Notes: generated by a model not told the origin, from the sequence alone. Numbered from the stretch's first letter, positions 1-64,000 are shown. The stretch: 64,000 bases of DNA from Halobacteriovorax sp. GB3 (GCF_028649655.1 NZ_JAQSLN010000001.1:620001-684000), one strand, 5' to 3'. A program made the numbers and translations.

Positions 1-429
1 GTTATTTTGTGGGTTATAGACTGTTTGAAAATCTGTCCCTCTAACCCCTATGGCCGCAGTTTGTGTTCTAATATAAAGTTTGTCTTTATTTTTTGTAGCC
101 GCCTTTTTAACCTCAGATCGAACTTTACCTTTCATCAAGTTAACTATCCCAGTATCTTGTTTCGGAACTTTATCAATAATCATTTTACTATCTGGTCCTA
201 AGATGATTTTAGATTTATCAAAGAGTGTGATTTGAACGAAACTTTTTTTCTCGGTTAAAATTGAAGTATCTTTTCTTATAGGAGTTCCTGCTTTAACAAC
301 TCTTGCATCTCGTTCACCAACATTGAGAAGAGTTACCTTTCCTCTTACTTTTGTGGCCTTACCAATGACAGGGGTTGCTAGAGTTACTTGAGTAAAAAGG
401 AGGGAAAACGAAATTAAGATTATCTTCAT
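1..429 (-). CDS. FecR-domain exported protein (3' end outside window)
   Basis: Reading the minus strand from the ATG at 429 gives 143 codons open to the window edge, so the C-terminus is missing. The first ~19 residues are a signal peptide (MKIILISF start, ending TLA). The rest has the FecR-domain pattern: an early short beta repeat, an ITLFDKSKIILGP segment, then VNLMKGKVR and the hallmark AAIGVRGTDF near the edge. In this group FecR domains often occur in periplasmic or envelope proteins rather than true iron-dicitrate sensors, and no sigma factor is visible here. An AAGGAT ribosome-binding site lies just before the ATG. The domain call is firm; the function is not known. Confidence 0.75.
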   Translation of the reverse strand, partial: MKIILISFSLLFTQVTLATPVIGKATKVRGKVTLLNVGERDARVVKAGTPIRKDTSILTEKKSFVQITLFDKSKIILGPDSKMIIDKVPKQDTGIVNLMKGKVRSEVKKAATKNKDKLYIRTQTAAIGVRGTDFQTVYNPQNN

Positions 430-535
430 ACCAAATCCTTGGAGTAAATAATTCTCACTTTTACGTTCATTCGAAAAAGTGATTTAATTAATAGGTATTC
501 TATCCATAAACGATATTCTTAAAAAGGACTTTTCC

Positions 536-1255
536 ATGAGGGATTTTTTTTCTAAGGGCCTTTGCTTAGGTTTTTTTACTTTGTTGAGTTTTCAGTCTCT
601 TAGTGCAGACAAACTTCACTACCCAGAATTAGAGGTTACTCCAAGAGCAAGTGAGCGCCTTAAAATGATGGTGATTAAAGAAAAAAAGGCGAATTTTTTC
701 TCTGAATTACCTATGCAAATTTCTGCCATGACTACTCTAACAGCAGGGCTTCTTCAATTTGGTAATGTCGATGAGAATGATGACCCTGATAAAAAATCTG
801 CTTGGGCCGGTGTTGTTGTCGGAGGTGCTTGGTTGGGAATTAATTACTACCTCTCAAATCAGCATGGTCTTTACGAAAATAGCTACCGTGAAATGATACA
901 AGCGAAAGGACAAACCGATAGAGATCAACTCATTCGCGAAAGACTTGCTGAAGAAGGTCTCAAAAAGGCAGCTCGTCTTTCAAAAAGGTTGAAGTGGATG
1001 TCTGCTCTTACAAATGCGGGAGCTGGTGCTTATATGATGAGCAATGTTGAAAAGGATAATATTTCTGAGCTAGTCAATGCTCTTTCAATTGTTGCGGCCT
1101 TTGGACCACTTTTCTTTGAATCTGAAAGAGAGAGGGTATGGAGAGATCAAAAATCTTATAAAAAGAAAGTATATGGCCCAATTCTTACTTCAAGTGTTTT
1201 CAACCTTGGAAATAATCAATGGGCCCCTGGATTCTTATTTTCCGCTAGATTCTAA
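536..1255 (+). CDS. Exported hypothetical protein
   Basis: This 239-residue protein has a cleavable-looking signal peptide (about residues 1-24, ending LSA). Several moderately hydrophobic, glycine/alanine-rich stretches follow (around 60-80, 90-108, 155-172 and 183-198), which suggest an envelope protein, possibly with membrane hairpins. The C-terminus ends in ARF, as beta-barrel outer-membrane proteins often do. I do not recognise a family. It converges on and overlaps the next gene by 21 bp. An AAAAAGGA site precedes the ATG. Confidence 0.6.
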   Translation: MRDFFSKGLCLGFFTLLSFQSLSADKLHYPELEVTPRASERLKMMVIKEKKANFFSELPMQISAMTTLTAGLLQFGNVDENDDPDKKSAWAGVVVGGAWLGINYYLSNQHGLYENSYREMIQAKGQTDRDQLIRERLAEEGLKKAARLSKRLKWMSALTNAGAGAYMMSNVEKDNISELVNALSIVAAFGPLFFESERERVWRDQKSYKKKVYGPILTSSVFNLGNNQWAPGFLFSARF

Positions 1256-2044
1256 TTCAATGGTTCTTTTGGCCATCAATTTAGCAAATTCGATGGCCTC
1301 TTTCTTATTCTTATCAAGACCCTTTTTAGAGATGGCAAAAAGATAACCATTCTTAAAATTCTTAATTGATTCAGGTCCAAATGACGTTATTTCTTTCGCT
1401 AACTCTAGTGCTTGAAAGTGGGCGAGATTTAACTTTTGATTCTCAGTACTAAATTCATAGAGATCCAGGAAATATGAACTCATGGCCTGGTTGTACTTCA
1501 CTGTATTTTGCAATACATCGGAAGCTAGCTTTGCGCAGTGTTTTCCTGACATGTCGAATCCACGTGATGAAAGACAGAAGCGAACGATTTTTTGAAAGTC
1601 ATTTCTAATGAGAATTGGATCTTCGATCTCTTTAAGAGAGAGTGAAAGAGCAGTATCAACGGCAGATTTGATATCAAGATCAAGATATTCTTTTAGGAAA
1701 GACTCTTTGAAGATGGTGATGAATGTTTCACTGCTTCGATCTGACTTATCGCTAAACTTTAGTGCTGTATTGATGGCATCACTTGTTTCAAGACCAGCTT
1801 TAACGAGTAAGTTTGAAATGGAGATAAAGCGCTTCGCTGCATTCGTGCAACCTTTAGAAACGGAATCTGAAACGCGAAGAAGATCGTTATTTTTGAGCGA
1901 GTATTCTTTTTTGTTTTTTAAGTAATTATAAGTTGTGATGTACTCTTTTGAAGAACTACATTGCTTAATCGGAGCGTATTCAGCGTGAGTCAAAGAGGGC
2001 ACGAGCGATGGGATCAAGAGAAGAGTGAAAAAAGTCTTTTTCAT
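1235..2044 (-). CDS. Exported helical hypothetical protein
   Basis: This 269-residue protein begins with a signal peptide (MKKTFFTLLL to about residue 21, SLTHA). The mature part is almost wholly predicted helix with a few cysteines (CSSS, GCTNAAK, FCLSSRG, HCAKLA). No family recognised. It is convergent with the upstream exported protein and divergent from the histone gene, with about 195 bp between them that carries the histone promoter. Confidence 0.6.
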   Translation of the reverse strand: MKKTFFTLLLIPSLVPSLTHAEYAPIKQCSSSKEYITTYNYLKNKKEYSLKNNDLLRVSDSVSKGCTNAAKRFISISNLLVKAGLETSDAINTALKFSDKSDRSSETFITIFKESFLKEYLDLDIKSAVDTALSLSLKEIEDPILIRNDFQKIVRFCLSSRGFDMSGKHCAKLASDVLQNTVKYNQAMSSYFLDLYEFSTENQKLNLAHFQALELAKEITSFGPESIKNFKNGYLFAISKKGLDKNKKEAIEFAKLMAKRTIELESSGK

Positions 2045-2175
2045 AAGTATCTACCTTTCTAAATTGAATATGGAATTATTTTATCTGAAAATCGAAATTT
2101 CACAACGTCGTTAAAATGACTCCTATCATACTCTAGCTGTCAAAATTCTAACGTTAAAAAAAAACTTCTTTTTCG

Positions 2176-2205
2176 TTGACTATTACACGAAGTGAAAAAT
2201 AAAAT
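2176..2205 (+). promoter_or_regulatory. Sigma-70-type promoter of the histone gene
   Basis: TTGACT at 2176-2181 and TAAAAT at 2200-2205 are separated by 18 bp and lie about 35 bp before the start codon. This is the best -35/-10 match I saw in the first 40 kb, in keeping with strong expression of an abundant chromatin protein. The expression level is inferred. Confidence 0.6.
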
Positions 2206-2240
2206 AGAGGAAGTCTTATTCACCCCAAAAGGAGTTTTTC

Positions 2241-2525
2241 ATGGCAAAAGCTAAGAAAAAAGCAACAAAAAAACCAGCTGCTAAAAAAGCAGCAAAGAAA
2301 ACAACTGCAAAAAAAGCAGCTAAGAAACCAGCAAAAAAAGCAACTAAAGAGATGCTACTAGTTGGTTCTAAAACAAAAGAAGCTCTAAAAGGTAAAGGGT
2401 TCAACGTTTCTGCTGACACTCTAAGCGCACTTAACGAGCACGTTTACTGGCTAGTTGAGCAAGCTCAAAAGAGATGTGAAGCTAACGGTAGAAAGACTAT
2501 TCGTCCATACGATATTCTTGCTTAA
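2241..2525 (+). CDS. Bacterial histone-fold protein with H1-like K/A tail
   Basis: The protein has 94 residues. Residues 2-38 are nearly all Lys/Ala/Pro/Thr in AAKK and PAKKA repeats, like the tail of histone H1 or Hc1. Residues ~50-94 read as a single histone fold: a short helix (VSADTLSAL), a long central helix (NEHVYWLVEQAQKRC), then the L2 signature GRKTIRPYDI, which matches the RKTI..DI pattern of archaeal and bacterial histones. Bdellovibrio is known to have a histone as a major chromatin component; that protein lacks a long tail as far as I recall, so the fusion is notable. An AAAAGGAG site precedes the ATG, with a strong promoter upstream and a strong terminator downstream. It is monocistronic. 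It probably binds DNA through both parts. Confidence 0.8.
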   Translation: MAKAKKKATKKPAAKKAAKKTTAKKAAKKPAKKATKEMLLVGSKTKEALKGKGFNVSADTLSALNEHVYWLVEQAQKRCEANGRKTIRPYDILA

Positions 2526-2551
2526 TTAAGCTTCTCTTAAGAGATAAAGAA

Positions 2552-2577
2552 GGCCTCCTATCGGGAGGCTTTTTTTT
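2552..2577 (+). terminator. Intrinsic terminator of the histone gene
   Basis: GCCTCC and GGAGGC form a stem around a four-base TATC-type loop, followed by eight T. It lies 27 bp after the stop codon. Confidence 0.85.
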
Positions 2578-2733
2578 GACCTAAATTGTGGTCAATCTTA
2601 TCATTTTCTTGATTTATCCCCTCTAAAAAATTCCTCCTGTAATAGAAAGACACCCCTTTATAAAGGTATTAAGAAACTTTTGTTTATGTACGATAGGATA
2701 GATAATGAAGCATTTAAAAGAAGGGTGTTCTTT

Positions 2734-4707
2734 ATGGATTTGAAAAAGAAAATGATTGTAAGTTTCATTTTAGTGTCACTGATTCCTTTTGCCTCAGGTC
2801 TTGTGATGGCGATCAAAAAAGCAGAGCCTTCAGTAAAATCTGAAATTGTGCAAAAGCTAGGTGCGATTCAAAAATCAAAAAAATTACGAGTTAAAGAGAA
2901 GATGAAAACTTTTAATTCAATGTCTCTTTTTCTAAGTCGCCATAGAAAATTTCAAGATGCTTTCGTTCTCTATGAAGAGGGAACTTCTTTTGGAAAGTCT
3001 TCAGATGAGTATAAATCAGCTCATAAAAAGTACGATCCATTCTTAAAAACTTCAGCTAATGAAATGGACCTTGATGATCTGATTCTCATTTCCAATAAAG
3101 GAGAGATTCTCGCTTCTGGAAAAGATTCTACAATTGTCGGAATGAATGCTCTGGATAAAGGTGGTTTTGGAAAGGTTCTTAAAAATGTTCTCGATAACTC
3201 CTATAGTGCTGATTCTGGAATCCTCTTTGTCGATTATATGAAAATAAGAGATGGTGGCGATTTCAATGCTTATTTTATTACTCGCTTTGCTCCAAACTCG
3301 TCTGATCGTGGTCAATGGAAAAAAGGGGAGAGTATCGGTGCGATTGCTCTTGGTATTCATCCAGATACAATTGATGCGATCGTTAATGAGAGAACAGGTC
3401 TTGGAAAAACGGGTGAAACATACATCGTTGGGATGAATGAAGATGGTACAACGTCATATAGAAGTACAAGGGTTGTAAAAAAAGGTGAAATTGGAAAAGC
3501 TAAAAAAGGTGGATCAATTAGTGCCGCTTTTAAAAATAAGCCCGAGCTTGCCCATTCTGAAAAAATCGGAAGTACTGGTGTTGCTGAAGTTGTCTACTCT
3601 TCATATATTCCAGATTTTGGAATGAATTGGGCCTTGTTTACAACACAAAGTGAGTCTGAGGCCATGAGTTCTCTTTATGATATTTATAAAGTTGCCTTTT
3701 TCATTGGAGCTTTTTTTGGAATCGTGATTATTGCCTTTTCTCTCTACTTTTCAAACTCGATTACAAAACCTATTCAAATGGTTGTTGAAAATTTATCTAA
3801 AAGAGCAGAGTCTTTAAGAAGCACTTCAACAAGTATGGAGCATCAAAGTCAAAGACTTTCGAGTGCTTCCACAGAGCAGGCTTCTAGTCTACAGCAGACG
3901 GCCGCTTCCATTGATGAGATTTCAGCGATGATTGATCGAAATACAGAATCATCAACTTATTCAAAAGATCTTTCAACGAAGTCCAATCAAGTGGCCATTG
4001 ATGGGAAAATGACTATTACAGATATGATTCGTGCTATTGAGGATATCAATGAGTCTAATAACGATATTACCAATCAGATGCAAGAGAGTAATAGGCAGAT
4101 AGAAGAGATTGTCCAAATTATTAATGAGATTGGAGAAAAAACCAAGGTCATTAATGATATTGTTTTTCAGACAAAACTACTTTCTTTCAATGCTTCGGTT
4201 GAAGCTGCAAGAGCTGGAGAAGATGGAAAAGGCTTTGCCGTTGTCGCAGAGGAAGTAGGTAATCTTGCTAATATGAGTGGTCAGGCGGCCAATGAAATTT
4301 CTGATATGCTTGAAAAAAGTGTTGTGAAAGTAAAGTCAATCGTTGAACAAACTCAGGGAAGTGTTGATGTCCTTATTGCAAAAGGGAGAGAGAAAGTTGA
4401 AACGGGAACTGAGATTGCCAATAAATGCGGTATTGCCTTGGATGAAATTCTTCAAAATGTCTCTCTTGTAAATGACAAAGTTGCTGAAATCGCTCAGGCC
4501 AGTATCGAGCAGTCATCTGGTGTTCAGCAGATTACAGCTGCGGTAAGAGAGCTTGATATTGTTGCCCATGAGAATTCAAATATTGCCTCAGAATCGACAA
4601 ATAATGTTCGAGTCCTTAAAGATGAAGCCCTTGGGATCGCTACTGTGGTGAGTGATCTAAATCGCTTGGTTTATGCAAAAGAATTAGAAACGAAAAAAAG
4701 CGCATAA
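2734..4707 (+). CDS. Methyl-accepting chemotaxis protein
   Basis: This is a 657-residue chemoreceptor. A transmembrane helix at ~7-28 is followed by a ~290-residue periplasmic sensor region (dCache-like in length and pattern), a second helix at ~320-340, and a cytoplasmic coiled coil. The signalling tip at ~477-511 has the conserved core VFQTKLLSFNASVEAARAG and GKGFAVVAEEV, which contacts CheA/CheW. No C-terminal pentapeptide for CheR tethering is present. The open frame extends 54 bp further upstream, but the ATG at 2734 has a good AGAAGGG site and leaves a normal N-terminus. The ligand cannot be told. It is convergent with hisS over a shared terminator. Confidence 0.9.
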   Translation: MDLKKKMIVSFILVSLIPFASGLVMAIKKAEPSVKSEIVQKLGAIQKSKKLRVKEKMKTFNSMSLFLSRHRKFQDAFVLYEEGTSFGKSSDEYKSAHKKYDPFLKTSANEMDLDDLILISNKGEILASGKDSTIVGMNALDKGGFGKVLKNVLDNSYSADSGILFVDYMKIRDGGDFNAYFITRFAPNSSDRGQWKKGESIGAIALGIHPDTIDAIVNERTGLGKTGETYIVGMNEDGTTSYRSTRVVKKGEIGKAKKGGSISAAFKNKPELAHSEKIGSTGVAEVVYSSYIPDFGMNWALFTTQSESEAMSSLYDIYKVAFFIGAFFGIVIIAFSLYFSNSITKPIQMVVENLSKRAESLRSTSTSMEHQSQRLSSASTEQASSLQQTAASIDEISAMIDRNTESSTYSKDLSTKSNQVAIDGKMTITDMIRAIEDINESNNDITNQMQESNRQIEEIVQIINEIGEKTKVINDIVFQTKLLSFNASVEAARAGEDGKGFAVVAEEVGNLANMSGQAANEISDMLEKSVVKVKSIVEQTQGSVDVLIAKGREKVETGTEIANKCGIALDEILQNVSLVNDKVAEIAQASIEQSSGVQQITAAVRELDIVAHENSNIASESTNNVRVLKDEALGIATVVSDLNRLVYAKELETKKSA

Positions 4708-4738
4708 AAAAAGCACCCTAATTAGGGTGCTTTTTTTA
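4705..4738. terminator. Bidirectional terminator between mcp and hisS
   Basis: AAGCACCCTA and TAGGGTGCTT form a near-perfect stem with A-run on one side and T-run on the other, so it can end both the chemoreceptor and the hisS transcripts. Confidence 0.85.
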
Positions 4739-6097
4739 TTTTGAGATTATTTCAATGGCCCTTTCAATTGAGACCTTTTCTTGATCACCTGTTTCCATAT
4801 TTTTTAAGGCGAGCATATCTTCTTTAAGTTCATCTTCTCCAATCATAATGACAAATCGAGAACCTTTAGCATTGGCATATTTCATTTGTTTTTTCATTTT
4901 GACAGGTTCTGGAAAAATTTCAGCTCTAAGATTGGCCTTTCTTATTTTTAAAAGTTGCTCTAGTGACTTATCTTGAGATTCATCACCAAAGTTAATAAAT
5001 AGAACATCGAGAAAGTTTTCTAGGTTTTTAGGAAAGAGGTCTCTTGCTTCCATAACATCAAAGATTCGATCAGCACCAAAACTAATTCCAACCCCTGAAA
5101 CACCTTTGAGGCCAAAAACACCTGTAAGGTTGTCATAGCGACCACCGGCCCCAATGCTTCCCATTGATCCATCGAGTAGCTTTACTTCGTAAATTGCTCC
5201 CGTGTAGTAATCAAGTCCTCTAGCGAGTGTTACGTCAAAATTGAGAGTTTCTACTCCAAGCTTGTCTGTATATTTAAAAATGGTTTCAAGCTCACTAATT
5301 CCAAGAAGACCTGTTTCACTATCTTTTAAAAACTCTTTCATTGAGTTTAGCTTTTCGCTATTTGACCCTGTAAGTTCAAAGAGTGGAGAAATCTTTTCGA
5401 GTTTATCTTGCTCAAAGCCTCTCTCTTTAAGCTCTTCGAGAACCTTTTCTTTTCCAATTTTATCGAGCTTATCGATGGCAACAGTCATATCGACCAGCTT
5501 ATCCGAGGCTCCAAGAACTTCGGCAATTCCCGCTAGGATTTTTCTATTGTTGATTTCAATTTGAACGCCTTCAATATTTAGATTTTTAAAGACATCATCG
5601 TAAATTTGGACAAGTTCAACTTCGCAAAGAAGCGAATCACTTCCAACACTGTCAGCATCACATTGAAAGAACTCACGATATCGTCCTTTTTGCGGGCGAT
5701 CAGCTCTCCATACAGGTTGAATTTGAAATCTCTTAAAAGGCATGGCCAGTTGACCATGATTTTGAGCGACAAAGCGAGCAAAGGGAACTGTGAGGTCATA
5801 CTTAAGACCTTTTTCGCTAATTTGCTTAATGAGCTTCTTTGAGTCTTTGGCCTTTAGATCTTCATCGTTGGCCTTTTTAAGGTAATCACCTGAGTTTAAA
5901 ATTTTGAAAAGAAGGCGATCTCCCTCTTCTCCGTACTTTCCTGTGAGAACTGATAGATTTTCCATAGAAGGAGTCTCAAGTGGCATAAATCCATATTGAG
6001 TGAAACTCTTTTTAATCGTGTTGAATAAATAGTTTCTTTTCACCATTTGTGACGGTGAAAAATCTCTTGTCCCTTTAGGGGTACCAACTTTACTCAT
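4736..6097 (-). CDS. hisS: Histidyl-tRNA synthetase
   Basis: This 453-residue class II synthetase charges tRNA-His in the cytoplasm. The N-terminus PKGTRDF is typical. Motif 2 (FQIQPVWRADRPQKGRYREF), the histidine-specific LARGLDYYTG loop and motif 3 (GVGISFGADRI) are all present, followed by an anticodon-binding domain of ~100 residues. The length is normal for the long bacterial form. The start MSKVGTPKG has an AAGGAG site. Single-gene unit, convergent with the chemoreceptor. Confidence 0.96.
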   Translation of the reverse strand: MSKVGTPKGTRDFSPSQMVKRNYLFNTIKKSFTQYGFMPLETPSMENLSVLTGKYGEEGDRLLFKILNSGDYLKKANDEDLKAKDSKKLIKQISEKGLKYDLTVPFARFVAQNHGQLAMPFKRFQIQPVWRADRPQKGRYREFFQCDADSVGSDSLLCEVELVQIYDDVFKNLNIEGVQIEINNRKILAGIAEVLGASDKLVDMTVAIDKLDKIGKEKVLEELKERGFEQDKLEKISPLFELTGSNSEKLNSMKEFLKDSETGLLGISELETIFKYTDKLGVETLNFDVTLARGLDYYTGAIYEVKLLDGSMGSIGAGGRYDNLTGVFGLKGVSGVGISFGADRIFDVMEARDLFPKNLENFLDVLFINFGDESQDKSLEQLLKIRKANLRAEIFPEPVKMKKQMKYANAKGSRFVIMIGEDELKEDMLALKNMETGDQEKVSIERAIEIISK

Positions 6098-6230
6098 TGT
6101 AAATCTCCTTAATTAACTAAAAAAATATAACGTTTTTCACGCTTATTGGCTACAGGAGAGGAATTTCTTGTGACTATCCTTTAAATTTTGCATTTTTTTT
6201 CCCATAATAGGGGACAAATAAGGAGAATCT

Positions 6231-7160
6231 ATGGATTTAAGGATCATACCTTTAACACTACTCGCTACATTCTTTGTAAGTTGTTCTCATATTGGAAATT
6301 TGAAGAACGACCAAGTTGTGAGACTTGCCCAAGAAGATATCGAGATCAAAGACTACAATATTCACCCTGGCTCGACGAAACTGGTTTATGTTCCTGTGAA
6401 AAACTCATTTCGCGATGGGGAGCTTTATTGTGATGAGAAAGTTGTCGGTATGGATCGAGTTGGAGATTATTATCGCGCCTTTGTCTCTGCTAACTATTAT
6501 GCTGTAGGACCTAGTTTCTCTTGTTTTATCAAAAAGAAGCTCGATAAGAATACTTATCTCAGTTTTCATGTGATGAATTTCAATGTCATTCCTTATGAAT
6601 ACCCTTTCAATAAGCTCAATGTTCCAAAGAAGCACGTTGATCTCGCTGAAAAAGACGTTCAACGTTGGTTAAAAGAAAAAGAAATTTTGAAAAAGGTCTA
6701 TAGTGAGGCGATTATGGATCGCGCACTCTTTACAGGAGCTTTTGTCAGACCTCTAAATTCTAAGGTTACTTCTGTCTATGGAACTAAGAGGATCTTTAAT
6801 AACAAAAAGGAATCTTGGCACTCTGGAGTCGATTTTAGAGCGAGAAGACCAACGCCGATTCCCGTTTCTAATCGCGGAAAAGTTGTCTTTACGGGGCATC
6901 TCTTTTTTAATGGAAAGACAGTGATCGTCGATCACGGGCTAGGGATTTTCACTCTCTATTGCCACCTTTCAAAAATTGATGCCAAAGTTGGAACGATTGT
7001 AGAGAAGGGAAATATTCTTGGACTCTCTGGAAATACAGGAAGATCAAGTGCTCCTCACTTACACTGGGGAACGCGCGTTCAGGGGAATTGGATCAATGGT
7101 CTTGATCTCATTGATCAAACTCTAGTATTTGAGAATCAGACCAGCACCGCCCAAAAGTAA
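6231..7160 (+). CDS. M23 (LytM-type) peptidoglycan endopeptidase, lipoprotein
   Basis: This 309-residue protein starts with a lipoprotein signal (TFFVSC, Cys18), so it is probably anchored in a membrane facing the periplasm. A ~150-residue N-terminal region precedes the M23 domain. The zinc ligands are intact: H197 and D201 in HSGVD, and H276/H278 in PHLHW. It is therefore likely an active cell-wall endopeptidase, unlike the degenerate divisome activators. In a predatory relative such enzymes could act on self or prey wall; the sequence alone does not say. The AAGGAG site fixes the start. Its 3' end overlaps the convergent next gene by 39 bp. Confidence 0.88.
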   Translation: MDLRIIPLTLLATFFVSCSHIGNLKNDQVVRLAQEDIEIKDYNIHPGSTKLVYVPVKNSFRDGELYCDEKVVGMDRVGDYYRAFVSANYYAVGPSFSCFIKKKLDKNTYLSFHVMNFNVIPYEYPFNKLNVPKKHVDLAEKDVQRWLKEKEILKKVYSEAIMDRALFTGAFVRPLNSKVTSVYGTKRIFNNKKESWHSGVDFRARRPTPIPVSNRGKVVFTGHLFFNGKTVIVDHGLGIFTLYCHLSKIDAKVGTIVEKGNILGLSGNTGRSSAPHLHWGTRVQGNWINGLDLIDQTLVFENQTSTAQK

Positions 7161-7565
7161 AAGAGCCCCAAGGACTCTCATTGGATTGATTGAATTCACT
7201 GGGAGTCCTAGAATTCCAAAATGGTCCATTGTTAGAGACATAACCAGTTGTCCTGTTACAATGAGCGCCACAAATCCCATCGATCCTAGTTTAGGAACAA
7301 TCATTATCGCAGAGAGAACAAAGACACTTCCAATGAGTCCTCCAATGAGAACGTAGGGAGGAAGGGAGAGTAGTTTTGATGGCGAAGGAAAGGGAATTGG
7401 TAGTAAAAGATTAAGTGTTAAGAAGACCAGAAATCCTCCTGTGAAGGAGATGAGGGCCGCTGAAATATTGCTTTGAATAAGAGTTGATAGTCTCGAATTG
7501 ATGATTGCTTGAAAGGGGACCAAAAGACCCATGGCAAATGCAAAGACAATATAAGCTACTTTCAT
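7122..7565 (-). CDS. DMT-superfamily small membrane protein (YdcZ/DUF606)
   Basis: This 147-residue protein has five hydrophobic helices (about 1-20, 32-54, 68-88, 95-112, 125-146) and the GLPVNSINPMRVLGALLLLGG ending typical of the YdcZ family, single-domain relatives of EamA transporters that work as dimers. The substrate is unknown. The start has an AAGGAA site. It overlaps the M23 gene tail to tail. Confidence 0.8.
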   Translation of the reverse strand: MKVAYIVFAFAMGLLVPFQAIINSRLSTLIQSNISAALISFTGGFLVFLTLNLLLPIPFPSPSKLLSLPPYVLIGGLIGSVFVLSAIMIVPKLGSMGFVALIVTGQLVMSLTMDHFGILGLPVNSINPMRVLGALLLLGGAGLILKY

Positions 7566-7652
7566 ATTATTTCCTTAAGTTTCTTCTTGTTTTCTATTAT
7601 TATGGTTGAGTAGGGTTTTTGGTACAAGACAGTAAAAAAGGATTTTTACGAA

Positions 7653-8792
7653 ATGCAGCTCGCTTTTCTTATTCTAAATAGTATATTTTCACTTCTTATT
7701 TTCTGCCTTCTTTTCATTCTTTGGAAAAAGAATAGTGGAGAGAACTCCTTTCAAAAGATGAGTAATTTCATTTTTCAGAACTTTGCTGAACTTCGAGAAA
7801 CTCTTGTTCTTAGGCAAGAAGAGAATCGTGAGAAGATCAATCGAGAGATTGGAAACTTTAAAATGGAGATGAAAGATAGTCTCCATAAGGAATTTGTAAA
7901 TACCAACAATGTCTTAGAAGAAAGACTGGATAAAATCTCAAATCGAGTGAGAGAAAATCTCGATGAAGGGTTTAAAAAGACCAATGAGACATTTGCCAAT
8001 GTCATTCAAAGACTTGCCAGAATTGATGAAGCACAAAAGAAGATTGAGTCTCTCTCAAGTAATGTTGTCTCACTTCAAGATGTTTTAACAGATAAGAAAA
8101 GTCGTGGAATCTTTGGAGAGGTTCAACTTAATCACCTTCTTGCTAGTGTCTTTGGCGATAAGAACGATAAGGTCTATGCTCTTCAGCATAAGCTCTCAAC
8201 TGGCAAGATTGTCGATTCCATCCTCTTTATGCCTGAGCCAACAGGTAATATCTGTGTCGATTCAAAATTTCCTTTAGAAAACTTTAAAAGAATGTTTGAT
8301 AAGGAACTAGATGAATCGCAAAGAGCTTTTGCTCAAAAAGAATTTGCAAGAAATGTAAAAAAACATATCGATGATATCGCTAATAAATATATCATCACCA
8401 ATGAAACTTCTGATCAGGCGATAATGTTTCTACCGGCAGAGGCGATCTTTGCTGAACTACACGCCTATCACCCTCAAGTCATAGAGTACGCCAACTCACG
8501 CCGTATCTGGATTGCTTCTCCTACTACTTTTATGGCAACACTAACGACACTTCAATCAGTGCTTATTAATATTGAAAGAAATAAGTATATGGGTGTGATG
8601 CATGAAGAGATTAATAAACTTGGAGAAGAATTCAAGCGTTATCAGGAAAGGTGGGGTGATCTCTCTAAACACTTAAATGCTGTTACTAAAGATGTTGATC
8701 GCATTAATATAACTTCCAATAAGATTTCAAATCGCTTTCAAAAAATATTGGAAGTTGAGTTAGAGCAAAAGCATCAGCAGTTTTTAGAATAG
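7653..8792 (+). CDS. rmuC: RmuC-family DNA recombination protein
   Basis: This 379-residue protein has the RmuC layout: an N-terminal membrane helix (~1-24), a long coiled coil (~45-150), then the conserved nuclease-like core with GRGxxGE-type (SRGIFGEVQL) and DSILFMPE, ICVDSKFPLENF motifs. RmuC limits inversions and short-repeat recombination in E. coli; the core is related to restriction-endonuclease folds. Length is slightly shorter than E. coli RmuC. It is tail to tail with the next gene, overlapping by 9 bp. Confidence 0.9.
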   Translation: MQLAFLILNSIFSLLIFCLLFILWKKNSGENSFQKMSNFIFQNFAELRETLVLRQEENREKINREIGNFKMEMKDSLHKEFVNTNNVLEERLDKISNRVRENLDEGFKKTNETFANVIQRLARIDEAQKKIESLSSNVVSLQDVLTDKKSRGIFGEVQLNHLLASVFGDKNDKVYALQHKLSTGKIVDSILFMPEPTGNICVDSKFPLENFKRMFDKELDESQRAFAQKEFARNVKKHIDDIANKYIITNETSDQAIMFLPAEAIFAELHAYHPQVIEYANSRRIWIASPTTFMATLTTLQSVLINIERNKYMGVMHEEINKLGEEFKRYQERWGDLSKHLNAVTKDVDRINITSNKISNRFQKILEVELEQKHQQFLE

Positions 8793-9800
8793 AAACTGCT
8801 CCCCGTTGTAGGGAACATAGAATTTTGAATCATCTTTTAATGGATCATTTTTTATGGCCTCTAAGAGATCTTTCTTAGGTGCATCGTAGGGCTCTTTTGT
8901 CAGACGAAAAGTTCCAAAGTGGATGCCAATTGATGTTTTAGCATCAAGAAGATGATGGGTATCGAGTGCTTCTTTTGGGTTCATATGAGCGTAGCGCATA
9001 AACCAGCGCGGTTCATAGGCTCCAATGGGAAGAAGGGCGAGATCGGGAGAGCCTAGGCGGCTTTTAATCATATGAAAGTGCGGCCCAAAGCCTGTATCTC
9101 CTGCAAAGTAGATCTTCTTTGAACCCTCTATCCAGAAACTTCCCCAGAGCGTTTGATTTCGATCGCGTAGTCCTCGAGCGGACCAATGCTGAGAGGGCGT
9201 AAAACTGTATTTTATTTCTTCAATCTCAATGGACTCCCACCAATCGAGTGTTTTTACATTTTCAATACCATTTTCTTTGAGAAGAACATCGTTACCAAGA
9301 CCAATGAGAATGAGTGGTCTATCTCTTTTAGAGAGGTACTTAAGAGATTCAAGATCGAGATGGTCATAGTGATTATGACTAATGAGAATGACATCAATTT
9401 TTGGAAGGTCTTCTTTTTTCACTCCAGGTTCTGTAACTCGGGCAGGACCTGCAAAACTAAAAGGAGAGGCCCTATTAGACCAAATTGGGTCAGTGAGAAT
9501 ATTCTGATGATCAAGTTGAATTAAAAGTGTCGCATGATTAATGAAAGTCACTTTCGCTTGATGAGTCTTATCTGGGGCTACTGGTTTTACCTTATCAAAC
9601 TCCGTTGGCCACTTTGGCCATGGATCGTCAAAGTACTTCATTTTGACGAAACGCCAAAAACTCTTTTTACCTGGATCTTTTAGGTAGTTTTCAAAGGTCT
9701 TGCCATTAAAGTGGTCACTTTTAGGACCGCTGTAGGGGGTTGAACTTATCACCGTGCATGATGTCATCAGGAGAAATAGTATATATTTAAGTGAATTCAT
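8784..9800 (-). CDS. Metallo-beta-lactamase-fold lipoprotein (NAPE-PLD/UlaG-like)
   Basis: This protein is about 338 residues from the chosen start. Residues 1-15 form a lipoprotein signal with LMTSC; an in-frame ATG eight codons upstream at 9824 is possible but would put a less typical leader on it. The core has the metallo-hydrolase metal site HNHYDHLD, an AGDTGFG motif, GAYEPRWFM and a late IGIHFGTF histidine, the set seen in the NAPE-phospholipase-D-like branch (PF12706). A phosphodiesterase acting on lipids in the envelope is plausible but inferred. Confidence 0.82.
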   Translation of the reverse strand: MNSLKYILFLLMTSCTVISSTPYSGPKSDHFNGKTFENYLKDPGKKSFWRFVKMKYFDDPWPKWPTEFDKVKPVAPDKTHQAKVTFINHATLLIQLDHQNILTDPIWSNRASPFSFAGPARVTEPGVKKEDLPKIDVILISHNHYDHLDLESLKYLSKRDRPLILIGLGNDVLLKENGIENVKTLDWWESIEIEEIKYSFTPSQHWSARGLRDRNQTLWGSFWIEGSKKIYFAGDTGFGPHFHMIKSRLGSPDLALLPIGAYEPRWFMRYAHMNPKEALDTHHLLDAKTSIGIHFGTFRLTKEPYDAPKKDLLEAIKNDPLKDDSKFYVPYNGEQFLF

Positions 9801-9937
9801 AGGGAGATTATGCCGAAAGGTCATAATAATTTCTATAAAAAGATCTCTGTGATAAAATTATCTAAGATCACTTTCAACTTTGTGATTTTTTGATTATATT
9901 TATCAGGATTTCTAATTATTTTTTAAAGGATAGCGTT

Positions 9938-10057
9938 ATGGGTTTTGATGCATTTGTTGCTTTTTGTTTAGTTGGGATTTGGGCACTTCTTCCAATCTCT
10001 CTCGTTATTGCTGTAAAGACATTTGATGATGAAGCTATTGGTGGTCACGACCACTAA
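9938..10057 (+). CDS. Small single-helix membrane protein, 39 residues
   Basis: A 39-codon ORF starts at ATG 9938 with a well-spaced AAAGGA site. It encodes one transmembrane helix (about residues 5-25, FVAFCLVGIWALLPISLVIA) and a short polar tail ending GGHDH. The clean ribosome-binding site, independent unit and stem-loop right after the stop argue that it is real. No family recognised; the size and shape resemble accessory subunits of respiratory complexes, which is only a guess. Confidence 0.55.
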   Translation: MGFDAFVAFCLVGIWALLPISLVIAVKTFDDEAIGGHDH

Positions 10058-10064
10058 ATAATAT

Positions 10065-10090
10065 AAGCTCCTCTTCAATAGGAGGAGCTT
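10065..10090 (+). terminator. Stem-loop after the small membrane protein
   Basis: AAGCTCCTC and GAGGAGCTT form a perfect 9-bp stem around a 7-8 base loop, eight bases after the stop. No long T-run follows (AATCTCT), so it may stabilise the 3' end rather than terminate strongly. Confidence 0.6.
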
Positions 10091-10104
10091 AATCTCTCGT
10101 GGCC

Positions 10105-10740
10105 TTAAAGATATTCGTTAAGCCACTCTCTCAGGTCTTTCATTTCTATGGGGTCTATTTCGTGCTCCATTTCATAGGCATAAAAACTTACATCTAATCC
10201 TTGCTCTCTAATGAGATGCTGGGCTTCGCTTACTTCCGTATAGGGAATGACGGGATCAAATTCTCCGTGGGCCATAAAAAGGGGAGTCTTTTTCGCTTGA
10301 TCAGAAAGAGACTTATTGAGTTCGCTATAGAAGACGCGCGGACTAAGGGCCACGACACCACCGAGTTTATGGTTGTAATTAAAAAAAGTATGAAGCGCAA
10401 TACAGCCTCCCTGTGAGAAGCCACAAAGAAAAATATCATCATTTTGATAACCACTGGCCTTAAGTTCTTCAATTAGTTTAATGACCTTGTCACTTGACTC
10501 TTTTACTCCAATCATTGGATTTGCTGGAGGCAGATCATACCAAGAGCTACCAATTGGGTAGGGCCTAGGCGCATCAATAAGGACATAAGCAAGTCCTGTA
10601 ACATTGATTTCCCCAATAAAGGGAAGATAGCTTTCTTTGCAATCTCCAAGCCCGTGCATGACGATCATGACTTTGTGGTGAGGGCTTGGCACCTCGTGCT
10701 TCGCCTCGATAAAGAGAGAGTTAAATTGAGTTGTTTTCAT
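10105..10740 (-). CDS. Phospholipase/carboxylesterase-type alpha/beta hydrolase
   Basis: This 211-residue hydrolase has a full catalytic triad: S109 in GFSQGG, D162 in HGEFDPVIPY and H193 in MEHEID. The MHGLGD oxyanion strand near residue 29 and the overall length fit the carboxylesterase/acyl-protein thioesterase group (PF02230). Cytoplasmic, no signal peptide. Likely hydrolyses short-chain esters or thioesters. It is transcribed on its own and divergent from rplY. Confidence 0.88.
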   Translation of the reverse strand: MKTTQFNSLFIEAKHEVPSPHHKVMIVMHGLGDCKESYLPFIGEINVTGLAYVLIDAPRPYPIGSSWYDLPPANPMIGVKESSDKVIKLIEELKASGYQNDDIFLCGFSQGGCIALHTFFNYNHKLGGVVALSPRVFYSELNKSLSDQAKKTPLFMAHGEFDPVIPYTEVSEAQHLIREQGLDVSFYAYEMEHEIDPIEMKDLREWLNEYL

Positions 10741-10870
10741 ATACTTAACCTTTTAGTTGAGTAGTTTGGTTGCTCATTATTTTCATAAAAATACATTTAA
10801 TTATAAACATTTTTTCCCACCCTCCGAAATGATTAAATGAGATATTTGTCACAACACATAGGAGGACAAT

Positions 10871-11506
10871 GTGTACGAACTACTAAAAACTGAATGGAGA
10901 GATGATAAAGTTAAGGCACCTCTTACAAGAATGAGAAGAGACGGTTGGGTTCCAGGCGTTCTTTTTGGTAAAGGGTTTGAGTCGACAAGCTTTATGGTTA
11001 GAAAAAATGATCTAACAAAATTTCTTCACCACTCAGGTAAAGTTTTTGAAGTAGAAGTCAAAGGTTATGGAAAGCACCTAGTATCACTAGATAACGTTCA
11101 ATGGGATCACATGGGTGATTTTATTAAGCATATTTCTTTCCACAAAATCTCTGCAAACGAAAAAACAATCGTTAAGCTTCCAATTCACTTTGTAGGTGAG
11201 GCTGTTGGTATCAAAGAGGGTGGAGTAGTACAACAAGTTATGCAAGAAGTAGAAGTAAAAGGACTTCCAAAAGATATGCCAGAATTCCTAGAATTCGACA
11301 TCTCTTCACTTGGTTTCCACTCACACTTCACTCTACATGATGTAACTCTTCCAAAGGGACTAGAGTTCCACCACGATATGGAAGACACTCTTGTTTCTTG
11401 TCATCCTCCGAAGAAGGTTGTTGAGACAGTTGAAGAAACTGTTGCACAACCAGAACTGGTTGGAAAAGAAACTGTTGTTGAAGACGAAGTTAAAGAAGCA
11501 GCATAA
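10871..11506 (+). CDS. rplY: Ribosomal protein bL25, Ctc-type
   Basis: This 211-residue protein has the L25 5S-rRNA-binding domain (residues ~1-95; RRDGWVPGVLFGKG, LVSLDNVQWD) followed by the TL5/CTC beta domain (~95-190; KGLPKDMPEFLEFDISSL) and an acidic tail. It starts with GTG behind a strong AGGAGG. It sits in the large subunit beside 5S rRNA. Single-gene unit with its own terminator. Confidence 0.93.
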   Translation: MYELLKTEWRDDKVKAPLTRMRRDGWVPGVLFGKGFESTSFMVRKNDLTKFLHHSGKVFEVEVKGYGKHLVSLDNVQWDHMGDFIKHISFHKISANEKTIVKLPIHFVGEAVGIKEGGVVQQVMQEVEVKGLPKDMPEFLEFDISSLGFHSHFTLHDVTLPKGLEFHHDMEDTLVSCHPPKKVVETVEETVAQPELVGKETVVEDEVKEAA

Positions 11507-11511
11507 AAAAG

Positions 11512-11538
11512 AAAGGGCCCAGAAAATGGGCCCTTTTT
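11512..11538 (+). terminator. Intrinsic terminator after rplY
   Basis: GGGCCC ... GGGCCC stem extended by AAA/TTT, seven-base loop and T-run. It can also serve the convergent gene whose stop is at its edge. Confidence 0.85.
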
Positions 11539-12061
11539 AATTTGAAACTAATTTATCTAGTGTTTGTTTTGTCTTTTTAAAGAGTTCTTCCAAGTAACCA
11601 TCTTTATAGAGAATATAGTGGTTTGGTCCAGGAAGAATGGAATTCATTAAACTCATTTTTACAACTTTATGATCTTCAGTTTCGATCGTCTCATCATCGT
11701 GATCTCTATCGAGGCGACAATGTCCTAGTTCGTGATAAATCATCATTTCTCTAGAGGTCTCACCACGATCTTCCCACCAATCTTTTTCTATTATAATTTC
11801 TTTTGTTCCATCAGAGTAAGAGATGCAGACACCATCGTATCCATCATTTCCTGTATCTCCAAAATTGATAGGTATATCTCCGACACTAAAATCCGAGCCG
11901 TATCTCGCTTTGGCGTCGGTCTCAAACTTTGTGACGTACTTTGAAAAAGTAGAGTCCGAAGTTGTAAATTGGCGAGTCCCGTTTGAAGACTTGGCATGTT
12001 TTAAAGGCAATCCACAAGAGACAAGTAGTAGCGGTAATAAAATGATAGCAAATTTTCTCAT
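11537..12061 (-). CDS. Lipoprotein with zinc-peptidase-like HExxH motif
   Basis: From the ATG at 12061 (AAGGAG site, spaced 6) the protein has 174 residues; the open frame runs 14 codons further up without a good site. Residues 1-16 are a lipoprotein signal ending LLVSC. A YHELGHCRLDRDHDD segment gives HExxH with another histidine seven residues after the second one, fitting a zinc-dependent peptidase, and an IIIEKDWW strand lies before it. No close family is recognised. A periplasmic or outer-membrane location is likely. Confidence 0.7.
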   Translation of the reverse strand: MRKFAIILLPLLLVSCGLPLKHAKSSNGTRQFTTSDSTFSKYVTKFETDAKARYGSDFSVGDIPINFGDTGNDGYDGVCISYSDGTKEIIIEKDWWEDRGETSREMMIYHELGHCRLDRDHDDETIETEDHKVVKMSLMNSILPGPNHYILYKDGYLEELFKKTKQTLDKLVSN

Positions 12062-12231
12062 GGTCTTCTCCTTTGCCCTTAATAAAAGCAAAAGAGATGC
12101 CAATGAAATAACGTGAAAACGATGAGTTATTCCCTAAATAACTGTCTAAAAAATAGACTGTATAAAAACCTAACACATTGAAAGGTTTACTATAAAAAAT
12201 ATCGATTATAATAAATAAAAAGGAACTCATT

Positions 12232-12624
12232 ATGGGAAAAGATATCTTAAAAGACATTAATATTCTCGTCGTCGATGACGAGGAAGAGATTAAGGACATT
12301 CTGAGGCATGACTTTACTGAATTAGGTGCTAATGTTCATTTTGCTAACGATGGTAAAGATGCCCTAGATAAGATTTTCAATCAAAACTTCGATGTCATTC
12401 TTACAGATGTCGCTATGCCTGGCTATGATGGATTGCAACTGATTGAAGAGATGACATCGAGTAAACTGGCGATTCCCATTGTTGTGATGACTGGCTATTT
12501 GAAATACATTGATGAGCTTGAACACTTTGATCAAATCGTAAGAGTCATCCAAAAGCCTTTCAACGTGCAAGAGGTAGCCTCAATATTAAAGCATGCCGTT
12601 TTAGAAGAAGGAGATCTTACATAA
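12232..12624 (+). CDS. Stand-alone receiver-domain response regulator
   Basis: This 130-residue protein is only a REC domain. The acidic pair is at VVDDEEE (~14-16), the phosphoacceptor is D59 (VILTDVAMPG), and the switch residues are VVMTGY and the lysine of IQKPF. With no output domain it must act through protein contacts, as CheY- or Spo0F-type proteins do. No kinase is adjacent. The stop codon TAA overlaps the apparent ATA start of the next gene, suggesting an operon. Confidence 0.88.
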   Translation: MGKDILKDINILVVDDEEEIKDILRHDFTELGANVHFANDGKDALDKIFNQNFDVILTDVAMPGYDGLQLIEEMTSSKLAIPIVVMTGYLKYIDELEHFDQIVRVIQKPFNVQEVASILKHAVLEEGDLT

Positions 12625-13052
12625 AAACTCTAGATCAGTGGCTAAGTGAATACGGAGAGTCCCACCAAAATACGACAAATCGTCTCATTCATAAAATTTG
12701 TGTCCCGGCCATTACGTGGAGCTTGCTGGCGCTTCTTTGGAAGATTCCAAATTTTGGTATGCCTGAGCTTGCTAATTTTGCGAGCCTCTTTGTCTTGATT
12801 TGCTTTGCTTTTTATTTAACTCTTCGAAGCTTTAAAGTTATGGGTATATTTTTTATTCTCTTAGGCCCCATTTTTCTTTCCCTCTACTTATTAAGAGATT
12901 ATCCTTACTTGTGGCAGACGGCCTTGACCGTCTTTGTCATTGCTTGGATTGGACAATTTATAGGTCACAAAATAGAAGGAAAAAAGCCTTCCTTTTTTAA
13001 AGACCTGCAATTCTTACTTATTGGACCTTTGTGGATATTCATAGGTAAGTAA
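12621..13052 (+). CDS. DUF962/Mpo1-like membrane protein with apparent ATA start
   Basis: The frame encodes 143 residues from ATA at 12621. The first residues (KTLDQWLSEYGESHQN) align with the usual first residues of DUF962 proteins, where the initiator Met is immediately before them, and AAGGAG lies 7 bases before ATA. No ATG, GTG or TTG occurs in frame until TTG 12723, which would delete the conserved HQN...LIHKICVP block. Four hydrophobic helices follow, and a GHKIEGKKPSFFKD motif near residue 117-130 is the second DUF962 signature. Relatives of yeast Mpo1 are iron-dependent dioxygenases of fatty-acid metabolism; the conserved histidines are present. Translational coupling through ATAA is likely. 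Confidence 0.72.
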   Translation: MKTLDQWLSEYGESHQNTTNRLIHKICVPAITWSLLALLWKIPNFGMPELANFASLFVLICFAFYLTLRSFKVMGIFFILLGPIFLSLYLLRDYPYLWQTALTVFVIAWIGQFIGHKIEGKKPSFFKDLQFLLIGPLWIFIGK

Positions 13053-13072
13053 GCTCTCTTGGTAGGTGGATT

Positions 13073-13942
13073 ATTAACGTTTATGTAACAGCTCTTCTGG
13101 CTACCTTTAGCTTTGCGCTTGGCTCTCAGATTTTTACTTACTACGCTAGAAGTGTTTCATCTACATGGATGAATGCAGTTAAGGCGATGGTTGGACTCTT
13201 GTTCTTTGTCCTCTTTGTCTCGCTGTTTATCGGCTTTCAAAAAATTAGCCTCCCTTTCATTTTACTTTTTGCCCTTTCTGGAGCCCTCGGTTTAGGAATA
13301 GGGGATATCTTTCTCTTTAAGGCCTATAGTGAAATGGGTCCAGGAAGAACGATGATGCTCTTTGGATTTCAGCCCTTGATTCTTGGAGTTCTTAGTTATT
13401 TCTTTATTGGTCAGGCCATTGAACCTAAAAAGCTCATTGCTATTATTTTCTTTGTAGGATGTCTTTTTACGCTCTCTCTTGAAGCATTTCGAGCTGATGG
13501 TCACTGGCAGATCAAAGGAATTCTCATGGCCCTTTTATGGCTTGTGATGGATTCAACTGGTGTTGTTATCACGCGCTATAGTTTTGATCAAAATCCTGAT
13601 TTGCATGCGATGGAAGGAAATATTTATCGCTGTCTTGGTGCTGTATTTGTTTTCATCGTCATGATGAAATTGAAGCCCTATGGGCTTGTTTCAAATTTCA
13701 AAAAAATGAAATGGAAATCGCGCTCAATGGTTGTGTTTGGCTCTTTTTTAGGGACATTTGTTTCGCTGGCCCTTTATCTCGAAGCGATTAAGACTATTAA
13801 TCTTGCGAGCCTTGCGGGAATCAATGTTTCTGGAACTGTTTTTTCGGCGATCCTCGAATGTATCATTTTCAAGAAGAAGCCAACTCCCTATTTGGGAGTG
13901 GCCTTTATTTTCTTTCTCATTGGTGTGAAAATTCTCTTTTAG
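13073..13942 (+). CDS. EamA-family transporter with apparent ATT start
   Basis: Two EamA halves give ten helices. The first in-frame NTG codon is ATG 13169, but that start would cut off the first helix (VYVTALLATFSFALGSQIF). The frame is open back to a stop just after the DUF962 gene and contains only ATT codons at 13070 and 13073 in the right place, behind GGTAGGTGG. From 13073 the product is 289 residues, the normal length for the family. Drug/metabolite efflux or metabolite exchange is the family role; the substrate is unknown. It lies ~20 bp after the DUF962 gene and overlaps grxB by 4 bp tail to tail. Confidence 0.72.
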   Translation: MNVYVTALLATFSFALGSQIFTYYARSVSSTWMNAVKAMVGLLFFVLFVSLFIGFQKISLPFILLFALSGALGLGIGDIFLFKAYSEMGPGRTMMLFGFQPLILGVLSYFFIGQAIEPKKLIAIIFFVGCLFTLSLEAFRADGHWQIKGILMALLWLVMDSTGVVITRYSFDQNPDLHAMEGNIYRCLGAVFVFIVMMKLKPYGLVSNFKKMKWKSRSMVVFGSFLGTFVSLALYLEAIKTINLASLAGINVSGTVFSAILECIIFKKKPTPYLGVAFIFFLIGVKILF

Positions 13943-14583
13943 TCGCGCCAGAAATCTTCGTGGTAATCGAAGTTACAAAGTTGTTTTACTTTCTGTAAGT
14001 ACATATTGAGATCTTGTGGAAATTGAAATTCTGGAAATACATAAAGCCCCCAGAGATGGGAAGCAATCATGATGTCGACTACTGTAAACTTATCTCCACC
14101 AAAGTAAGGGTGAAGATTATTTTTTACCTTCATAAGTACTGGTACGAGTTGCTTTAGAAAGGCCTGTCTGTTTTGAACGAGCTTATTAAATGGCCCTCTT
14201 TTTTTGCTCTTCTTTTCTACAAAGTACTGTCTGGACTTTTCGTTGAACTCTGGAGTCCAAACCCAATAAGGCATACAGAGATTATGGACCGGGCCAGCAA
14301 TTTCATTTAAAAGCGCTTCAATTTCATCTTTGTGCTTATCGTAGAGACTGAAGTCGAGTTCATTTTTAGTATCAAATTTTTTAATGATATCTAAACTCTC
14401 ATTCATATTCGTCCCATCTTCAAGGCCCATGATCGGAAGCATTTTAACGCCTGTCAGATCAACAGGGGTCTTTTCATCATCGTAAGGAACAACGACAGAC
14501 TTGTATTCAGTTGATAGAAATCCGAGTGCCATGCGCACGCGAACACAAAAGGGACAATGGACATAGTGATATAGTGTATTCAT
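13939..14583 (-). CDS. grxB: Glutaredoxin 2
   Basis: From ATG 14583 the protein has 214 residues, matching GrxB. The redox motif is C10-P-F-C13 in HCPFC, followed by the GrxB-specific VRVRMALGFL helix, LPIMGLEDGT for the cis-proline loop, and a GST-like helical C-terminus. The longer open frame to 14955 is an artefact: it reads antisense through the next gene. There is no recognisable ribosome-binding site because the start codon follows directly on a GGGCCC arm of a hairpin. Confidence 0.9.
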   Translation of the reverse strand: MNTLYHYVHCPFCVRVRMALGFLSTEYKSVVVPYDDEKTPVDLTGVKMLPIMGLEDGTNMNESLDIIKKFDTKNELDFSLYDKHKDEIEALLNEIAGPVHNLCMPYWVWTPEFNEKSRQYFVEKKSKKRGPFNKLVQNRQAFLKQLVPVLMKVKNNLHPYFGGDKFTVVDIMIASHLWGLYVFPEFQFPQDLNMYLQKVKQLCNFDYHEDFWRD

Positions 14584-14614
14584 GGGCCCTATCATAGAAA
14601 AAAGGGCCCTTTTT
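14584..14614. promoter_or_regulatory. GGGCCC hairpin abutting the grxB start
   Basis: GGGCCC at 14584-14589 can pair with GGGCCC at 14604-14609 across a 14-base A-rich loop, and a T-run follows on the plus strand. On the minus strand the inner arm ends at the base before the grxB ATG. It looks like a terminator in form, but its position suggests an effect on grxB translation instead. Function inferred. Confidence 0.5.
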
Positions 14615-14704
14615 GGCCATATGTTTGCGATGCGTAATAAGTGACTTCTCATGTTCTCTAGGGCACAATTTAGGGGAACATCATTTTTATTTGGGAGAAC
14701 ACAC

Positions 14705-16615
14705 TTGTCATTGGAATTTATCTTCAAGGATCGAAGGTTTTGGCCACTTTTTTGGACGCAGTTCCTAGGGGCCATGAACGATAACTTTTTTAAAAACGCC
14801 CTAGTTATGCTGATTACATACAAAAGTATTTCTTTAATGGGGCTCTCATCTGCATCGGTTGTTGCTATGGCCGGTGGAGTTTTTATTTTTCCATTTTTTC
14901 TCTTTTCTGCAACAGCAGGACAGATTGCAGATCGATATGAGAAAGCAACGGTCATTCGGTATACAAAGATTTCTGAATTTCTGATTATGTTTGTCGCGGC
15001 CTTAGGCTTTTATTTTGACTCCTATCAAATGCTCATGTTTGTTCTCTTTTGTATGGGAGCACAGTCGGCCTTTTTTGGACCGCTAAAATATGGAATCTTG
15101 CCCAATCTTCTTAAAACAGAGGAACTCGTTACAGGTAATGCCTTCGTTGGTGGAGGTACATTTCTTGCCATTTTGATTGGGACAATTCTTGGTGGCCTTG
15201 CAACGACAATCGAAGGGGCGTCAGTTGTTATTGGAATTGGTATTCTTCTGGTTTCTTTTATTGGGATTTTAACTTCTAAAAAAGTTATCAACGTTAATAA
15301 TGCCGATGAATCGATTAAAGTTGATTACACTTTTATTAAACCAACAATTGATATTATTAAATTAACGGCAAAGAATAAGAAAGTATTCTACTCTGTTCTA
15401 GGTATTTCTTGGTTTTGGTTTCTTGGGGCCGCGATACTTTCTGTCCTTCCAGGTCTTGTTAAAGATTACTTCTACGGGGATCAAAGCGTTGGAACTCTCT
15501 TTCTAGCAACATTTACTATTGGGATGGGGCTTGGCTCTTTTTTCTGTAATAAGCTTTCCTTTAAAAGAGTTGAAGTGGGAATGGTTCCTCTGGCCGCTCT
15601 TTTTATGGGGATCTTTCTTTTTGATATGTATCTTGTAGGAAATAGCTGGCAAGGGGTCACTGATGAACTTCTCTCTATCTCTGCTTATTTAGAAGAAGAG
15701 AATTCTATTCGCGCCCTCATTGATCTTCTTCTCGTTTCGGCCTTTGGTGGAATGTTTATTATTCCTCAATTTGCTTATATTCAGCATGAAACTCCTGAAA
15801 ATGAAGTTTCAAGAATCATCGCTGGAAATAATATTTGGAATACTATTTTCATGGTCGTAGCTGCAGTGCTCATTATGGTTATGGACTCTATGGGAATGAC
15901 GATTCCAAAGATTCTTGGAATCTTTGCTTTTGTTAATATCATTTTCTCTTTCATCATTTACTACTTTGTTTACTCCGAAGAAGCTCTTCGTTTCTTGGGA
16001 TGGATCATTGCTAAGCTCATGTATAAAGTTGAAGTGAAGGGGCGTGAGAATATGCCACAAGATGGACCTTATGTGATTGCAAGTAATCATGTGAGTTTTG
16101 TTGATTGGATTCTCGTTATGTCTGTGTGTCCACGACCTGTTCGATTTGTTATTGATCACACATATTACAATGCTCCTATGGGACCTTTTTGGTTTGATCA
16201 GGCTAGACTGATCCCAATTGCAACAAGAAGGGAGAGTCCTGAGGTTTTAGCAACGGCATATGAAGAGATGTCTAAGGCCTTAGATGAGAATCATATTTTA
16301 GGAATTTTTCCTGAGGGATATCTTACTCGTAATGGAAAAATGAGGGCCTTTCAACCAGGACTTACAAAAATTATAAAAAGAAATCCTGTACCGGTTATTC
16401 CCTTGGCCATTGATGGACTTTGGGGAAGCTTCTTTTCTCATTCAGGGAAGGGACCACTCAAGGGATTGCCTTCAATTTTTAAAAGAAGAAAAGTGAAGTT
16501 AACGATTGGTGAGCCAATGCTCCCTGAACAATTGGATATGAAAATCTTAGAAACAAAGATTCATGCTCATCTAGAAATTAATCACGAAGGACTTGAAGAA
16601 TTCGTATCGGAGTAA
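14705..16615 (+). CDS. LplT-like MFS transporter fused to PlsC acyltransferase
   Basis: This 636-residue fusion has an N-terminal 12-helix MFS part (~1-425; FLGAMNDNFFKNALV is the LplT lysophospholipid-flippase signature) and a C-terminal acyltransferase (~440-625) with H462xxxxD467 (SNHVSFVD) and FPEGYLTRNG. Family knowledge: LplT and Aas import lysophospholipids and re-acylate them; many relatives carry a third acyl-ACP synthetase domain, which is absent here and not encoded next door. The TTG at 14705 with GGGAGA six bases upstream is the best start, although the frame opens at 14651. Inner membrane. It starts a five-gene tandem run with the following small genes. Confidence 0.85.
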   Translation: MSLEFIFKDRRFWPLFWTQFLGAMNDNFFKNALVMLITYKSISLMGLSSASVVAMAGGVFIFPFFLFSATAGQIADRYEKATVIRYTKISEFLIMFVAALGFYFDSYQMLMFVLFCMGAQSAFFGPLKYGILPNLLKTEELVTGNAFVGGGTFLAILIGTILGGLATTIEGASVVIGIGILLVSFIGILTSKKVINVNNADESIKVDYTFIKPTIDIIKLTAKNKKVFYSVLGISWFWFLGAAILSVLPGLVKDYFYGDQSVGTLFLATFTIGMGLGSFFCNKLSFKRVEVGMVPLAALFMGIFLFDMYLVGNSWQGVTDELLSISAYLEEENSIRALIDLLLVSAFGGMFIIPQFAYIQHETPENEVSRIIAGNNIWNTIFMVVAAVLIMVMDSMGMTIPKILGIFAFVNIIFSFIIYYFVYSEEALRFLGWIIAKLMYKVEVKGRENMPQDGPYVIASNHVSFVDWILVMSVCPRPVRFVIDHTYYNAPMGPFWFDQARLIPIATRRESPEVLATAYEEMSKALDENHILGIFPEGYLTRNGKMRAFQPGLTKIIKRNPVPVIPLAIDGLWGSFFSHSGKGPLKGLPSIFKRRKVKLTIGEPMLPEQLDMKILETKIHAHLEINHEGLEEFVSE

Positions 16616-16618
16616 TCT

Positions 16619-17047
16619 ATGGAATTTATGAAAGATGGTGATAACTACGCAATCCGCATCGACAAAGACGAAAATGTTTTTGAAAAGCTTACGGAGTTCG
16701 CCTTAAAAGAAGGGCTCAACAGTGGTCATATTAGTGGTATTGGCGCCTTAACGAACGTAGAGCTAGGATTTTATCACTTAGATAAAAAAGAGTACGAAAG
16801 AAAGGTCTTTGATAAAGAATATGAGCTTTTAAGTTTAGAGGGGAATTTAACTCACTTAGATGGTAAGCCATTCTTTCATCTTCACGCCTGCCTTGGTGAT
16901 GAGAATTTTAATGCTTTTGGTGGTCACGTTTTTAATGCAGATGTTGCCGTAACATTAGAGCTTAACTTTCGCATGTTTGATGAGTTGATTGAGAGAAAGA
17001 TGAATGCTTGTATCGGTCTTAATCATATGGAAATGAGAAGAGTATGA
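16619..17047 (+). CDS. PPC/DUF296-domain protein
   Basis: This 142-residue protein is a single PPC domain (PF03479): GHISGIGALTNVELGFY at ~38-54, HLHACLGDENFNAFGGHVF at ~88-106 and a VTLEL strand. The domain is found in plant AT-hook proteins and as stand-alone bacterial trimers that bind metal through the two histidines. Its bacterial role is unclear. It starts 3 bp after the acyltransferase stop and overlaps the next gene by 4 bp, so it is in the same operon. Confidence 0.88.
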   Translation: MEFMKDGDNYAIRIDKDENVFEKLTEFALKEGLNSGHISGIGALTNVELGFYHLDKKEYERKVFDKEYELLSLEGNLTHLDGKPFFHLHACLGDENFNAFGGHVFNADVAVTLELNFRMFDELIERKMNACIGLNHMEMRRV

Positions 17048-17487
17048 AGCAAAAAGCAATCATTGTTGATCTCGACGGTACGCTTTGTGATTTAAAGCAC
17101 AGAGTTCATCACGTTGAAGGGGAGACAAAGGATTGGAAGTCTTTTAATTCTAAAATACCTTACGACGAACTCAATAAGTGGTGTCTCGATTTAATGAAGG
17201 CCATGAAAAAGGCAGACCATAAAATAATCATCGTCACAGGTCGTAGTGAGGGAACAAAAGAAATGACGGCCGTTTGGCTTTCTAAGTATCAAGTGCCTTA
17301 CGATGCTCTCTATATGAGACCTAGTAAAGATCAGAGTGAAGACTCTGATGTTAAAGAGGCCATTTACAATAATCACATAAAAGATCACTACAGCGTTACC
17401 TTTGTTGTTGATGACAGACTTTCTGTTGTTAAAAGATGGCGTGAAATGGGACTCGTTTGTTTGCAATGTGATTGGGGAGATTTTTAA
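17044..17487 (+). CDS. HAD phosphatase, polynucleotide 3'-phosphatase-like
   Basis: This 147-residue protein carries the HAD motifs: VDLDGTLCD (nucleophile D9, acid D11), IVTGRSE (motif II) and VVDDRLSVV (motif IV). The order WLxKYxVPYDxLYMRP and the closing CLQCDWGDF match the phosphatase half of T4 polynucleotide kinase, without any kinase domain. A role in removing 3'-phosphates from RNA or DNA ends is plausible. It overlaps both neighbours by a few bases (translational coupling). Confidence 0.82.
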   Translation: MKQKAIIVDLDGTLCDLKHRVHHVEGETKDWKSFNSKIPYDELNKWCLDLMKAMKKADHKIIIVTGRSEGTKEMTAVWLSKYQVPYDALYMRPSKDQSEDSDVKEAIYNNHIKDHYSVTFVVDDRLSVVKRWREMGLVCLQCDWGDF

Positions 17488-17699
17488 TGACACATGGATT
17501 TCGTGCTCAGATAACAAAGAAAGATAATTCTTTTCTTGTTCAAATGACGGAACAAGATAAAGGAACATTAGAAGAAGCTAAAGTCTATGCTAAAGAGATT
17601 GTCAGAGATTGGCTTGAAACATATCCTGATCTTACTAATGAAGAGTCTTCTTTTACATTAGAATTTAATAATCATAAAATGGATTTAAACATACACTAG
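17487..17699 (+). CDS. Small hypothetical protein, 70 residues
   Basis: ATG 17487 lies one base before the previous stop ends (TAATG) with GGGGAGA upstream, so translation is coupled to the phosphatase. The product is charged and soluble, with a pattern beta-beta-helix-beta (VQMTEQDKG, AKEIVRDWLETYP, FTLEFNNHKMD). No family recognised. Confidence 0.6.
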   Translation: MTHGFRAQITKKDNSFLVQMTEQDKGTLEEAKVYAKEIVRDWLETYPDLTNEESSFTLEFNNHKMDLNIH

Positions 17700-17707
17700 G
17701 AGGGTTT

Positions 17708-18343
17708 ATGAAAGGTTTAAGTGTTTTACTCATTTTGACTCTTGCCATCTCATGCGGAAAGAAAGAAGAAAAGAATAGTGAACTTGTTCGCTACGGAGAG
17801 GCCCTTCAAGAAAAAAGGGAACTTACATCTGAAGAGGTTGAAAGAGTTCAAGGAATGTGTGAAGCCCTCGCCTTTAGCGAAAGAAGACTTGATAATCTGA
17901 CTGATAACGGTAGAAAATTTAGATTTCAAAGAGAAACGAAAAATTGTAAAGGTGAGAACGAAAAACTCGATTCTGCCATGGCCGAAATTACAATTCCATT
18001 TGATGGGAAGGCACCCTTTTTTAAAAATCTCTCAGAGGGAGATCTCATTTCTACTCTTGTAACAAGTGATTATTATCTCTTTAAAAAGGCCTGTGCCAAA
18101 GAAATTTCGCATAATCAATGGCAAGAAGGGGATATCTTTTATAGAATGCGCATCTTAAAATCAGATCATTTAGAAGTCATTCACTATAAAAAAGAAGATG
18201 ACGGAAAATGGTATCCAAAGAGAATTGAAGAGGTTGTTGTTCAATTAGCTGGATCGGATTCAATTAAAGGTCTCATCAAAAAGCATGTCCAAGCAACTTT
18301 TTGTTCCAATGGTCAGTTAAGTTATTTTAAGCAAAGTTTATAA
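17708..18343 (+). CDS. Lipoprotein of unknown function
   Basis: This 211-residue protein has a classic lipoprotein signal (LAISC, Cys16) followed by a charged linker. The remainder is soluble alpha/beta with no recognised motif. AGGAGG precedes the ATG. It ends the run that starts with the MFS-PlsC gene and has a terminator directly downstream. Confidence 0.65.
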   Translation: MKGLSVLLILTLAISCGKKEEKNSELVRYGEALQEKRELTSEEVERVQGMCEALAFSERRLDNLTDNGRKFRFQRETKNCKGENEKLDSAMAEITIPFDGKAPFFKNLSEGDLISTLVTSDYYLFKKACAKEISHNQWQEGDIFYRMRILKSDHLEVIHYKKEDDGKWYPKRIEEVVVQLAGSDSIKGLIKKHVQATFCSNGQLSYFKQSL

Positions 18344-18347
18344 AAAA

Positions 18348-18376
18348 AAGGAAGGCAAAATGCCTTCCTTTTTTTA
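18348..18376. terminator. Bidirectional terminator between lipoprotein and tkt
   Basis: AAGGAAGGCA and TGCCTTCCTT form a perfect 10-bp stem with a three-base loop, an A-run before and a T-run after. Confidence 0.88.
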
Positions 18377-20377
18377 TTTCATTTGATTGTAGGCTTCTAA
18401 GATTCCTTCAGTATTAAGTTTGTGAAGATCGTAGAGGTGATCGGCTTTGTAGGCCGACTGACCAAACTTACCATTGTTAGCAAGTGTGCGCACTTTAAAG
18501 TCAACATCGTTAATTTTAAGAGCGTGAACAATCTGCGCTCCCATACCACCAACAAGTTGGTGATCCTCAATTGTAATGAGCTTTCCATTTGTAGCAGCAA
18601 GACTCTTTTTAATAAGATCAACATCTGGCTTATTAACAAAGGCATTATTAATAACGGCTGCATTAATTCCTTTTTGAGCAAGTTCTTTTGCTGCATCAAG
18701 GGCCTTTTGTACCATTGGCCCATTGGCAACGATTGTTACATCACTTCCTTCTTTAAGCATTTGAGCTTTTCCCCACTCATAGCTTAGTCCTTCTACATAT
18801 TCGCTTGGGTGACTTTCACGGCCAAAGAAGAAAAGAACACTGTCGGCAACTTTTCCGCTTTCTCTCTTTTCTTTAATCTGATTAATGGCCTGTTCCATAT
18901 ATAGTTCAGCTTCTTTTGAACAAGAACAACTAACAACTGTAGTATGAGGAATCGATGAAGTTGCTGCAAAATAAGTCGTCGCTTGGTGAGAAGCACCATC
19001 AGCTGCATCTTGAAAACCAGTGTGAGAGAAAAGACCAATTACTGGTGCTTCAGAGAGTTGGGCCATAATTAAAGGAAGGTTCCCTTTTGTTACACCAAAT
19101 TGTGCAAATGTATCAACGATTGGAATGAGCCCTTGCTTTGAAAGTCCTACGGCCGTTGAAACCATATTTGATTCTGCAATTCCGATATCAACATAATGAG
19201 TTGGAAATTCCTTATGGAAAGCTGCAATCCCTGTTGAACCTTGAAGATCTGATGTTACAGAGAAGACTGGTAGACCATTTTTAGCTGCGGCAATTGTTGC
19301 ACGGGCAAATCCAGGTTGTACTTTTTCTTTGACTACACTTGAAGGAGCTGATTCTTTTGGAGCTGGCTTACTAGCAAGAATTTCATTTGCCCAAGTTTTA
19401 AATTCTTCAGGAGCGCTTCCTTTGTAGATTTCATCAAGAAAAGAAACAAGAGAATCATCATAGGCCTTTAGTGGATAACCGTGTCCACCTGAAGCACTCT
19501 TTTCTGTCGCTTCAACTCCGTAACCTTTTATTGTCTTTAGAATAAGAGCTATTGGTTTTGTCGGGTCTTTTTTCGCTTTTTCAATTGAGTTTTCAAAAGT
19601 TGTATAAAGACCTTGAAGATCGTGACCATTTTCAACTGTTTCAACTTCCCATCCTAGTGCAGAGAGAGAAGCGAAAGTCGGTTCCATATCAAAAGAATCT
19701 TCTTCGATTCTACCTGAAAGTTTTGTGTTGTTATCAGAGATGATAAGAACAAATGGATTCATCTTATTTTTCTTTGCTAGACCTGGAATTGCGGCAAAAG
19801 CTTCTTTTGTTTCACCTTCCATTGAGCCACCATCTGAGAGAACACAAAGAGTTGTTCTGTCATTACCGATGATTTTATCTGCAAGGCAAAGCCCTTGAGC
19901 TTGAGGAACACCAGAACCAAGTGGACCGTTAGAGATAAAAACTCCCTCAGGGTTAAGGTGAGCTTCTCCGTGTCCTGTTAATTTACTTTCAATTGAGCGG
20001 AAACCTCTTAGAGCTTTGAAATCGAGGTTATCAAAACCATAGTTTGCTCTTAGAGCGTAAATTCCATTTTCTGCGTGACCAGCGTCATTAACAAAGTTGA
20101 AGGCTTCAAACCATTGCTTATTTGAGTTAAACATAATTCCATGAAGTGCCGACATTGTTTCAGCGAAGGCCGCTGGACCACCCCAGTGACAAGCAGCTCC
20201 ACCAATAACAGCGTGCTGATTCATCAGAGCAACGAGTGCTCTTGTTGCCATAGGACAACCAACTTTAATTTTATTTCCCTCTTTATCTGTAACTTCACTA
20301 GCGTACTTAAGTTCACTAGTTGGATTCAGGGCTAATTTATTAGCAACTTTAAGGGGAGTGAGTTGACTCAATGACAT
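18374..20377 (-). CDS. tkt: Transketolase
   Basis: This 667-residue protein contains the thiamine-diphosphate domains of transketolase in one chain: GHGEAHLNPEG and GPLGSGVPQAQG, the ThDP/Mg motif around LSDGGSMEGETKEA, GHGYPLK, then the pyrimidine domain (IGIAESNMVSTAVGL, FSHTGFQDAADG) and the C-terminal domain (ITIEDHQLVGGMG). The usual DGELQEG of the ThDP motif reads DGGSMEG here, so it belongs to a divergent branch. It links the pentose phosphate pathway with glycolysis. Monocistronic. Confidence 0.92.
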   Translation of the reverse strand: MSLSQLTPLKVANKLALNPTSELKYASEVTDKEGNKIKVGCPMATRALVALMNQHAVIGGAACHWGGPAAFAETMSALHGIMFNSNKQWFEAFNFVNDAGHAENGIYALRANYGFDNLDFKALRGFRSIESKLTGHGEAHLNPEGVFISNGPLGSGVPQAQGLCLADKIIGNDRTTLCVLSDGGSMEGETKEAFAAIPGLAKKNKMNPFVLIISDNNTKLSGRIEEDSFDMEPTFASLSALGWEVETVENGHDLQGLYTTFENSIEKAKKDPTKPIALILKTIKGYGVEATEKSASGGHGYPLKAYDDSLVSFLDEIYKGSAPEEFKTWANEILASKPAPKESAPSSVVKEKVQPGFARATIAAAKNGLPVFSVTSDLQGSTGIAAFHKEFPTHYVDIGIAESNMVSTAVGLSKQGLIPIVDTFAQFGVTKGNLPLIMAQLSEAPVIGLFSHTGFQDAADGASHQATTYFAATSSIPHTTVVSCSCSKEAELYMEQAINQIKEKRESGKVADSVLFFFGRESHPSEYVEGLSYEWGKAQMLKEGSDVTIVANGPMVQKALDAAKELAQKGINAAVINNAFVNKPDVDLIKKSLAATNGKLITIEDHQLVGGMGAQIVHALKINDVDFKVRTLANNGKFGQSAYKADHLYDLHKLNTEGILEAYNQMK

Positions 20378-20445
20378 ATATTCTCCTAGGGTAAATTCAT
20401 AAAAATTTCCCTATAAAGATAGTTCAATTTCTTGTTTCTGCAAAG

Positions 20446-21807
20446 TTAGTCGAGACTTTCACCAGGAAAAAGTTTTTTAAAGGCCTCTAGGTGGGACTTT
20501 TCACACAAATTTTCATGAATATCCATAAATTTATGATAGGCACGCGCCGAAGCATTGGCATTCGCTAGATCTTGTTTGAGCCCTTGAAGGTAGTATCTGG
20601 AAAAATGATTGGTAATATAAATGATTTTACTAAATGGCGAAATCTTGTGGCCTTTGAGTTTTAAAGGAAAGCCAGATCCCCTGACATCTTCATGATGCTG
20701 ATAGGCAGCAAGAATGACTTCCGAGGGGACATTGTGAAGGGTGCTTAGAATCTCCATTCCGTGTTTTGGATGTTCATTGAGTTCTTCTTTTTCTTCAATT
20801 GTTAAATACAGTGGGTTCTTTTCACGAATCTCTTCTGGAATCATTTTCATTCCCACATCGTGTAGTAGACCAGAGAGAAAGAGCTTTGTTTTTCTTTCAT
20901 CACTTTCCCATTCAAGCTTTTCACTAATGGCGAGAGCATAGATTGCACTTAAAAGAGAGTAGTTGTAGATGTCGGGGCACTCAAGTCTTAAATGATCCAA
21001 TAAGTTCAAGTAGGAGTGAGACTTTGAGAGGACATTTAACACACTCTTAGCGTAGTAGTTGATATAGCTCATTGTTCGATCATCAAAGTTTAATTTAAAG
21101 ACACTTTCTTGAATGATGTTATGGGAGTGAACGAGAAAATTCATTCTCTTTGAATCATCAATTTTCTTATTGTCTTGAAGGGCCTTGCAGATTTTTAAGT
21201 TCATCAGAGTGTAGTCTTGAAAGTCCTTTTTGAGAGCGTGAAGGAACTCCACGCCTTTATCTTCAAACTTTTTTAAGATCTCATAATTATAATTGTCACC
21301 CTTATTAGAGACTTTGATGTACTTGCCGTTTCTTATTCTTATGTAAATATCAAAGGGCGCAATTTTACCTGAGATAAAACTTTTAAGGGGAACTTCACAA
21401 AAGAGATCATCGTCAAATTCATTTTGCTTGTAACTATCTTCCGATTCACTGCCAAGAAGATGCATTAATTTATTTCGAAGTTCATCTTGATTAATGGGCT
21501 TAGCGACAAATTCATCCGCGCCAAGACGGTAGGCTTCTTTAGCATCGAGAGCGGAAATAAAAGATGTCATAATGATAAAAGGAAGGTCTTGATTGATGGA
21601 CTTAACATCCTTTAAAAGATCGATTCCATTGCCATCTTCTTTGAGGTGTACATCCGAGAGGATCAGATCAAAGGTGTGTTCACCCATTTTATTTTTGGCG
21701 GTAGTGATATCTTCGGCAAAAGAAATTTCCACATCTAGATTCTCTAGATAAAATTCTAGAACGTCGTGAATACCAACTTCGTCTTCGACAATTAATACCG
21801 ATTTCAT
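20446..21807 (-). CDS. Response regulator with HD-GYP-type output
   Basis: From ATG 21807 (AAGGTAGG site) the protein has 453 residues. A REC domain (1-~125, phosphoacceptor D52, LILSDVHLKEDG) is followed by a ~120-residue middle region and an HD-GYP domain with HDVG, EHPKHG and HHEDVRGSGFP. The GYP position reads GFP, so whether it still cleaves cyclic di-GMP is open; many GYP variants in this group bind rather than cleave. Longer open frame to 21864 lacks a ribosome-binding site. No kinase is adjacent. Confidence 0.87.
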   Translation of the reverse strand: MKSVLIVEDEVGIHDVLEFYLENLDVEISFAEDITTAKNKMGEHTFDLILSDVHLKEDGNGIDLLKDVKSINQDLPFIIMTSFISALDAKEAYRLGADEFVAKPINQDELRNKLMHLLGSESEDSYKQNEFDDDLFCEVPLKSFISGKIAPFDIYIRIRNGKYIKVSNKGDNYNYEILKKFEDKGVEFLHALKKDFQDYTLMNLKICKALQDNKKIDDSKRMNFLVHSHNIIQESVFKLNFDDRTMSYINYYAKSVLNVLSKSHSYLNLLDHLRLECPDIYNYSLLSAIYALAISEKLEWESDERKTKLFLSGLLHDVGMKMIPEEIREKNPLYLTIEEKEELNEHPKHGMEILSTLHNVPSEVILAAYQHHEDVRGSGFPLKLKGHKISPFSKIIYITNHFSRYYLQGLKQDLANANASARAYHKFMDIHENLCEKSHLEAFKKLFPGESLD

Positions 21808-21980
21808 TGGCCTACCTTGATAGTTTTCTTTTCTTAATTTTAAAACAAAAAGAATAATTCTCACTATAAGATTTGTTTTGTTTTTTAAGGTGAAGCTTCA
21901 TTTTTCTTAAGACTTAAAGGCTAAGGCCAAAATAAGAATTGTCGATAAAATAAGGGATATTGATTAAAAGGGAGGCGCGT

Positions 21981-22226
21981 GTGTGTGATAACTGTAAAGC
22001 ACTGAAAAGAGATTCAAGATTTTTAAACGGAAGACGCTACCGCATCCATAGGGTGAATCTATATCGTGTTTACAAAGAGCAGATTATTACTATTCGTCTT
22101 TGCCACGTTTGTGCCATTGAATTATTTAAAAGAGGGGAAATGAGTTTTCTCTCTCGAAACCGTCCTTTACTTCGATCAATAGATCGCTTCAAGCAACCCG
22201 AGAAAGATCTTGGAATTGAGTGGTAA
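21981..22226 (+). CDS. Small CxxC...CxxC protein, copy 1
   Basis: GTG 21981 has an ideal GGGAGG site and gives 81 residues beginning MCDNCK. Two cysteine pairs (CDNC near the start, CHVC at ~40) probably bind one zinc. Between them lies a basic segment. The first residues line up exactly with the neighbouring gene (MCDSCK), which supports this start over the upstream TTG at 21960. Unknown family; a small zinc-ribbon or RNA/ribosome-associated role would fit. Confidence 0.65.
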   Translation: MCDNCKALKRDSRFLNGRRYRIHRVNLYRVYKEQIITIRLCHVCAIELFKRGEMSFLSRNRPLLRSIDRFKQPEKDLGIEW

Positions 22227-22375
22227 ATTCGCCACATTAATCTGTCATTGAATTCAGTAACTTATTGATTAATCGTTTTCAATACTAATTGTTTTGCTTG
22301 TAACTTATTGTATTTACATAAGCTTTAAGAAATCCTAATATTTTCATTATAATAATCTCAAGAGAGGTGGAACGT

Positions 22376-22627
22376 ATGTGCGACTCTTGTAAATTTAAGA
22401 ATGAAAATTGGCAATTTAAAGCAGGCGAGAAGCGAGCAAGACTTAAGAAAGTGACGCTCTATGGGATGATTCCAGGCTTTACTGTAGATCTCAAGCTTTG
22501 CACTCTTTGTGAGAGAAATCTCTTCTATCAAGGTGAGTTGAAGTTTATTCAAGAAAACGAGCTCCTTGAACAAGAGGTTAAGCAAAATAGGCAGAGTTAT
22601 TGTCGGGTGAAACAGCAAGCGCGCTAG
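22376..22627 (+). CDS. Small CxxC...CxxC protein, copy 2
   Basis: ATG 22376 with a GAGGTGG site encodes 83 residues. It begins MCDSCKFKNENW and has a second pair, CTLC, at ~42, with RxxRLKKVTLYG between. The spacing and basic middle match copy 1 (RYRIHRVNLYRV), so the two are tandem paralogues. An in-frame ATG at 22367 has no site of its own. Zinc binding is inferred from the four cysteines. Confidence 0.65.
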   Translation: MCDSCKFKNENWQFKAGEKRARLKKVTLYGMIPGFTVDLKLCTLCERNLFYQGELKFIQENELLEQEVKQNRQSYCRVKQQAR

Positions 22628-22691
22628 GTCTTTAAAAGTTATCTCTTTTGATTAGAATAGACTATGAGAACACAACGACAAGGAATCTCAT

Positions 22692-24122
22692 ATGACTTAT
22701 TCTCATCTCAATGGTGCCTATATAAACCATCAATGGTTCAATCAAAACTCCAATACAATTTCAGTAAAAAATAAAGAGACTGGCGAGCTTCTCAGTGAAG
22801 TCTCTCTACTTGAAAAAGACCAATTGGACTCTGCGATTGATGGCTCCGTGAGCGCATTTAAGGAAATGAGAAATTGGAGTGCTGGAAAGCGATACGATAT
22901 GCTTGAAGTTCTCATTCAAAAATTTAAGGCAAAAAAAGATGAATTTGCAACACTGATTTCTCTAGAAGCTGGAAAGCCTATTAGTTACGCTAAAGCGGAA
23001 GTGGCCCGCTGTCTTTCAACACTTGAATTTGCTAAAGAAGAAACGCGAAGAATTTGTGGAGAAGTCGTTCCGATGGACTTTGCAGCTGGAGCTGGTAAAA
23101 CGGCTTTTACAAAGCGCGTTGCAAAAGGCGTTCTCACTTGTGTATCACCTTTTAATTTTCCACTAAACCTTGCTCTTCATAAAATTGCACCGGCCCTTGC
23201 CGTTGGATCGAGCGTTGTTTTAAAACCTTCGCCTTATACTCCTCTTTCAAGTCTTATGTTCGCTGAGCTTTTGAATGAAGTTGGCTATCCAGAGGGGGCC
23301 CTCAATGTTGTCGTCTGTGACAATGATGTTGCCCAAATGCTTGTGGAAGATGAAAGGGCCAAGGTCTTTTCTTTTACGGGCTCTCCTCAAATTGGCTGGA
23401 TGCTAAAGTCACTTGCTGGGAAGAAGAAAGTTATTTTAGAGCTTGGAGGAAATGCTGCTTGTCTCATTGATGAGAGTGCCGATCTTGAAAAAGCTGCAAA
23501 AGATTTAGCCGTTGGTTGCTATCTCTATAGTGGTCAAATTTGTATCTCCACACAAAGAATTTTCGTCCAGCAAAGTGTTCAAAAGAAATTTCAGGATCTC
23601 TTATTAAAAGAAATTGAAACGATTCAATGTGGTTCTTTAAGTGATGAGTCAGTGATTGTTGGACCATTAATTGATCGTGTTCACTTTGATCGCATTGACT
23701 CATGGGTGAAAGAGGCCATTGAAAAGGGAGCGAGTGTTCTTGTTGGAGCAAAGGCCTTTGATGAGAAAAGAAACATTTATGCTCCAACACTTCTTACAAA
23801 TGTTTCAAAAGATGCAAAAGTTTATCAAGAAGAAGTCTTTGGTCCTGTGGCACTCATTTCTACGTTTGATTCTATTGAAGAAGGATTCGATCTGGTTAAC
23901 GATTCCCGCTTTGGACTTCAATGTGGTTTCTATACAAATAATCTCTCACATTTTAAAAAGGCGCACGACACATTAGATGTTGGGGCCATTATCATGAACG
24001 GAGCTCCTGGATTTCGAATTGACTCGATGCCATACGGTGGAGTCAAAGACTCTGGACTAGGAAGAGAGGGACTTAAGTACTGTATTTTCGAAATTACTGA
24101 GCCGCGCCTCGTTATTTTCTAG
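22692..24122 (+). CDS. NAD(P)-dependent aldehyde dehydrogenase
   Basis: This 476-residue member of the ALDH superfamily has the catalytic C284 (SGQICIST), general base E250 (LELGGNAACL), the FSFTGSPQIGW cofactor loop and the FNFPLNLALHKIAPALA strand with N and K. The EEVFGPV and GGVKDSGLGREG signatures are present at the C-terminal end. It resembles the glyceraldehyde-3-phosphate/phosphonoacetaldehyde branch more than the succinate-semialdehyde branch, but the substrate cannot be fixed. Cytoplasmic, single gene. Confidence 0.9.
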   Translation: MTYSHLNGAYINHQWFNQNSNTISVKNKETGELLSEVSLLEKDQLDSAIDGSVSAFKEMRNWSAGKRYDMLEVLIQKFKAKKDEFATLISLEAGKPISYAKAEVARCLSTLEFAKEETRRICGEVVPMDFAAGAGKTAFTKRVAKGVLTCVSPFNFPLNLALHKIAPALAVGSSVVLKPSPYTPLSSLMFAELLNEVGYPEGALNVVVCDNDVAQMLVEDERAKVFSFTGSPQIGWMLKSLAGKKKVILELGGNAACLIDESADLEKAAKDLAVGCYLYSGQICISTQRIFVQQSVQKKFQDLLLKEIETIQCGSLSDESVIVGPLIDRVHFDRIDSWVKEAIEKGASVLVGAKAFDEKRNIYAPTLLTNVSKDAKVYQEEVFGPVALISTFDSIEEGFDLVNDSRFGLQCGFYTNNLSHFKKAHDTLDVGAIIMNGAPGFRIDSMPYGGVKDSGLGREGLKYCIFEITEPRLVIF

Positions 24123-24234
24123 AAGGTGTCACATTTTTTTAGGGCCCGAATTTTGCTAAATGAAATTGCTCGTTCTATGATGTCCTCGTCAATTATGGGA
24201 TGACGAAACACCACACAGAACAAGGAATATCACG

Positions 24235-25914
24235 ATGAAAGCAATCATACTTCTTAGTACGATGATGGCCTCAATCGGCTCTTTTGCTTACGCTCCAGAT
24301 TGGAGTGCCAATGCTAAAATTAATCTTGGAGAGACAAGAGAAAATATCTACCAATTAAGTGAAGAGGACTTTCAAGAAGTTCAAAAAGAAGGATACATTC
24401 ATGCCCTTCGCTATCCCGTTTCAGTAACTGGTCTTCTTATCCCTTACAGGGCCATGCAAGACTATTATATTTCTAGTGAAGAATCGGGACTCAAGAAATT
24501 CCTTGCTCGCCTTGGAAAGAAACTTGTCGGTTTTAACTCTGAAGAAACGATGTATCAGTGGCTTGGGCTCAATCCTTACAATGATGAAGATGCTACTGGG
24601 ATTTTTAAAATTCCTTATCCTGATGGATATAAGCCTTCTTATTATATGGGTGCTAGTGTTGTTGATACAAAGTGGGGAAAGGGCTTAACATATTCGTGTG
24701 CCACTTGCCACTCGGCCACTCTTTTTGGAAAAAGTGTCATGGGTCTAACAAATAAAAGACCAAGGGCCAACCGATATTTCTTGCTCGCTAAGAACATGAT
24801 GCCATTTATATCTACTAAGACCTTTGGAAAATATACCAATGCTACAGAGGGTGAAATGGAAATGTTTGCTCGCACGAAGAAAAACCTTCACTCTGTTGGT
24901 GCGACAAAGCCTCAGGTTTTAGGACTTGATACATCTCTTCCACAAGTTGCACTCTCTTTGGCCCGAAGGGGAAAAGATGAGTACGCAACAAAGAGCAAAT
25001 TCTATCAAACGTTTCCAAGTCATAATAAATTAGACACTGAAGTTGCCGATTCCAAGCCCGCTGTTTGGTGGAACTTAAAATATAAAACTCGTTGGCTCTC
25101 TGATGGATCAATTGTTCAGGGAAATCCTATTCTTACAAATTTTCTTTGGAATGAACTGGGTCGTGGAACTGATTTAAAAGAACTTGAAACGTGGATGAAA
25201 GACAATCAAGAGACGATCAAAGAATTGACTGTGGCCGCTTTCTCGACAAAGGCACCAAAGTGGTGGGACTTCTTTCCTGTGGAAACGATTTCTCTAAAGC
25301 GTGCTAAGCGTGGTGAAAAAATTTATGAGAATCGCTGTAGTAAATGTCACGGCAGTTATATAAAAGGCTGGTCTCAAGAGGGAAGTGAATCTTGGGATCT
25401 CGAAAAGAAGTTAGAAACTGTCGAAGTTCAGTATCATGAGAAAACACCTGTTAAAGATGTTGGGACTGATCCAAAGAGGTATCAGGGAACGGAGGCCTTT
25501 GCAGGAGCTCTCAATGATTTAAAAATTTCAAAGTGGATGAAAACTGTTGTTGTTCCTCAAAAAGGTTATGTACCACCTCCTCTTGAAGGTATTTGGGCAC
25601 GTTATCCTTATCTTCATAACAACGCCATACCAAGCTTGTGTCAGCTTTTAACGAGAGCGAAAGATCGCGTAGAAACATTTTATCAAGGCCCTGCTGACAA
25701 TGCTGAAACTGACTTTGATAGCGAATGTGTAGGATATCCAATTGGTAATAACATTCCTAAGCACTTTAAAAAAGATAAAGATGCCTTCTATGATACGAGA
25801 AGAGAAGGGATGTCTAATAGCGGACATGAAAGAGCATTTATTGGAAAAAATGGTGAGGAACTTCTTTCTAAGCAGGAAAAAATGGACCTAATCATGTTTT
25901 TGAAAACTTTATAG
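24235..25914 (+). CDS. Exported di-haem cytochrome c (RoxA/peroxidase-like)
   Basis: This 559-residue protein has a signal peptide (1-20, SFAYA) and two haem c sites: C155ATCH159 and C368SKCH372. The late block PLEGIWARYPYLHNNAIPSL is the signature shared by di-haem peroxidases and RoxA-like oxygenases, and the spacing of ~210 residues between haems also fits. A periplasmic oxidoreductase is likely; peroxidase or oxygenase activity is inferred. An ACAAGGAA site precedes the ATG. Confidence 0.87.
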   Translation: MKAIILLSTMMASIGSFAYAPDWSANAKINLGETRENIYQLSEEDFQEVQKEGYIHALRYPVSVTGLLIPYRAMQDYYISSEESGLKKFLARLGKKLVGFNSEETMYQWLGLNPYNDEDATGIFKIPYPDGYKPSYYMGASVVDTKWGKGLTYSCATCHSATLFGKSVMGLTNKRPRANRYFLLAKNMMPFISTKTFGKYTNATEGEMEMFARTKKNLHSVGATKPQVLGLDTSLPQVALSLARRGKDEYATKSKFYQTFPSHNKLDTEVADSKPAVWWNLKYKTRWLSDGSIVQGNPILTNFLWNELGRGTDLKELETWMKDNQETIKELTVAAFSTKAPKWWDFFPVETISLKRAKRGEKIYENRCSKCHGSYIKGWSQEGSESWDLEKKLETVEVQYHEKTPVKDVGTDPKRYQGTEAFAGALNDLKISKWMKTVVVPQKGYVPPPLEGIWARYPYLHNNAIPSLCQLLTRAKDRVETFYQGPADNAETDFDSECVGYPIGNNIPKHFKKDKDAFYDTRREGMSNSGHERAFIGKNGEELLSKQEKMDLIMFLKTL

Positions 25915-25979
25915 TTGATTATAATTTGAAACTCGACTACGATCGAGAAAGTTAATAACAAACCTCATTGGAGGCCGTC

Positions 25980-26048
25980 ATGATTTTAAATTCAAAAAAA
26001 ATCTATTCAGAGTTCATCGAACTGGCGGCGTCTATTCGCATCTTATAA
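25980..26048 (+). CDS. Leader peptide ORF upstream of ABC-F gene
   Basis: A 22-codon ORF starts at ATG 25980 with GGAGG at 25970-25974, spaced 5. The peptide is MILNSKKIYSEF followed by IELAASIRIL. It is followed after 28 bp by an intrinsic terminator and then by an ABC-F gene. The segment ACTGGC at 26021-26026 inside the leader is complementary to GCCAGT in the first arm of the terminator, which would let it act as an antiterminator arm. This is the arrangement of antibiotic-sensing attenuators of ABC-F and erm genes, where a stalled ribosome on the leader prevents termination. A small hairpin (CTCGA/TCGAG, 25932-25947) precedes it. Regulation is inferred. Confidence 0.65.
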   Translation: MILNSKKIYSEFIELAASIRIL

Positions 26049-26076
26049 GTCTTATATCCAAATATATATTCTTGTA

Positions 26077-26102
26077 GGCCAGTCTGATGACTGGCCTTTT
26101 TT
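26077..26102 (+). terminator. Intrinsic terminator in the ABC-F leader (attenuator)
   Basis: GGCCAGTC and GACTGGCC form a perfect 8-bp stem around TGAT, followed by six T. It lies between the leader ORF and the ABC-F gene, with no other gene to terminate, so it most likely acts as an attenuator. Confidence 0.85.
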
Positions 26103-26128
26103 ATGTCTAAAAACGAAGGAGAACTAAC

Positions 26129-26278
26129 GTGAACAATTCAAATGCAATTGAAAGAAAAGGAATGACTATGAACAACGTAATGATGAGGTTTCATGACTTA
26201 TACGATAACGATAAATCGCTTAGAGCGAGGAAGAAAAACACTTTTAAAAAATATCAATTTAACGTTAGCAAAGAATGA
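26129..26278 (+). CDS. Possible second upstream ORF overlapping the ABC-F start
   Basis: GTG 26129 sits behind AAGGAG spaced 6-7 and opens 49 codons that run past the ABC-F start in another frame, with in-frame ATGs at 26162 and 26168. Strong initiation here would have ribosomes crossing the ABC-F start, so it may couple or repress ABC-F translation. The peptide has no recognised features and may be non-functional. Confidence 0.3.
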   Translation: MNNSNAIERKGMTMNNVMMRFHDLYDNDKSLRARKKNTFKKYQFNVSKE

Positions 26279-27719
26279 TAGAGTTGCTCTGATTGGTGCC
26301 AATGGTGCAGGCAAGACAACTCTTCTAAGTTATTTAAATAAACATCACTTTGCTAACTCAAGTGCTCTATTGAAGCAGGAGTTAGACAATGCAGTCACAA
26401 TTCAATCACTATTTTTTCCAGATCAAACTGAACTTGGAAAACTTTATTCACTCATTCAAAAAGAAGCGGCCACTCTCGATGATATCCAACGATATGAAGA
26501 ATTGGGAGGCTATCTTTTTGAAGGACGAGTCTTAAACTATCTTGAACAATATGGGTTTTCATTAGAGCGGAAGATCACATCACTTAGTGGAGGCGAGAGA
26601 AAAATTCTTTCTTTAAAAAAGATCGAGTTTCAAGAAAGAGAAATTCTCTTACTAGATGAGCCCACAAATCATATGGATGAACAAAATAGAGAAATTCTAA
26701 AAGAATTTATTCATTCATATCGAGGTTGTATTCTTTGTATATCCCACGATATCGATTTTATCCAAGAATGTTTTCGAAGAACTTGGGTCATTGAGAATGG
26801 GGAAATTGAAGATTACCCTATGAGTGTTAAAGACTACTTTCTTCAAAAAGAGAGAAAGCGAAGAAACAACGAACTTCTAAAAGAAGATTTAAGAAAAAAA
26901 GAAGATATTCTCAAATCGTCTTTTGAAAAAAAGAAAATTGAAGCGACTAAACAGGACTCTTTTAAGCAACCACGATCCATTACAAAAACAGGGAGAGTGT
27001 GTAAAAGGGATGCTGGTGCTGGCTCAGCACAATTTCGAGCTCAGTCTCTTCATAAAGGCACTAAAAGTATAGAGCGATCGCTGGAGATGATTCATGAAAA
27101 GAAGGCCCAACTAAGTTTAGCGAGAGAGCCTAGTTACTCTTTGAATTTAAAAAGCATTTCAAAGTCCAAGGGGCGCTTGATTTCTGTTGAGAGATTTTGC
27201 TTAAAAGAGAAAGAGGGCCTGCTTAGCTTCTCTCTTTCATCAAGTGAGAAAGTTTGGTTACAGGCTCCTAATGCCTGGGGAAAGTCCTCACTGCTAAAGA
27301 TTATTGAGGGAGAAGAAATTCCCTATATTGGTGATGTCTATTCACACAAATCGATGAAAGTGATGAGCTTTAAGCAATTTATCGAGCGTGAAGAACTTCT
27401 TTATAGAAAATTGGACTCTTATGATAAAGAGAAGAGAGAAGAGATTCACACTCTTTACTGCTCTTGGGGAGGAGAGTTCTTATCGCTTAAAAATCGAGAG
27501 CAGCTCTCATCGGGTCAAAAGGTTAAGCTATGGATGGCCATGGCCTCTATCTCACAATATGACCTTCTTCTTTTTGATGAACCAGAGAGTCATTTAGACT
27601 TGTTTTCAAGAAGAATGCTTGAGAGTTTTATGAAAAATTATCAAGGAGCGATTCTTTTGATTACCCATGATACCAGTATAGTTGATTCGAGTGTTTTTAC
27701 TAAGGTTGTTCCCTCTTAA
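26193..27719 (+). CDS. ABC-F ribosome-protection ATPase
   Basis: This 508-residue protein has two ABC domains and no membrane part. Domain 1: Walker A GANGAGKTT (35-43), signature SLSGGERK, Walker B LLLDEPTNHMD. The linker between the domains is long, charged and helical (~205-310). Domain 2: a degenerate Walker A (APNAWGKSS), signature LSSGQKVK, Walker B LFDEPESHLD. ABC-F proteins of this size bind the ribosomal E site; the resistance subgroup displaces antibiotics from the peptidyl-transferase centre or exit tunnel. Divergent sequence together with the upstream attenuator favours an antibiotic-resistance role over housekeeping. Its own site (GATGAGG) is modest. The product could instead be a translation factor. 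Confidence 0.85.
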   Translation: MTYTITINRLERGRKTLLKNINLTLAKNDRVALIGANGAGKTTLLSYLNKHHFANSSALLKQELDNAVTIQSLFFPDQTELGKLYSLIQKEAATLDDIQRYEELGGYLFEGRVLNYLEQYGFSLERKITSLSGGERKILSLKKIEFQEREILLLDEPTNHMDEQNREILKEFIHSYRGCILCISHDIDFIQECFRRTWVIENGEIEDYPMSVKDYFLQKERKRRNNELLKEDLRKKEDILKSSFEKKKIEATKQDSFKQPRSITKTGRVCKRDAGAGSAQFRAQSLHKGTKSIERSLEMIHEKKAQLSLAREPSYSLNLKSISKSKGRLISVERFCLKEKEGLLSFSLSSSEKVWLQAPNAWGKSSLLKIIEGEEIPYIGDVYSHKSMKVMSFKQFIEREELLYRKLDSYDKEKREEIHTLYCSWGGEFLSLKNREQLSSGQKVKLWMAMASISQYDLLLFDEPESHLDLFSRRMLESFMKNYQGAILLITHDTSIVDSSVFTKVVPS

Positions 27720-27737
27720 AAAGAGGGGGCAACTTTT
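27705..27737 (+). terminator. Terminator overlapping the ABC-F stop codon
   Basis: A 13-bp stem with G-U wobble pairs (GTTGTTCCCTCTT with AAGAGGGGGCAAC) has a three-base loop and four T after it. The stop codon lies in the loop. Confidence 0.7.
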
Positions 27738-27796
27738 CAAGAGCACTGGTCTTTGGTATCTTAGTACTAGTAAATATTATTTAAGAGGAGAGAGTA

Positions 27797-28288
27797 ATGC
27801 CTTCATTTGATTTAGTTTCTAAGCTTGATATGGGCGAGATGAAAAACGTTGTAAACATGGCCCAAAAGCAAATTTCTGGTCGCTATGACTTTAAAGGCTC
27901 TAATACATCGATTGACTTTAAGGGTGAGGAAGCCCTTGAGATTAAGGCCAGTGATGATTATAAAATGACTGCTGCCCTCGATATTTTAAGACAAAATATG
28001 GCCAAGAGAAATGTTGGTATGAGATCAATAGATCCTCAAGATATTGAACCATCAGGAAACCAGATGTTTAAACAGACTATTCTTATCAAGGCAGGAATTG
28101 ATAAAGAACAAGGAAAGAAAATCAATAAGGCCATTAAAGAGTCTGGAATTAAAGTGACATCGAGCTATCTTGACGAAAAAGTTCGTGTTCAAGGAAAGAA
28201 GATCGATGATCTTCAGGCCGTCTTCCAATATTTAAAGTCTCATAAAGATGTTGTCGTTGATTTACAGATGGAGAATATGAAGCGCTAA
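27797..28288 (+). CDS. yajQ: YajQ-family nucleotide-binding protein
   Basis: This 163-residue protein is full length, starting MPSFDLVSKLDMGE and containing RYDFKGSNTSIDF and KVRVQGKKIDDLQ, which are family signatures. YajQ folds as two RRM-like halves and binds cyclic di-GMP in some bacteria; it has been linked to transcription control. Cytoplasmic. GAGGAGAG precedes the ATG. The stop overlaps the next gene's start (TAATG), so the two are coupled. Confidence 0.95.
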   Translation: MPSFDLVSKLDMGEMKNVVNMAQKQISGRYDFKGSNTSIDFKGEEALEIKASDDYKMTAALDILRQNMAKRNVGMRSIDPQDIEPSGNQMFKQTILIKAGIDKEQGKKINKAIKESGIKVTSSYLDEKVRVQGKKIDDLQAVFQYLKSHKDVVVDLQMENMKR

Positions 28289-29025
28289 TGAGAGAAGCTT
28301 TTATAGACCGACTAGCTATTGCTCATCGTGGTCTTCATCGAGATGGTATTCCTGAAAATACATTAGGCGCTTTTGAACAGGCGATTAAGTATGGGTACGC
28401 CATCGAAATTGATGTTCATTTAAGTGCGGACAAAGAAGTTGTCGTCTTTCACGATCAAACTTTAAAGCGTGCTGCTAATCGCGATATCGCTGTTGAAAAA
28501 ACGGCTTATAGTGAATTTAGAGATATTGAAATCTTTAATTCAAAAGCAACCATACCAACACTTCAAGAGGTCTTAGATCTAGTTGATACTCAAGTTCCTC
28601 TAGTGATTGAATTAAAAACCTACGATCTTTCAATTGAATTAGCACAAAGAGTTTACCAAATCCTCTCTCACTATGAGGGGAAGGTCGCTATTCAGTCATT
28701 TAATCCAATCCCACTAATCTGGCTTCGTCAGCAGAGTCGAGATTTGTGTCTTGGCGTTTTAACGGGAAGTTTGGATGGGGCAGTACTTCCTTGGTACAAG
28801 TGGCTTACTTTGAAATATATGATCCTTTGTCCTCTTGTTCGACCTGATTACTTTGGCCTAGAGTATAGAAAAACCAATCGTTTTCAAGAATTGATAGCTT
28901 CTAGCTTTTATCAAAGACCAATCGTCAATTGGGTTATTTGTGATGAATCTGAAAGAGAGGATAGTCTCAATCAGGGCCGTAATATTATTTTTGAAAATTT
29001 TCTACCAGAAAAGTTGAGTTATTAA
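28288..29025 (+). CDS. Glycerophosphodiester phosphodiesterase
   Basis: This 245-residue TIM barrel has the catalytic AHRG (H13), PENTLGAF, EIDVHLS metal ligands and the VVFHDQTLKR histidine. No signal peptide, so it acts in the cytoplasm, cleaving glycerophosphodiesters to glycerol-3-phosphate and an alcohol, as UgpQ does. It is coupled to yajQ and followed 2 bp later by the next gene. Confidence 0.9.
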   Translation: MREAFIDRLAIAHRGLHRDGIPENTLGAFEQAIKYGYAIEIDVHLSADKEVVVFHDQTLKRAANRDIAVEKTAYSEFRDIEIFNSKATIPTLQEVLDLVDTQVPLVIELKTYDLSIELAQRVYQILSHYEGKVAIQSFNPIPLIWLRQQSRDLCLGVLTGSLDGAVLPWYKWLTLKYMILCPLVRPDYFGLEYRKTNRFQELIASSFYQRPIVNWVICDESEREDSLNQGRNIIFENFLPEKLSY

Positions 29026-29027
29026 GA

Positions 29028-29630
29028 ATGAAAAGAATTGCTCTTTTGGCCTTTGGCCTATTAATCATTGCTCTTGGATATTATGTCTACTCGCAAGATG
29101 GATCAGTTACTGTCGTAAAAAGAGATGATCCAAAAGTAAAGAAAGACTTCACGTACAATAAAGAGAAAATTCTTTCTGAGGATGCCGTCGAAGCTCTCGC
29201 AAAAAAGGCCCAGGAATCAGAAGAATCACCATTGAGTGATGAAGAACTTGAAGAGATGGAAGAGCACTTCATGGAAGTCGAGGGGAGATGGAGAGCTGAG
29301 ATTGAACAACTCTTTATTAAAGAACTCGAGTTATCGGAAGAGTTTGTTGCTGATTATTATAAAATGCGTGAAGGCTTTGAAAAAGATAGCTACCTTGCTT
29401 TTGAAACTTATCATGAACAGATGAGACTAAAGCATGGAGATAACTACAGTTATAATCCAACAGAGGATGAAGAGGCCTTTCAAAAAGAAATTCGTGAAAC
29501 GTATGAGAAAAAGCTACTAGAAAAAATGGGCAAGGAAAAATTTCGAAAGTATATTCAGGTTAAGGACCGATTTAATGAAGGCTTGATTGAAGGTAACGAT
29601 CGAAAGGCCGCGCTACTCATAGAATTTTAG
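29028..29630 (+). CDS. Membrane-anchored hypothetical protein
   Basis: This 200-residue protein has one N-terminal helix (~3-22) that would anchor it in the inner membrane or serve as a signal, then a strongly charged helical region with an acidic block (DEELEEMEEH). No family recognised. It belongs to the yajQ-GDPD-Nudix run by spacing. Confidence 0.6.
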   Translation: MKRIALLAFGLLIIALGYYVYSQDGSVTVVKRDDPKVKKDFTYNKEKILSEDAVEALAKKAQESEESPLSDEELEEMEEHFMEVEGRWRAEIEQLFIKELELSEEFVADYYKMREGFEKDSYLAFETYHEQMRLKHGDNYSYNPTEDEEAFQKEIRETYEKKLLEKMGKEKFRKYIQVKDRFNEGLIEGNDRKAALLIEF

Positions 29631-29640
29631 GGATTGATTC

Positions 29641-30177
29641 ATGCTTAAGAAATGGAAAGAACTTAGTTCAAAAGAAATTCTAAAGGCCCATGTTTTTCGC
29701 TACATCCAAAAAGTTCGTCAAACACCAGACGGTAAAAAAGAGGGAACTTTTGATGTTCTTCATTGTGCCAATTGGATTAATATCTTGGCCTTCGATGAAA
29801 AAAATCAATTGATCATGGTGAAACAATATCGTCATGGAACCGATGAAATCAGTCTTGAGCTACCGGCAGGGGTAATTGATCCTAATGAATCAGCTTTAGA
29901 TGCAGCTAAAAGAGAGCTGCAAGAAGAGACAGGTTATAGCTCTAAAAATTGGCAAGAAATTGGGGTTCTTAAACCAAACCCGGCCTTCATTGACAACACT
30001 TGTAGCTTCTTTCTAGCAAAAGACTGCAAGAAGACTCATGAGACGAACTTTGATTACTTTGAAGAAATAGAAACTCATCTCTATGATCTTGATGAAGTTA
30101 AAGAGATGATAAGAGCGAAAAAAATAGGCCACTCGTTAGTGGCCTGTGGATTATATTTTTACGACAATCTAATTTGA
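29641..30177 (+). CDS. Nudix hydrolase, ADP-ribose pyrophosphatase-like
   Basis: This 178-residue protein has a complete Nudix box at residues 77-99: G77, E83, the R91ELQEET97 core and G98. The block LIMVKQYRHGTDEISLELPAG before it and PNPAFIDNTCSFFLAKD after it fit the ADP-sugar pyrophosphatase branch. Likely a cytoplasmic housekeeping enzyme that removes ADP-ribose or sugar nucleotides. Last gene of its run, overlapping the convergent NYN gene by 9 bp. Confidence 0.9.
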   Translation: MLKKWKELSSKEILKAHVFRYIQKVRQTPDGKKEGTFDVLHCANWINILAFDEKNQLIMVKQYRHGTDEISLELPAGVIDPNESALDAAKRELQEETGYSSKNWQEIGVLKPNPAFIDNTCSFFLAKDCKKTHETNFDYFEEIETHLYDLDEVKEMIRAKKIGHSLVACGLYFYDNLI

Positions 30178-30747
30178 TTTCTTACTTGGGGCCTTCTTTT
30201 TATTTTGGCCTTTTTTCTGAGTCTTTTTCTGACTTGATCGTTGATTCGATCTTTGATTTGATCTCTGTTGAGAAGGAAGCTCAAAAATATCACTTTCTAA
30301 AATTGGGTGAAAGTAATCAGCTTCTTCAATGAGAACTCGCGATGTCGTCTCCTCAATAGCTGCAATTTCAACGCGAACACCTTCACCTTTCAAGTGGCGA
30401 ACGAGCTCAACATAATCACTATCTCCCGACATAATGATAATGGAGTCAACCTTACTTGCAAGTTGAGTGGCCTTAATCGTTAGGGGAATGTCAGCGCTCT
30501 TGTGACAAGCAATAACTGAACCATGATAGAAATTGTGTAGCCTTTCACGAAGCTTAGAAGAGATGTTCTTACCCTCTCTAAAGTAAATTAGGCGGTTGAG
30601 TCCTCTGTTGTCGAGAAGTCTTGGAACAACGGTATCAAAATTAACCATCGTTGTTTGGCTGTTTGTGATTGTGTGGATACTTCTTTCGATGTTATTTCCA
30701 TCGACGAGTATGGCCACAGATTGATTGATGAGTACTTCAAAACTCAT
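30169..30747 (-). CDS. NYN/LabA-like PIN-fold nuclease with basic tail
   Basis: This 192-residue protein has an NYN domain (~10-145): ILVDGNNIERS carries the first acidic residues, and IIMSGDSDYVELVRHLKGEG the second, as in LabA/DUF88 and MARF1-type RNases. The last ~35 residues are a low-complexity tail with three RSNQ/RSSQ units and many lysines, suited to RNA binding. AAGGAG precedes the ATG. RNA cleavage is inferred from the family. Confidence 0.85.
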   Translation of the reverse strand: MSFEVLINQSVAILVDGNNIERSIHTITNSQTTMVNFDTVVPRLLDNRGLNRLIYFREGKNISSKLRERLHNFYHGSVIACHKSADIPLTIKATQLASKVDSIIIMSGDSDYVELVRHLKGEGVRVEIAAIEETTSRVLIEEADYFHPILESDIFELPSQQRSNQRSNQRSSQKKTQKKGQNKKKAPSKKSN

Positions 30748-30763
30748 TTTAACTCCTTTTATA

Positions 30764-33700
30764 TTATCTTCTTAACTCCTCGTCTGGAGGTGATGGAAGA
30801 TCATCGTCATCACCCTCGTCGCTACAAGAAGCGCCATTTACTAGATAATATAAAAGAGAACCGATATTTACTCGTTTAGCCTCAAAGTTTCTATAGTAAA
30901 ACCAAAATCCATAGTGGTGCTTAGCAATGGTCGCCTTACTGCATGGAATCTTATTATACTTGAGCATGTAGAAGAAAACTGTCTTAGCATACTTCCTATT
31001 TCCACCTTCATTAAGCTCAGGTGCAAGCATTAGGATTACATTTTCATAAACTTCGTAGGCCTTCTCTAGTTCATCTCTATCAATGACATTGTCTTGATTG
31101 CGATCGAAACGAAGGAATGTAGATTCGATATTGAGCATGGCCCCAAGAACGAGTGAGAAGTCTCTAATTCTCATTGGCTCTTCCATTGGGATGTCTCTTG
31201 CGAATCCTTCAATACTTTTAATAAATTCGATGTCATCTTGATCTGAGTTCCACTTAGAGTACAGACGTAGCCTTGGGAAGTAATCTCCATAATTCAGATC
31301 GTCGAAGATGACTTTAAATAGGTTTTTACGATGACAAATCGGATCGATAAGTGGGTCATCGTTTTTGTCTAATGTGTATGGACAGATGACTTGCATCTTG
31401 TCGACAACATCACTGGCAAGCTTAACGGCCTGAAGAATGAGAGCAACATACTCAGTCGCTTCTTCTTGATTAAGTGACATATCTCCATTTGATTGACTCT
31501 GAAAGAGATCTCCTAGGAGAAGTGTATTTCTTGCAAAGAGGGTAAAGTCGCTTGTCCAAAGAGAGAACTCTTCAAGGATTGAGCGAATCCCTACGAGAAC
31601 ACTTGAGAGCTGATCAATAGAGATTGAATTCTTAAGTGCCTCTTCTTCATTTGTTTCATACGGACCGTAAGCAATGAGCGCCTTTCCAAGTCCCCAACGA
31701 AGGAAGGCCAATTCTTCGTAACCGTACTTATTTCTGTTAACACTATAAGTGTAGTGCTGCATTCCCGATTCTTTCTCTCTAAAGTAACGGTAGTGCGATG
31801 CAATTTTTGAAAAATTCTTCTTAAGCTTTGTGAGATACTCTGGGCGAAGTTTCTCGTATTCTGGAAGCTTAGGGAATTGTAGATTCTTAAGTGTCTTCTT
31901 CGACACATCAAGAGTCGGTGCGAAGTGCTGGTAAGTGACATCATTAAAAATCAGAGTTTCAAACCCTTCCATTGCAAGAACAATCAGACGATCAATTTCT
32001 TTTTTAGAGAAAATCGAATCAATCATATCGTTATTTGGTGGAAGGTCAGGATTCGTTGCATCGTAAGAGAGTAGCTCTCTTGGTCTAAGCTCTAAAAGCC
32101 TCTCTTTGACATCAACGACTGTACGCTTAAGATTGACAAAGTTAAAGTCAATGAAGCGCTCAAGAGTTCTTAGAACTCCTTTAACACCAAAGAGCTTAGT
32201 CTGCGGTTGGATATTTTCAAAGAGCGTATCAACAGTTCTAATGTAAGAGTAGATCTTTAAGTTAAACTCCGCTGTCGTTTTGAAATCGTCTCTTTCTGTG
32301 GCCATGATAGAAAGTGCCAGCTTCACCATCTTTCCAACTTTTGAAAGAAGTTTAAGAGCGTCTTTTTTCGAAAGTTTCGAAGGCTGTCCTCCAGCAAAGA
32401 GAGCTTTGATTGGAAAGAGATCTTCAATGAGCTGAATGTCTTCAGGCTTCATGTTGATCGTCTCACCAGCATCTTTAAAGAGTGACACGAGATCAATGTC
32501 ATTATTAAGAATATATCCCTTATTAATGAGTGAGATCACTTCTTTAGAAAGTTGGTCAATACTCTTTAGGAGAATTTCAGCGTTGGCATCACGCTCTTTC
32601 TTGTCATATTTGTCAAAGAAATCACCGGCCTTTTCTACAAATGTATCACCGTGAACAAGAAGGTTTACGTAATCAAGGGCCTGCTTAAATTCAAAGAAAG
32701 AATAAACCGTCGGGCTACCTCCAAGAATATGCGACTTGAAGCTATTGAGAAGGTTTGTATACTTTTGTTGATCATCTTTATCTTCAAAGAAGAACTCAAC
32801 GATTTTTCCCGCTTCTTTAGAAGTAAGAATATCGAAATCTTCCTCTCTTTCAATGAGGAGACTTTCAATCTTTGATAGCTGAGAGAGAAGGAGAGTTCTA
32901 ATGTCGCTCTTTTTCTCATAAATAGGAAGAACGTAGCGAATATCAAAGTATAACTCAACGAGTTCTCTTGTTTTTCCTACAACTTTTAAAACTTCATCCC
33001 TTGTAACGATGTGACGTAGACCACCCAGCGTCAGTTGCTTAACTGAAAATAGTGCGTTTACAACTTCCATATCAAAGTTAAACGTTGTGGTTTCATTGTT
33101 TAACGTTTCAATAAACGTTAGTGGAGAAAGCACTTCTGGAATGTTCTTGGTGTTTCTAATGAGCGTTTCGATATCTTGCGGGAAATCTTTTGCTAGCTTA
33201 TAGACTTTCGCTCTCGCCGCAAGGATATCATCATCAGATTTGCTTTTGATATCTTTTGTTAGCTCATCAACTTGGAGATAGCGTTGATAGGCCTTAAGAC
33301 CAAGTCTTGTGTAAGTGAAGATGGTCTTTAAATCTTTAAAGATAAATCTTCTCTTATGACCACCAATGAGATCTTTCTTTAAACTCTCGATTACTTTTTC
33401 GTACTCTTTTAGCTTAAAGCTATCACCTTGATCATTTTGAATTTCATCAAGATTGATTTGTTCAGCAATATTGAATAGGTCATCGATATCAAAGATGTGC
33501 TCATTATCTTTTTGTTGATAGAGCGTTCCTTCGATGTCGTCTACTTTAGAAATAAGAAAGTCGTGGTATTCAAATTTATTAGTGAAATTATCTTTTGAAA
33601 TAAGAATCATATCAAAAGCACTCATAAGTAGTGTCGGTGCTTTATAAACGAGATCCACAAGTTGAGAAGAGGTAATGAACCTTCTTGAACCACCTAGAAA

Positions 33701-34375
33701 AAGCTTCTTAATGAAAAGAAGACTGTCGATGGTCTTTTCATTAATAGGTTTTCCTGCAAGGTCATTTTGTAACTTAAAAATAAAGGCATTGAGATCGATT
33801 GTTTTTGGCGTCTTGTGTCCAAGCTCAATCAGCTTAAGAGTTTCATCGCTAAATCTCTTAACCGCTCCAGCAAGCTTTTCTCTGTTTTTCCAAAAGTCCA
33901 GACGAAGTTCCTTCTTTTGCATATCTTCAAAAGTCTTGAGGATAATGACGGCTTCTCTGTTAACGTTTGAAAGCAGTTTGAAAAGAGGTGAGATATTTTC
34001 TTTAGAGATTTGGTTCGCTTCATCACGTAGCATGAGCATGTTGAGTTCGAAAACGAGTGAGAGACCTTGAATGATCGTTTCACTATTTTTTTCGAAGAAC
34101 TCTTTAATAAAGAGAGTAAGTTCTCCCTTTGTTAAAACATCTCTATTTTGAACTTGAACATAACGAAATTGTCTTAAGCTCTCTTCAAGACAAACGATTT
34201 GATCTTCAATATTTTCGATGAAAATTTGTGAAATCTTCTCCGGGTTAATCGTGCACCCATTGAGTTCTTCACTTTTATAGATATTTGATTCCTCTACTGG
34301 AGTGTCATTTAGAAATCCACAGGCATTGAATAACAATGCTGAAGCTAGAAGAATGATGATATTCAGTTTTCGCAT
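30764..34375 (-). CDS. Giant repeat lipoprotein with C-terminal EF-hand
   Basis: This 1203-residue lipoprotein (signal ending FNAC, Cys19) is not a family I recognise. The first ~750 residues contain at least five units of about 110 residues; each has a GG turn followed by a helix, as in FLGGSRRF, IGGHKRRF, TLGGLRHI, ILGGSPTV and FAGGQPSK. Near the C-terminus FDRNQDNVIDRDEL is a complete EF-hand loop, so calcium binding is likely. The end is acidic (DEGDDDDLPSPPDEEL). It probably sits on the outer membrane. The next gene, divergent, encodes a porin-like barrel, with a CCAACTCGGTTGG inverted repeat between. Confidence 0.7.
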   Translation of the reverse strand: MRKLNIIILLASALLFNACGFLNDTPVEESNIYKSEELNGCTINPEKISQIFIENIEDQIVCLEESLRQFRYVQVQNRDVLTKGELTLFIKEFFEKNSETIIQGLSLVFELNMLMLRDEANQISKENISPLFKLLSNVNREAVIILKTFEDMQKKELRLDFWKNREKLAGAVKRFSDETLKLIELGHKTPKTIDLNAFIFKLQNDLAGKPINEKTIDSLLFIKKLFLGGSRRFITSSQLVDLVYKAPTLLMSAFDMILISKDNFTNKFEYHDFLISKVDDIEGTLYQQKDNEHIFDIDDLFNIAEQINLDEIQNDQGDSFKLKEYEKVIESLKKDLIGGHKRRFIFKDLKTIFTYTRLGLKAYQRYLQVDELTKDIKSKSDDDILAARAKVYKLAKDFPQDIETLIRNTKNIPEVLSPLTFIETLNNETTTFNFDMEVVNALFSVKQLTLGGLRHIVTRDEVLKVVGKTRELVELYFDIRYVLPIYEKKSDIRTLLLSQLSKIESLLIEREEDFDILTSKEAGKIVEFFFEDKDDQQKYTNLLNSFKSHILGGSPTVYSFFEFKQALDYVNLLVHGDTFVEKAGDFFDKYDKKERDANAEILLKSIDQLSKEVISLINKGYILNNDIDLVSLFKDAGETINMKPEDIQLIEDLFPIKALFAGGQPSKLSKKDALKLLSKVGKMVKLALSIMATERDDFKTTAEFNLKIYSYIRTVDTLFENIQPQTKLFGVKGVLRTLERFIDFNFVNLKRTVVDVKERLLELRPRELLSYDATNPDLPPNNDMIDSIFSKKEIDRLIVLAMEGFETLIFNDVTYQHFAPTLDVSKKTLKNLQFPKLPEYEKLRPEYLTKLKKNFSKIASHYRYFREKESGMQHYTYSVNRNKYGYEELAFLRWGLGKALIAYGPYETNEEEALKNSISIDQLSSVLVGIRSILEEFSLWTSDFTLFARNTLLLGDLFQSQSNGDMSLNQEEATEYVALILQAVKLASDVVDKMQVICPYTLDKNDDPLIDPICHRKNLFKVIFDDLNYGDYFPRLRLYSKWNSDQDDIEFIKSIEGFARDIPMEEPMRIRDFSLVLGAMLNIESTFLRFDRNQDNVIDRDELEKAYEVYENVILMLAPELNEGGNRKYAKTVFFYMLKYNKIPCSKATIAKHHYGFWFYYRNFEAKRVNIGSLLYYLVNGASCSDEGDDDDLPSPPDEELRR

Positions 34376-34532
34376 ATTTAGCCAACTCGGTTGGTTATTT
34401 GATATTAATTGTGCTAGAAAACATTAGTTAAAATTTCACTAAATTGGAAGGAAAGTTAAGGAAATGTAACTATTTTACAAGTTGCGTAAAAATAAATAGC
34501 ATTTTACTTCGTTAACTTTACTATTGGATGTA

Positions 34533-35900
34533 ATGAACTTGAAAAAACTAACGACAACGGCCACGCTCGCGCTAATTTTGCTAGTTAATCCGGCCTATTC
34601 AAAGAATTCTGGGATCAAAAGTACATTGTCTCTCGAGACATTTCAAAGGCTTAATGATCCGCAGCAGAAAACGAGCACAACTGAATGGGTTGGGGCATCC
34701 CTTAAGGGAAAAAGTAAGCTCTTTCACCTAGATTCAGCTCTCGATACAGATCTTCGCGTCTATCTCAACGACGATAAAGATATCAACTTCTCTATTGCCG
34801 AAGCTTATGTTGAATCATCAAATGGTTATGACAAGAGCATTTCTGTTGGGCGAAAATTATTGGACTGGAATATTAACGAGCATTATTGGATGCTTGGAAA
34901 TATGAATGGTCTCCAAGGAATGCAGCTTTTAAGCGAAAAGCAAGAGGGGCTTATTGGACTCCACGCTGAGCGTACGTTTGATACAAATTTTAAAGTTTCC
35001 ATTTTCTTTTCTTATTTCAATATTCCGGCGCTAAACCCTGGTCTTGACGTTAAAGACGGAAAGATTACTTCAAACTCTGAGTGGGTGAGAAGACCACCTG
35101 AGTATACAGTTGTAAAAGGAAAGCTTGTTCCTATTCGCTATGACATTAATATGCCAGGTTACGATAAGCTTGTTCTCAAGAAGTCTCTTGGGATTAGACA
35201 GTCTTATAAGTGGGAAGATGGAGAGATTTCAAGTTTCTTCATTTATAAGCCAGAGAATAAGGTTCGTGTGAATGCTGAGGCGAAACTTGTAGAAGAAAAT
35301 GGCGGTTATTTCGTTGATGTTACGGCAAACCCAATTGTTAATCATCATATGATTTATGGTGTACAACTTAGACAAGACTTTGGCGATGTGAAAACGATCA
35401 CAGGATTTGATATCACTGATCCAAATGCTCGACTCGGAAAGGACTTCGATGTTCTCGATCCTGTTAAGCTTGAAGAGGCCCAGAGAACTTATAAGTCTGA
35501 ATACTTTGATGTTGCTCCTAACTATGACCGTGAAAGTTACTTTCATTCAACGGCCTATATCAATCGCGATACTTACGATCTCCTCTTTGGTTACATTCAA
35601 ATTCTCTCAGATAATATTCGTGGAAGTGATGACTTCTACAGTGAGACGGTTAAATGGAAGCAGGCCTTTGGTGGTAAGATTCGCTACTTTTTCTCAGATG
35701 ATCTTCAGCTTTCTGCTGATATTAAATATGATATTTCAAGAAAGGATCAGATTGTAAAAGCGGAAGTTTTCTATCGTTTTATGAATTCTGCTGCCATCAA
35801 AGTTGGGGCTGAACTGATCAAATCACCACAAGATAATAGCTATTGGAGTGCCTATCGCGCTCACGATACGATCTATTCAAACCTCAGTTATACTTTCTAA
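34533..35900 (+). CDS. Outer-membrane beta-barrel (porin-like) protein
   Basis: From ATG 34533 the protein has 455 residues, with a signal peptide to about residue 24 (NPAYS). The mature chain alternates polar and hydrophobic residues and ends SYTF with a C-terminal phenylalanine, the usual signal for barrel insertion. Repeated strand-like segments (YDLLFGYIQIL, LQLSADIKYDIS, KVGAELIKS) support a barrel of 14-18 strands. No known porin family is matched. The next two genes are also exported and may be functionally linked. Confidence 0.75.
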   Translation: MNLKKLTTTATLALILLVNPAYSKNSGIKSTLSLETFQRLNDPQQKTSTTEWVGASLKGKSKLFHLDSALDTDLRVYLNDDKDINFSIAEAYVESSNGYDKSISVGRKLLDWNINEHYWMLGNMNGLQGMQLLSEKQEGLIGLHAERTFDTNFKVSIFFSYFNIPALNPGLDVKDGKITSNSEWVRRPPEYTVVKGKLVPIRYDINMPGYDKLVLKKSLGIRQSYKWEDGEISSFFIYKPENKVRVNAEAKLVEENGGYFVDVTANPIVNHHMIYGVQLRQDFGDVKTITGFDITDPNARLGKDFDVLDPVKLEEAQRTYKSEYFDVAPNYDRESYFHSTAYINRDTYDLLFGYIQILSDNIRGSDDFYSETVKWKQAFGGKIRYFFSDDLQLSADIKYDISRKDQIVKAEVFYRFMNSAAIKVGAELIKSPQDNSYWSAYRAHDTIYSNLSYTF

Positions 35901-35904
35901 TTTT

Positions 35905-35933
35905 CATAGGGCCTTGTTAACTTAGGCCCTATG
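35905..35933 (+). terminator. Stem-loop after the barrel gene
   Basis: CATAGGGCCT and AGGCCCTATG form a perfect 10-bp stem with a 9-base loop, four bases after the stop. No T-run follows, so strength as a terminator is uncertain. Confidence 0.6.
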
Positions 35934-35979
35934 GCATAATCTTTGCTCTTTATATAGTGAAACCTGCTATTTGGAGCGT

Positions 35980-37674
35980 ATGTCTTTGTTTTTATATAAG
36001 CAATTGTCTATATTTCTTTTAACTGTCAATATTGTTTGCACAATATTTCAAAGTAGTTACGCCAGTGAATCGGATTGTTACGAGAAGGCGCTGCTCTTTG
36101 TAACGAACCACCGTCTCCAATTAAAGATCAAAAATAAAGAATCAGCTCAAAATTATCACCGTTTTCTCGTTGATCTCAAAACTCGAACAAATGTATTCAG
36201 TGCAGATGAGATCGAGAAGCAACAAGATCTTCTGGCCCAATATGGACTGGAAAAATATAAGGGCTCGGCCTTAATGCAAAAGATTTATAATTTTGTTGGA
36301 GGAACTGAAAAGTTAATTGAGTATTATCAATTTGAGATTCCAACTCTGAAGGGATTCAAGAGTAAGTTTGAAGCTGAGTCCTACGCGCCAACTGAAAAAG
36401 TTGAACAGACCATTAATGATAGAATAAAGCTTAAAATTGAAAATACAAAAAAGGGAAAGAATCTCGATCTCTTTATGAAAGAATTAATAGAGAGAGATAA
36501 GGGGCACTACTCCAATGAGATTATATCGAGAAATTGGGACCTTGTTCTTAAGTACTTTCCAAAAGAAAAATCACTTAAAAACTTCCTTGCAAAAATTAGA
36601 AGCTTCTATGGAACAGTCCTACAAGTTGCTGAGTACTATAATATGGTCGTTGTTTCAGCTCCTGTTTCGAAGGAATTAGAAAAACTCATTGATTTGCGAG
36701 ATAGAGAAACTATTTTAGAGAAGCTTCGCTTGGTACTTATTGATAAGCCTGTTTCTAGCGTGACACTCGATGAAAATGAAGCGAGATTAAAAGAAGTCTT
36801 TTCTTTTGAAAACCTCGATGATTTTAAATTCTTTCTAAGAAGAGCATTTACAAGTTATTACGAATTAAATATCGCTTTAAAACCTCGTGATGAAAAAAAT
36901 ATTTACTTTTATTATGACAATTATAAAGAGGAATTGCTAAACGCGCTAAAGGAAAGCGGACTTCCAAAAGAGTTAAACTATAGAAAAAACCTTTTAGACT
37001 TCAAAAAAATTGTCGAACAACATATTGGACGAGAAGTTAGAGAGGAGAGTCTTAAAAGATTTTTATCGTCACATCTTGAAAGAGAAGTTTATCGGAAATT
37101 TCTAAGGAGACACCGTTTTAAAGAGTTTAAAGAAATCGTTTTTGATTATATGAAAAAAGATGACTGGTCTTATGATCTCAATCAGCCAAAAGATAATTTT
37201 AACCACTTAAGAGAATTGATGACGAAGATTCTTGGAACTTATGTGGGAAGAGGGAAAGTCACTCGCTTTATTTTGTATTCAAAGCTGGATGAATTTAACT
37301 TTGAGATTAGTGAGATTCATCGAATCTGGGCGATGGATGCTTTAAGAAAGAATGCTGGAGTCGCGGCCTACTCGGTAGATAATCCAAAGAGTATGACTGA
37401 TATGAAAACCGATGAACTTATTGTCATTGATGAATCATCAAACCCTGAGCTAATGCTATCAAGTGATGAAGCGACAGAGGGGCTTTTTGAAATAGCAAGA
37501 GAGCTCAATTATGAAGATGTAACTTCTGCGGTGTTAGTTCTTGAGCAAATCATTTTAAGAGGAAATCTCGATCTCAATAAAATTGTCCAAAGAACAGAGT
37601 TAACTCAAGACAAAGTTATGGAAATTCTAGGTGCGTTAAATGAGAAAAGAGAACTTCTTGCAAGTTTTATGTAA
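35980..37674 (+). CDS. Exported helical hypothetical protein
   Basis: From ATG 35980 the protein has 564 residues. A signal peptide covers ~1-31 (QSSYAS). The rest is highly charged and helical with no recognised domain. Two segments (around 45-125 and 140-220) share the order RLKIKNK..NxxxF...LKT/IERD, hinting at an internal repeat. The ribosome-binding site GGAG is only 3 bases from this ATG, so TTG 35971 remains possible. Confidence 0.6.
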   Translation: MSLFLYKQLSIFLLTVNIVCTIFQSSYASESDCYEKALLFVTNHRLQLKIKNKESAQNYHRFLVDLKTRTNVFSADEIEKQQDLLAQYGLEKYKGSALMQKIYNFVGGTEKLIEYYQFEIPTLKGFKSKFEAESYAPTEKVEQTINDRIKLKIENTKKGKNLDLFMKELIERDKGHYSNEIISRNWDLVLKYFPKEKSLKNFLAKIRSFYGTVLQVAEYYNMVVVSAPVSKELEKLIDLRDRETILEKLRLVLIDKPVSSVTLDENEARLKEVFSFENLDDFKFFLRRAFTSYYELNIALKPRDEKNIYFYYDNYKEELLNALKESGLPKELNYRKNLLDFKKIVEQHIGREVREESLKRFLSSHLEREVYRKFLRRHRFKEFKEIVFDYMKKDDWSYDLNQPKDNFNHLRELMTKILGTYVGRGKVTRFILYSKLDEFNFEISEIHRIWAMDALRKNAGVAAYSVDNPKSMTDMKTDELIVIDESSNPELMLSSDEATEGLFEIARELNYEDVTSAVLVLEQIILRGNLDLNKIVQRTELTQDKVMEILGALNEKRELLASFM

Positions 37675-37720
37675 ATAAATAAAATGGTATTGAACTAGGC
37701 CTCTTATTTCTAGGATGGAA

Positions 37721-38533
37721 ATGAAGCATATCAAAATCTTTACTCTCACTATTTTATTAAGTTTCACCTTTCATTCAAAGGCCCAGATGAGTCGTGGCTT
37801 TGCGAGTCTTCTTCCAGGCGGTGGTCAGGCCTTAAACGGAGACTACCTCGAGTCCTTTCTCTATTTCACAGCAAGTTTTGGACTCATGTCCTATGCAAAA
37901 GATCCAAAGCTTAAAACAGTCGGTCTCAATATTTATTTTTATAATATGTACGATGCCTGGCGCGACGCTGGGGGAAAGCCTAGTGAGCAGGAGACCATCT
38001 TCAGTCACTACGGACAAAGTTTTGTTCCAACCAATATCGTCGATCCCTTTGCCATTTCTTTTCTCACCCTTGCGGCCATGAATCGAAATGGAGCAAGAGA
38101 GCGTGCCATTGATGATGCAAAACGTGACAACGATCAAGAGCAGCTCCATCGCTGGCTTTTAACTGATGGCTGGAAATCAACTTTAACGTTCGCCGCCGTC
38201 GGTATGGGAGAAGAGGCCTTCTTTCGCGGTTTTCTCTTTCCCGCTTTTTCCGAGTATCTAAGTCCATGGGGTGGGGCGATAGTTAGTTCAGCTCTTTTTT
38301 CATTTGCTCACGTTGGAGCAACTAGAGAGGAGAATCTCGCGCGTTTTATTTTCGGTATGATCTTTTGCTGGCAATACGCAAGCAATGACTACAAGCTTGG
38401 AAAGAATATCTTTACTCACGCTTGGTATGACCAAATTCTCATTGGTCCTTTTAGCGTCGCTAATTCGATGAATGGAGAGAAGCTTTCTTTAAGTGAGAGA
38501 CCCCTTGGTATTCAGTTCTTATTGCCTTTTTAG
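37721..38533 (+). CDS. CPBP-family intramembrane metalloprotease
   Basis: The protein has 270 residues from ATG 37721 (AGGATG site). The CPBP/Abi core is complete: E164E165xxxR169 (EEAFFRG), H197 in FSFAHVG, and a later FTHAWYD histidine. A signal-like N-terminus (to AQMS) and a LPGGGQALNGDYLESFLYF motif, similar to DUF5683-like envelope helices, precede it. Family members process CAAX peptides or act in bacteriocin immunity; the role here is unknown. Confidence 0.83.
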   Translation: MKHIKIFTLTILLSFTFHSKAQMSRGFASLLPGGGQALNGDYLESFLYFTASFGLMSYAKDPKLKTVGLNIYFYNMYDAWRDAGGKPSEQETIFSHYGQSFVPTNIVDPFAISFLTLAAMNRNGARERAIDDAKRDNDQEQLHRWLLTDGWKSTLTFAAVGMGEEAFFRGFLFPAFSEYLSPWGGAIVSSALFSFAHVGATREENLARFIFGMIFCWQYASNDYKLGKNIFTHAWYDQILIGPFSVANSMNGEKLSLSERPLGIQFLLPF

Positions 38534-38655
38534 AGAATTCTTAAGTAGTGTTTAAACTTTGAACATATAAAGAGTTCTCTAAATGATCTTTCTTTCTCCC
38601 TCTTTTTTGTCTTTTATTATGATGAAGAAAATAACTTCAAATAAAGAGGTAAGAC

Positions 38656-39156
38656 ATGAAGACATTTTTCTTTATGGCCCTAATGGCCGCACAATCTTTT
38701 AGTGCCTTCGCATCTACTGAATACGATGCACAGGGAATGAAAAGTACTTATGCAACGATTCTAAATACGACAGATCAGTCCATTGAATTAACGGTAGGGG
38801 ATTCTAAAAAAATTCTCGTCTCAAAAGAAACTTTTGAAACAGAAAAAGAGGCGATGAACTTTTGTAAGTCACAAAAGCTAGAACTCGATAAATCAAATAT
38901 GGGCCTTGCCATTGCCATGAGTGGTGCTCTTGAGTATTACCCAAAGCTTCGCGATCTACTTACAATTGAATTCACTGAAATTCCTGCATCAGGAGTTCTT
39001 TACTGGACAGGAGAGGGAGAAGATATGGTGATGACTTTTATCGATGGAAGTGGAACAGCATCTGAGAGAGTTCCTATTTCACAACTCTCACTTATTAAGC
39101 AAAAGCTCGAAGTAAATCCAAAAGCTAAAGTTACACTTCCTGCTGTTTGTTACTAA
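38656..39156 (+). CDS. Exported hypothetical protein
   Basis: This 166-residue protein has a signal peptide to about residue 20 (SAFAS). The mature part is soluble, with beta strands and a single pair of cysteines (NFCKSQ and the C-terminal PAVCY) that could form a disulfide. AAAGAGG precedes the ATG. No family recognised. It is the last core gene before the mutM remnant and the reverse-transcriptase insertion. Confidence 0.6.
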   Translation: MKTFFFMALMAAQSFSAFASTEYDAQGMKSTYATILNTTDQSIELTVGDSKKILVSKETFETEKEAMNFCKSQKLELDKSNMGLAIAMSGALEYYPKLRDLLTIEFTEIPASGVLYWTGEGEDMVMTFIDGSGTASERVPISQLSLIKQKLEVNPKAKVTLPAVCY

Positions 39157-39164
39157 TTTAAATC

Positions 39165-39295
39165 TCAACGCTGGCAACTTGGACAATAATAAGTTCCACG
39201 ACCTGCCAGCGTAATTTTCTTCACTTCACTTTTATGGCATAGCCCGCAAGTTTTTTGATAGAAGACAACTAGGTTTGTCACTCCTCGACCTTTCT
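39165..39295 (-). pseudogene. mutM: mutM 3'-end remnant
   Basis: Read on the minus strand, this segment encodes the last ~42 residues of MutM, with the zinc-finger cysteines (KTCGLCHK, YYCPSCQR) and the stop codon. Homology to the intact mutM starts within the KGRGVTN codons and is broken immediately upstream at 39296. It has no start and no upstream coding part. It is the outer partner of the direct repeat around the reverse-transcriptase gene. Confidence 0.9.
39169..39295. repeat. 127-bp direct repeat, left copy
   Basis: It matches 42828-42954 in the same orientation with four mismatches and no gaps (offset 3659). Both copies are the 3' end of mutM. Confidence 0.95.
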
Positions 39296-39371
39296 TATAA
39301 AGCAAAACAATATCGATCAAATTCAAAAGCTAAGATAGCTAGAGTTGTTGAATCTAACTAATAATAAAGTG

Positions 39372-39393
39372 ATTTTTCTCTGTTAAGAAAAAT
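39372..39393 (+). promoter_or_regulatory. Hairpin upstream of the reverse-transcriptase gene
   Basis: ATTTTTCT and AGAAAAAT form a perfect 8-bp stem around CTGTTA, about 58 bp before the start codon. It lies in the ~155-bp non-coding leader of the gene. Several defence reverse transcriptases use an adjacent structured RNA, but nothing here proves one. Confidence 0.4.
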
Positions 39394-39450
39394 TGATTCT
39401 AGTTAAGCCTGTTTGTGACGATAAGAAAAAGTATCTATACAGGAGTGATA

Positions 39451-42400
39451 ATGAAGTTAAATACTGGATTTGACCTATGGTTATTTAACAATATTAGACG
39501 TTTTTTTCAGCAAGATCCAATCTTCAGAAATTTCAATACTCACGTTATAACAGCTGATTTAAAAAAGAAGATCTGTTCAAAGAATAATTATGAAGAGTTA
39601 TTAAAAAGTTTAGATTCTGAGTTTTATAATTCCAGCTATAAATCGGTAAGAAAAGTTGATGGTGATATTAAATATTATTATGAATATCCAAGCTTAAAGT
39701 TTCAGTTAGAAACTTTAGTCGATGTGTATAAAGAAGCATTGCTAATCCTAAAATCTGAAAACGATTTAACGAGTTATAATTTTTCAGATGATAGCTTCTT
39801 ACAAATTCATGATACGGGTAATATTGAAGAAGAAGAATTTGAGCTTTACAAATATAAAAACTCTTTAGATCGAAATGTATTTGGTAATAAATTGAATAAG
39901 AACACATATCTCTCAAAGATAGATGAAGAAAAAAAAATATCAATAGATAAAACTGAGCGGTTAATTGATCGTGAGAGGTACAAGAATAGTTCAATCAAAC
40001 TAAATTATAAATTTGAATATAACTGTTTCTCTTTCAAAGTTCTTAATGAAATAAAACGAGTCGCAGAAAGTAAAAAAGATGGAATATTTTTTCAAACAGA
40101 TTTAGTTAAGTTCTATCATTGTTTGAAAATTGATCAAATTATTTCATTTTTTAGTCATTTTTATGAAGGACAAAGGTCTCAAAAAATTCGTGAGTCATTA
40201 GAAAAGATTAAAGACCTTTTTCATTTTGATTCATTGCCAATTGGCTGGATATACAGTGGAATTATTTCTAATATCATATTAATAAAATTTTATCAGGAAT
40301 TTCAGATAAAAATCACCTCATCAATTAAAAATGATGAGGTAATGAACCAAGTTCAAAATGTTGAGCTAATCTCTTTTGCAGATGATTTGATATTTATTAT
40401 TGAATTTAAAAAATATTCTAAAGAAACTAGTATAGAGAGTATAACAGATAGGTTGACTTCAATTGTTGAGGAAGTTTTTGTTACAAAACTTTTTTTTCCA
40501 TCTGTGACTTGTCACAAGCCTAATACTGATAAAGTTAAAAGTTTTGTAATAACTAGTGATTTTTCTAAGCTAGCTAATACGAACTTTATGAAATTTGATA
40601 CTGGGACTTATGTTGATGGTGAAGCCGATTGGGGGCACATTGGCTCTCTAATTTCTCCTATTGATAATGATTTAGCACTTAATACAAATGTTGTTTTTGT
40701 ACAGAACTTAAAGCAGATTAAAGATCTTATTAGTGAAGGAACCATAGGTATAGATGATTTCTTAAGTAAATATATTAATATTTTGATTTTTAAGCTTAGT
40801 AATGGTGGGTTAAAATATATTTCTTATATAACAATGGTTGCTTCTGAGGTAATTAAAAATGATGCTGTAAGCAAAACTTTTGACGGAAAAAAGTTTGAAA
40901 GTGTTTTTATGCCGATTACTGAAAAAGTAATTGAAAGTGATATGACCACAGATGTGGTTTTGAAATTTTTAAAAAAGATTTTTGATTTGTTTTATTACGA
41001 GTATCTTGATGAAGAATCATTTTTCAGTGCTTTGAAAATATACTATAAGGTAAGAAATGAGTTTTTTAAAAAGCACGGAGGAAGAAAAAACTTTGTTTTT
41101 GATGTCTTTGAGTCAGAACTAAAGCTTATTTCTATTGTTAGAGGTTTCAAATCAGATTTGAGATTTTATGACGACCATTTCTCAAAACAATTCTATTTAT
41201 CATCATGTTTAACCTTGCCGAATATTGGCAGTGATTCGAATGAATATCATGTTGCGTCGTTAGGCTATATGTTCCGTAGAACCGGCAAAATAAGGTGCTT
41301 CGTAGAGTTATTGTTCGAAAATATGTTTAAACATAGTAGTGATAGGCCAAAATTCAAAGAGAAGATCCGAAGAGTTATAGAGGAAACATTGTATCTTTAT
41401 ATTAATGAACTTTATAGTAAAGAAATGACTTCTTTATTTGGGATGTTATCTGAAACTAGACTGTATGAGACTCTTACGAAAATACTTGAACTCAAGAAAG
41501 GCGAAATAAAGAAATATGGAATATTAGAGTTTCAGACAGAATTAGGTGAATTGATTAATGGTGATATTAATTATTTCAATAAATCGGGGTCAAGCGATGA
41601 GAAGATCCTGAATTTAATGATTCTCGCATTATTTTATCTCGTCGCAGATAATGATGAACGCTCCGCTGTACTAAGTTTTTGGCTACGAAATTTAGAGAAA
41701 AAGTCTCTGATTAATTGGCCCGTTGAAGCAAGGCTGGTCAATGGTAATTTCGATCTCATTCATACGTTTATTCGCAAGTTATTTTTTAGTAAGACTAATG
41801 AACTACACGATAAGAGCTATGTAGAAAGCTTATTAGAAATACTTGCAGTTAAAATTGAGGAGTTAAGTTATTTTAGAGAAAAGAGAAACGGTTTAGAGAT
41901 TATTGATTTAGACTATATTTTAAAAAACTATAATAAGGCTTATTTTAAAAACTTGAATAAAGATATTAAACTGTCAATTTGTAGGATCGGTATAGATTGG
42001 AAAAATGATATTCATAGTATGCAGTTTAACTCATTAAGTAGAGAAAGAATTAATACAAAAATATTGAATAGTATTTCTTCCGCTATAAAAGATAATACGG
42101 ATATTATAATTATACCTGAGCTTACTTTACCAAGGAAATATCTTCATAAATATTTATCTTACGTTGCTTCTTTTAATAAAATATTAATCGCAGGATTAGA
42201 ATATAGGCTTGTGAAAAGTGGGAATGCTTATAATCAAACAATTATCTCTATTCCAACTAAGTCTAAAAATATTGATGGAAGTACCTATCATTGTTTTATT
42301 CAGACTAAGCGGTACCCTGCTACTGACGAAGCTTTAGAAATAAGACGTTTAGAACTAAATTATGTTGAAGGAACAAATCAGTTCTTGTTTCGTTCTTCGA

Positions 42401-42810
42401 AGTGGCAAAATTTTTCAGTTTTAACATGCTCAGATTTTTTATCAACGACTTTGAAAAGTGAATTAAAGGGACGAATACAAACACTATTCGTACCTGCTCA
42501 AAACTATGACAGTACAACTTATACACATTTAGCTGAATCTGCATTAAGAGAGTTATACTGTTATTGTGTAATTTGCAATAATAATAAGATGGGGAGTTCT
42601 GGTGTTTATGCTCCATATAGAGATGCATATAAGAGAGAACTTTTTAAAATATCTGGAGAATCATTGCCGAATACAAATACTGTAACTATACAACCGAGTG
42701 TAATAGATCTTATCCAAAGTAACTGTAACCGTAATATTCACTTTAAAACTCATAACAAATTGAAAATCTGGAAACAACTTCCACCTGACTGGAAAAAGAA
42801 GTCTGGGTAG
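39451..42810 (+). CDS. Defence reverse transcriptase-nitrilase fusion (DRT type 1/UG1-like)
   Basis: From ATG 39451 (AGGAG site; the frame opens 12 codons earlier at a GTG) the protein has 1119 residues. The N-terminal third is a reverse transcriptase: D217 in FQTDLVKFYH and the paired D311-D312 in SFADDLIF make the catalytic triad. The middle ~500 residues are helical and unassigned. Residues ~860-1090 are a carbon-nitrogen hydrolase with the triad E890 (IPELTL), K953 (QTKRYPA) and C993 (LTCSDF). RT plus C-terminal nitrilase in one chain is the architecture called DRT1 or UG1, known to give phage resistance. It is alone in a 3.5-kb insert between two mutM 3' ends and is richer in A/T-ending codons than its neighbours, which suggests transfer. 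Confidence 0.9.
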   Translation: MKLNTGFDLWLFNNIRRFFQQDPIFRNFNTHVITADLKKKICSKNNYEELLKSLDSEFYNSSYKSVRKVDGDIKYYYEYPSLKFQLETLVDVYKEALLILKSENDLTSYNFSDDSFLQIHDTGNIEEEEFELYKYKNSLDRNVFGNKLNKNTYLSKIDEEKKISIDKTERLIDRERYKNSSIKLNYKFEYNCFSFKVLNEIKRVAESKKDGIFFQTDLVKFYHCLKIDQIISFFSHFYEGQRSQKIRESLEKIKDLFHFDSLPIGWIYSGIISNIILIKFYQEFQIKITSSIKNDEVMNQVQNVELISFADDLIFIIEFKKYSKETSIESITDRLTSIVEEVFVTKLFFPSVTCHKPNTDKVKSFVITSDFSKLANTNFMKFDTGTYVDGEADWGHIGSLISPIDNDLALNTNVVFVQNLKQIKDLISEGTIGIDDFLSKYINILIFKLSNGGLKYISYITMVASEVIKNDAVSKTFDGKKFESVFMPITEKVIESDMTTDVVLKFLKKIFDLFYYEYLDEESFFSALKIYYKVRNEFFKKHGGRKNFVFDVFESELKLISIVRGFKSDLRFYDDHFSKQFYLSSCLTLPNIGSDSNEYHVASLGYMFRRTGKIRCFVELLFENMFKHSSDRPKFKEKIRRVIEETLYLYINELYSKEMTSLFGMLSETRLYETLTKILELKKGEIKKYGILEFQTELGELINGDINYFNKSGSSDEKILNLMILALFYLVADNDERSAVLSFWLRNLEKKSLINWPVEARLVNGNFDLIHTFIRKLFFSKTNELHDKSYVESLLEILAVKIEELSYFREKRNGLEIIDLDYILKNYNKAYFKNLNKDIKLSICRIGIDWKNDIHSMQFNSLSRERINTKILNSISSAIKDNTDIIIIPELTLPRKYLHKYLSYVASFNKILIAGLEYRLVKSGNAYNQTIISIPTKSKNIDGSTYHCFIQTKRYPATDEALEIRRLELNYVEGTNQFLFRSSKWQNFSVLTCSDFLSTTLKSELKGRIQTLFVPAQNYDSTTYTHLAESALRELYCYCVICNNNKMGSSGVYAPYRDAYKRELFKISGESLPNTNTVTIQPSVIDLIQSNCNRNIHFKTHNKLKIWKQLPPDWKKKSG

Positions 42811-42823
42811 CATTTTTTTACTT

Positions 42824-43639
42824 CTAGCGCTGGCAAGTTGGACAATAATAAGTTCCACGACCTGCCAGCGTAATTTTCTTCACTTCACTTTTATGGCATA
42901 GCCCGCAAATCTTTTGATAGAACACAACTAGGTTTGTCACTCCTCGACCTTTCTCTCCATAAGCATCGGCATAGCCCCCAGAAAAAGTCGTTCCACCAGT
43001 TTCAATAGAATCATCAAGAACCATCTTCGTCGCCTGCAAAAGATTACTAAGATCATTTTTCGTAAGCGTTTTCATTTTTCTCGTAGGTCTAATGCCCGCG
43101 CGCGCACAAATTTCCGAGGCCATATAATTACCTACACCTGAAAAGAAATTCTGCTCCAAAAGAAAAGGCTTAATCACTTTCATAGGCCTTTCTTTTTTAA
43201 GCTTCAAAAGATACTCAAGTGTAAATTCCAAACTCGATACATCCGGCCCAAGCCGCTCTAGCCAATTCGCCTCATGCTCTTCAGTCAAAAAATGCATATT
43301 CCCAAATCGTCTCGGATCAACATAGCCAAGATAAAGAGGCCCATCCGCATTTTCACCTACAAGTTGAACATGCGTATGTTTCACATCAATCCACTCTTTA
43401 GAAATACGCCACGACCCACTCATGCCAAGTCCTGAAATCACACGCAACTCATCCTCAAAAAAGAAACGCAAAACCTTTCCTTTTCTTTCTACTTTTAAAA
43501 GTTCTTTTCCCTTCGCTGAAAAATCTTTGTCTTTAACGATTGAGTCGGAGACATTTGAGAAATGAACTTCTTTCACTTTCATCGGGAGGACTTTGTTTAG
43601 TTGGGACTTGATGGTTTCAACTTCCGGTAGCTCAGGGAT
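42824..43639 (-). CDS. mutM: Formamidopyrimidine-DNA glycosylase with apparent ATC start
   Basis: The frame continues 19 codons upstream of the first ATG (43582). It begins with PELPEVET at 43636, which is the invariant N-terminus of Fpg, where Pro is the catalytic nucleophile and Glu the next catalytic residue. The codon in the Met position (43637-43639) is ATC, with AAGGAG seven bases upstream. From there the protein has 271 residues, the normal length. It also has YVDPRRFG, QNFFSGVGNYMASEIC (helix-two-turn-helix) and the CGLC...CPTC zinc finger. Either ATC initiates, or the start was lost and the enzyme is inactive: starting at 43582 would delete the catalytic residues. Its 3' end belongs to the direct repeat around the RT gene. 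Confidence 0.85.
   Translation of the reverse strand: MPELPEVETIKSQLNKVLPMKVKEVHFSNVSDSIVKDKDFSAKGKELLKVERKGKVLRFFFEDELRVISGLGMSGSWRISKEWIDVKHTHVQLVGENADGPLYLGYVDPRRFGNMHFLTEEHEANWLERLGPDVSSLEFTLEYLLKLKKERPMKVIKPFLLEQNFFSGVGNYMASEICARAGIRPTRKMKTLTKNDLSNLLQATKMVLDDSIETGGTTFSGGYADAYGEKGRGVTNLVVFYQKICGLCHKSEVKKITLAGRGTYYCPTCQR
42828..42954. repeat. 127-bp direct repeat, right copy
   Basis: It is the 3' end of the intact mutM and matches 39169-39295 with four mismatches. The two copies bracket the reverse-transcriptase gene. Confidence 0.95.
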
Positions 43640-43734
43640 TGTGTATCTCCTTGTATTTATTGATAATTATCTATACTATACCAGAACTGTTTCAAGTCGT
43701 GTATCTTTGTATTTGAAATACTACAGGAATCAAA

Positions 43735-44355
43735 ATGAAAATAGATCAGTTAACATTTAAGAGTGAGAAGTTTAAAGTAAATGTTTCTCATTTTAGACAA
43801 GAAGAACCAAAGGGAATAGTTATTATCTTTCCCGGAGCGGGGTATTCTCATATGGGACCTTGTTTATATTATCCAAGTGGGGCTTTATATAATGCTGGGT
43901 ATGAAATACTAAACCTGGAGTATGACTTTAGACGAGAGCGATTAAAAGATAACTTAGTCGAGACTTATAGAGAGTTTTTCCAATTTCTGTATAGTAATCT
44001 AATAGAGTTAGATTTACCTGAGGAAAAGATTATCTTATCTAAAAGTATTGGGACAAGAATCATTGGAAGTGGAGATTTAACAAACTTTGATAAAGTAATA
44101 TGGTTAACACCAGCCTTAAAAGATGATTTTGTTTTTCATTCTATGCTCGAAAATTCTCATAAATCATTATGTGTTATAGGAGATGCCGATCCGTTTTATG
44201 AGAGAAGTAGAGTCGAGCAGTTTTCTAAAGAAAAATTAGAGACATTAGTAATCAATGGAGCAGACCATGGATTAGATATTGATTCTGATCTTAATAAATC
44301 TCTAGATGAACTTAAAAATATTATTTCCACAATAGAAAAGTTTGTCCTTAAGTGA
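43735..44355 (+). CDS. Alpha/beta hydrolase
   Basis: This 206-residue protein has the fold pattern of a small serine hydrolase: FPGAGYSHMGP (oxyanion strand), ILSKSIGTR with the likely nucleophile serine, VIGDADPFY with the acid, and INGADHGLDI with the histidine. The elbow is SKSIG rather than GxSxG. Cytoplasmic. It overlaps the next gene by 4 bp (GTGA), so the two are an operon. AT-rich, accessory in character. Confidence 0.75.
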   Translation: MKIDQLTFKSEKFKVNVSHFRQEEPKGIVIIFPGAGYSHMGPCLYYPSGALYNAGYEILNLEYDFRRERLKDNLVETYREFFQFLYSNLIELDLPEEKIILSKSIGTRIIGSGDLTNFDKVIWLTPALKDDFVFHSMLENSHKSLCVIGDADPFYERSRVEQFSKEKLETLVINGADHGLDIDSDLNKSLDELKNIISTIEKFVLK

Positions 44356-44915
44356 ATTTGAATAATATATATTACTTTTTAAGACATGCAGATACCGATA
44401 GAAGTCAAGATATTCATTTTAGTGAACATCCATTGTCTTCCTTAGGTCACTCTCAGGCAAGGGCAACCTCTTCTCAATTAATAGATTTAGATATTGATAT
44501 GATATACTGTAGCCCGTTTGCGAGGGCCAAGCAGACAGTAGGGCCATATGCAAAAGAACGTGGAGTAGATCCTATCGTAGCTGATGAACTGTGTGGGCGT
44601 ATAATAAAAAATCTTCCAAGAGAAAAGACCTGGGAGTTTTTTAAGCAAAGTTGGTTGGACTTTAATTATACTGAGTATGGTGCTGAGACAGCACAGGAAT
44701 GTATAGATAGAGTTTCTTCTCTTTTTTCTAAGTTGGATAAACAGCACTCTGGCAAAAGAATACTTCTTGTATCGCACTCAAATCCTATATCATTATTTTT
44801 GAGTACGATTGATAAAACTATTGGTTATGAATGGTTTAAGAATATGAAGTCACCTTCGTTATTTGAATTGAACTCAAGTAATTCAACTTTAAGTTACACC
44901 GAAATTGAGCTGTAG
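44352..44915 (+). CDS. Histidine phosphatase (phosphoglycerate-mutase-like)
   Basis: GTG 44352 overlaps the hydrolase stop. The 187-residue product has the LRHADTD active-site motif, IYCSPFARAKQT with the second arginine, an acidic loop and LVSHSNPISL with the second histidine, so it should be an active phosphatase. The short length and lack of mutase loops suggest phosphatase, not mutase, activity. Partnership with the hydrolase is inferred from the coupling. Confidence 0.82.
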   Translation: MNLNNIYYFLRHADTDRSQDIHFSEHPLSSLGHSQARATSSQLIDLDIDMIYCSPFARAKQTVGPYAKERGVDPIVADELCGRIIKNLPREKTWEFFKQSWLDFNYTEYGAETAQECIDRVSSLFSKLDKQHSGKRILLVSHSNPISLFLSTIDKTIGYEWFKNMKSPSLFELNSSNSTLSYTEIEL

Positions 44916-45060
44916 TCTCGGTGCCCTGTTACACCGAATTTGTGAAACATCCTGAAAAACAATGAACTAACATGAAATAGAATGAAAGAAGAAAAACGCT
45001 GAAAGCCTTTGTCGATCGACAAGTTCATGATTTTGTTAAAGTTTAATTATAGGTTAAAGA

Positions 45061-45220
45061 TAGATCGGGTAGTTCTGGGAGACCAAGAGGCGCCTTTATT
45101 ACTAGTAACCTGTTAAATTTGAAGAAGTACGTTAGTAGGTGCTATAAGCCTCGGGTAGTTCGGGCAGATGAAATTGTAGTGTTTAAAAATACCGTCGCTG
45201 TAGATCGGGTAGTTCAGGTA
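45061..45220. repeat. TCGGGTAGTTC repeat cluster (three copies)
   Basis: Copies lie at 45065-45079, 45151-45164 and 45205-45218, all in the same orientation. They read TCGGGTAGTTCTGGG, TCGGGTAGTTCGGGC and TCGGGTAGTTCAGGT. Spacing is irregular (86 and 54 bp), unlike CRISPR. The first and third are preceded by TAGA. Confidence 0.75.
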
Positions 45221-45240
45221 TTGTTACTTTTATAGGGGTG

Positions 45241-45269
45241 GTTGGTAAATTTGCCAACTGTGATATACT
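45241..45269 (+). promoter_or_regulatory. Toxin-antitoxin promoter and likely operator
   Basis: GTTGGTAAATTTGCCAAC (45241-45258) is an 18-bp inverted repeat with one mismatched pair. It overlaps a -35 TTGGTA (45242-45247), and TATACT (45264-45269) follows at a 16-bp spacing. It is placed as expected for autorepression by the downstream XRE antitoxin. Confidence 0.6.
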
Positions 45270-45291
45270 GTTAATTACATGAAGGTTAGGT

Positions 45292-45609
45292 TTGATTGAA
45301 AGGCCTAGTGGTTTAGAAGCTGTTGAAGTTAATATTGAGTTTAATTTTCTAAACTATACAAAGTTAGAGATTGATTTAGCTCATGTAAATAAAGATGGTA
45401 GGTCTTCTTACTCTTGTGAAGATGTTGCTGAGATTGTTTCACATTTGTTAAACGGTCTTAGACTAGAGGCCAGTGATGAAAAAGCATTTGGAGAAGAAAT
45501 ATGCTCTTACTTTGTTAGAAGTGGAGCATTTGAAGAAAAGAATTATAAACTGGTTTTTTGTATATGTAGTGATAGACCAGAATCAATTGGAGTAATAACA
45601 CTCCATTGA
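45292..45609 (+). CDS. Type II toxin-like protein of a toxin-antitoxin pair
   Basis: TTG 45292 has an AAGG site and gives 105 residues. The pattern of strands with a closing NYKLVFCICSDRPESIGVITLH block resembles RelE/HigB-type or Gp49-like toxins, in which a final strand reads YRLVF...IGIIT. The gene lies directly before an XRE antitoxin, toxin first as in higBA. No catalytic residues can be named, so the toxin role rests on the context. Confidence 0.6.
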   Translation: MIERPSGLEAVEVNIEFNFLNYTKLEIDLAHVNKDGRSSYSCEDVAEIVSHLLNGLRLEASDEKAFGEEICSYFVRSGAFEEKNYKLVFCICSDRPESIGVITLH

Positions 45610-45620
45610 GTGAGGTAAGT

Positions 45621-45899
45621 ATGAACCCTTATGAAGTAGACATTGATAAACTACAAGAGTCTAAAGAAGTTAAAGATGAGAAGGAGCTTCTTAAACTTAA
45701 ACTTGTTTCAGCTTTTTTAAAGGCTACTTCTTCTATGTCATCTGAAGAGATTATTTCTCTTACTGGTCTTCATAAGTCTGATCTTTCAAGACTTCGCTCG
45801 ATGAGTGTTAAGAGGTTTACGATTGATAAGATTGTAGGGCTTCTTGATGACCTTGGGTTTTCTACTAAGATTGATGTTGAGAGGAAGGAAGCATCATGA
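45621..45899 (+). CDS. XRE-family antitoxin (HTH_37-like)
   Basis: ATG 45621 with a GAGG site starts 11 bp after the toxin stop. The 92-residue protein has a helix-turn-helix (SSEEIISLTGLHKSDLSRLR) and the C-terminal SVKRFTIDKIVGLLDDLGF that marks the HTH_37/COG5606 antitoxins. It probably binds the palindrome at 45241. Its stop overlaps the start of the hydrolase gene. A truncated, mutated copy of its 3' half lies at 57743. Confidence 0.8.
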   Translation: MNPYEVDIDKLQESKEVKDEKELLKLKLVSAFLKATSSMSSEEIISLTGLHKSDLSRLRSMSVKRFTIDKIVGLLDDLGFSTKIDVERKEAS

Positions 45900-46978
45900 A
45901 GTTATCTCTCTTATTCTTACTACTATATGGAAGTACTGTTATGGCCGATATTGATAAAAAAGTTATAGAGATTGTAAAAAAATATAAAATACCATCTATG
46001 TCAGTTATGATTTTATCACAAGATGAAATTCTCATTCATTCTAACTTTGGAGTTAGAAAAAGTGGAGAGGATGATAAAATTAAAGAAACGGATTCATTTC
46101 ATTTAGGATCATGTGGTAAAGCATTTACTGCTACATTGGTTTTGAAATTACATGATGAAGGAAAGCTAAGCTTAGAAGATTCTGTTACAAAATACATCAA
46201 ATCTCTTGATTCAAAGAAATTTGAAGATATTAAGATTAAGCATCTTTTATCTCATACTGGAGGAATCGTTGGTAATGTTGAAGGAAAGCCTTGGGGAGAT
46301 ATGTTCTCATTTGATATAACTGCCTCCCAAGGAAGAGATATTGCTATTAACTTTTTAAATACTGCAAAACGAGTAGGTAAAAGTGGTTCAGTATATGAGT
46401 ATAGTAACTTAGGGTATATGTTACTAGGTCAAGTTATTGAACAGATTGAGTCTAAGCCATTTGAAGAAGTAATAACTAATAAGCTCTTTAAACCTTTAAA
46501 GATGAAGTCTTGCTCATTTGGACCAGCAGGGAGAAGTGATGGTTCTGCTCAACCATGGGCACATCGATTAGATAACGATCGTTATATACCGCAAGACCCA
46601 AAATTAATAAGTTCAGATAATCCACCTGCGATGAGTCCTGCAGGAGGAATTAGTTGTAGTCAAAGAGATTGGTCGATCTTTATAAAGTTTGTACTAGGTG
46701 TAGGAAATAACAATGATTACCTTAGTAAAAAAACTAAAGATTACATAAGTGAGACTAATTTAGATGGCTATACTTTTGGAGCATGGGGAAAAGTTACTAG
46801 AGACTGGTCAGGGACATTACTTGCGCATGCTGGTTCAAATACACTTAACTACGCTTATGCAATAGTTGGGTTAGATAAGAAGTTCGCGTTTTTAATAAAT
46901 ACAAATTCACCTGCAGAACAAGCCGTACTTGAAGTGGTTCCTTTTTTAAAGGAGTACTATTTAAAGACTCTGAAGTAA
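45896..46978 (+). CDS. Exported serine beta-lactamase-family hydrolase
   Basis: This 360-residue protein has a signal peptide (1-17, STVMA) and the three penicillin-binding motifs: S72xxK75 (GSCGKAF), Y169-S-N171 (YEYSNLGY) and HAGSN near the end. This matches the class C beta-lactamase/DD-peptidase-like group (PF00144), which also includes esterases. It acts in the periplasm. Its ATG overlaps the antitoxin stop (ATGA), so it is translated as cargo of the toxin-antitoxin operon. The DNA after it is a decayed transposase. Confidence 0.85.
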   Translation: MKLSLLFLLLYGSTVMADIDKKVIEIVKKYKIPSMSVMILSQDEILIHSNFGVRKSGEDDKIKETDSFHLGSCGKAFTATLVLKLHDEGKLSLEDSVTKYIKSLDSKKFEDIKIKHLLSHTGGIVGNVEGKPWGDMFSFDITASQGRDIAINFLNTAKRVGKSGSVYEYSNLGYMLLGQVIEQIESKPFEEVITNKLFKPLKMKSCSFGPAGRSDGSAQPWAHRLDNDRYIPQDPKLISSDNPPAMSPAGGISCSQRDWSIFIKFVLGVGNNNDYLSKKTKDYISETNLDGYTFGAWGKVTRDWSGTLLAHAGSNTLNYAYAIVGLDKKFAFLINTNSPAEQAVLEVVPFLKEYYLKTLK

Positions 46979-46980
46979 AC

Positions 46981-47509
46981 TATCTGGATGCCATACCTGA
47001 TTTGAAGAAGATGTTATTGGTCGTTTGATTTTATTATATTTCTTTTTCTTTATAGACTTATCTCTAAGATTATAAGTTTTATATACTTTCTCCATGTATG
47101 ATAATTACAGTAAATATGACCTTTTCTATAAGCGTAAAGTTGTAGACGTTTAATAGATAAATGCTTCAGATTCTTTCTTTTTGCTAGTGAAATTATGGTC
47201 TTTTGTTCTTTGATCGTTAATTGATTTGCATGTGTTCTGGAGATGCTTACTTGATTTGTTAATAAGTAGTACTTTTTTATGTTAAGTCCTGATAGCTGGC
47301 ATAGAGTCACGATATCTAGAAACTTGGAGTATTGTTTGATGCACTTTGAAGCTTGCTTTTCTAACTCTTTTTGGCAGTTTAGTTTTTTATAACGTAAGAA
47401 TTTCTGCTAAGAAAAGCCTTTTCGTCCTCTCTTTAATCAATTCTTTATTCGCTTCATTTATAATCGTTTTATACTCTTGTGTTTTATTGCCTTTAAAATT
47501 TGTTTTCAT
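46981..47509 (-). pseudogene. Decayed DDE (IS3/IS481-like) transposase, N-terminal half
   Basis: Three consecutive reading frames on the minus strand make one transposase start. ATG 47509 opens a basic helical N-terminus. After a frameshift near 47395, the main frame carries the helix-turn-helix region (LTIKEQKTIISLAKR, then YHTWRKYIK). After a second shift near 47080 the chain reads KRPITSSSNQVWHPD, which is the start of the catalytic core with the first Asp. It is cut off there, next to the hydrolase gene. No terminal inverted repeats were found. Confidence 0.7.
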
Positions 47510-47604
47510 TTTTCTCCCTCGTCGAAAATTCGTCACTGATCATATCAAAAATTACGATTTTAATTAGTTAATAGTTCTTTTGGGGCGATATTTTACTAAT
47601 TGAG

Positions 47605-47775
47605 ATGAGTAAGTGGTTGGAAATGGTTTTGAACTCGGGTAGTTCGGGCATTAGAGATAGCTTTAATGATAGAAAGTCATTTAAAGAGATTGCCGACGAT
47701 TTTCAGCGTACAGAAAAGGCTATTATTTCAAAACTCGTCTTTCTAGGCCTCATTGAAGATCCATACCAAAGATAA
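47605..47775 (+). CDS. Small helix-turn-helix ORF containing one TCGGGTAGTTC repeat
   Basis: ATG 47605 opens 56 codons. Residues ~18-50 (SFKEIADDFQRTEKAIISKL, then VFLGLI) match the short HTH often found at the C-terminus of larger DNA-binding or helicase proteins, whose pattern is eIA..l.RtegAI.sRL..LGLI. The repeat is read in frame as SGSSG. It may be a fragment of a larger gene rather than a complete one. A terminator follows directly. Confidence 0.45.
   Translation: MSKWLEMVLNSGSSGIRDSFNDRKSFKEIADDFQRTEKAIISKLVFLGLIEDPYQR
47631..47650. repeat. TCGGGTAGTTC repeat, single copy
   Basis: TCGGGTAGTTCGGGCA at 47635-47650. Here the bases before it add a GAACT/AGTTC inverted repeat around CGGGT. 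Confidence 0.7.
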
Positions 47776-47781
47776 TAATTG

Positions 47782-47806
47782 GGCCCTATCTATTAGGGCC
47801 TTTTTC
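47782..47806 (+). terminator. Intrinsic terminator after the HTH fragment
   Basis: GGCCCTA and TAGGGCC pair around a five-base loop, followed by five T. Confidence 0.8.
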
Positions 47807-47914
47807 TCATTTAAACATTGTGCACAGTGTGATAAGTTCTTAAAAGTATAGAGATTTACTGCATTATTTCATCTCATGATATTCCCATGACATGAATTGG
47901 ATAAAAAAATATTA

Positions 47915-49366
47915 ATGAATCAAAAAATATCGCTTATCACATTTATTTTAGGACTGGTTCTAGTGATTTTTTCGTTCACTCTTAGAGAGTCTTACGAAAA
48001 AGAGATGTACCAGTTATATATAAATCAGCAAAAAGATAATCTAGTTAAGGGGTGGACTAAAAGCTGGCAAGATTACCTCGTACAAAATTATAAGGTCGAT
48101 TCAGACTCTAATGTCATTACAGTTAAGGTTGATCGAAATGGGAAACTGGTTGATAAGGCCTTTTTTCCTACTAAATCAAAAAGTGAAAGTGACTGGAAAC
48201 AGTTCAGTTCATTAACTAAAATTGATCAAAAGAAGTTTCTTGAGTCCCAACTCACAAAGAATGATAGCTGGGATAAGGCACTGGCCGTTAAGAGGTTGCA
48301 CTCTAATGATAGTTCCTATCAATTTAAAAAACTTAGTCTTTATGAAAAGACACTCGTTGATCAAAGTATTAAGGAGTCGGTTTCACTCATTTTTGAACAA
48401 CTAAAAAATAAGACAGACTTTAGTAATATAGAAAATCGCTATACTTTTGATCGTGTTTTGATGAAAGCTGATAAGGATGGAGTTGTTTCATTATCAGTTC
48501 CGTCGCTAAACTATTTAACAAAGATATTGTTTCCAGCTTTTAGAAGTGAAGCCAATGTTACAGAAATAGAGTTATCCGCAAATCCTTTCAATATTCAAAT
48601 CAAACAAGGATTTAATCCTTTTAAGTTCAATTCTGTTAGAGAAAAGACTCTGATGGGGCTTGGTTTTATCTTACTCTTTTTAGCTGTTGGCCTTTATTTG
48701 TTGGAACTTAAAAATAAACGCTTAGAGGTTCTTAAAAAGGTTAGTTTCCTAAACCAGCTTGTTCATGAAGTTAAAACGCCAATAACAGGAATAAGACTTA
48801 ATTCTGAATTACTTTTAAAACATGGTCATGATGAAGAGTTAATTACAGCACTAATGAAGTCATCGAAGAGACTGAATGACTTCTTTGAGGATATTGTCCT
48901 GATAAATAAGGGAGATAAATCTTTAAATCTTATTAGATTAAGTCAATCTGAGTTTCAGGATTTCTTAGATGAAATAGATTCTGAGTTTAAAAATAAGATT
49001 GTTATAACTAATTCTATCCAAGAATCAGTAAATATTGATAAGGGTAGATTAAGAGTTGTTCTTAGAAACTTACTTAAAAATGCCATTAGATATGGGAAAC
49101 GTGGAACTTTGAAAATGGAGTTGATTGATAATAGTTTAGTATTTCAAGTTCAAGATGAGGGCCCAGGAATTGACTTGCAAGATAGTGGAAAAATCTTTGA
49201 AGAGTTCTATCGTGCAAAATCAGCTAAGAACACATCTCCCGATGGCCTTGGAATTGGTCTATCTATAGTAAAGAATTTAGTGACTCAAATGAATGGTGAG
49301 ATTGAGCTAAAGAATCCAGGAAAGGAACATGCTCTCTTTGAATTAAGGATTAAAAATGAGTCATAA
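47915..49366 (+). CDS. Sensor histidine kinase
   Basis: From ATG 47915 the protein has 483 residues (TTG 47897 is an alternative; neither has a clear site). Two membrane helices (~6-24 and ~245-265) flank a ~220-residue periplasmic sensor of unknown family. The kinase has the H-box with H284 (QLVHEVKTPITG), N-box (LRNLLKNAIRYG), G1 (VQDEGPGID), F-box and G2 (GLGIGLSIV). It overlaps the next gene by 11 bp, so kinase and regulator are a pair. Confidence 0.92.
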   Translation: MNQKISLITFILGLVLVIFSFTLRESYEKEMYQLYINQQKDNLVKGWTKSWQDYLVQNYKVDSDSNVITVKVDRNGKLVDKAFFPTKSKSESDWKQFSSLTKIDQKKFLESQLTKNDSWDKALAVKRLHSNDSSYQFKKLSLYEKTLVDQSIKESVSLIFEQLKNKTDFSNIENRYTFDRVLMKADKDGVVSLSVPSLNYLTKILFPAFRSEANVTEIELSANPFNIQIKQGFNPFKFNSVREKTLMGLGFILLFLAVGLYLLELKNKRLEVLKKVSFLNQLVHEVKTPITGIRLNSELLLKHGHDEELITALMKSSKRLNDFFEDIVLINKGDKSLNLIRLSQSEFQDFLDEIDSEFKNKIVITNSIQESVNIDKGRLRVVLRNLLKNAIRYGKRGTLKMELIDNSLVFQVQDEGPGIDLQDSGKIFEEFYRAKSAKNTSPDGLGIGLSIVKNLVTQMNGEIELKNPGKEHALFELRIKNES

Positions 49367-50015
49367 AATACTTGTTATTGAAGATGATGAGAACATTCAA
49401 TTAGGTCTTAAAAAGGCATTAGAAGCTGAATCCTTTATCGTTGAGCAGGCATTTGATGGTGAGGATGGAGTTTATCTTGCTGGGACTGTCGCACCTGATT
49501 TAATAATTTTAGACATTATGATGCCTTTCATGAATGGTTTTGAAGTCATTTCAGAATTAAGAGGTGAAGGAAATGAGATTCCAATAATTGTTCTTTCAGC
49601 AAGAGTTGAAACTCAAGATAAAGTCCGTGGCCTTAAATTAGGTGCAGATGACTATATGGAAAAACCTTTTGCTCTTGAAGAATTACTTGCAAGAGTTCAT
49701 CGCAAATTGGGTTCTTCAATTAAAGAAGAAGTTGTATTTGGAGAGTTTAATTACAGTCTCAAAACATCTATTTTGAGAAAGTCAGATTCAGCGATTGAAC
49801 TCTCAGGAAAAGAGATAAAGCTAATAGAGTTTCTTTTAAAACGAGATGGTCAAGTTGTTAATAGAGAACAGATTATTTCTGCGGTTTGGGGAAGTTCTTA
49901 TGATGGAACTGATCGAACAGTAGATAATTTTATATTGGGTCTTAGAAAAAAGATTGAGAAAGAGCATTTAGTAACAGTTAGGGGCCTTGGCTATCGGTTC
50001 ATGACAAAACCATGA
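49356..50015 (+). CDS. OmpR/PhoB-family response regulator
   Basis: This 219-residue protein has a REC domain (phosphoacceptor D53 in ILDIMMPFMNG, switch Thr/Ser in VLSAR, KPF) and a winged helix (~130-219) ending RTVDNFILGLRKKIE and VRGLGYRF. It is the partner of the adjacent kinase. The sequence CATGACATGA occurs both just before the kinase (47887-47896) and over its own stop codon (50010-50019), before the exported-protein gene, and could be part of its binding site. Confidence 0.92.
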   Translation: MSHKILVIEDDENIQLGLKKALEAESFIVEQAFDGEDGVYLAGTVAPDLIILDIMMPFMNGFEVISELRGEGNEIPIIVLSARVETQDKVRGLKLGADDYMEKPFALEELLARVHRKLGSSIKEEVVFGEFNYSLKTSILRKSDSAIELSGKEIKLIEFLLKRDGQVVNREQIISAVWGSSYDGTDRTVDNFILGLRKKIEKEHLVTVRGLGYRFMTKP

Positions 50016-50090
50016 CATGACCGTGAAATTGTGGGGATAGAGACATTCGATAATGGTTTTAACAATAAATCACTTATCGAGGAGATTAGA

Positions 50091-50975
50091 ATGAAAAAGA
50101 TGATTACATTTACATTAACGGCCCTAACGATGAACGTGTTTGCTAACGGACTTGATGTTGCACACCGTTACCAGGATGCTATGGATGCTCATAAAGTTGA
50201 GCAAAACACTGAGAAAGCTAAAGTTATTCTTGAAGATGTTCTCAGTGAGGTATCTAACGATCACCCTTTGTTTGAAGATATTTATAAGTCTTACCTTGAG
50301 TACAATGGAATGAAAGCTAGTGATGACTTAGAGAAGGCCATTAAGTTTGCAACAGGAAGAAAAGAATCGACATATTGTAAAGGTGTAGGTCTTGTTCACT
50401 CAAAACTATTTCACAATGATAAAACTGAATCTACTCTAATTTTAGGTAATGGAAATAGGTCATTCTTAGATAAAGATGCATATTCTGTAATGCATGAGGG
50501 AAGGTGGACTTATCAAGTAGATACTGGTTATAGAGAGCCTGTAAAGAGTGAGGTATGGATTAACTCTAGTGGTGAAAATCATTATGACATTCAAGAATTA
50601 AGACAGAGAGAGAATGGTAGAGATAAAGGGAAGTACACAGCTAAATGGAGAGATGGGTCTATGTCGTCATCTACAAGTAGTAATGGTAGCCCTAAAGAAC
50701 CAATCCCAATGTTTTTAGGAATGGATCTTCATAGATGGGGAAATAGTGACCTTGGTTATAGAATTAACTTTAAGGTTGGTGAAACTGATATGACGAACTC
50801 GGGTGAAGGAACTTTTGGCCATGGAAGAATCTTACTAAGTGGTGAAAGGACTGTTAAAAAGCATCTTAAAAAGTACAGTGTAAAAGACTTTGATAATAAA
50901 GAAAGAAATTATAGTGACTGCTTCCTAGTTGAAACTAAAGTTAAGTTTGCTGGGATTGAAAGAAAAAGAAGATAA
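50091..50975 (+). CDS. Exported protein linked to a two-component system
   Basis: From ATG 50091 (GAGGAG site, spaced 6) the protein has 294 residues with a signal peptide to about residue 18 (NVFANG). A short helical N-terminal part looks like one TPR-type unit (AHRYQDAMDAHKVEQN), followed by a beta-rich domain with no recognised family. It lies 75 bp after the response regulator in the same direction and may be its target or the signal protein. The open frame extends 20 codons upstream, but without a signal peptide start. Confidence 0.65.
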   Translation: MKKMITFTLTALTMNVFANGLDVAHRYQDAMDAHKVEQNTEKAKVILEDVLSEVSNDHPLFEDIYKSYLEYNGMKASDDLEKAIKFATGRKESTYCKGVGLVHSKLFHNDKTESTLILGNGNRSFLDKDAYSVMHEGRWTYQVDTGYREPVKSEVWINSSGENHYDIQELRQRENGRDKGKYTAKWRDGSMSSSTSSNGSPKEPIPMFLGMDLHRWGNSDLGYRINFKVGETDMTNSGEGTFGHGRILLSGERTVKKHLKKYSVKDFDNKERNYSDCFLVETKVKFAGIERKRR

Positions 50976-51099
50976 TAAATTTAATTTTAAATAGGCGTTA
51001 CTTCATGTGGCGTCTTTTTTTGTTTGCAACGTAAGCACAGTAAACCCCTGATTCCCCTGAGTTGATTAAGGCCATTGATACTTTGGTTAAATAACTTTA

Positions 51100-51126
51100 A
51101 AGGGAGCATTCCGCTCCCTTTTTTCT
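51100..51126 (+). terminator. Intrinsic terminator after the two-component operon
   Basis: AAGGGAGC and GCTCCCTT form an 8-bp stem around ATTCC, followed by a T-run. Confidence 0.85.
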
Positions 51127-51237
51127 AAATATATAAGTTTCAAGTATAGTAGAAGCTTCATAATTTTAGGCATTTATACAAAATAAAAAGAGAATAACGT
51201 CTAAATAAAATGCGAAGTCTGACCGAAAAGGTCAAGG

Positions 51238-53247
51238 ATGGCATTTAGAAGCAAAACTTCGGTTTATAGGTTTTTAACCTTCATATTGATTTTGATTTTT
51301 TCAATGAATTCGTACGCTATGACAATTAGCAAACTATTGAATTTATATGATGTGCCGACGTATAGTGAAAATTCTTTCTTGGAGCAGCGCCTATTGGCCG
51401 AAGTCGCGCAGGACTTCATTTCAAATCCTGAAAATAGAGACGTGTTGAAAACCCCAAAGGGGCAACTGCTTCTGGAGAAACAGAATAAAGTTTTAAATCT
51501 TTTAGAAATTCAGCGTGTCTTTATGGAGTGCCAAGAGAAGAAAGACTCTAGGCGAAATCTCTATTTAAGAATTTTAAACTCTGCCCAGCGTATAGACCCT
51601 GTTGAAATTGATTGTCGTGAGAACTTAACGAAGTTTAAGAGTCTTACTGATTTTTCAAGGCAGATGCAAGGGTTGGCCAAGTCTATTGAATTAAATAATG
51701 TACAGAAAGATCTTCATCAAGAATCTTTTGGAAATATTGTTCGCTCATATATTTTTATGCAGAGAAATTTCGATGATAAGTTAGATCCAAAGGAAGCAGT
51801 TAATTCTCTTTGTCGAAGTTCTGTTCATGCAGACGTCTGTACTGATGAAGAGAGAGAAAAATACCTTAGAATCGCCAATGACGAGCTAAGAAAACATAGT
51901 GATTTAAAAGCTTTCAATCATCTTGATGCTGCAAAAGAGTTAAATAAAAAAATTAATAAAATTAATGAAAAGATTGTTGATATAAAGCCTCGTACAGATC
52001 AGGGCTGGTTTAATAATTTTCTCTACGATAGTAGTGATCCTGTTTATGATGACAGGGCCAATAAAGCTTATGAGAACTACCAAGATACCTATGTAGAAGA
52101 AGTAACTTCTGGGATTGGAACACTTTTAATGAGTGAGTCCTTGAAAAAGAAAGTTGGAGCACTTAAGGCAAAAAATCAAGACGAATTTGAAAATTCTGAT
52201 CATGATAAAAATAAAACGACTTATTGGTTTGAAAAGCACCCGAGTGTAAAAGAGGCGGACATTGCTGATGGTTTAAATGATGCTTTGGCACAAATGAAGC
52301 TTCAGGCTCAAAAGTTAAATAGGCTAGAGCGTAAAAGAGAGTATGAGCAAGACCGCTCAAATGATCCTGTCCATCAAAGTACGATTAATAATCCTTTAGA
52401 TGGTCTTGATTCTGGCATGATCGGTGATATAGATAAACGTAAAAGAGATATTAAAAGACTGATAAAGACAAATCCAGCAGCCGTTGGACAGCTACTTGCT
52501 AATCATCCTGAGTATGCCCAAAGTATTTGTGACCTGATTATTGATATTGAAGATAATGATGAATCTGATGAGTTTTGGGATGAGACCTTTTTTTGGGGAG
52601 GGATTATCGTAGGTGGAGCACTGATGGTGACAGGACTTGTTGCTGTTGGAGGAGTTTTAGTTGCGAGAACACTTGCAACTACTGCGTTATTTAAAACGAT
52701 AGGCTCTGCAGTTACTGTTACAGGTGCAGTTGTTGGTAGTGTTGAATCAACCTACTACGCTAAAGAGCTTGCTCAGGCGAAATTGAGAATGGCCGTGACT
52801 GAGCAAGCTTTTCTTTCTGGACTTGGAGATAAAGCTTCTATAATCGAAAGTAAAGATGCCTTACAGGAATTTAATGAAGCTAAATTCACTCTTGCTCTAA
52901 CCTTAGGGTTTACAGCGCTTGATCTTGCAGGACTCTACAGTATCCTAAAAGGAGCTCGCTACAAAAGTGACACATTGAATTCTCCGGCTAAAGAAAAAGT
53001 CATGGTATTAAATAAGATGACTGACACTATTAATATAATTTTAGGTGATAAAGAGTTAATTCAAGAGTTTAAAACTCTAATGAAGCTTTATGGAGCGGAG
53101 AATATTTCTAAGTTTATTTCTATTATTGGGCATGCAACGAAGGAGACGAGAGGACGTTTCTTTGATGAACTGAAATTAAGGGGAGGTAATAATTTTGATG
53201 ATCCGATTAAAATTGCTCTTCGATCAGTGAGGGAGTGCTCTCAATGA
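51238..53247 (+). CDS. Large exported protein with central hydrophobic segment
   Basis: This 669-residue protein has a signal peptide (~1-27, MNSYAM). Residues ~28-450 are helical and charged, with cysteines at ECQEKK, DCREN, LCRSS and VCTDEE. Around 455-505 lies a glycine/valine-rich hydrophobic region with two likely membrane helices (WGGIIVGGALMVTGLVAVGG, then IGSAVTVTGAVVG), followed by another helix near 555. No family recognised. Its stop overlaps the next gene's start (ATGA), so the two proteins are made together and may work together in the envelope. Confidence 0.68.
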   Translation: MAFRSKTSVYRFLTFILILIFSMNSYAMTISKLLNLYDVPTYSENSFLEQRLLAEVAQDFISNPENRDVLKTPKGQLLLEKQNKVLNLLEIQRVFMECQEKKDSRRNLYLRILNSAQRIDPVEIDCRENLTKFKSLTDFSRQMQGLAKSIELNNVQKDLHQESFGNIVRSYIFMQRNFDDKLDPKEAVNSLCRSSVHADVCTDEEREKYLRIANDELRKHSDLKAFNHLDAAKELNKKINKINEKIVDIKPRTDQGWFNNFLYDSSDPVYDDRANKAYENYQDTYVEEVTSGIGTLLMSESLKKKVGALKAKNQDEFENSDHDKNKTTYWFEKHPSVKEADIADGLNDALAQMKLQAQKLNRLERKREYEQDRSNDPVHQSTINNPLDGLDSGMIGDIDKRKRDIKRLIKTNPAAVGQLLANHPEYAQSICDLIIDIEDNDESDEFWDETFFWGGIIVGGALMVTGLVAVGGVLVARTLATTALFKTIGSAVTVTGAVVGSVESTYYAKELAQAKLRMAVTEQAFLSGLGDKASIIESKDALQEFNEAKFTLALTLGFTALDLAGLYSILKGARYKSDTLNSPAKEKVMVLNKMTDTINIILGDKELIQEFKTLMKLYGAENISKFISIIGHATKETRGRFFDELKLRGGNNFDDPIKIALRSVRECSQ

Positions 53248-56200
53248 AAAAGCTAACTATTTGGTTATTTACATTCTTTGCTTTCTCTCTGTACTCTTTT
53301 GCTGAAAAAGAGGTGGTGGACAGAGCAGCATTCTTAGCAAAAGAAATACTAGATGCTAATAGTAATAGCTTCAAAGAACTTGCGGCCTCTAATCCTGAAT
53401 ATAAATACGATAATTTGATTAAACTTTTAAACAATGGTGAATCGCCTGAACTTCTTGCTAAAAGCTTAGAGGAGTTTAATCGAAATCTTCCGACGAATAA
53501 GAAAATTATTGAAGCAATCATTAATGCATCAGAAAGGAATCCTGACTTTCAAAAAAGGGCACAGCAATCACTAAGCGAAATCAAGGCGAAGCTTAGACCT
53601 GGAAGTTTAACTGGAATAACACCAAACCATTGTCTTTTATTTCTTGGGTCTTATTTTTCCACAAGAGATTTAGCATACTCATCACGCGCATTTTTCCCTC
53701 AAGGTAGCCAAGAAGACAAGGAATTTGTGTACAAAATGAATATTGCAACGACCTTAATGGAGTATGGAACACCATTGATATGCATTTTAGATATAGCTTC
53801 AAGGATGAATAATTATAAAGAGCTAATTCAGGATGTATCAAATTTTAATCGTAGTCGAGCTAATATCAAGACATTAAAAAGCATTGTAAAGGAATTTAAT
53901 CAAGATCCTAAAAGAGTAAAGGAGCGAAAAAAGCAAGCTAGTATAAAAGCTCTTAGTGAGAAGGAAAAACAAAAAGTTCTTATGCTTGCGCTTGAAAATG
54001 TTGAAAGAGAATCGATAAAGCTTCCATCAAATTCAGTGGGACAAAAATTTCAAAAATTTATGACAAGTAAGAGGATAGAGGCTCTGTTTAAAAAATATGC
54101 AAGCTCTTTAACTAAAGCAGATCTTGGTCTTCTCAAAGCTTTACAAGATAATCCTAGCTTAAAGCTACCTAGTAACAAGGTAAAATTTCTTAAAAGTTGG
54201 CAAGATTTATACAAAAGTATGGAAGATGACTTTGTAAAGCATCTCGTTCGTAATGGAGAGGGGAGTTATGAAGACTTAAAAAAAGAGCTAAGGATTTTTA
54301 GAGAAAATAATTTAAAGCATCTCAAAGAATTTGATATCCCTACATCGACTAAATTTTGCTTTGGAGCAATTGGTGGAACTATGTTAATCCAAGGTCACCT
54401 AGCTGCGATTGGTCCAAAGAAAACTATCTTCGATAATTATGAAGATGATTGGCTGAGAAGAAATAGGGATAAGTTTGTTTATTTAGGTGCGGGAGCCATA
54501 TCGGCAACTTGTTTTTCTAAAATTCCTCAGTACTTTTATCTAAAATCAACGGGTAAGTTAAATGATAAACTCGAGATGGATCAGAGAGATTATAAAATAA
54601 TGGAAGATGCATTAGAAAATGCATATGAAAGGTTTCAAAATGGTGAACGTCCTAATGTGAAAGACCTTAAAAAAACTACTCCTACAAATATTATATCGAG
54701 AACTGAAAATAAGATGATGAACTCCTATGGTGAAGAGCAGATGATAGGTGGAAAAAATAAGAGTAATCAGATTCTCTCGGTTATCAATGACCTAAAAGGT
54801 GGTGAAGCGAAACTACTTAAAATTATGAATTCTTCAATCAAAAATAATGATCACAAGTTATTTACTCAACTTACAGAATCTAAAGATCCAAAAGAATTTA
54901 AGGCCCTTGTTAAAATGTTAAAAGAGGGTGATAAGAAATCTGCTCAAGTTTTTATTGAAGAATTAAGTCAAAATAAATTTGATATGATTAAGTATCTTAA
55001 GCAACTTAGAACAGAGGTGAGGAGCAATCCCGAAACGCTTAGTCGTATTGAACAAAATCTTTTGGCGATAAAAAATGACATGCGCCTAAAGAACATAACT
55101 CCTCCAAGTGCTCAAGCATGCCTTATTGCCATTGGAACGTATGTAGGAACAAGAGATTTATTCTTTTCGATACGAAATAGTTATATTGAAAAAAAATTAG
55201 ATGAGGCATGGGCGGATACCATGGATGCTGCAGATATGTTAACAGGTCTTGGAATCGCTTATTTTTGTATGGCCGATTTCATTGTCCATGGTAAAGACTT
55301 TGCTAACTATGTTAAGTCTATCGCAAATCTTAGTAAGAATCGAAAGAATGTTCAATTGTTAATGGATTTAAGTACTAGCCTTAGAGAAAACTCTGAAATT
55401 CAAAAGAGTATTTCACGACTTTCTTTTGTCCCAAATCTTGATCGGGAGAGAATAGAGAAAATATCAGTAAAGATTGCTCAAAAAATAGAAGGAAATAAAC
55501 CAAATAGTTATCCTGGTATTTCAAAAGCATGGAAGGATTTTATCTCCTCTCATAAAATGAATAATATTTTTTCTGAATATAGAAAAAAACTTTCTTATGA
55601 ACAGAGAATAGGTCTCGATATTCTCCTAAATAAGGGAGCAACTAATATTAAAGAACAAGAAAGAGCCTTGAAAGTTATTGATGACTTTAAGTCTTTCGTT
55701 ACTTTAAACTTTGAAGAAAAATTAAAAAATCTAAACAAGACTGATAAGGAAAATTTACTGCTAGAACTTAGGAATTTAAAATCAGAGCAAAAGAGAATTA
55801 GAGCAAAGCACAAAGAGCCAGGTCTTGGTACGAAGGCGTGTTTTTGGGGGACGGGTACAATATTAGCTGGGCTTGGTTATCATGCCGCTGTTGGAAATAA
55901 GCCAAATGAATTAGATCATACGATAGAGCTAGAGCAAAGACAGAGAACTCAGGAACTATTTACTGGTGCCCAAATTATCTTTGGAGGAACATGTGGGGTG
56001 AATGTATTTTATAGCAGTTGGGATAAAATGCGTAAAAAGAAAGAGCTTAGGCAGAAGCCATTTTTAAATCTAAAGTCAGAAGACTGGGCCATGCTTGAAG
56101 AAGTTTTAGAAGAACCTGTAGAAATAAAATCGCAGTCAGGTGTTGAGCAAAAAGGTCATCAATTAAGGCTAAAAGATATTTTGCTAACAATGGCGAATAG

Positions 56201-56354
56201 GCAAGCAAGCTACGCTGTTGGTGCTAAATATGATACGAATCCTATTAAAGGAGCCAATACCCTAAAGAAGTCTATCAATAGTGGTGTTTCTCTTGACTTT
56301 CATTTAAACTTTGACAAGAAGTGCTTAGAGAGTGCATTAAAGTCAGCATTCTAA
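53244..56354 (+). CDS. Large exported protein with tandem internal duplication
   Basis: From ATG 53244 the protein has 1036 residues and a signal peptide to about 20 (YSFAE). Two halves of ~480 residues repeat the same plan: a helical segment, a CLLFLGSYFSTRDL or CLIAIGTYVGTRDL hydrophobic motif, a second hydrophobic stretch (TPLICILDIAS / LGIAYFCMADF), a charged helical part, and a closing KFCFGAIGGT / KACFWGTGTI motif with a GxxAAxG loop. No known family. Eight hydrophobic segments suggest an envelope protein. It is coupled to the preceding gene. Confidence 0.7.
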   Translation: MKKLTIWLFTFFAFSLYSFAEKEVVDRAAFLAKEILDANSNSFKELAASNPEYKYDNLIKLLNNGESPELLAKSLEEFNRNLPTNKKIIEAIINASERNPDFQKRAQQSLSEIKAKLRPGSLTGITPNHCLLFLGSYFSTRDLAYSSRAFFPQGSQEDKEFVYKMNIATTLMEYGTPLICILDIASRMNNYKELIQDVSNFNRSRANIKTLKSIVKEFNQDPKRVKERKKQASIKALSEKEKQKVLMLALENVERESIKLPSNSVGQKFQKFMTSKRIEALFKKYASSLTKADLGLLKALQDNPSLKLPSNKVKFLKSWQDLYKSMEDDFVKHLVRNGEGSYEDLKKELRIFRENNLKHLKEFDIPTSTKFCFGAIGGTMLIQGHLAAIGPKKTIFDNYEDDWLRRNRDKFVYLGAGAISATCFSKIPQYFYLKSTGKLNDKLEMDQRDYKIMEDALENAYERFQNGERPNVKDLKKTTPTNIISRTENKMMNSYGEEQMIGGKNKSNQILSVINDLKGGEAKLLKIMNSSIKNNDHKLFTQLTESKDPKEFKALVKMLKEGDKKSAQVFIEELSQNKFDMIKYLKQLRTEVRSNPETLSRIEQNLLAIKNDMRLKNITPPSAQACLIAIGTYVGTRDLFFSIRNSYIEKKLDEAWADTMDAADMLTGLGIAYFCMADFIVHGKDFANYVKSIANLSKNRKNVQLLMDLSTSLRENSEIQKSISRLSFVPNLDRERIEKISVKIAQKIEGNKPNSYPGISKAWKDFISSHKMNNIFSEYRKKLSYEQRIGLDILLNKGATNIKEQERALKVIDDFKSFVTLNFEEKLKNLNKTDKENLLLELRNLKSEQKRIRAKHKEPGLGTKACFWGTGTILAGLGYHAAVGNKPNELDHTIELEQRQRTQELFTGAQIIFGGTCGVNVFYSSWDKMRKKKELRQKPFLNLKSEDWAMLEEVLEEPVEIKSQSGVEQKGHQLRLKDILLTMANRQASYAVGAKYDTNPIKGANTLKKSINSGVSLDFHLNFDKKCLESALKSAF

Positions 56355-56515
56355 GAACTTAATCACTCAAGCCCTTATAATCATTTAACCTGTCAAACCA
56401 ATCGTAAAGTTTCATTCAAAAATTATACTATAAGCCTCAAATCAGAGTTGTAGGTTTATTTCTTGCGTCCCCTTTTGGATGGGGGTTGTAAGCTCATTTA
56501 TACTAAGGGGATTTA

Positions 56516-56838
56516 ATGTCAGATCATACGGAATATATTGGAAAGAATATAATTTGTAATTGTGCAGGAATTGGTGAAATTATAGATGTTGTTCCATTGC
56601 ATGCTGGTAGAGAGGAGTTTAGGGGATACAAAAGAAATTTGAAAAATGAATGTTAGCTCTTGTTGATAATGGATATTTCAAGGAAGGAAGTGTTGAGTAT
56701 CTCGACCAAGATGATAAATTACAGAGAGCAATTCGTAGAGGAATATCAAAAAATATTGAAATAGGTGAAAACATTACTTATCTTGATAGTGATGAACTAA
56801 TGTGGGAAGAGCAGCTCAGTAGCCACGACCATTTTTAG
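56516..56838 (+). pseudogene. Frameshifted small gene, possibly CarD-like
   Basis: ATG 56516 (AAGGGGA site) opens 46 codons that stop at 56656; a second frame carries on from 56650 to 56838. Joined by one frameshift they give a ~105-residue protein. The first part (YIGKNIICNCAGIGEIIDVV) resembles the short N-terminal beta unit of CarD-like proteins, and the second is helical, which also fits, but the match is weak. The 3' end runs into a truncated antisense gene. Confidence 0.4.
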
Positions 56839-56878
56839 CGCCAGAGTGTTCTGTTTTAATTTTCTTACTTGAGGCCAT
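56816..56878 (-). pseudogene. Truncated small gene (EHSGAKNG type)
   Basis: On the minus strand ATG 56878 follows GAGGAGAGG and encodes 20 residues containing KIKTEHSGAKNGRGY before a stop. I recall short bacterial proteins near higBA-type modules that begin this way and continue with YWG and a basic tail, so this copy looks cut off where the antisense pseudogene begins. It is 16 bp downstream of the antitoxin, in the same operon. Confidence 0.45.
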
Positions 56879-56894
56879 TGTCGTTCCTCTCCTC

Positions 56895-57173
56895 TTAAAT
56901 AGCTAGTTTAAGAGGTGCTTTATTTGCGAGTAGGGTAGATATTTTAATAAGAAGCTCCATAGAAATAGAGTTTTCACCCATGTTGGAAATTCTATTTATT
57001 CTGGCCCTAGAAGTTCCTACCATCTTTGCAATTTGTTCATGAGTAAGTTCACTTTCAGAGATAAGCTCAGCACATTTATCGTAAAGCTTGGCCTTTAAAT
57101 CCATCATATAAGCATCAATATCACTTAGGCCTAAGTCATCAGCCAACTGTTTTGCATCTTTACTAATTCTCAT
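56895..57173 (-). CDS. HigA-like XRE antitoxin
   Basis: This 92-residue protein has a helix-turn-helix at ~43-65 (THEQIAKMVGTSRARINRI) and a C-terminal helix. The sequence before it (DIDAYMMDLKAKLYDKC) is typical of antitoxins paired with Gp49-like toxins. Its ATG overlaps the end of the toxin frame by 11 bp, the usual toxin-antitoxin order for this family. The antitoxin is intact although the toxin is not. Confidence 0.8.
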   Translation of the reverse strand: MRISKDAKQLADDLGLSDIDAYMMDLKAKLYDKCAELISESELTHEQIAKMVGTSRARINRISNMGENSISMELLIKISTLLANKAPLKLAI

Positions 57174-57479
57174 CTAAAAGCTCCTTTAACCTAGAGATAG
57201 ATAATTTAATTTCTTTTTGTGGTGTTTTTTGAGTTTTCTTGATGAATGCGTGAGGTATTAAGACCTGTGTCCCTCAACACATAGGACATAGATTACTCTG
57301 TAGGCACCTTTGTTATCTTTTACCCTTAGTTCATAAGCATTTTTATGAATCTGCTTGAAGGGTTTAGATTGAGGGGCACCTAATATTTTACCTCTTTGTA
57401 ATAGAAGTAATAAAACACCAATATCTTTCTTTACTTCGCTACCCAAGGACTTAACAAATGCCTTCGCTTTTCGTTCCAT
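57163..57479 (-). pseudogene. HigB/Gp49-like toxin with a frameshift
   Basis: The first 73 codons (MERKAKAFVKSLG...YRVIYVLCVEG) match the HigB/Gp49 toxin family (PF05973) and then stop at a TAA near 57258. The missing C-terminal part is present in another frame (VLIPHAFIKKTQKTP, then IKLSISRLKELLDEN) and ends at 57163, overlapping the antitoxin start. A single inserted base in the GGG at about 57272-57275 would restore a normal ~105-residue toxin. It is either an inactivated toxin or a sequence error. Confidence 0.75.
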
Positions 57480-57594
57480 TTTACTTTTTTCATACTTTCA
57501 CTTTCAAGATATACGTTATTATTACAATACTCACGATTTCTCACGATTTTTTCTATGAATTAAAGTGAAATATCGTGAATTAAAATGAAGATAA

Positions 57595-57612
57595 CTGAAC
57601 CTATAGGTTCAG
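57595..57612. promoter_or_regulatory. Perfect 18-bp palindrome
   Basis: CTGAACCTATAGGTTCAG is fully self-complementary. It lies ~115 bp upstream of the frameshifted toxin (minus strand), where an antitoxin operator could be, but also where other regulators could bind. Confidence 0.45.
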
Positions 57613-57685
57613 AGACGTAAACGTGAAGAAGCCCATTAGGAGCGTCATTTGTTGTTTTTTTAGTGTTTTTTTAGGTCGGAATATA

Positions 57686-57740
57686 CATCGGGTAGTTCAG
57701 GCATTTGAAAGAGGCTAAAGATAGACCGGCTAGTTCTGGA
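57686..57740. repeat. TCGGGTAGTTC repeat pair
   Basis: TCGGGTAGTTCAGGCA at 57688-57703 and a diverged copy ACCGGCTAGTTCTGGA at 57725-57740. The second copy and the bases before it (GGCTAAAGATAGA) match the first copy of the 45-kb cluster (GGTTAAAGATAGA). Confidence 0.7.
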
Positions 57741-57742
57741 AT

Positions 57743-57933
57743 CATAAGTCTGATCTTTCAAGACTTCGCTCGATGAATGTTAAGAGGTTTTCGATTGATA
57801 TTATCGTAGGGTTACTTGATGATCTTAGATTTTCTATTAAGATAGATGTTAAGAAAGAATTAGTATCATCGTTTTCATTTTTGAGAATATCTATTTGGAG
57901 CACTATTACAATAATCGAAGATGAGATCTTGTA
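57743..57933 (+). pseudogene. Truncated copy of the HTH_37 antitoxin
   Basis: The frame from 57743 reads HKSDLSRLRSMNVKRFSIDI and continues like residues ~50-92 of the antitoxin at 45621, with several substitutions and a run-on tail to a stop at 57931. The N-terminal half is missing; homology begins two bases after a TCGGGTAGTTC-type repeat. A remnant of a second toxin-antitoxin module. Confidence 0.8.
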
Positions 57934-57975
57934 GGATTGTTCTCACTAATCAAGTGCTACTGTGGAGAAAATAAA

Positions 57976-58773
57976 GTGATAAAAAATAACTCTTTAAATA
58001 TTGAAGTAGAGGAAGTTGAGCCTGGTGAATATTTACCATTTTTAAAAGTCGTTTTAGACGGGGTAGAAAGAAAGCTATTACTCGATACGGGGGCCTATAA
58101 GTCTTCCATAAAGACTGATGATTGGTCTAGTCAATATCCTGCTATTGAAAGTGATCAAACTCATTTTTCTATTGGTGCATCTGGTGTCAAAGTTAAATGC
58201 GATTTAATCGAGATAAAGAATTTTGAAATTGGAAATACTAATTTAAATAATCATCGTATCGAGAGATGCAGGAGTAATATATTTGGGCTGGATTTAATTG
58301 GTGATGTCCCATTTGAGCTAGATTACAGAAATAGTAAACTAAACTATGTACAGGAACTTGATGAGTCTACTTCTCAAAAACTAGGTAGAATGAAAAAAGG
58401 ACATTTAACAGTTAGAACTAAACTTAACGAAGTGGAGTTTAATACTATTCTAGATACAGGTGCAACAGCAACAATCGTTGATCTCTCTTATGTCAAAAAG
58501 CATCCAGAACTCTTTAAGATTTTAAAAAGAGACGATGGAACTGATGGGCATAGTGGTGAATCGATAGAAAGTTATCGATACGAACTATGCGAACTCATTG
58601 TCGGAGATAAGACATTAAAAAATATTTCTATTATTTCTTTTGATTTTCCTGAAAATATGAAAAAAGGCTTTGAAGGCTCTCCAATTATGATTGGAAACAA
58701 TATTATCAGAATGGCTGCCTGGCAATTTGACCTAACTAATATGCTCTGGCGTATAAAGGATTATACGGATTAG
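57976..58773 (+). CDS. Retropepsin-like aspartic protease with two DTG motifs
   Basis: GTG 57976 with GGAGA upstream gives 265 residues; TTG 57937 is also in frame. Two related halves each carry the aspartic-protease motif: D37-T-G-A (LLLDTGAYKSSI) and D160-T-G-A (ILDTGATATIVDL), each followed by a later hydrophobic-hydrophobic-G segment (IFGLDLIGDVPFELDY; SPIMIGNNIIRM). This is like a fused retropepsin dimer (PF13650-type). No signal peptide is left at either start, which is unusual because bacterial relatives are mostly periplasmic; the 5' end may have been lost in the rearranged DNA upstream. Confidence 0.75.
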   Translation: MIKNNSLNIEVEEVEPGEYLPFLKVVLDGVERKLLLDTGAYKSSIKTDDWSSQYPAIESDQTHFSIGASGVKVKCDLIEIKNFEIGNTNLNNHRIERCRSNIFGLDLIGDVPFELDYRNSKLNYVQELDESTSQKLGRMKKGHLTVRTKLNEVEFNTILDTGATATIVDLSYVKKHPELFKILKRDDGTDGHSGESIESYRYELCELIVGDKTLKNISIISFDFPENMKKGFEGSPIMIGNNIIRMAAWQFDLTNMLWRIKDYTD

Positions 58774-58833
58774 AATTCAACAAAAAAGTCATTACATCTG
58801 ATTTTGTAATACTTCTACTAAAAGGTTAAGAGC

Positions 58834-59874
58834 ATGCGTATTGTATTGAATAATATTTTTTTAAAGTTTAAAAAATTAATAGGCCTTGAGATCTCTTTAC
58901 TTGCAGACCTTGCAATAGGTGGAAGTGACAATTTATCTAATCGGAAGTTGATAGATTCTGAAAAATATAATCTTGGCACAAGTGAGATTTCTTTCATGTA
59001 TGGTGGGTTCGATCATCACATTAAACATAGTAATTTTGAATATGATCAAGAGAAGTATCAAAATATTTTGTCTTTAATTCACAATTACTTAGACTCTACA
59101 AATTTGAAAATCTTATCTGAAATTGAATTGGCCATGGATAAAATGCGTGTGATCACTTTCTATATGGAATTAATAGAGCATTTTGAAAGTCATGAGAGTT
59201 TCGATGAGATCAAAAGAGAAAAGATATCAGTGTTGGCCCGTATCTTAATGGAGAAGGGACGTGATCGTGAAGTTGTAAAACTTGGAATGGTTTTAGGATA
59301 TTTATTTGGAGGTAATGAATTGGTTGGGAAGTATGTTGCCATGCTTGGAATGCATAGTGAATTTACCTTCTATTCAATTCCTTACATTAATCGCTATTAT
59401 CAGAACTGGGATGAACTTCTATATATTTTAATCGTTGATAGCAGTGGTTGGAGTAAGACATTTCTCCTAGATCGACTAACAGGTTTTAAAAAACCAGAGT
59501 TCTTAGAATGGTTAATTAACGGTGGGTATAAGAATGAAGGCCTCACTAATGCTAGTGCTTACGCGCTTTCGTTAATTTTTGATTTTCCAAAGCTACTTAT
59601 GAAAGATTCGCTTACAGAGTGTGAAAAAGATCTCATTTTGGATTCTGTCATTGGGCTTATGGAGTATCCTTTTTCTCATAATTTTGGTTTAATGGATAAT
59701 CCTGAAGACATTCTCATTCCATTTGTTAAAAATGCGGAAAGACTCTCACTCAATTTAGACGCTAGATATAGTGAAGCCCTTGAGTTATTAAAACAGAAAT
59801 TACCTTTAAAAAATGGAGTATTCTCAACTCATAGTGAGGAGGTTAGGCAAGCACTAACGGATCTAGTTGAATAA
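58834..59874 (+). CDS. Hypothetical protein, 346 residues
   Basis: The protein is soluble and helical, with no signal peptide and no recognised motif. The GMVLGYLFGGNELVGKYVAML and AYALSLIFDFPKLL segments look like helical-repeat units, and similar immunity-type proteins are built this way, but that is a weak guess. It follows the aspartic protease by 60 bp in the same direction and has an AAAAGG site. Confidence 0.55.
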   Translation: MRIVLNNIFLKFKKLIGLEISLLADLAIGGSDNLSNRKLIDSEKYNLGTSEISFMYGGFDHHIKHSNFEYDQEKYQNILSLIHNYLDSTNLKILSEIELAMDKMRVITFYMELIEHFESHESFDEIKREKISVLARILMEKGRDREVVKLGMVLGYLFGGNELVGKYVAMLGMHSEFTFYSIPYINRYYQNWDELLYILIVDSSGWSKTFLLDRLTGFKKPEFLEWLINGGYKNEGLTNASAYALSLIFDFPKLLMKDSLTECEKDLILDSVIGLMEYPFSHNFGLMDNPEDILIPFVKNAERLSLNLDARYSEALELLKQKLPLKNGVFSTHSEEVRQALTDLVE

Positions 59875-60128
59875 GCAAAAAGATTCTATAGGATAAAGTA
59901 TCAAAAATCTTCAATGAGATTCCAACACCTTCTTACTTAAGTAGAGAGTTCGTCCATAGTTGGGCGAAGCATGTTCTTTTAGGTTCTGAAGTTATTCTTT
60001 GGTCTTAAGAAGTAGAGGATTTTCTCAATACGCAACAAATTAGGATAGTTTCTTGAGGTCGGTTATTTTAGTCATTCGACTTAAACGAGAATGAGCCCCC
60101 AAGATCGAGGGCCAACATAGAAATTAAA

Positions 60129-60914
60129 TTACTGAAGATTAGGTGTCTTGTATTTCTTTAGCATTCTCCAAAGTAAAATGATGCTATTATCACTTTCATC
60201 GATTCTCACAACTTTAAAAGCGACAAGAATATCATAGTCACTGTATGTGATGGATCTTACTGTGTATGTGTGGCCATTTCTTACGTTAATACGAGAACCA
60301 TATTTATGACCTCTATGATGAGCTCCATTTTCAAAGCGTCTGTACTCACTTCTTACTTGGACTTCTGCTGTTGGAGTGATGTAGTTATACGAATACTCGA
60401 CTCCTGGAGTTGAAGCATTTACTTCTGTTATGTCTATGTCTCCTAAATCTGTAAAGAATCCATAATCTGCTCCAGCGAAGCCAATTTGGAATTGATTTCC
60501 TCTTAGTGATATGTCTGATCCATTACCGTATTCATGGGTTTTAAGGGCAAATGAATAGTAATTACCCCCACCGTTGATTTGAGTCAGGCTGCCAGTCGCA
60601 AGTAATCTAACGATTTTGACATCACCTTTAGAAAGGATGTCACTATACTCATCTAAGTCTTCTTGGGCAGGAGCGAGAATGCTATTCTCTAATTGAGTGA
60701 GCTTTTCTTTGAGTGTCTTGTGCTCTTCATATGAATCAACTCTCTCATCAATAGAAACAGAATAATTAATCAAGTCAATTTGATCTTTAAGATCGATTGT
60801 TGAATTTGAAATATTACCTTCTACTTGTTGGTTGTCTTCAATGTCAGCTTGGTTACAGCTAATAAGATTGATAACGATCATAACTACAGCAAAACTTTTT
60901 ATTAGGGCCTTCAT
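60129..60914 (-). CDS. Lipoprotein with one unit of a shared beta domain
   Basis: This 261-residue lipoprotein (signal ending NLISC, Cys20) has a helical linker (~40-90) and a beta-rich domain (~97-258). The domain includes FQIGFAGADYGFFTDLG, RNGHTYTVRSI and IILLWRMLKKY. The same three motifs in the same order recur in the protein at 61957, so both share a domain I do not recognise. It diverges from the TIGR02147 regulator and may be controlled by it. Confidence 0.7.
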   Translation of the reverse strand: MKALIKSFAVVMIVINLISCNQADIEDNQQVEGNISNSTIDLKDQIDLINYSVSIDERVDSYEEHKTLKEKLTQLENSILAPAQEDLDEYSDILSKGDVKIVRLLATGSLTQINGGGNYYSFALKTHEYGNGSDISLRGNQFQIGFAGADYGFFTDLGDIDITEVNASTPGVEYSYNYITPTAEVQVRSEYRRFENGAHHRGHKYGSRINVRNGHTYTVRSITYSDYDILVAFKVVRIDESDNSIILLWRMLKKYKTPNLQ

Positions 60915-61001
60915 TCACACTCCTTTCTGTGATTGCTTCTTAGGATGAATATGCTTTTAAAAACTTGGGAAAGCAATGTGCTGAAAGCTTGAAGTGAACA
61001 C

Positions 61002-61119
61002 AAAAGTGTACGATTTGATACTTAATTATCTTACGAAAAGCTATAAGTGTCTGATTTTGTATCCCGCAAGGCTACGTCAATACCTTGCTAGCTTAGTTTT
61101 GTGATGCTAAAAGTGTACG
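61002..61119. repeat. AAAAGTGTACG direct repeat pair
   Basis: The identical 11-mer lies at 61002-61012 and 61109-61119, in the divergent region between the lipoprotein and the regulator. The second copy ends two bases before the regulator ATG, where a ribosome-binding site would be expected. Probable protein-binding sites. Confidence 0.5.
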
Positions 61120-61120
61120 C

Positions 61121-61957
61121 ATGAATCAACCGAATATTGAAACATATCTAAACTATCGAGAGTTTCTAACAGACTGCTATGCTTATCAGAAAAGTAGAAA
61201 CTCAAGCTTTAGTCATAGGGCCTTTTCTTTGAAAGCTGGTTTATCAAGTCCCTCGCACTTTAAAATGGTTGCAGATGGATCGAGAAATCTCTCTCCAAAG
61301 ACCTTGCCGAAGTTTGTTAAGGGGCTATCGCTGGATAATCAAACGGCTTCTTACTTTGAAACTCTAGTTTATTTTAATCAAGCACAGGATAATGAAAGCC
61401 GCTCCAATTATTTCAAAAAATTAATTGATCTGAGATCTAAGAAAAATACATCAACGTCTTTAGAAGATAGTTCATTCGAGTTTTTATCAAATTGGTTCAC
61501 TGTGGCTATTTATGTACTTATTGGAACTCAGTACTTTAAAGATGATATTCACTGGATCATAAAGAAGTTAAACAATAAAGTTTCTGTGACCAATATTAAG
61601 AAGGCGCTCTCTTTGATGTTGGAATTGAATTTGATCAAAGAGGATAAAGAAAAGGGTTATGTTCAGTCAAATGGTGCCCTCAGCAGTGCTGAAGATACTA
61701 GAAGCATCGCTGTTTATAACTATCATAAGCAAATGAATGAAATCGCTAGTGAGTGTCTTGATACGGTTGATGGTGATTTACGTGAGTTTAATGGTGCGAC
61801 CATATCTATATCTGTTGAAGATATCCCTATATTAAAAGAAAAAATTAGAAAATTTAGAAAAGAAATAAATGAATTAACAAGCAATGAGTTAAAGGGAAAA
61901 GAAGTATATCAAATGAATGTACAGTTATTCCCTTTAACCTCTGTGGAGAAACACTAA
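61121..61957 (+). CDS. TIGR02147-family regulator
   Basis: This 278-residue protein has the family's start (YLNYREFLTDCYAYQK), the HTH with SHRAFSLKAGLSSPSHFKMV, LSPKTLPKFVKGL, and the FLSNWFTVAIYVLI and NIKKALSLMLELNLI blocks. TIGR02147 proteins are common in Fibrobacter and Bdellovibrio-group genomes and are presumed transcription regulators. No ribosome-binding site precedes the ATG. The stop overlaps the next ATG (TAATG), so it is co-translated with the exported repeat protein. Confidence 0.9.
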   Translation: MNQPNIETYLNYREFLTDCYAYQKSRNSSFSHRAFSLKAGLSSPSHFKMVADGSRNLSPKTLPKFVKGLSLDNQTASYFETLVYFNQAQDNESRSNYFKKLIDLRSKKNTSTSLEDSSFEFLSNWFTVAIYVLIGTQYFKDDIHWIIKKLNNKVSVTNIKKALSLMLELNLIKEDKEKGYVQSNGALSSAEDTRSIAVYNYHKQMNEIASECLDTVDGDLREFNGATISISVEDIPILKEKIRKFRKEINELTSNELKGKEVYQMNVQLFPLTSVEKH

Positions 61958-63849
61958 TGAGAACTCTCGTTTTAATATTAAATCTTATCGTCAGTATGAT
62001 CACATTTGCAGGTGAAGGCGAAGGTGGAGTTGATGTTGGTAATTTTAGAGTGACCAATATTCCAGGAGCAAATTTAAATCTTCAATTACCTAAAGATTGG
62101 AAGACTAGGATTGAAAGTGGCGTATTAGAAATCGTTTCTCCAGGCAAAAGTCGAATTACTGCAAGATTAGCAAACTTTGGTTCAAATCAAGTATCGTCTC
62201 GTGATGAAATTTTAAGATACTTAAATGATAACAATTCAAGAGAATATAAAAAGATTGATATCAACGGTATGAACGGACTTAAGTATGTATCTGATGATAA
62301 TTTGATTCATGATCTTTACGTTATTTCCCCTACAAAAGAGATCGTAAAGATCGAGGCCATTTCAGATAAAAATGATTCTCAGATGACAAAGGCTATTTTA
62401 GAGATGATCTTTTTTAAGTACCGTGGAGTGAAAATTACTGACTCACATGATATTACAGTGACTCTTTATCATCGTTTGTTAAGTGGGGTTGAAAGCCAGC
62501 ACAATATTTCTTTTAGTAACGATTGTGGCGGGAATAGTTGTTCGGATTATATGAATGGTGTTTTAGGTGAGTACGGAAATAGCTGGGACAGTGATGAATT
62601 CCAGTTAGGAATTGCAGGCTACGATACGGGAAAAATTATTGATCTTGGTTTGAATCTTTCTGATTACGATAAAATTAATATTCAAGGAGAGTATCTTGCT
62701 CTTCCTAAATCAAAAGTTAAATTAGATCGCCTCTACGAGACATTCACGGCTAAAGGGCCAATTGAGAGTTTAGATAGAATTACTCTTAAAGAAGGTCATG
62801 TCTACCTTATAAGAACTATTCGCTGGCCAGAAGAGGATCTACTCGTGAAGATGCGAGTCGATTCTCTTGATGAAAATAATAAGGCCGTTCTAACGTTCAA
62901 AAGACTTGCTGTTATCCCTCAAAAGCAGTTACAAAGTTATATCGATTATATGAATCACTATACCCTTGATGTTGAGGCGAAAAGAACTGAGGGGATTGTC
63001 ACGCTCTACGATAGGGTCCTTTGGGCCGGAGATTATGCTCCTGCAACTTTTAATTTTCACTACGGAACAAGAGATAATCAATTTATTACTTACAACGCTT
63101 GGGATCTCCTTTTTGATGGGGGGGACGAAAGAAGATCCAAATTTTCCTTTGCGGGCTCATGGTCAGATCGTGGTGCCGTTATTGATTTTGGAAAGACACC
63201 GTTGAATGAAGTTAGTTTGAATAGCTTTCCTATCCCAAATTCTATATTCCATGATAAGGCCCCTGTTAAACTTGGACACACATACCTTGTCATGAGCTAT
63301 TTAACCGGTTTGGGTGTAACGTGGAGTGCCTTTGAGGTTCTTGATATAGAACCTGAAGAAGGACGTTGGGTGAAAATTAAGTGGAAAATTTTTAAAAAAG
63401 ATAAATTTGATGACCCATTTGTTCATCAAGTTGTGACTGACTCATTTGGAATTAAATCAGCCTCAACTAAGTTAGATGAGAGATTTTATCCTTATGCGGA
63501 TTTTTTTGAAAAAGATCTCATTTGCACAACTGATTTCAGTATATCAAAGGACTCGATTGCACTATCAAGTAACCTAGGCGGAGGTTATTATAAGTTCGAA
63601 GGAAAGCTTGAAGAAGCCACGCTACAAAATTTTAAAGAGTCAAAGTTGATTCACAGCAAGCACTTAGACTCTTGGCAGGGGATTTACAATTATAAGCTTG
63701 GAGAAGTTTATTACATAAAACTTCGTTCATTTTGGGAAGAAACAATTTTTGCTTTAGAAGTAAAGAAAGTTGAAGGTGACATGGCCTTCTTTGATTATAG
63801 AATTATTTCACTAGAACAAGCTGTTCCTGGATACTGTGGAGCTCCTTAG
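61957..63849 (+). CDS. Exported protein with three units of a shared beta domain
   Basis: This 630-residue protein has a signal peptide to about residue 19 (ITFAG). Residues ~25-150 form an alpha/beta domain (LPKDWKTRIESGVLEIVSPG). Three repeats of the beta domain follow: ~155-310 (FQLGIAGYDTGKIIDLG, KEGHVYLIRTI, VLTFKRL), ~345-490 (FSFAGSWSDRGAVIDFG, KLGHTYLVMSY, IKWKIFKK) and a more diverged ~520-625 (KLGEVYYIKLR, FDYRIISL). The domain is the one in the divergent lipoprotein. Not recognised as a named family. It is coupled to the TIGR02147 gene. Confidence 0.72.
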   Translation: MRTLVLILNLIVSMITFAGEGEGGVDVGNFRVTNIPGANLNLQLPKDWKTRIESGVLEIVSPGKSRITARLANFGSNQVSSRDEILRYLNDNNSREYKKIDINGMNGLKYVSDDNLIHDLYVISPTKEIVKIEAISDKNDSQMTKAILEMIFFKYRGVKITDSHDITVTLYHRLLSGVESQHNISFSNDCGGNSCSDYMNGVLGEYGNSWDSDEFQLGIAGYDTGKIIDLGLNLSDYDKINIQGEYLALPKSKVKLDRLYETFTAKGPIESLDRITLKEGHVYLIRTIRWPEEDLLVKMRVDSLDENNKAVLTFKRLAVIPQKQLQSYIDYMNHYTLDVEAKRTEGIVTLYDRVLWAGDYAPATFNFHYGTRDNQFITYNAWDLLFDGGDERRSKFSFAGSWSDRGAVIDFGKTPLNEVSLNSFPIPNSIFHDKAPVKLGHTYLVMSYLTGLGVTWSAFEVLDIEPEEGRWVKIKWKIFKKDKFDDPFVHQVVTDSFGIKSASTKLDERFYPYADFFEKDLICTTDFSISKDSIALSSNLGGGYYKFEGKLEEATLQNFKESKLIHSKHLDSWQGIYNYKLGEVYYIKLRSFWEETIFALEVKKVEGDMAFFDYRIISLEQAVPGYCGAP

Positions 63850-63872
63850 TTTAAAGTTAGAAGGATTTTGAT

Positions 63873-64000
63873 ATGAAAAGAATAATCGTTATCGGCGTTA
63901 CCGGTAGTGGTAAGTCTACATTTAGTAAGAAATTATCAAATATTCTAGGGCTTAAGTATATTCAGCTTGATGAGCTATTTTGGCTTCCTAATTGGGAAAT
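63873..64000 (+). CDS. P-loop kinase-like protein (5' part)
   Basis: ATG 63873 has an AGAAGG site. The 42 visible codons carry a Walker A motif (GVTGSGKST) and the LDELFWLPNW block found in FlaR-like/adenylate-kinase-related small P-loop proteins. The rest is outside the window. Confidence 0.7.
   Translation, partial: MKRIIVIGVTGSGKSTFSKKLSNILGLKYIQLDELFWLPNWE

Follow-up and report, generated by a model that had tools for sequence, protein, structure and literature searches.

DRT1 (UG1, Drt1a; structure 9YFD) carries a reverse transcriptase (RT), a helical repeat and a C-terminal nitrilase in one chain, is usually encoded by one gene and has no RNA partner. It was solved in June 2026 (PMC13275509): untemplated DNA is made on residue S402, and the adducts allow the formation of tetramers and filaments, RT-dead DRT1 being monomeric; abortive infection needs both the RT and the nitrilase (PMC13275509). 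The swapped C terminus covers the nitrilase pocket of the neighbouring subunit as an essential active-site lid, and defence is abolished by K1219A, A1223F and tail deletions (PMC13275509). The numbering of this tail (K1219-T-Q-P-A1223-G) was placed here from the residues named in that paper and the C terminus of a genuine Photobacterium DRT1 (L048). The original prediction, made for the gene described below, held that the mechanism of DRT type 1 is incompletely known; this is now true only in part, still applying to the nitrilase substrate.

DNA synthesis is template-free and protein-primed in the class-3 DRTs (DRT1, DRT5S, and DRT5L), although S402 is not conserved in the other members of this class, and it is also untemplated and protein-primed in the class 1 proteins AbiA, AbiK, and Abi-P2 (PMC13275509). 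The latter resemble the protein studied here in their RT fold, helical repeats and Foldseek matches to its model, but lack a nitrilase domain. The UG5-nitrilase RTs (PADLOC PDLC03780 and PDLC02995) have the same domain order as this protein.

The window, i.e., the whole 64,000-nucleotide stretch of Halobacteriovorax sp. GB3 DNA that was analyzed, contains an RT-nitrilase fusion gene (39451..42810, plus strand), an intact open reading frame with an ATG start coding for 1119 amino acids. A Shine-Dalgarno sequence, AGGAG, is located at normal spacing before the start codon (39441-39445). The G+C content of the gene is 29% (24% at third codon positions) vs. 34–44% in most neighboring genes. The RT domain (approximately residues 165–420; 39943..40710, plus strand) is recognized by Pfam RVT_1, with a match above the Pfam cut-off at residues 185–335, and by Foldseek matches to Abi/DRT RTs. 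The nitrilase-superfamily domain (approximately residues 836–1119; 41956..42807, plus strand) is indicated by PADLOC, by its domain model and by Foldseek; the PADLOC nitrilase-bearing models match residues 804–1115 (E 1.9e-51 and 1.8e-46). Between them lies a middle domain of about 400 residues (approximately residues 409–808; 40675..41874, plus strand), predicted with low confidence by AlphaFold and DSSP to be all-helical, with about 20 helices; in DRT1 this position is occupied by an alpha-helical repeat domain (PMC13275509). A single 1119-residue chain joining an RT and a nitrilase through a helical middle, as originally proposed, is confirmed by these results, and the protein has the multidomain make-up of class 3 of the UG/Abi RTs, in which the RT is combined with a nitrilase or a phosphohydrolase.

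The whole-chain AlphaFold model is weak (pLDDT 59, pTM 0.38), with pLDDT values mostly of 65–87 in the RT and nitrilase cores and below 50 in much of the middle, while the model of the nitrilase domain alone is usable (pTM 0.80). Foldseek searches of the PDB with the latter retrieved nitrilase-superfamily amidases (E 7e-12), and those with the whole-protein model retrieved AbiA, Abi-P2, AbiK, DRT4, DRT6, and DRT9. The Abi/DRT structures ranked on top, with group II intron RTs close after them, and RT profile scores were weak throughout. In a search of the PDB with the profile of the lineage defined below, DRT1 9YFD was the sole relevant solved structure, with the RT (200–345) and nitrilase (1012–1100) regions matched in the same order.

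The catalytic residues of both domains are intact, and none of them varies among the six divergent members of the lineage. In the RT these are the motif A aspartate D217 of QTDL (40099..40101) and the motif C aspartates of F309-A-D311-D312 (40375..40386), a FADD motif replaced by YVDD in the other members; the triad D217, D311-D312 was checked residue by residue and is complete, as claimed before. The nitrilase triad, also claimed before, comprises the catalytic glutamate E890 (42118..42120), the catalytic lysine K953 and the nucleophile C993 (42427..42429), which is aligned to C1116 of DRT1. A second glutamate, E960 (42307..42330, together with K953), completes the tetrad E890, K953, E960, and C993, so that the Glu-Lys-Cys pocket is whole. 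The C-terminal tail KQLPPDW (K1108–W1114; 42772..42792) is the counterpart of the DRT1 lid K1219-TQPAGF: K1108-P1111-P1112 are aligned with K1219...A1223, although the position of A1223 is a proline and is not identical. All these features are on the plus strand. The nitrilase tetrad and the C-terminal K-x-x-P tail are common to all three RT-nitrilase lineages. A C-terminal K-x-x-P-x-[GDN] motif occurs at the same position in all 15 proteins compared, the lysine being conserved in every one and the following proline in 14, with serine in the remaining protein; the UG5-nitrilase tail, F-K-P-x-P-x-G-F, is likened to that of the window protein. The architecture, active sites, lid-like tail and match to DRT1 9YFD support an RT-nitrilase fusion of the phage-defense kind, as was originally supposed.

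Assignment of the protein to UG1/DRT1, the central claim of the original prediction, is not upheld. The search with UG1/DRT1 profiles, set beforehand as the refuting test, gave RT_UG5-nitrilase as the best PADLOC match (173 bits), with 71 bits for UG1 Drt1a, and since the best match is to a non-UG1 clade, the UG1 label is wrong. The UG1 profile matches only parts of the window protein, weakly in the RT and nitrilase, with 28 bits across the RT part, whereas the Photobacterium reference L048, which scores 1705 bits against 9YFD, reaches 1317 bits on one Drt1a model and 1890 bits on the other. Grouping of the window protein with UG1 is rejected in the AU test (p 5.65e-5 for the RT, 0.033 for the nitrilase and 4.3e-9 for the full length), and motif B is PIGW rather than PQG, or the PQGL of DRT1. 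That the protein is a genuine UG1/DRT1 member, to which the same order of domains, active sites identical in kind and the weak profile match could point, is therefore extremely improbable, the more so as the lineage lacks S402.

A divergent UG5-nitrilase member is a better but still improbable candidate. Apart from the top profile score, the nitrilase tree places the lineage on the UG5 side (support 100/100), and the AU test leaves room for this grouping in the nitrilase (p 0.11); by profile score, the UG5 nitrilase is the nearest to that of the window protein, and on these sequence comparisons the nitrilase half is closer to UG5 than to UG1. The RT_UG5-nitrilase match, however, has its best stretch at residues 804–1115, nearly all nitrilase, while the genuine UG5 references (L018, L019, L025, and L027) score 700–1030 bits on PDLC03780 over their full length, and the RT and full-length trees reject the grouping (AU p 7.8e-5 and 4.2e-9). 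The lineage, represented by seven rows, stays together in all trees (100/100 for the RT, 100/100 for the full length and 90/95 for the nitrilase). NCBIfam contains no model for the window protein and gives its relatives only weak generic RT matches; none of the many UG/Abi survey groups carried by PADLOC fits the lineage. UG6, another nitrilase-linked RT class, was considered and dropped, with no match to the window protein at E 0.1. Judged from sequence, the protein belongs to a third RT-nitrilase lineage, neither UG1/DRT1 nor UG5, which is unnamed in the libraries searched and may be named in the 2022 UG/Abi survey.

The lineage also differs in the region where DRT1 is primed. The low-confidence loop of residues 374–413 (40570..40689, plus strand; pLDDT 32–49) is at the position of the unresolved DRT1 priming loop containing S402, and no serine, threonine or tyrosine within it is invariant among the lineage members, leaving S402 without a counterpart. 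Since the other class-3 DRTs do not conserve S402 either, this argues against UG1 membership and not against the mechanism. The tyrosines Y79 and Y456 are invariant in the lineage and absent from UG1 and most UG5 proteins; they can be regarded as candidate priming residues only. In the aligned UG5 proteins, but not in the window lineage, the RT is followed by an invariant S-E-x-R motif (L019 103-3309, residues 404–407, with equivalents in L018, L025, and L027); located at the position of the DRT1 priming loop, it possibly provides the priming serine of UG5.

When 369 Bdellovibrionota genomes and plasmids were searched at the protein level, five full-length relatives with 26–28% identity emerged, encoded in genomes G020 (locus L021), G191 (L022), G145 (L023), and G039 (L024) and on Leptospira plasmids (L017). 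By profile search, five of the 369 genomes carry the lineage, including that of the window. Profile scans of genome and viral contigs gave loci L043–L047, and single-sequence scans of the same contigs found no further relatives. IMG/VR adds two records; L047, the one selected for comparison, shares 94% identity with the Leptospira protein; the INPHARED phages contain no match to the window protein. The congeneric genome G002 lacks the gene, as do nearly all relatives. In G191 a gene for an Eco57I-type restriction-modification protein (L022 3598-6879) is located upstream of the RT-nitrilase gene, which places this copy in a defense neighborhood. The occurrence in five of 369 genomes and on Leptospira plasmids, the low G+C content, the flanking repeats described below and one restriction-modification neighbor show a patchy and mobile lineage. 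In G020 the RT-nitrilase gene is preceded by an endonuclease/exonuclease/phosphatase-family gene and a DUF6973 gene and followed by a DUF2971 gene (L021 6353-7488, 11132-12064); these neighbors are possible alternative partners.

A gene for a DEDDh 3′-5′ exonuclease adjoins the RT gene in four of six independent loci. In Leptospira (L017) and in a Bdellovibrionaceae MAG (L022) it directly follows the RT gene in the same orientation, with gaps of 11 and 21 nt, respectively, and the two exonucleases are 36% identical; in L023 and L024 it is located just upstream in divergent orientation, the products sharing 35% identity. Each of the four belongs to RNase_T (DEDDh), and they resemble one another in a C-terminal segment with the pattern G-[FY]-x-W-[NS]-P. 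The L023 enzyme scores above the cut-off of NF006615, of the NF006615/PRK09182 DEDDh subfamily, and the L022 enzyme has a sub-threshold DUF5710 match. With two to three recognizable exonuclease homologues per host genome, chance adjacency in three of the five Bdellovibrionota loci would have a probability, by rough estimate, of about 1e-7 or less. None of the UG1 and UG5 loci inspected has an exonuclease annotated beside its RT gene, and no association of a DEDDh exonuclease with an RT-nitrilase was found in the literature or families searched. Unlike DRT1, the window locus has no drt1b gene; its relatives have the exonuclease gene instead. The window and G020 loci are without an exonuclease partner, so the original description of a single-gene system with no accessory gene suits the window locus but is atypical of the lineage. 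The window genome encodes a related exonuclease elsewhere (G000:C3:795920-796612; 34–36% identity to the L022 enzyme), which is conserved at 69–78% in relatives without the RT gene.

The RT-nitrilase gene has apparently been inserted behind fpg/mutM, encoding DNA-formamidopyrimidine glycosylase (42824..43639, minus strand). The 3′ end of the intact fpg forms the right copy of a 127-bp direct repeat (42828..42954, minus strand), and the left copy (39169..39295, minus strand; detected by tblastn) is a 97% identical remnant with the duplicated last 42 fpg codons and its own stop. The interval from repeat start to repeat start is 3659 bp and holds nothing besides the RT-nitrilase gene and the 154 bp that precede it. 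The order of the upstream gene 34524 and fpg is kept in G002, G047, and G042, where the two are separated by 3.4–3.8 kb with varying gene content; in the window they are 6.9 kb apart, or 3.3 kb without the element. No other fpg 3′ remnants were found among 129 family genomes; a partial fpg copy in G100 proved to be a contig end and not a duplication. The single variable residue (T/I) that might tell the original repeat occurs in both variants in relatives. The arrangement suggests that the element either integrated at the 3′ end of fpg or entered it by a single crossover; no recombinase is present, and the literature consulted offered nothing relevant on integration at fpg.

Two further observations concern the vicinity of fpg. 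Its apparent start codon is ATC (43637-43639; I-P-E-L-P-E-V), 7 nt after AGGAG, while ATG or GTG is found at this position in the relatives that were compared. The ATC could be a rare start codon, the result of damage to the start or an error of assembly; the proline next to it is required at the N terminus of Fpg. At 45292-45899 (plus strand) there are two small genes coding for 105 amino acids and for 97 amino acids with an antitoxin-like HTH_37 domain. They have 89 and 96% identity, respectively, to two genes directly beside fpg in G042 (L041 9398-10017), whereas the identity of fpg between the window and G042 is only 47%, indicating a recent transfer of this toxin-antitoxin-like pair around the same locus.

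The window is otherwise ordinary chromosome, with no defense island around the RT-nitrilase gene. PADLOC found no convincing defense gene among the 41 other window proteins, only weak housekeeping-type matches; the best of them, mad3 at 26193-27719 (7e-34), is identified by Pfam as an ABC-F-like ATPase. This lack of other defense genes, together with the repair function of the neighboring fpg, could suggest a cellular enzyme, for example a sensor of DNA damage or of the nucleotide pool, placed behind fpg by chance. Such a role is very unlikely given the absence of the gene from nearly all relatives, its low G+C content, insertion signature and plasmid-borne kin; fpg is a housekeeping gene present in 111 of 129 family genomes.

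The surroundings also bear on a retron- or DRT2/DRT9-like activity, in which the RT would copy a neighboring non-coding RNA and with which the scores of some RT-only segments near retron and generic RT models could be reconciled. The start codon is just 154 nt away from the left repeat, and the stop codon is 17 nt from the right repeat. No Rfam family was detected beside the gene, and RNA folding there is unremarkable (z-score -0.45), giving no sign of an RNA template; nitrilase-bearing DRTs are moreover template-free (PMC13275509). An RNA-copying enzyme is accordingly very unlikely.

Taken together, the RT-nitrilase is quite likely a class-3-like defense RT of the third lineage, most likely acting by abortive infection as in DRT1. 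The intact, invariant active sites, the collinear RT-helical-nitrilase layout, the conserved tail, the match to 9YFD, the lack of signs of an RNA template, the patchy and mobile occurrence and the adjacent exonuclease genes favor this DRT1-like reading, and the very divergent RT of the lineage, evident from its UG1 profile score and motif B, the missing S402 counterpart, the weak whole-chain model and the absence of a defense island at the window copy speak against it. The architecture, active sites, shared tail, lineage, exonuclease neighborhood and insertion are read from sequence, and to these a mode of action can be added by homology to DRT1. The RT would make short untemplated single-stranded DNA primed on the protein itself. 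The DNA adducts would cause the nitrilase domains to assemble into tetramers or filaments and keep them closed, with the KQLPPDW tail serving as the lid. Phage replication activity on single-stranded DNA may then disturb the adduct and open the lid, upon which the nitrilase would consume an essential metabolite (an amide, amine or nitrile), bringing growth to a halt.

The role of the exonuclease is speculative. If, as in DRT1, the product is protein-linked single-stranded DNA with an exposed 3′ end, a 3′-5′ exonuclease would be a plausible regulator, and in most loci of the lineage the neighboring DEDDh enzyme probably shortens the adducts or takes them off; the chromosomal relative could stand in for the partner in the window genome. 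A more far-reaching and tentative proposal, to which we give a minority chance, is a third type of RT-nitrilase defense, consisting of the RT-nitrilase and a DEDDh exonuclease. The exonuclease would determine the length of the protein-linked single-stranded DNA that keeps the nitrilase closed, or erase this DNA, and the system would be switched when a phage occupies the DNA end or causes its loss; here the gene would have lost its partner, use the chromosomal exonuclease and move as a one-gene insertion at fpg.

DRT1 is the only RT-nitrilase system with a published mechanism that we found. The lineage described here keeps the RT, nitrilase tetrad and lid and differs at the priming region, and so separates the essentials of the mechanism from the particulars of DRT1. 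The repeated pairing with a 3′-5′ exonuclease points to DNA 3′ end processing within the switch, and the fpg duplication provides a clean example of a one-gene defense unit entering a Bdellovibrionota chromosome.
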